From assembly GCA_946410535.1 (NCBI GenBank), contig CAMKAR010000104.1, forward strand, positions 1 through 7,280: a DNA stretch of 7,280 bases, in the 5' to 3' direction. Position numbers and translations under genes: made by a program. This stretch comes from an uncultured Bacteroidales bacterium (GTDB lineage: Bacteria > Bacteroidota > Bacteroidia > Bacteroidales > F082). The notes under the pieces are model-generated. The model was not told where the DNA came from. It was given only the letters and a program-made list of their open reading frames with translations, and did not search any database. Below, piece after piece: positions 1-7,280 of the stretch (positions are counted from its first letter, which is position 1; each line of letters starts with the position of its first letter).

Positions 1-188
1 ACCTCCGATTCCAACTTGCGGTAGAGAGCTTCGTCGTATTTGTGGAAGAAGTCGCAGACCGAAATACGGTATTTCGCCTCAAACAGCTCATCAGTATCGG
101 CCACGTCCCAACCAAGACGGTTGGCGAGCCGCTTTGCTGCGGTTGACTTGCCCGCACCCATATAGCCGACGAGGTAAATACGATTCAT
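1..188 (-). CDS. aroK: Shikimate kinase, N-terminal 62 residues (3' part beyond the left edge)
   Basis: Cytoplasmic enzyme that phosphorylates shikimate at its 3-hydroxyl with ATP, the fifth step of chorismate and aromatic amino acid synthesis. Translating back from the ATG at 188 gives MNRIYLVGYMGAGKSTAAKR. Residues 8-16 (GYMGAGKST) are a Walker A P-loop of the shikimate kinase form. Residues 31-33 (DTD) match the Mg/shikimate-binding motif, and residues 53-60 (EALYRKLE) correspond to the family's GE..FR..E segment, with R57 as the expected shikimate-contacting arginine. About one third of a typical 170-175 aa protein is present. The start codon sits a few residues before the P-loop, as usual, behind an A/G-rich leader. 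It lies downstream of the radical SAM gene on the same strand, but a 110-bp gap holding a long palindrome separates them, so co-transcription is uncertain. P-loop kinases resemble one another, but the DTD and YRKLE spacing favours AroK over gluconate kinase. Confidence 0.9.
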   Translation of the reverse strand, partial: MNRIYLVGYMGAGKSTAAKRLANRLGWDVADTDELFEAKYRISVCDFFHKYDEALYRKLESE

Positions 189-209
189 ATTCTTCTTTCT
201 CGGTGTATC

Positions 210-289
210 CGTCATTGCGAGAAACGAAGCAATCCAGAAACTATCTGATCTTTCTCTGGATTGCTTCGTCGTGCCTCCTCGCAATGACG
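210..289. repeat. Long imperfect inverted repeat, REP/MITE-like palindrome
   Basis: The outer arms CGTCATTGCGAG (210-221) and CTCGCAATGACG (278-289) are exact reverse complements. The inner arms ACGAAGCAATCCAG (224-237) and CTGGATTGCTTCGT (256-269) are also exact reverse complements. The arms are offset by 2 bases on the left and 8 on the right, and the loop is about 18 bases. As RNA this would fold into a strong stem-loop between the radical SAM stop codon and aroK. From memory, the sequence type CGTCATTGCGAG...GAAGCAATCC is a dispersed intergenic repeat seen in many unrelated bacteria. There is no T-run on either side, so it is not a standard terminator, but it could stabilise or attenuate the transcript between the two genes. 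Confidence 0.85.
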
Positions 290-298
290 CAAAGCGTG

Positions 299-1375
299 TC
301 AACTATCAACTATCATATTATATTGACAGATTTGCAGTTTCCCGTCGCCGTCGCGCAGATGGAAACCGTTGCCTTGGCAATAGCGCCACATCTTGCAACT
401 GGCGCATTGGTCGGTCTTCATCCATTTGCGGTCGCGATAGGGCTGGAACTTGCTGGTCCACACGTCCCAAAAACTATCCTTATAGATGTTGCCCTGGTGG
501 TAGTCGCTGCGGATGCTGAGGCAGCCCGAGATGGAGCCGTCGGCGAGCACCGAGGCGATATTGATGCCTGCACTGCACGAATAGTAGTGGTTGCGCACCT
601 CGCCCTCGTACTTGCCGAGGAAGCCGTCGCAGCCATAGTCGGCACGGATCTTCCCCTCGAGGCGCGTCTGCTTGATGAACTCCATCATCTCGACGAACTG
701 CGCATTGCTGAGCTTGAAGTCAGGCTCGTTGGCGGCGCGACCGAAAGGAAACACCGTGAACAGGCGCCAACGGCGGATACCCAACGAAATCAGGAAGTCG
801 CGGAACTGTGGCAGATATTTGATAGTCCGTTGGTTGACGCAGGTGATGACATCCCAAGTGAGGCTCGGATGCTGCTTCATGGCTTCCACGGCACGGAGCA
901 CGTTCTTGTAGCTCATCGGGTTGCCGCGCATCCAGTTGTGGTCATCCTCAAAGCCATCGAAGCTGACCGCGATTGACTTGAGTCCCGCAGCGACAAACTC
1001 GTTGAGCTTTTCAGCGGAAAGCAACATTCCGTTGCACACCATGCCCCAGACGAAGCCGCGCTTGGTAATCTCTTCGCCGCAATGCGCCAAGTCGGGACGC
1101 ACGGTGGGTTCGCCGCCCGTGGTGATGACCATCACCTTGGCGGGATCCATATGAGTACGCACTTCGTCGAGCACCTTGAGGAAATCCTCGAGCGGCATGT
1201 CGTCCTTTTCGGAGAGCATACGGCAGTCGGAGCCACAATGACGGCAATTGAGATTGCAGCGCAGCGTGCATTCCCAAAACAACTGGTGCAGCTCGTGCTC
1301 TTCGATGCGCTTTTGCAGCACCTGATGGTTGAGCTCGAGCATCACCTTCTTATAAAAACCGAGACGGTGGCTCAT
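299..1375 (-). CDS. Radical SAM/SPASM enzyme, rSAM/lipoprotein-system type
   Basis: A 358-aa cytoplasmic radical SAM enzyme. C40, C44 and C47 (CNLNCRHC) form the CX3CX2C ligand set of the SAM-cleaving [4Fe-4S] cluster. GGEPT at 87-91 is the SAM-binding GGE motif. The C-terminal SPASM region has C267-x12-G280-x4-C285, then C324-x2-C327-x5-C333, and a last C350; the sixth canonical cysteine (CX3C) is replaced by G337. Extra cysteines C36 and C51 flank the radical SAM motif. Known SPASM enzymes modify peptides or proteins, or act as sulfatase maturases. This sequence (WECTLRCNLNCRHCGSDC) resembles, from memory, the Bacteroidetes subfamily encoded beside a lipoprotein. That fits its position: its ATG overlaps the stop codon of the upstream lipoprotein gene by one base. 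An internal Met12 is a possible alternative start, but Met1 gives the coupling overlap. The substrate is not shown by sequence; the neighbouring lipoprotein is the natural candidate (inference). A sulfatase maturase is less likely because no sulfatase is nearby. Confidence 0.92.
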   Translation of the reverse strand: MSHRLGFYKKVMLELNHQVLQKRIEEHELHQLFWECTLRCNLNCRHCGSDCRMLSEKDDMPLEDFLKVLDEVRTHMDPAKVMVITTGGEPTVRPDLAHCGEEITKRGFVWGMVCNGMLLSAEKLNEFVAAGLKSIAVSFDGFEDDHNWMRGNPMSYKNVLRAVEAMKQHPSLTWDVITCVNQRTIKYLPQFRDFLISLGIRRWRLFTVFPFGRAANEPDFKLSNAQFVEMMEFIKQTRLEGKIRADYGCDGFLGKYEGEVRNHYYSCSAGINIASVLADGSISGCLSIRSDYHQGNIYKDSFWDVWTSKFQPYRDRKWMKTDQCASCKMWRYCQGNGFHLRDGDGKLQICQYNMIVDS

Positions 1376-1920
1376 TATTTACGCTTTGGGTCTGGTGAGC
1401 CATACAGCACATCCGCAGCACGCCCCTCCTTCTTACCAACAGGCAGAGCCTCGATTTCCTCCTTCGAGATGTTGTCGAGATCGCGGATTTGCTGCTGCAC
1501 AGCCTTCACTTCATCACGGAGGCGTTGCGTTTCACGGCCATATTCCTCAATGATTTCGGGCGAGCCGTAGACGCAAGCCCCCTCACGACGTTGCAACACC
1601 TCTTGGAGTTCAACGATGCGTTCCTGCAAGGCCACACGTCGGGCGCTCTTTTCCAAATCCACATTCTCACCCAATTTGGCATTGATGGAATCAAGTTGGC
1701 TTCTGAGACGATAGGTCTCAGCACCATATCGGGCGATGATTTCGGGCGAGCCATACACAGCCGCTCCCTCGCGACGTGTCAGTATGTCTTGGATGGCGTC
1801 GCGCTCCTTGATAAGTTGCTTGCGTTCCCTTCGCGACAGGCCGTTGGTCGTGGTGCAAGCCGCCAGAAAGGCCAATCCCGAAAGCACGCCGATACAAACA
1901 GTTCGAACTACTTTTTTCAT
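1375..1920 (-). CDS. Lipoprotein with tandem YGSP-motif coiled-coil repeats, possible radical SAM substrate
   Basis: A 181-aa predicted lipoprotein. Residues 1-21 form a signal peptide ending in a lipobox L19-A20-A21-C22; C22 would be acylated. The mature part is highly charged and probably mostly coiled-coil helix. It contains a duplication: residues 49-73 and 111-135 align as RREGA[AC]VYGSPEII followed by [AE][RE]YG[AR]ET[YQ]RLR, with a 62-residue period. A third YGSP occurs at 173-176, five residues before the C-terminus. Apart from C9 in the signal peptide and C22, the only cysteine is C116, in the second repeat. The stop codon overlaps the ATG of the radical SAM gene (TAATG), and the gene has its own Bacteroidetes promoter, so it is the first gene of the unit. 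From memory, lipoproteins paired with this class of radical SAM enzyme in Bacteroidetes often carry a short YG[STV]P motif near the mature N-terminus; here the motif is multiplied in a helical scaffold. Role as modification substrate is inference; a simple coiled-coil envelope lipoprotein is the alternative. Confidence 0.85.
   Translation of the reverse strand: MKKVVRTVCIGVLSGLAFLAACTTTNGLSRRERKQLIKERDAIQDILTRREGAAVYGSPEIIARYGAETYRLRSQLDSINAKLGENVDLEKSARRVALQERIVELQEVLQRREGACVYGSPEIIEEYGRETQRLRDEVKAVQQQIRDLDNISKEEIEALPVGKKEGRAADVLYGSPDPKRK
1387..1419 (-). repeat. Third, isolated YGSP motif at the lipoprotein C-terminus
   Basis: Encodes residues 168-178 (AADVLYGSPDP). Only the core of the repeat is kept, preceded by a small-residue/aspartate stretch and followed by a basic tail KRK. 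There is no coiled coil after it. Confidence 0.75.
1516..1590 (-). repeat. YGSP repeat unit 2 of the lipoprotein
   Basis: Encodes residues 111-135, beginning RREGACVYGSPEII. It differs from unit 1 at six positions, including Ala to Cys at 116, which places a free thiol two residues before the YGSP tyrosine. Confidence 0.85.
1702..1776 (-). repeat. YGSP repeat unit 1 of the lipoprotein
   Basis: Encodes residues 49-73, from RREGAAVYGSPEII to the RLR that opens the following coiled coil. It matches unit 2 (1516-1590) at 19 of 25 residues and clearly also at DNA level, for example the shared ATTTCGGGCGAGCC on the plus strand, which indicates an in-gene duplication. Confidence 0.85.
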
Positions 1921-1943
1921 CTCAAAAATGTGTTACAACGCGG

Positions 1944-1971
1944 CAAAGATACTAATTTTCGCCAAATGCAA
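1944..1971 (-). promoter_or_regulatory. Bacteroidetes-type promoter of the lipoprotein/radical SAM unit
   Basis: Read on the minus strand, TTG (1971-1969), a 17-base spacer and TATCTTTG (1951-1944) match the Bacteroidetes -33 TTG and -7 TAnnTTTG elements. Transcription would begin near 1937, leaving a leader of under 20 bases before the ATG at 1920. Assigned by pattern and position only. Confidence 0.65.
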
Positions 1972-2054
1972 GGAAAATGTTCAGAAAAAAGGCAAGGTGG
2001 TTGATGCCTTCTCGGTTGCTGGTGAAAAACAGGCATACTTTTTGTAGGAATGTG

Positions 2055-2084
2055 TTTCTGGCATCAAAAACCTTTGTATTTTTG
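2055..2084 (+). promoter_or_regulatory. Bacteroidetes-type promoter of the outer-membrane barrel gene
   Basis: TATTTTTG at 2077-2084 fits TAnnTTTG exactly. TTTC at 2055-2058, 18 bases upstream, is a partial -33 element. Predicted start of transcription is near 2091, giving a leader of about 50 bases that is A-rich just before the ATG (CTATAACCAAA) and has no Shine-Dalgarno sequence. Confidence 0.6.
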
Positions 2085-2141
2085 CCACGAAAAACATCAA
2101 ACCAAGGATTGAAAACGTATTAAACTAAATCTATAACCAAA

Positions 2142-2735
2142 ATGAAAAAAGCATTAGCTATCGTGGCTCTCGTGGCCGCAATGTTCGTTGCCGGAAAAGC
2201 GCAGGCACAAGTGAGCGTCAACATTGGTTACGCTCCCGAAAAATTCACCACCACCTGGAACAACACTTCCTCTTCGACCAACTACCAGGGCTTCTTTGTC
2301 GGCGTTACCGACAATATAGGTTTGGCCAAAGGCTTGGGAGTCGCCCCCGGACTTCAGTTTCGCTTGAACACACGAAGCTACGAAGGTCTTTTGGGTACCA
2401 AATACAAAGACACCCAAATACTCGTTGACGTCCCCGTGTTGTTGAACTATTCCATCGGCATCACCCGCGACCTTTCCATCGCGCCATTCGTTGGCCCCAT
2501 GTTCAGCATCGCCCTATCGGGTGCCACAAAAGCGGGCAACACCTCCGTCAGCTGGTATGGAGACGACAGCAGCAACAACTGTTTCAACATCAATGCAGTG
2601 CTTGGTGCCGCCATTGATTTCAACAGGGCCAAACTGTTCGCTGGATACCGCTTCGGATTGTTGGACCAAGACAGTCTGGACAGCACCACCACCAAGACGC
2701 AAGGCTTCTTCGTCGGTTTGGGCTACACCTTCTAA
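2142..2735 (+). CDS. Small outer-membrane beta-barrel protein (OMP_b-brl / porin-like family)
   Basis: A 197-aa protein, complete. Residues 1-22 are a Sec signal peptide with cleavage after A20-Q21-A22. The mature protein shows alternating amphipathic beta strands: VSVNIGYAPEKF, YQGFFVGVTDNIGL, GVAPGLQFRL, ILVDVPVLLNYSI, LSIAPFVGPMFSIAL, NINAVLGAAIDF, AKLFAGYRFGLL, and the final GFFVGLGYTF. The closing aromatic-x-Phe end is the BAM recognition signal of outer-membrane barrels. The length fits an eight-strand barrel of the type common in Bacteroidetes. The specific function cannot be read from sequence; no loops or motifs suggest an enzyme. It has its own promoter and a strong terminator and so is monocistronic. 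It is divergent from the lipoprotein gene, and the two leaders share a roughly 220-bp intergenic region. Confidence 0.85.
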   Translation: MKKALAIVALVAAMFVAGKAQAQVSVNIGYAPEKFTTTWNNTSSSTNYQGFFVGVTDNIGLAKGLGVAPGLQFRLNTRSYEGLLGTKYKDTQILVDVPVLLNYSIGITRDLSIAPFVGPMFSIALSGATKAGNTSVSWYGDDSSNNCFNINAVLGAAIDFNRAKLFAGYRFGLLDQDSLDSTTTKTQGFFVGLGYTF

Positions 2736-2760
2736 ACGACAAAACGACACACACCATCAC

Positions 2761-2789
2761 AGAGACGCTTTCGGGCGTCTCTTTTTTTT
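2761..2789 (+). terminator. Rho-independent terminator after the barrel gene
   Basis: AGAGACGC (2761-2768) and GCGTCTCT (2775-2782) form an 8-bp perfect stem around the loop TTTCGG, and the stem runs directly into eight T residues (2782-2789). It lies 26 bases after the stop codon at 2733-2735. Confidence 0.92.
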
Positions 2790-2804
2790 GCCCTCAAAAA
2801 AAAG

Positions 2805-2900
2805 TTTTCAACAGTCCGATGTTGATAAATTGTTGATAAGTTAATGAAATCCAGAGTCTTTCATCAACGACAATTTACTACTTTTGAAACCTTATTCACA
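2805..2900. promoter_or_regulatory. Cluster of DnaA-box-like 9-mers
   Basis: TTTTCAACA (2805-2813), TGTTGATAA (2820-2828), TGTTGATAA (2831-2839) and TTATTCACA (2892-2900). The last is a perfect match to the TTATNCACA DnaA consensus. The two central copies are the reverse complement of TTATCAACA and stand 11 bases apart, one helical turn. The following stretch to 2954 is strongly AT-rich. This could be a DnaA-responsive promoter, an origin-like cluster, or chance in AT-rich DNA. No dnaA or other replication gene is in the window. Confidence 0.3.
2859..2886 (+). promoter_or_regulatory. Candidate Bacteroidetes promoter of the giant modular protein
   Basis: TACTTTTG at 2879-2886 matches TAnnTTTG exactly. 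TTTC at 2859-2862, 16 bases upstream, is a weak and slightly close -33 element. The predicted leader is about 60 bases, AT-rich, without a Shine-Dalgarno sequence before the ATG at 2955. Confidence 0.5.
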
Positions 2901-2954
2901 AAAGAGCTTGTTTAAGTTAAATCATTAAGTATCAAATAATTAAATTTCATTCGT

Positions 2955-5900
2955 ATGAAACGAAAACTCACTATTTTGTTGACAGCGGTTTTGCTGTTGA
3001 CCATGAATGCACTAACTGCATTAGGTCAAAACAACTATGAAAAGGTCACTTCCGCTCCATCCGACTGGAGTGGAGAATACCTTTTGGTCTATGAAAGCGA
3101 TGCCACGACAGCCTATTGTTGGACGGGTGTTGATGCCGTGAACTGCTATGATGAACTGACAATTAGCAATAACACCATCACTGCCGACAATTTGGTCAGC
3201 ATCACCATCGAATCAATGACAGGTGGTTATTCCATTAAAGTTAACGGTGGAACAAATGATGGTAAATACATTTATAGTCAAAACAACACCAACTCCCTAA
3301 AGTTCAATGATGCCCCTTCCGCCAACACTTTGGAATTTGATAATGATTGGGTAAAAATCACATCAAACACATGCATCATGCGCTTTAATGCGACTTCGAA
3401 CCAGATGAGATTCCGCTACTATAAGTCTTCATCTTATACTAACCAACAACCTGTTCAACTCTACAAGAAAAACGATGGCACCCAGCCCCAAGAGACCGTG
3501 GCCACCCCGACTTTCACACCGGAAGGCGGCACTTACACTGAAGCCCAAACCGTGAGCATCAGCTGTGCCACCGAGGGCGCCACCATCCGCTACACCACCA
3601 ACGGCAGCGACCCCACCGAGAACAGCGCGACCTACCTTAATCCGCTCGACATCAATGAGACCACCACCGTGAAGGCCAAAGCCTGGAAAGAAGGCTATCT
3701 CGAAAGCGAAATTGCTGAAGCCACATTCACCATCGAGATTCCTGGCGACCCGCAAATGACCGTCTCGACCAACCAAATCGAAGGCTTCCAATATGTTTTC
3801 GGTGCCGGACCGTCGCAAACGCAAAACTTCACCGTTTCGGGCAGCGACCTTCAAGCCAACGTAACCATCACTCCCTCTCAAGAATTTGAAATCACTACCG
3901 AACCTAACGGTTTTTATTTCAACACCTTAAGCCTCAGCCCCACCGAAGGGGTCTTGGCCGAAAGAAGCGTTTACGTCAGAATGAAAGCCAACTTGGCAGT
4001 AGGTGCTCACACTGGCAGCATCACCCTCGTTTCGGGCGACCTCAACGCCAGCATCGCCTTGAGCGGCACGGTGAACGAACAACCCGTGGCCGTAGCACCC
4101 ACCTTCACTCCCGCCAGCGGCAGCTTCATCACCGCCCAAACGGTCAGCATCAGCAGCACGACCGAAGGCGCAAGCATCCACTACACCACCGACGGTACTG
4201 AGCCTACCGAAAACAGTCCCGTCTACAGCCAGCCCATCACGGTGAGCAGCACGACCACCATCAAGGCCATGACCGTCGCAGCGGGCTACCAAAACAGCCC
4301 CGTTGCCGAGGCCACCTACACCATCGTTGAGCCCATCGCCATCGCTGAGGCTCGCGCCTTGGCCGATAACGAATACGCTTGCGTTGAAGGCACGGTCATC
4401 TTCATCGACGGTCGCAACGTCTATATCCAAGACGCCACCGCCGGCATCGACCTCTACATGAACAGCAACACAGTGCCCACCACCCTCGCCATCGGCGACA
4501 TGGTGCGCACCTATGGCAAAAAAACCACTTACAACAACTTGGTTGAACTCACTGGAATCGCAGGCAACAACGCCAATGTGTTCGCCGTCGTCTCGACAGG
4601 CAACACGCTTCCCGAGCCTGCCATCCACACCATCGCCGAAATCAACGACGACTTCAGCGACAGCAACATGATTCAATCCACCCGCGTTACCATCGAGCAA
4701 GCCGTCATCGGTGCCATCAACACCAACGGCAACACCACCCTCACGCAAGACGGCAACAGCCTCGTCGTCTACCGCATCCCCAATGTGCCTGGCATGATCC
4801 AGGGCGACTGGGTGACCTTGACTGGCATCGTCAGTTGCTACAACGGCACGCTGCAACTGCGGGTGGTCAGTGCCAACGACGTGGCCTACACCCATCGTCC
4901 CGTACTGATCGCCAACCCCACTTCGCTCAGCGGTTTCACTTACGAATACGAGCAAGGCGGTCCTTCGGAAGTGGCCTCCTTCCTCATTAGCGGCGACCAT
5001 CTGACCGACAACGTGGCCATCTATCCATCCGAGAGCTTCGAGGTGTCGACGATGCCTATCTCGATGTTCCGCCCCGAAAACCCGGCCATGATCTACATCC
5101 CCAACTCAGGCCATTTCTACGACATCAGCATCAGCGTCAGGATGAAAGCCAACCTTGAGGCAGGCGACTACAACGAACAGATCTATGCCGTTTCGGAAAA
5201 CGCCGACACCGTGTTCATCAACGTGAGCGGCACCGTCACCGGTGGACAGCCCACGCCTCCGCCCACTCCCGTTGAAGGCAACTATGTGCGCATCAGCGAC
5301 CTCAGTCAACTGACCGAAGGCGCCTATATCGTCGTTGCCGCTCGCTTCGACGAGAATGCCACCGACTATTACGCCATGACCGCAGCCACAACAGGCAAAC
5401 CCACCGGCGTACTCTTCACCTCAGCCATGTCGGGAAATGATGAAGTGCTGCCCGCCACCATCGCCGACGAAGAAGCCACCTACTACTGGGTGGTCAACAC
5501 CACCGCCAACGGCTACACCTTCACCAACGCCAACGGCGAGGTAATGGGCTACACCAGCGGCACCAACTTCGCCACTGGCGGCGACAACACCGAATGGAGC
5601 ATCGAAAGCGCCACCTCTGGCGAGGCCACGATGGTACCCAACTATACGGGCTATATCATCACCAACGTAAACAACGAGTTGAGACACTTCGCCCTGAACA
5701 GCAGCCATAATTTCGGCCCGTACCATTCCAACAATCTGAGTAGCAGCGACTACAACTTCTACCTCGACATCTTCGTCAAGACCGAAGGCGGTGATCCGCC
5801 CATGCCAACGGTGGCCACGCCAACCTTCACCCCCGAAGCCGGCACCTATTTCGAGGAACAAACCGTAAGCATCGCCTGCGCCACCGACGGAGCCACCATC

Positions 5901-7280
5901 CACTACACCATGGACGGCACCGACCCGACCGAAAACAGCCCCGTCTACAGCACACCTATTAATATTAATGAGACCACGACCCTCAAGGCCATCGCCATGA
6001 AGGAAGGCTACAACAACAGCGCCATCGCCGAGGCCGAATACATCATCCAGGCAGGTATGGTCGTCATCTTCGACCAAGACTGGGAAGGCGAGATGAATGG
6101 CTGGACCTTCGTGACCGTGGAAGGCAGCAAGCCTTGGACTGTCGAACAACATCAAGGCAATCACTACGCTTATGCCAACGGCTACAACGGCGGCGTCAAC
6201 GAACAATGGTGCATCTCGCCCGGCTTCAACATGCACGATTACGGTGAGGTGTATCTAACGTTCAGAAATGCAAAGAACTACACTGGCCCAGATTTGGAGT
6301 TGAAATACTCAACCAACTATGACGGTGTTGATCCGACAACCGCCACTTGGTGGACCTTCGACTATAACATGTCGCCAGGTTCTTACACTTGGGTTGAGTC
6401 AGGCGCAATACCGATCAGCATCACCCCCTATCCTGCCCACAACTGCTACATCGCTTTCAAATACACCTCAACTGAAACCGAGGCAGCCGCTTGGGAGGTG
6501 GACGACATCATGCTTGTGGGAACCACCTATGTGCCTAATCTCACTGTAACGCCTAATTCACTGTCAGGGTTTACGCATGTGGTTGGCGAAGGCCCTTCCG
6601 CATCGCAATACTTCACTTTGTCGGGTGTCAACATCGGCCCCGCCCCCGGTGGTGGCTCGACCGGCTCCGTCATCATCCAGTCCAACGAGAATGAATTCGA
6701 AGTGTCTCTCGACAACGAAGCCTTCTCATCGCAGGTTTACATTGACGGCATCGATGGCACCCTGGAACCGACCCCGATTTATGTGAGAATGAACGGTTCA
6801 GAGGTTGGACAATATACTGGAACTATTGAAATCTCTGCCTCATCATCCGACGAAACCTCCGTAGCTTTGAGCGGCACCGTAACCGAACAACCCGTTCCTG
6901 GCGGCGACTACGTGCGCATCAGCGACATGAGCCAACTCGTGGCCGGCAACCGCGTCATCCTTGCTGCCCGCTACAACGAGACCGCCAACGCCTACCTTGC
7001 CGCAGCCAACACGCTGACGAGCGGCAAGCTCACCACCACCGAGTTCACCAGCACGATGAACGGCAGCGACGAAACCATCCCTGCCAGCATCATGGCTGCC
7101 GAGGACAGCTACTATTGGACTGTGGACGTGACCGCCGACGGCTACACCTTCACCAACGCCAACGGCGACATGATCGGCTACGGCAACAGCGGCACCAACT
7201 TCGTGATGAACGGCAACAAGACCGTTTGGACGATTTCGACGGGCGTTTCGGCTCCCGAGAGCTTGGTGCCCGAACACTTC
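2955..7280 (+). CDS. Giant secreted modular repeat protein, adhesin-like (C-terminus beyond the right edge)
   Basis: An open frame of 1442 codons with no stop, checked base by base, truncated by the window. Residues 1-24 are a signal peptide (KRK, then a hydrophobic core, cleavage near ALG|Q). Domains in order: lectin-like domain 28-172; chitobiase-C-terminal-like 182-260; Ig-like 268-373; chitobiase-like 379-457; OB-fold-like 459-646; Ig-like 650-761; Pro-rich linker 762-775; lectin-like 776-944; chitobiase-like 953-1032; jelly-roll (choice-of-anchor-J-like) 1035-1190; Ig-like 1196-1309; lectin-like again from 1318 and cut at 1442. No catalytic motif is seen. In Bacteroidetes such mosaics are typically surface or type IX-secreted proteins that bind glycans or other cells, often with a C-terminal sorting domain, which would lie outside this window. 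Base composition is uneven along the gene, AT-rich at the start and around 6240-6860. Start choice: first ATG, directly before the signal peptide. Exact ligand is unknown, and an enzyme domain further downstream is possible. Confidence 0.88.
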   Translation, partial: MKRKLTILLTAVLLLTMNALTALGQNNYEKVTSAPSDWSGEYLLVYESDATTAYCWTGVDAVNCYDELTISNNTITADNLVSITIESMTGGYSIKVNGGTNDGKYIYSQNNTNSLKFNDAPSANTLEFDNDWVKITSNTCIMRFNATSNQMRFRYYKSSSYTNQQPVQLYKKNDGTQPQETVATPTFTPEGGTYTEAQTVSISCATEGATIRYTTNGSDPTENSATYLNPLDINETTTVKAKAWKEGYLESEIAEATFTIEIPGDPQMTVSTNQIEGFQYVFGAGPSQTQNFTVSGSDLQANVTITPSQEFEITTEPNGFYFNTLSLSPTEGVLAERSVYVRMKANLAVGAHTGSITLVSGDLNASIALSGTVNEQPVAVAPTFTPASGSFITAQTVSISSTTEGASIHYTTDGTEPTENSPVYSQPITVSSTTTIKAMTVAAGYQNSPVAEATYTIVEPIAIAEARALADNEYACVEGTVIFIDGRNVYIQDATAGIDLYMNSNTVPTTLAIGDMVRTYGKKTTYNNLVELTGIAGNNANVFAVVSTGNTLPEPAIHTIAEINDDFSDSNMIQSTRVTIEQAVIGAINTNGNTTLTQDGNSLVVYRIPNVPGMIQGDWVTLTGIVSCYNGTLQLRVVSANDVAYTHRPVLIANPTSLSGFTYEYEQGGPSEVASFLISGDHLTDNVAIYPSESFEVSTMPISMFRPENPAMIYIPNSGHFYDISISVRMKANLEAGDYNEQIYAVSENADTVFINVSGTVTGGQPTPPPTPVEGNYVRISDLSQLTEGAYIVVAARFDENATDYYAMTAATTGKPTGVLFTSAMSGNDEVLPATIADEEATYYWVVNTTANGYTFTNANGEVMGYTSGTNFATGGDNTEWSIESATSGEATMVPNYTGYIITNVNNELRHFALNSSHNFGPYHSNNLSSSDYNFYLDIFVKTEGGDPPMPTVATPTFTPEAGTYFEEQTVSIACATDGATIHYTMDGTDPTENSPVYSTPININETTTLKAIAMKEGYNNSAIAEAEYIIQAGMVVIFDQDWEGEMNGWTFVTVEGSKPWTVEQHQGNHYAYANGYNGGVNEQWCISPGFNMHDYGEVYLTFRNAKNYTGPDLELKYSTNYDGVDPTTATWWTFDYNMSPGSYTWVESGAIPISITPYPAHNCYIAFKYTSTETEAAAWEVDDIMLVGTTYVPNLTVTPNSLSGFTHVVGEGPSASQYFTLSGVNIGPAPGGGSTGSVIIQSNENEFEVSLDNEAFSSQVYIDGIDGTLEPTPIYVRMNGSEVGQYTGTIEISASSSDETSVALSGTVTEQPVPGGDYVRISDMSQLVAGNRVILAARYNETANAYLAAANTLTSGKLTTTEFTSTMNGSDETIPASIMAAEDSYYWTVDVTADGYTFTNANGDMIGYGNSGTNFVMNGNKTVWTISTGVSAPESLVPEHF
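3036..3470 (+). other. N-terminal beta-rich (lectin-like) domain of the giant protein
   Basis: Residues 28-172. It begins YEKVTSAPSDWSGEYLLVYE and ends RFRYYKSSSYTNQQPVQLYK. This start/end pattern recurs in Bacteroidetes secreted proteins and resembles the two modules at 5280 and 6906. The lectin-like label is a structural guess. Confidence 0.5.
3498..3734 (+). repeat. Chitobiase-C-terminal-like module 1
   Basis: Residues 182-260, with the signature ATIRYTTNGSDPTENSATY and the lead-in VATPTFTPEGGTY. The pattern YTxDGxxPTxxSxxY marks the CHB_HEX_C type (PF13290), a beta-sandwich accessory domain without catalytic activity. Confidence 0.8.
3756..4073 (+). repeat. Ig-like beta-sandwich module 1
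   Basis: Residues 268-373. The pattern is MTVSTNQIEGFQY, then GAGPS, FTVSGSDL, EFEIT, SVYVRMKANL and finally IALSGTV. The same skeleton recurs at 4902 and 6540. Confidence 0.7.
4089..4325 (+). repeat. Chitobiase-C-terminal-like module 2
   Basis: Residues 379-457, signature ASIHYTTDGTEPTENSPVY and ending AEATYTI. Same fold family as the modules at 3498 and 5811. Confidence 0.8.
4329..4892 (+). other. OB-fold-like domain of the giant protein
   Basis: Residues 459-646. It has two halves with alternating strands: EYACVEGTVIFIDGRNVYIQ, GIDLYM, IGDMVRTYG, LVELTGI; then a second half with STRVTIEQAVIG, NSLVVYRI, IQGDWVTLTGIVSCYNGTLQL. The pattern is that of the OB-fold modules (DUF5689-like, from memory) found in Bacteroidetes exported proteins. 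Confidence 0.6.
4902..5237 (+). repeat. Ig-like beta-sandwich module 2
   Basis: Residues 650-761: NPTSLSGFTYEY, QGGPS, FLISGDHL, SFEVS, ISVRMKANLEAGDY and VNVSGTV-type ending (INVSGTV). The segment VRMKANL is shared with module 1. Confidence 0.7.
5280..5786 (+). repeat. Lectin-like module, copy 1
   Basis: Residues 776-944, starting NYVRISDLSQLTEGAYIVVA and containing ATYYWVV, GYTFTNANGEVMGY and SGTNFATGG. It is clearly homologous to the copy at 6906, and its end (FYLDIFVK) recalls the end of the N-terminal domain (VQLYKK). Confidence 0.7.
5509..5539 (+). repeat. 31-bp exact direct repeat, copy A
   Basis: Identical to 7138-7168. It encodes the GYTFTNANG segment of lectin-like copy 1. Confidence 0.9.
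5811..6050 (+). repeat. Chitobiase-C-terminal-like module 3
   Basis: Residues 953-1032, signature ATIHYTMDGTDPTENSPVY. Its start VATPTFTPEAGTY is closest to module 1, while TENSPVYS is shared with module 2. Confidence 0.8.
6057..6524 (+). other. Jelly-roll domain (choice-of-anchor-J / cleaved-adhesin-like)
   Basis: Residues 1035-1190: VIFDQDWEGEMNGWTFV, W-rich core, NEQWCISPGFNM, VYLTFRNAKN, LELKYSTNYDG, CYIAFKYTS, and the closing AWEVDDIMLVG. The order 'E..NGW', 'W.ISP', 'Y.S.dg' and 'A.E.DDI.L.G' is typical of this Bacteroidetes adhesin domain. It is a binding module rather than an enzyme. Confidence 0.75.
6540..6881 (+). repeat. Ig-like beta-sandwich module 3
   Basis: Residues 1196-1309: LTVTPNSLSGFTHVVGEGPS, FTLSGVNI, EFEVSLDNEAF, IYVRMNG and VALSGTV. 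It carries an insertion, PAPGGGSTGS, after the second strand that the other two copies lack. Confidence 0.7.
6906..7280 (+). repeat. Lectin-like module, copy 2 (cut by the window edge)
   Basis: Residues 1318-1442, starting DYVRISDMSQLVAGNRVILA and containing DSYYWTVD, GYTFTNANGDMIGY and SGTNFVMNG, aligned without large gaps to the copy at 5280. About 45 residues are missing at the right edge if the copies are equally long. Confidence 0.7.
7138..7168 (+). repeat. 31-bp exact direct repeat, copy B
   Basis: Identical to 5509-5539, 1629 bases downstream. That distance is divisible by three, so recombination between the copies would keep the reading frame. Confidence 0.9.

Follow-up and report, generated by a model that had tools for sequence, protein, structure and literature searches.

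A radical SAM/SPASM enzyme paired with YGxP lipoproteins in Bacteroidales: a candidate splicease-like modification system

The window analyzed here, a 7,280-nucleotide stretch of DNA from an uncultured Bacteroidales bacterium, encodes a radical SAM/SPASM enzyme next to a lipoprotein with three YGSP motifs, and the explanation that best accounts for the pair, to which we assign a probability of about 0.5, is splicease-like modification of the lipoprotein before its export. The two genes are paired, the YGxP motif is strongly conserved, the signal peptide is conserved, the enzyme shares a signature with splicease-like enzymes, and the motif lies in loops in the structural model of the lipoprotein. 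From these features it is very likely that the enzyme acts on YGxP; that the reaction would be excision of tyramine is a proposal for which we see the case as evenly balanced. The features of the locus, all on the minus strand, are as follows.

1944–1971, minus strand: promoter-like site TTG-N17-TATCTTTG, 5′ of the lipoprotein gene (Bacteroidetes-type consensus)
1375–1920, minus strand: YGSP-repeat lipoprotein gene, 181 aa, predicted substrate (ORF; sequence)
1855–1920, minus strand: signal peptide and lipobox, residues 1–22, ending LAAC, possibly also a recognition leader (sequence; conservation)
1744–1755, minus strand: YGSP site 1, residues 56–59, between model helices 30–52 and 59–82 (sequence; AlphaFold2 model)
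1558–1569, minus strand: YGSP site 2, residues 118–121, between model helices 89–114 and 121–157 (sequence; AlphaFold2 model)
1393–1404, minus strand: YGSP site 3, residues 173–176, in a C-terminal tail with low model confidence (sequence; AlphaFold2 model)
1373–1377, minus strand: TAATG, lipoprotein stop and enzyme start sharing one base (sequence)
299–1375, minus strand: radical SAM/SPASM enzyme gene, 358 aa, TIGR04133 (rSAM_w_lipo) (NCBIfam, Pfam; AlphaFold2 model)
1229–1258, minus strand: CNLNCRHCGS, radical SAM cluster motif with the GS extension common to splicease-like enzymes (sequence; alignment)
1106–1117, minus strand: GGEP motif, residues 87–90 (sequence)
593–625, minus strand: GFLGKYEGEVR, the G[FY]xGxYExxxR signature as in TIGR04103 and TIGR03913 enzymes (sequence; alignment)
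326–577, minus strand: SPASM region, C267 to C350 (Pfam PF13186; cysteine alignment)

The enzyme is a clear member of TIGR04133 (555.7 bits over residues 9–355; cut-off 425), and Pfam models PF04055 and PF13186 also score over their cut-offs. All of the elements by which it was first taken for a SPASM-type enzyme are present, with CX3CX2C at residues 40–47, the GGEP motif, and C-terminal cysteines C267, C285, C324, C327, C333 and C350, these being six of the seven in what we take to be the SPASM consensus. The position of the absent cysteine (337) is Gly in 40 of 42 family members and Ala in the other two. The AlphaFold2 model (pLDDT 89.3, pTM 0.89) resembles PqqE, anSME and SuiB in structure comparison, with the highest query-normalized TM among the best 50 rows being that of anSME (0.67–0.69). 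The 30 residues ahead of the catalytic fold form a single helix in the model, which is probably too short for an RRE.

A gene with the lipobox LAAC overlaps the enzyme gene, in keeping with the neighboring lipoprotein that TIGR04133 calls for, and the pairing of radical SAM and lipoprotein genes in Bacteroidetes, mentioned in the original prediction, is already known by name in NCBIfam (rSAM_w_lipo and lipo_with_rSAM). The lipoprotein itself falls outside TIGR04134 (lipo_with_rSAM; no match at E ≤ 1, cut-off 39.8 bits), and its matches in NCBIfam and Pfam are all far below cut-off. Similarly, there is no TIGR04134 match in any of five tested genomes with a window-type lipoprotein, and of ten other partners tested, four score over the TIGR04134 cut-off of 39.8 bits; these four are all from divergent loci and carry YGxP. 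The window pair thus shares with the TIGR04133/TIGR04134 pair the enzyme family, the directly adjoining lipoprotein gene and the YGxP motif, but differs in a lipoprotein that is built of helical hairpins, has three sites, and has relatives in tandem (up to five genes, at locus L086). Relatives of the lipoprotein number 994 at E ≤ 0.001, and among the 120 listed, 97 have three YGxP motifs, 22 have two and one has a single motif. The pairing was to be doubted if homologues of the lipoprotein were common without any radical SAM gene; the lipoprotein is present in 53 of 149 genomes, 52 of which encode TIGR04133 over cut-off, and in the remaining genome (G153) there is a TIGR04133 fragment that begins at the first base of its contig.

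The element common to the partners is YGxP, which is present in an upstream signal-bearing ORF at 78 of 80 related loci, whereas the partner bodies differ. At 77 of the 80 loci (all except L010, L027 and L045) a signal-bearing ORF ends within 60 nt, and these nearest ORFs contain 125 occurrences of YGxP where shuffling predicts 0.8 (maximum of 5 in 1000 shuffles); 197 control ORFs of at least 250 aa away from the operon contain 19 in 81,881 residues. Four of the 77 are without the motif: the L003 ORF is a wrong-frame pick, YGSP being present in the true partner; at L071 and L073 the nearest gene carries YGVAP, with YGxP genes farther upstream; and L077 has YGIRP instead of strict YGxP. YG.P is also the top gapped three-residue pattern common to close (64 of 65) and divergent partners (13 of 16, including four taken over from another partner set). 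In a substitution survey whose query had the motif masked and whose hits were not required to contain it, 91 of 1010 ORFs matched (92 rows including the window), 51 rows were filled across both site regions, and 541 pairs were at 60–97% identity. The Y, G and P of sites 1 and 2 have 54 amino-acid versus 1330 synonymous differences, a nonsynonymous/synonymous ratio of 0.04, and the ratio for other mature residues in this survey made without motif selection is 1.15. The sites are not equally constant, with Y, G and P of site 2 retained in all 51 aligned relatives, Y of site 1 kept in 37 and replaced in 14, and the site 3 stretch present in 24 (P in 22 of these); one partner lipoprotein has VYDTP.

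The number of YGxP motifs per partner ranges from one to three across loci, and at least five switches between single- and multi-site forms are needed on the enzyme tree (with two loci without strict YGxP scored as single). Single- and multi-site lipoproteins thus form one graded family, and the repeat is therefore an expansion rather than a separate system. The suggestion that the window pair is a distinct, undescribed variant holds in that its lipoprotein is unlike the TIGR04134 partner, but not in the remainder, as the pair is named in NCBIfam and the family is graded.

The signal peptide is the second conserved element. Residues 4–22, the first three being fixed by the filter, are more conserved than the remainder in 1527 of 1736 partner pairs, compared with 7 of 71 pairs (which share members) among 57 control ORFs of six families chosen with a crude signal filter. 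Conservation greater in the signal peptide than in the mature part is the reverse of the controls, and the signal peptide may therefore act as a recognition leader for the enzyme.

The chemistry that we favor is suggested by the spliceases. Spliceases of the PlpX type cut tyramine from X-Tyr-Gly. Tyr-Gly is a known requirement, there are splice tags that contain LYGLP and GYGLP, and splicing inside proteins is shown (PMC10533398); PlpX is placed in IPR026482 (PMC11002830). The window lipoprotein has the X-Tyr-Gly sites VYG, VYG and LYG. TIGR04103, presumably the same family as IPR026482, ranks second among NCBIfam models for the window enzyme, behind TIGR04133, at 117.9 bits, which is far below its cut-off of 725 and nearly equaled by TIGR04053 (115.7), AhbD (109.1) and NirJ2 (106.9); across 42 family members, TIGR04053, AhbD and TIGR03913 all give better top E-values than TIGR04103 does. 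TIGR04133 and splicease-like enzymes both carry the CGS and YExxxR signatures. G48 occurs in all 20 TIGR04133 enzymes, all five splicease-like ones and the Agathobacter enzyme and in none of six others, and E257 is in the same 20 and 5, is Asp in the Agathobacter enzyme, and is in none of the six others (three of them gapped there). A tree groups TIGR04133 with the splicease-like enzymes (support 91/86), among only six other SPASM enzymes, with PqqE on a very long branch and no AhbD or NirJ2 among them.

There are parallels in the substrates too. A Nostoc TIGR04103 enzyme (852.8 bits) adjoins a Nif11 precursor ending ALYGLPPELF, so that YGLP occurs both there and in a published splice tag, and the PlpXY systems share with the window pair a SPASM enzyme and several Tyr-Gly sites per substrate. 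PlpX works with a separate RRE protein, PlpY. The differences are that window-type substrates are exported lipoproteins rather than Nif11 or nitrile-hydratase leader peptides (neither leader has a Pfam match at E ≤ 1 in the window lipoprotein), that no PlpY-like gene was seen next to the enzyme, and that TIGR04133 is without one SPASM cysteine that aligned TIGR04103 and TIGR03913 enzymes keep. The GDL-motif/DUF1843 maturases (TIGR03913) are related in the enzyme tree and several of their peptides carry PYG or LYG close to the N-terminus. Of eight peptides encoded next to TIGR03913 and DUF1843-linked enzymes, four have an N-terminal Tyr-Gly and none has YGxP; the peptides are short and show no lipobox. 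No paper naming TIGR04133 or TIGR04134 was found in the literature searched, nor one joining spliceases and lipoproteins among the matches listed, and we found no precedent there for the link proposed here; two likely prior works, Haft and Basu 2011 and Scott et al. 2022, lie outside that coverage. The original prediction was drawn up without the splicease link, the tandem paralogues, the conserved signal peptide or the non-lipoprotein partners.

An unlikely alternative is that the enzyme cross-links YGxP, joining Tyr to a near residue by a C-C, ether or thioether bond, as a cyclophane, a Tyr-Pro link, a Val-Tyr link of the mycofactocin kind, or a Cys thioether. The enzymes that the model resembles differ in chemistry, and in a survey of 182 sites (144 ORFs, loose ORF filter) the residue before Tyr-Gly is valine in 102 and Cys is at −2 in 78, all of which would suit cross-linking. 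However, 104 of the 182 have no Cys at −2 or −1, and a thioether to a neighboring Cys, considered as the general reaction, was rejected because only 78 have one. A link to the beta carbon of the third residue cannot be universal, because this residue is Gly in two sites, and Tyr-Gly is a known requirement of spliceases (PMC10533398).

It is also conceivable, but quite improbable, that YGxP serves for structure or docking, with the real substrate elsewhere and the genes merely co-regulated. The AlphaFold2 model of the lipoprotein has helical hairpins in which Y-G-S of sites 1 and 2 are in loops and Pro begins the following helix, and Pro-Glu at the helix start could conserve part of YGxP. The coiled coil in which the repeated motif was thought to lie is not borne out, there being no single long coiled coil and the third YGSP being in the low-confidence tail. 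Against a structural role, partners of this enzyme type also carry YGxP in unrelated bodies, in small lipoproteins just after the lipid Cys, in a peptide predicted to be membrane-anchored, and in a peptide that has two YGPP sites and no signal (L094). The last of these fits a peptide-maturase origin; strict YGxP is absent from the most distant L094-type peptide. Least probable of all is epimerization or oxidation of a single residue near YGxP (an epimerase, oxidation of Ser like that of sulfatase maturation, or decarboxylation). In its favor, anSME-type enzymes likewise target short motifs within exported proteins of full length, and anSME has the highest query-normalized TM among the 50 rows listed; the anSME motif and sulfatase substrate are not found in the window pair. 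The middle residue is an unlikely target because it varies (S 111, P 32, T 20 and V 13 of 182), Tyr and Gly being the constant ones.

With splicease-like modification as the preferred reading, the enzyme would recognize the lipoprotein in the cytoplasm, perhaps through the conserved signal peptide as leader, and would modify Tyr-Gly of the X-Tyr-Gly-x-Pro sites ahead of Sec export and lipidation. The product would be an envelope lipoprotein with up to three reactive ketoamides, at the hairpin loops and in the tail, and could plausibly serve at the membrane as an anchored inhibitor or trap of proteases; protease inhibition as its role is doubtful. Ketoamides of this type can in principle be revealed by tetrazine labeling (PMC10533398). 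In its full form, in which gut Bacteroidales use the signal peptide as a splicease leader, remove tyramine at several X-Tyr-Gly-x-Pro sites, and display arrays of electrophilic beta-amino ketoamides on the envelope in numbers tuned by gene and site duplication, the proposal is tentative. As for the claim that the enzyme modifies YGSP, the pairing is real and the modification, which we infer, would very probably fall on YGSP. Were the proposal correct, chemistry described chiefly for small peptide natural products would turn out to be a routine protein modification of exported lipoproteins in Bacteroidales of the gut and rumen, with relatives also in Parabacteroides, Phocaeicola and a Treponema. 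A further implication would be that an enzyme can use a signal peptide as its leader, and the family would be a possible source of spliceases without a separate RRE protein for protein labeling. Loss of C8H9NO per YGxP site would provide a concrete and cheap test of function for the TIGR04133/TIGR04134 pair.

The gene junction is as predicted, the enzyme start being inside the lipoprotein stop codon with a one-base overlap in which the final A of the lipoprotein TAA is the A of the enzyme ATG (...AAATAATGAGC...). The overlap is not a common trait, because, across 78 loci, the distance between the enzyme and its nearest YGxP partner varies between −26 and +286 nt, and translational coupling was dropped as the essence of the system for this reason. 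The promoter-like site above the lipoprotein is the sole exact match in the window to what we take to be the Bacteroidetes-type consensus; the single promoter proposed for both genes is plausible but we infer it, because one or more matches also arose in 14 of 200 shuffles. Downstream of TIGR04133 loci no third gene is widespread within 500 nt except shikimate kinase (32 of 80 loci), and the next-largest ORF groups (30, 21, 18 and 11 of 80 loci) look like other-frame readings of shikimate kinase.

The bodies of the proteins paired with this radical SAM enzyme family vary and the YGxP motif stays. In the window the two genes share one base, within TAATG:

1375–1920, minus strand: lipoprotein gene with lipobox LAAC and three YGSP sites (sites 1–3)
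299–1375, minus strand: radical SAM/SPASM enzyme gene, with NCBIfam TIGR04133 and Pfam domain matches

The original prediction placed the start of a SPASM enzyme inside the lipoprotein stop codon, and both the overlap and the Pfam radical SAM and SPASM domains bear this out. The enzyme scores 555.7 bits against TIGR04133 (rSAM_w_lipo; NCBIfam cut-off 425), and its nearest relatives are from uncultured Bacteroidales (97–98% enzyme identity); the lipoprotein reaches the cut-off of no NCBIfam or Pfam family. An enzyme/lipoprotein pair of this kind is already named in NCBIfam, and no reaction or role for it was found among the paper matches listed; most subscription literature lay outside the search, and Scott et al. 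2022 may overlap.

A scan of genome contigs for enzyme relatives gave 88, and the best 80 of these were used, many with a rumen or gut origin in the record title. An upstream, same-strand, signal-bearing open reading frame with YGxP is present in 78 of the 80 loci (1.8 kb examined). The two exceptions are L077, with an 83-residue lipoprotein containing YGIRP, and L045, where a P-type ATPase-like gene lies upstream of the enzyme; G007, the genome of L045, also carries a second TIGR04133 operon and a YGSP lipoprotein that is unlinked. Sixteen additional regions from other genomes comprise twelve TIGR04133 loci, in eleven of which a YGxP protein adjoins the enzyme, and four regions with unlinked lipoproteins. 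At the twelfth, L088, no YGxP protein was seen in the 362 bases separating the contig start from the enzyme. Paired lipoproteins also occur in records of Treponema saccharophilum (SCYGMP), Parabacteroides distasonis (CEYGSP) and Phocaeicola massiliensis (CEYGTP, downstream of the enzyme); the Treponema record has a second, weaker match. In genome G003 the operon is multiplied, with five tandem lipoprotein genes 5′ of the enzyme at L086.

Among 149 genomes from the family of genome G001, TIGR04133 exceeds its cut-off in 62, the lipoprotein profile is found in 53, and both are found in 52 (Fisher test 1e-28, a value inflated by kinship of the genomes). The 53rd lipoprotein genome, G153, has a 172-bit TIGR04133 fragment at a contig start; genomes with the lipoprotein and no radical SAM gene, the finding that would have counted against the pairing, are thus not common in this set. 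Of the ten TIGR04133 genomes without the window-type profile, nine have a different YGxP partner; the remaining one contains L088. Unlinked YGSP lipoproteins occur in five genomes (G007, G080, G116, G146 and G153) next to what seems to be the same gene, presumably RNA-methyltransferase-like; these lipoproteins (L085, L099–L102) have a single site, and their host genomes carry TIGR04133 or the fragment.

Partners of the window type are helical and carry between one and three YGxP sites. Four of ten partners tested exceed the cut-off of TIGR04134 (lipo_with_rSAM), whose proteins belong to divergent loci, and some of these proteins have carboxypeptidase-regulatory-like Pfam matches slightly under cut-off. 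Other partners are lipoproteins of ~60–75 residues, and the lipoproteins of three second-copy loci (64–128 residues) all have YGxP immediately past the lipid cysteine or one residue further on. L027 encodes 73 residues with a predicted membrane anchor and two YGPP motifs, without a lipobox. At L094 (16–303, minus strand) a 96-residue peptide with CVYGPP and VVYGPP, and without a signal, adjoins an enzyme that forms the deepest TIGR04133 branch in our tree (weak support, 86/50). Two of the peptide's three protein-database relatives keep both YGPP sites; in the most distant (60%), which has no strict YGxP, two of three tyrosine sites keep Tyr-Gly. When gapped three-residue patterns were ranked without bias, the top one was YG.P, found in 13/16 divergent and 64/65 close partners. 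A small open reading frame between lipoprotein and enzyme at L019 (3801–3998) has YGCP and a Gly/Ser/Met-rich tail, no signal peptide and no Pfam match; it could be a leader-type substrate.

Lipoprotein relatives were collected from the 80 loci using a query with its two motif stretches masked, and 51 proteins were aligned over the regions of sites 1 and 2. Site 2 keeps Y, G and P in 51/51; at site 1 these are kept in 37, 34 and 39 of the 51 respectively, the remainder carrying different sequence (one locus protein has VYDTP). The third-site stretch is present in 24/51, 22 of these with the proline. Counted over 541 non-independent pairs, the Y, G and P positions of sites 1 and 2 have 54 amino-acid versus 1330 synonymous differences (ratio 0.04), compared with 22759 versus 19784 (1.15) for other mature residues; the ratios are 0.21 for the signal, 0.05 for the Arg-Glu before the sites and 1.99 for the x residue. 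All 33 database relatives picked by similarity alone keep Y, G and P at both sites. In the AlphaFold2 lipoprotein model (pLDDT 76.4, pTM 0.58), helices span 30–52, 59–82, 89–114 and 121–157; Y-G-S of sites 1 and 2 lies in inter-helix loops, the proline starts the following helix, and the tail with site 3 has low model confidence. The enzyme model (pLDDT 89.3) best matches PqqE, anSME, BlsE and SuiB in structure.

The signal peptide is also unusually similar among partners. For 84 partner lipoproteins mean identity is 76% over residues 4–22 versus 58% over the rest (higher in 1527/1736 pairs), and for 57 other signal-bearing open reading frames from the same loci it is 50% versus 74% (higher in 7/71 pairs, six families). 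The partner signal seems, on these comparisons, to have a second job. We infer that the enzyme would recognize it as a leader, which fits modification before export.

A possible link to the spliceases gives a lead on the reaction. The best model for the window enzyme other than its own is TIGR04103 (nif11-class maturase 3; 117.9 bits), followed by TIGR04053 (115.7) and AhbD (109.1). We take IPR026482 to be TIGR04103. The tyramine-excising splicease PlpX is assigned to IPR026482 in a passage of PMC11002830. Passages of PMC10533398 give the PlpXY target as XYG with loss of C8H9NO, splice tags containing LYGLP or GYGLP, and splicing within an affibody fusion and, for two of the variants tested, within FtsZ; part of a review credits the beta-residues with protease inhibition. 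In Nostoc, an enzyme that scores 852.8 bits against TIGR04103 (cut-off 725) has directly 5′ of it a Nif11 precursor with GGRGSIALYGLPPELF at its C-terminal end. Our tree of 32 enzymes places TIGR04133 in one group (support 91/86) with the TIGR04103, TIGR03913, DUF1843-linked, Tropicibacter and Agathobacter enzymes; PqqE, MftC, TIGR04053 and NirJ lie outside it. G48 (CxxxCxxCGS) is found in 20/20 TIGR04133, 5/5 splicease-like and the Agathobacter enzymes and in 0/6 others; E257 (YExxxR) is found in the same 20/20 and 5/5, is Asp in Agathobacter, and is found in 0/6 others, three of them gapped there. Upstream of the Agathobacter rectalis radical SAM gene (L107, 2809–2916) is an unannotated 35-residue open reading frame with MYGTG, a possible splicease-type substrate.

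Against such a link, these scores are modest; over 42 family members, TIGR04053, AhbD and TIGR03913 give better top E-values than TIGR04103 does; and no PlpY-like partner was seen at TIGR04133 loci. Peptides beside TIGR03913 and DUF1843-linked enzymes have an N-terminal Tyr-Gly in 4/8 cases (Azospirillum 3/5, Aureibacter 1/3) and YGxP in 0/8. Unlike aligned TIGR04103 and TIGR03913 enzymes, those of TIGR04133 are without one SPASM cysteine, for which C249, invariant in 42/42, may stand in.

The residue before Tyr is V, L or I in 162/182 sites and, as a speculation, the predicted ketoamides would suit proteases cutting after aliphatic residues. An acidic signal is the rule for lipoprotein surface export, and since none is evident in the window lipoprotein, it is likelier a periplasm-facing membrane protein than a surface one.

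Directly past the enzyme stop, at 210–289, are nested inverted repeats with 100% complementary arms of 15 nt and 12 nt, which we take to be a REP/BIME-like palindrome of the cgtcattgcgag...gaagcaatcc type. The start of a shikimate kinase-like gene follows (3–218, minus strand), and such a gene is 3′ of the enzyme in 32/80 relatives. On the plus strand, Pfam matches indicate a divergent outer-membrane beta-barrel protein (2142–2735) and, in a large secreted protein truncated at the end of the window (2955–7280), three chitobiase C-terminal/Fn3-associated repeats and DUF5689.
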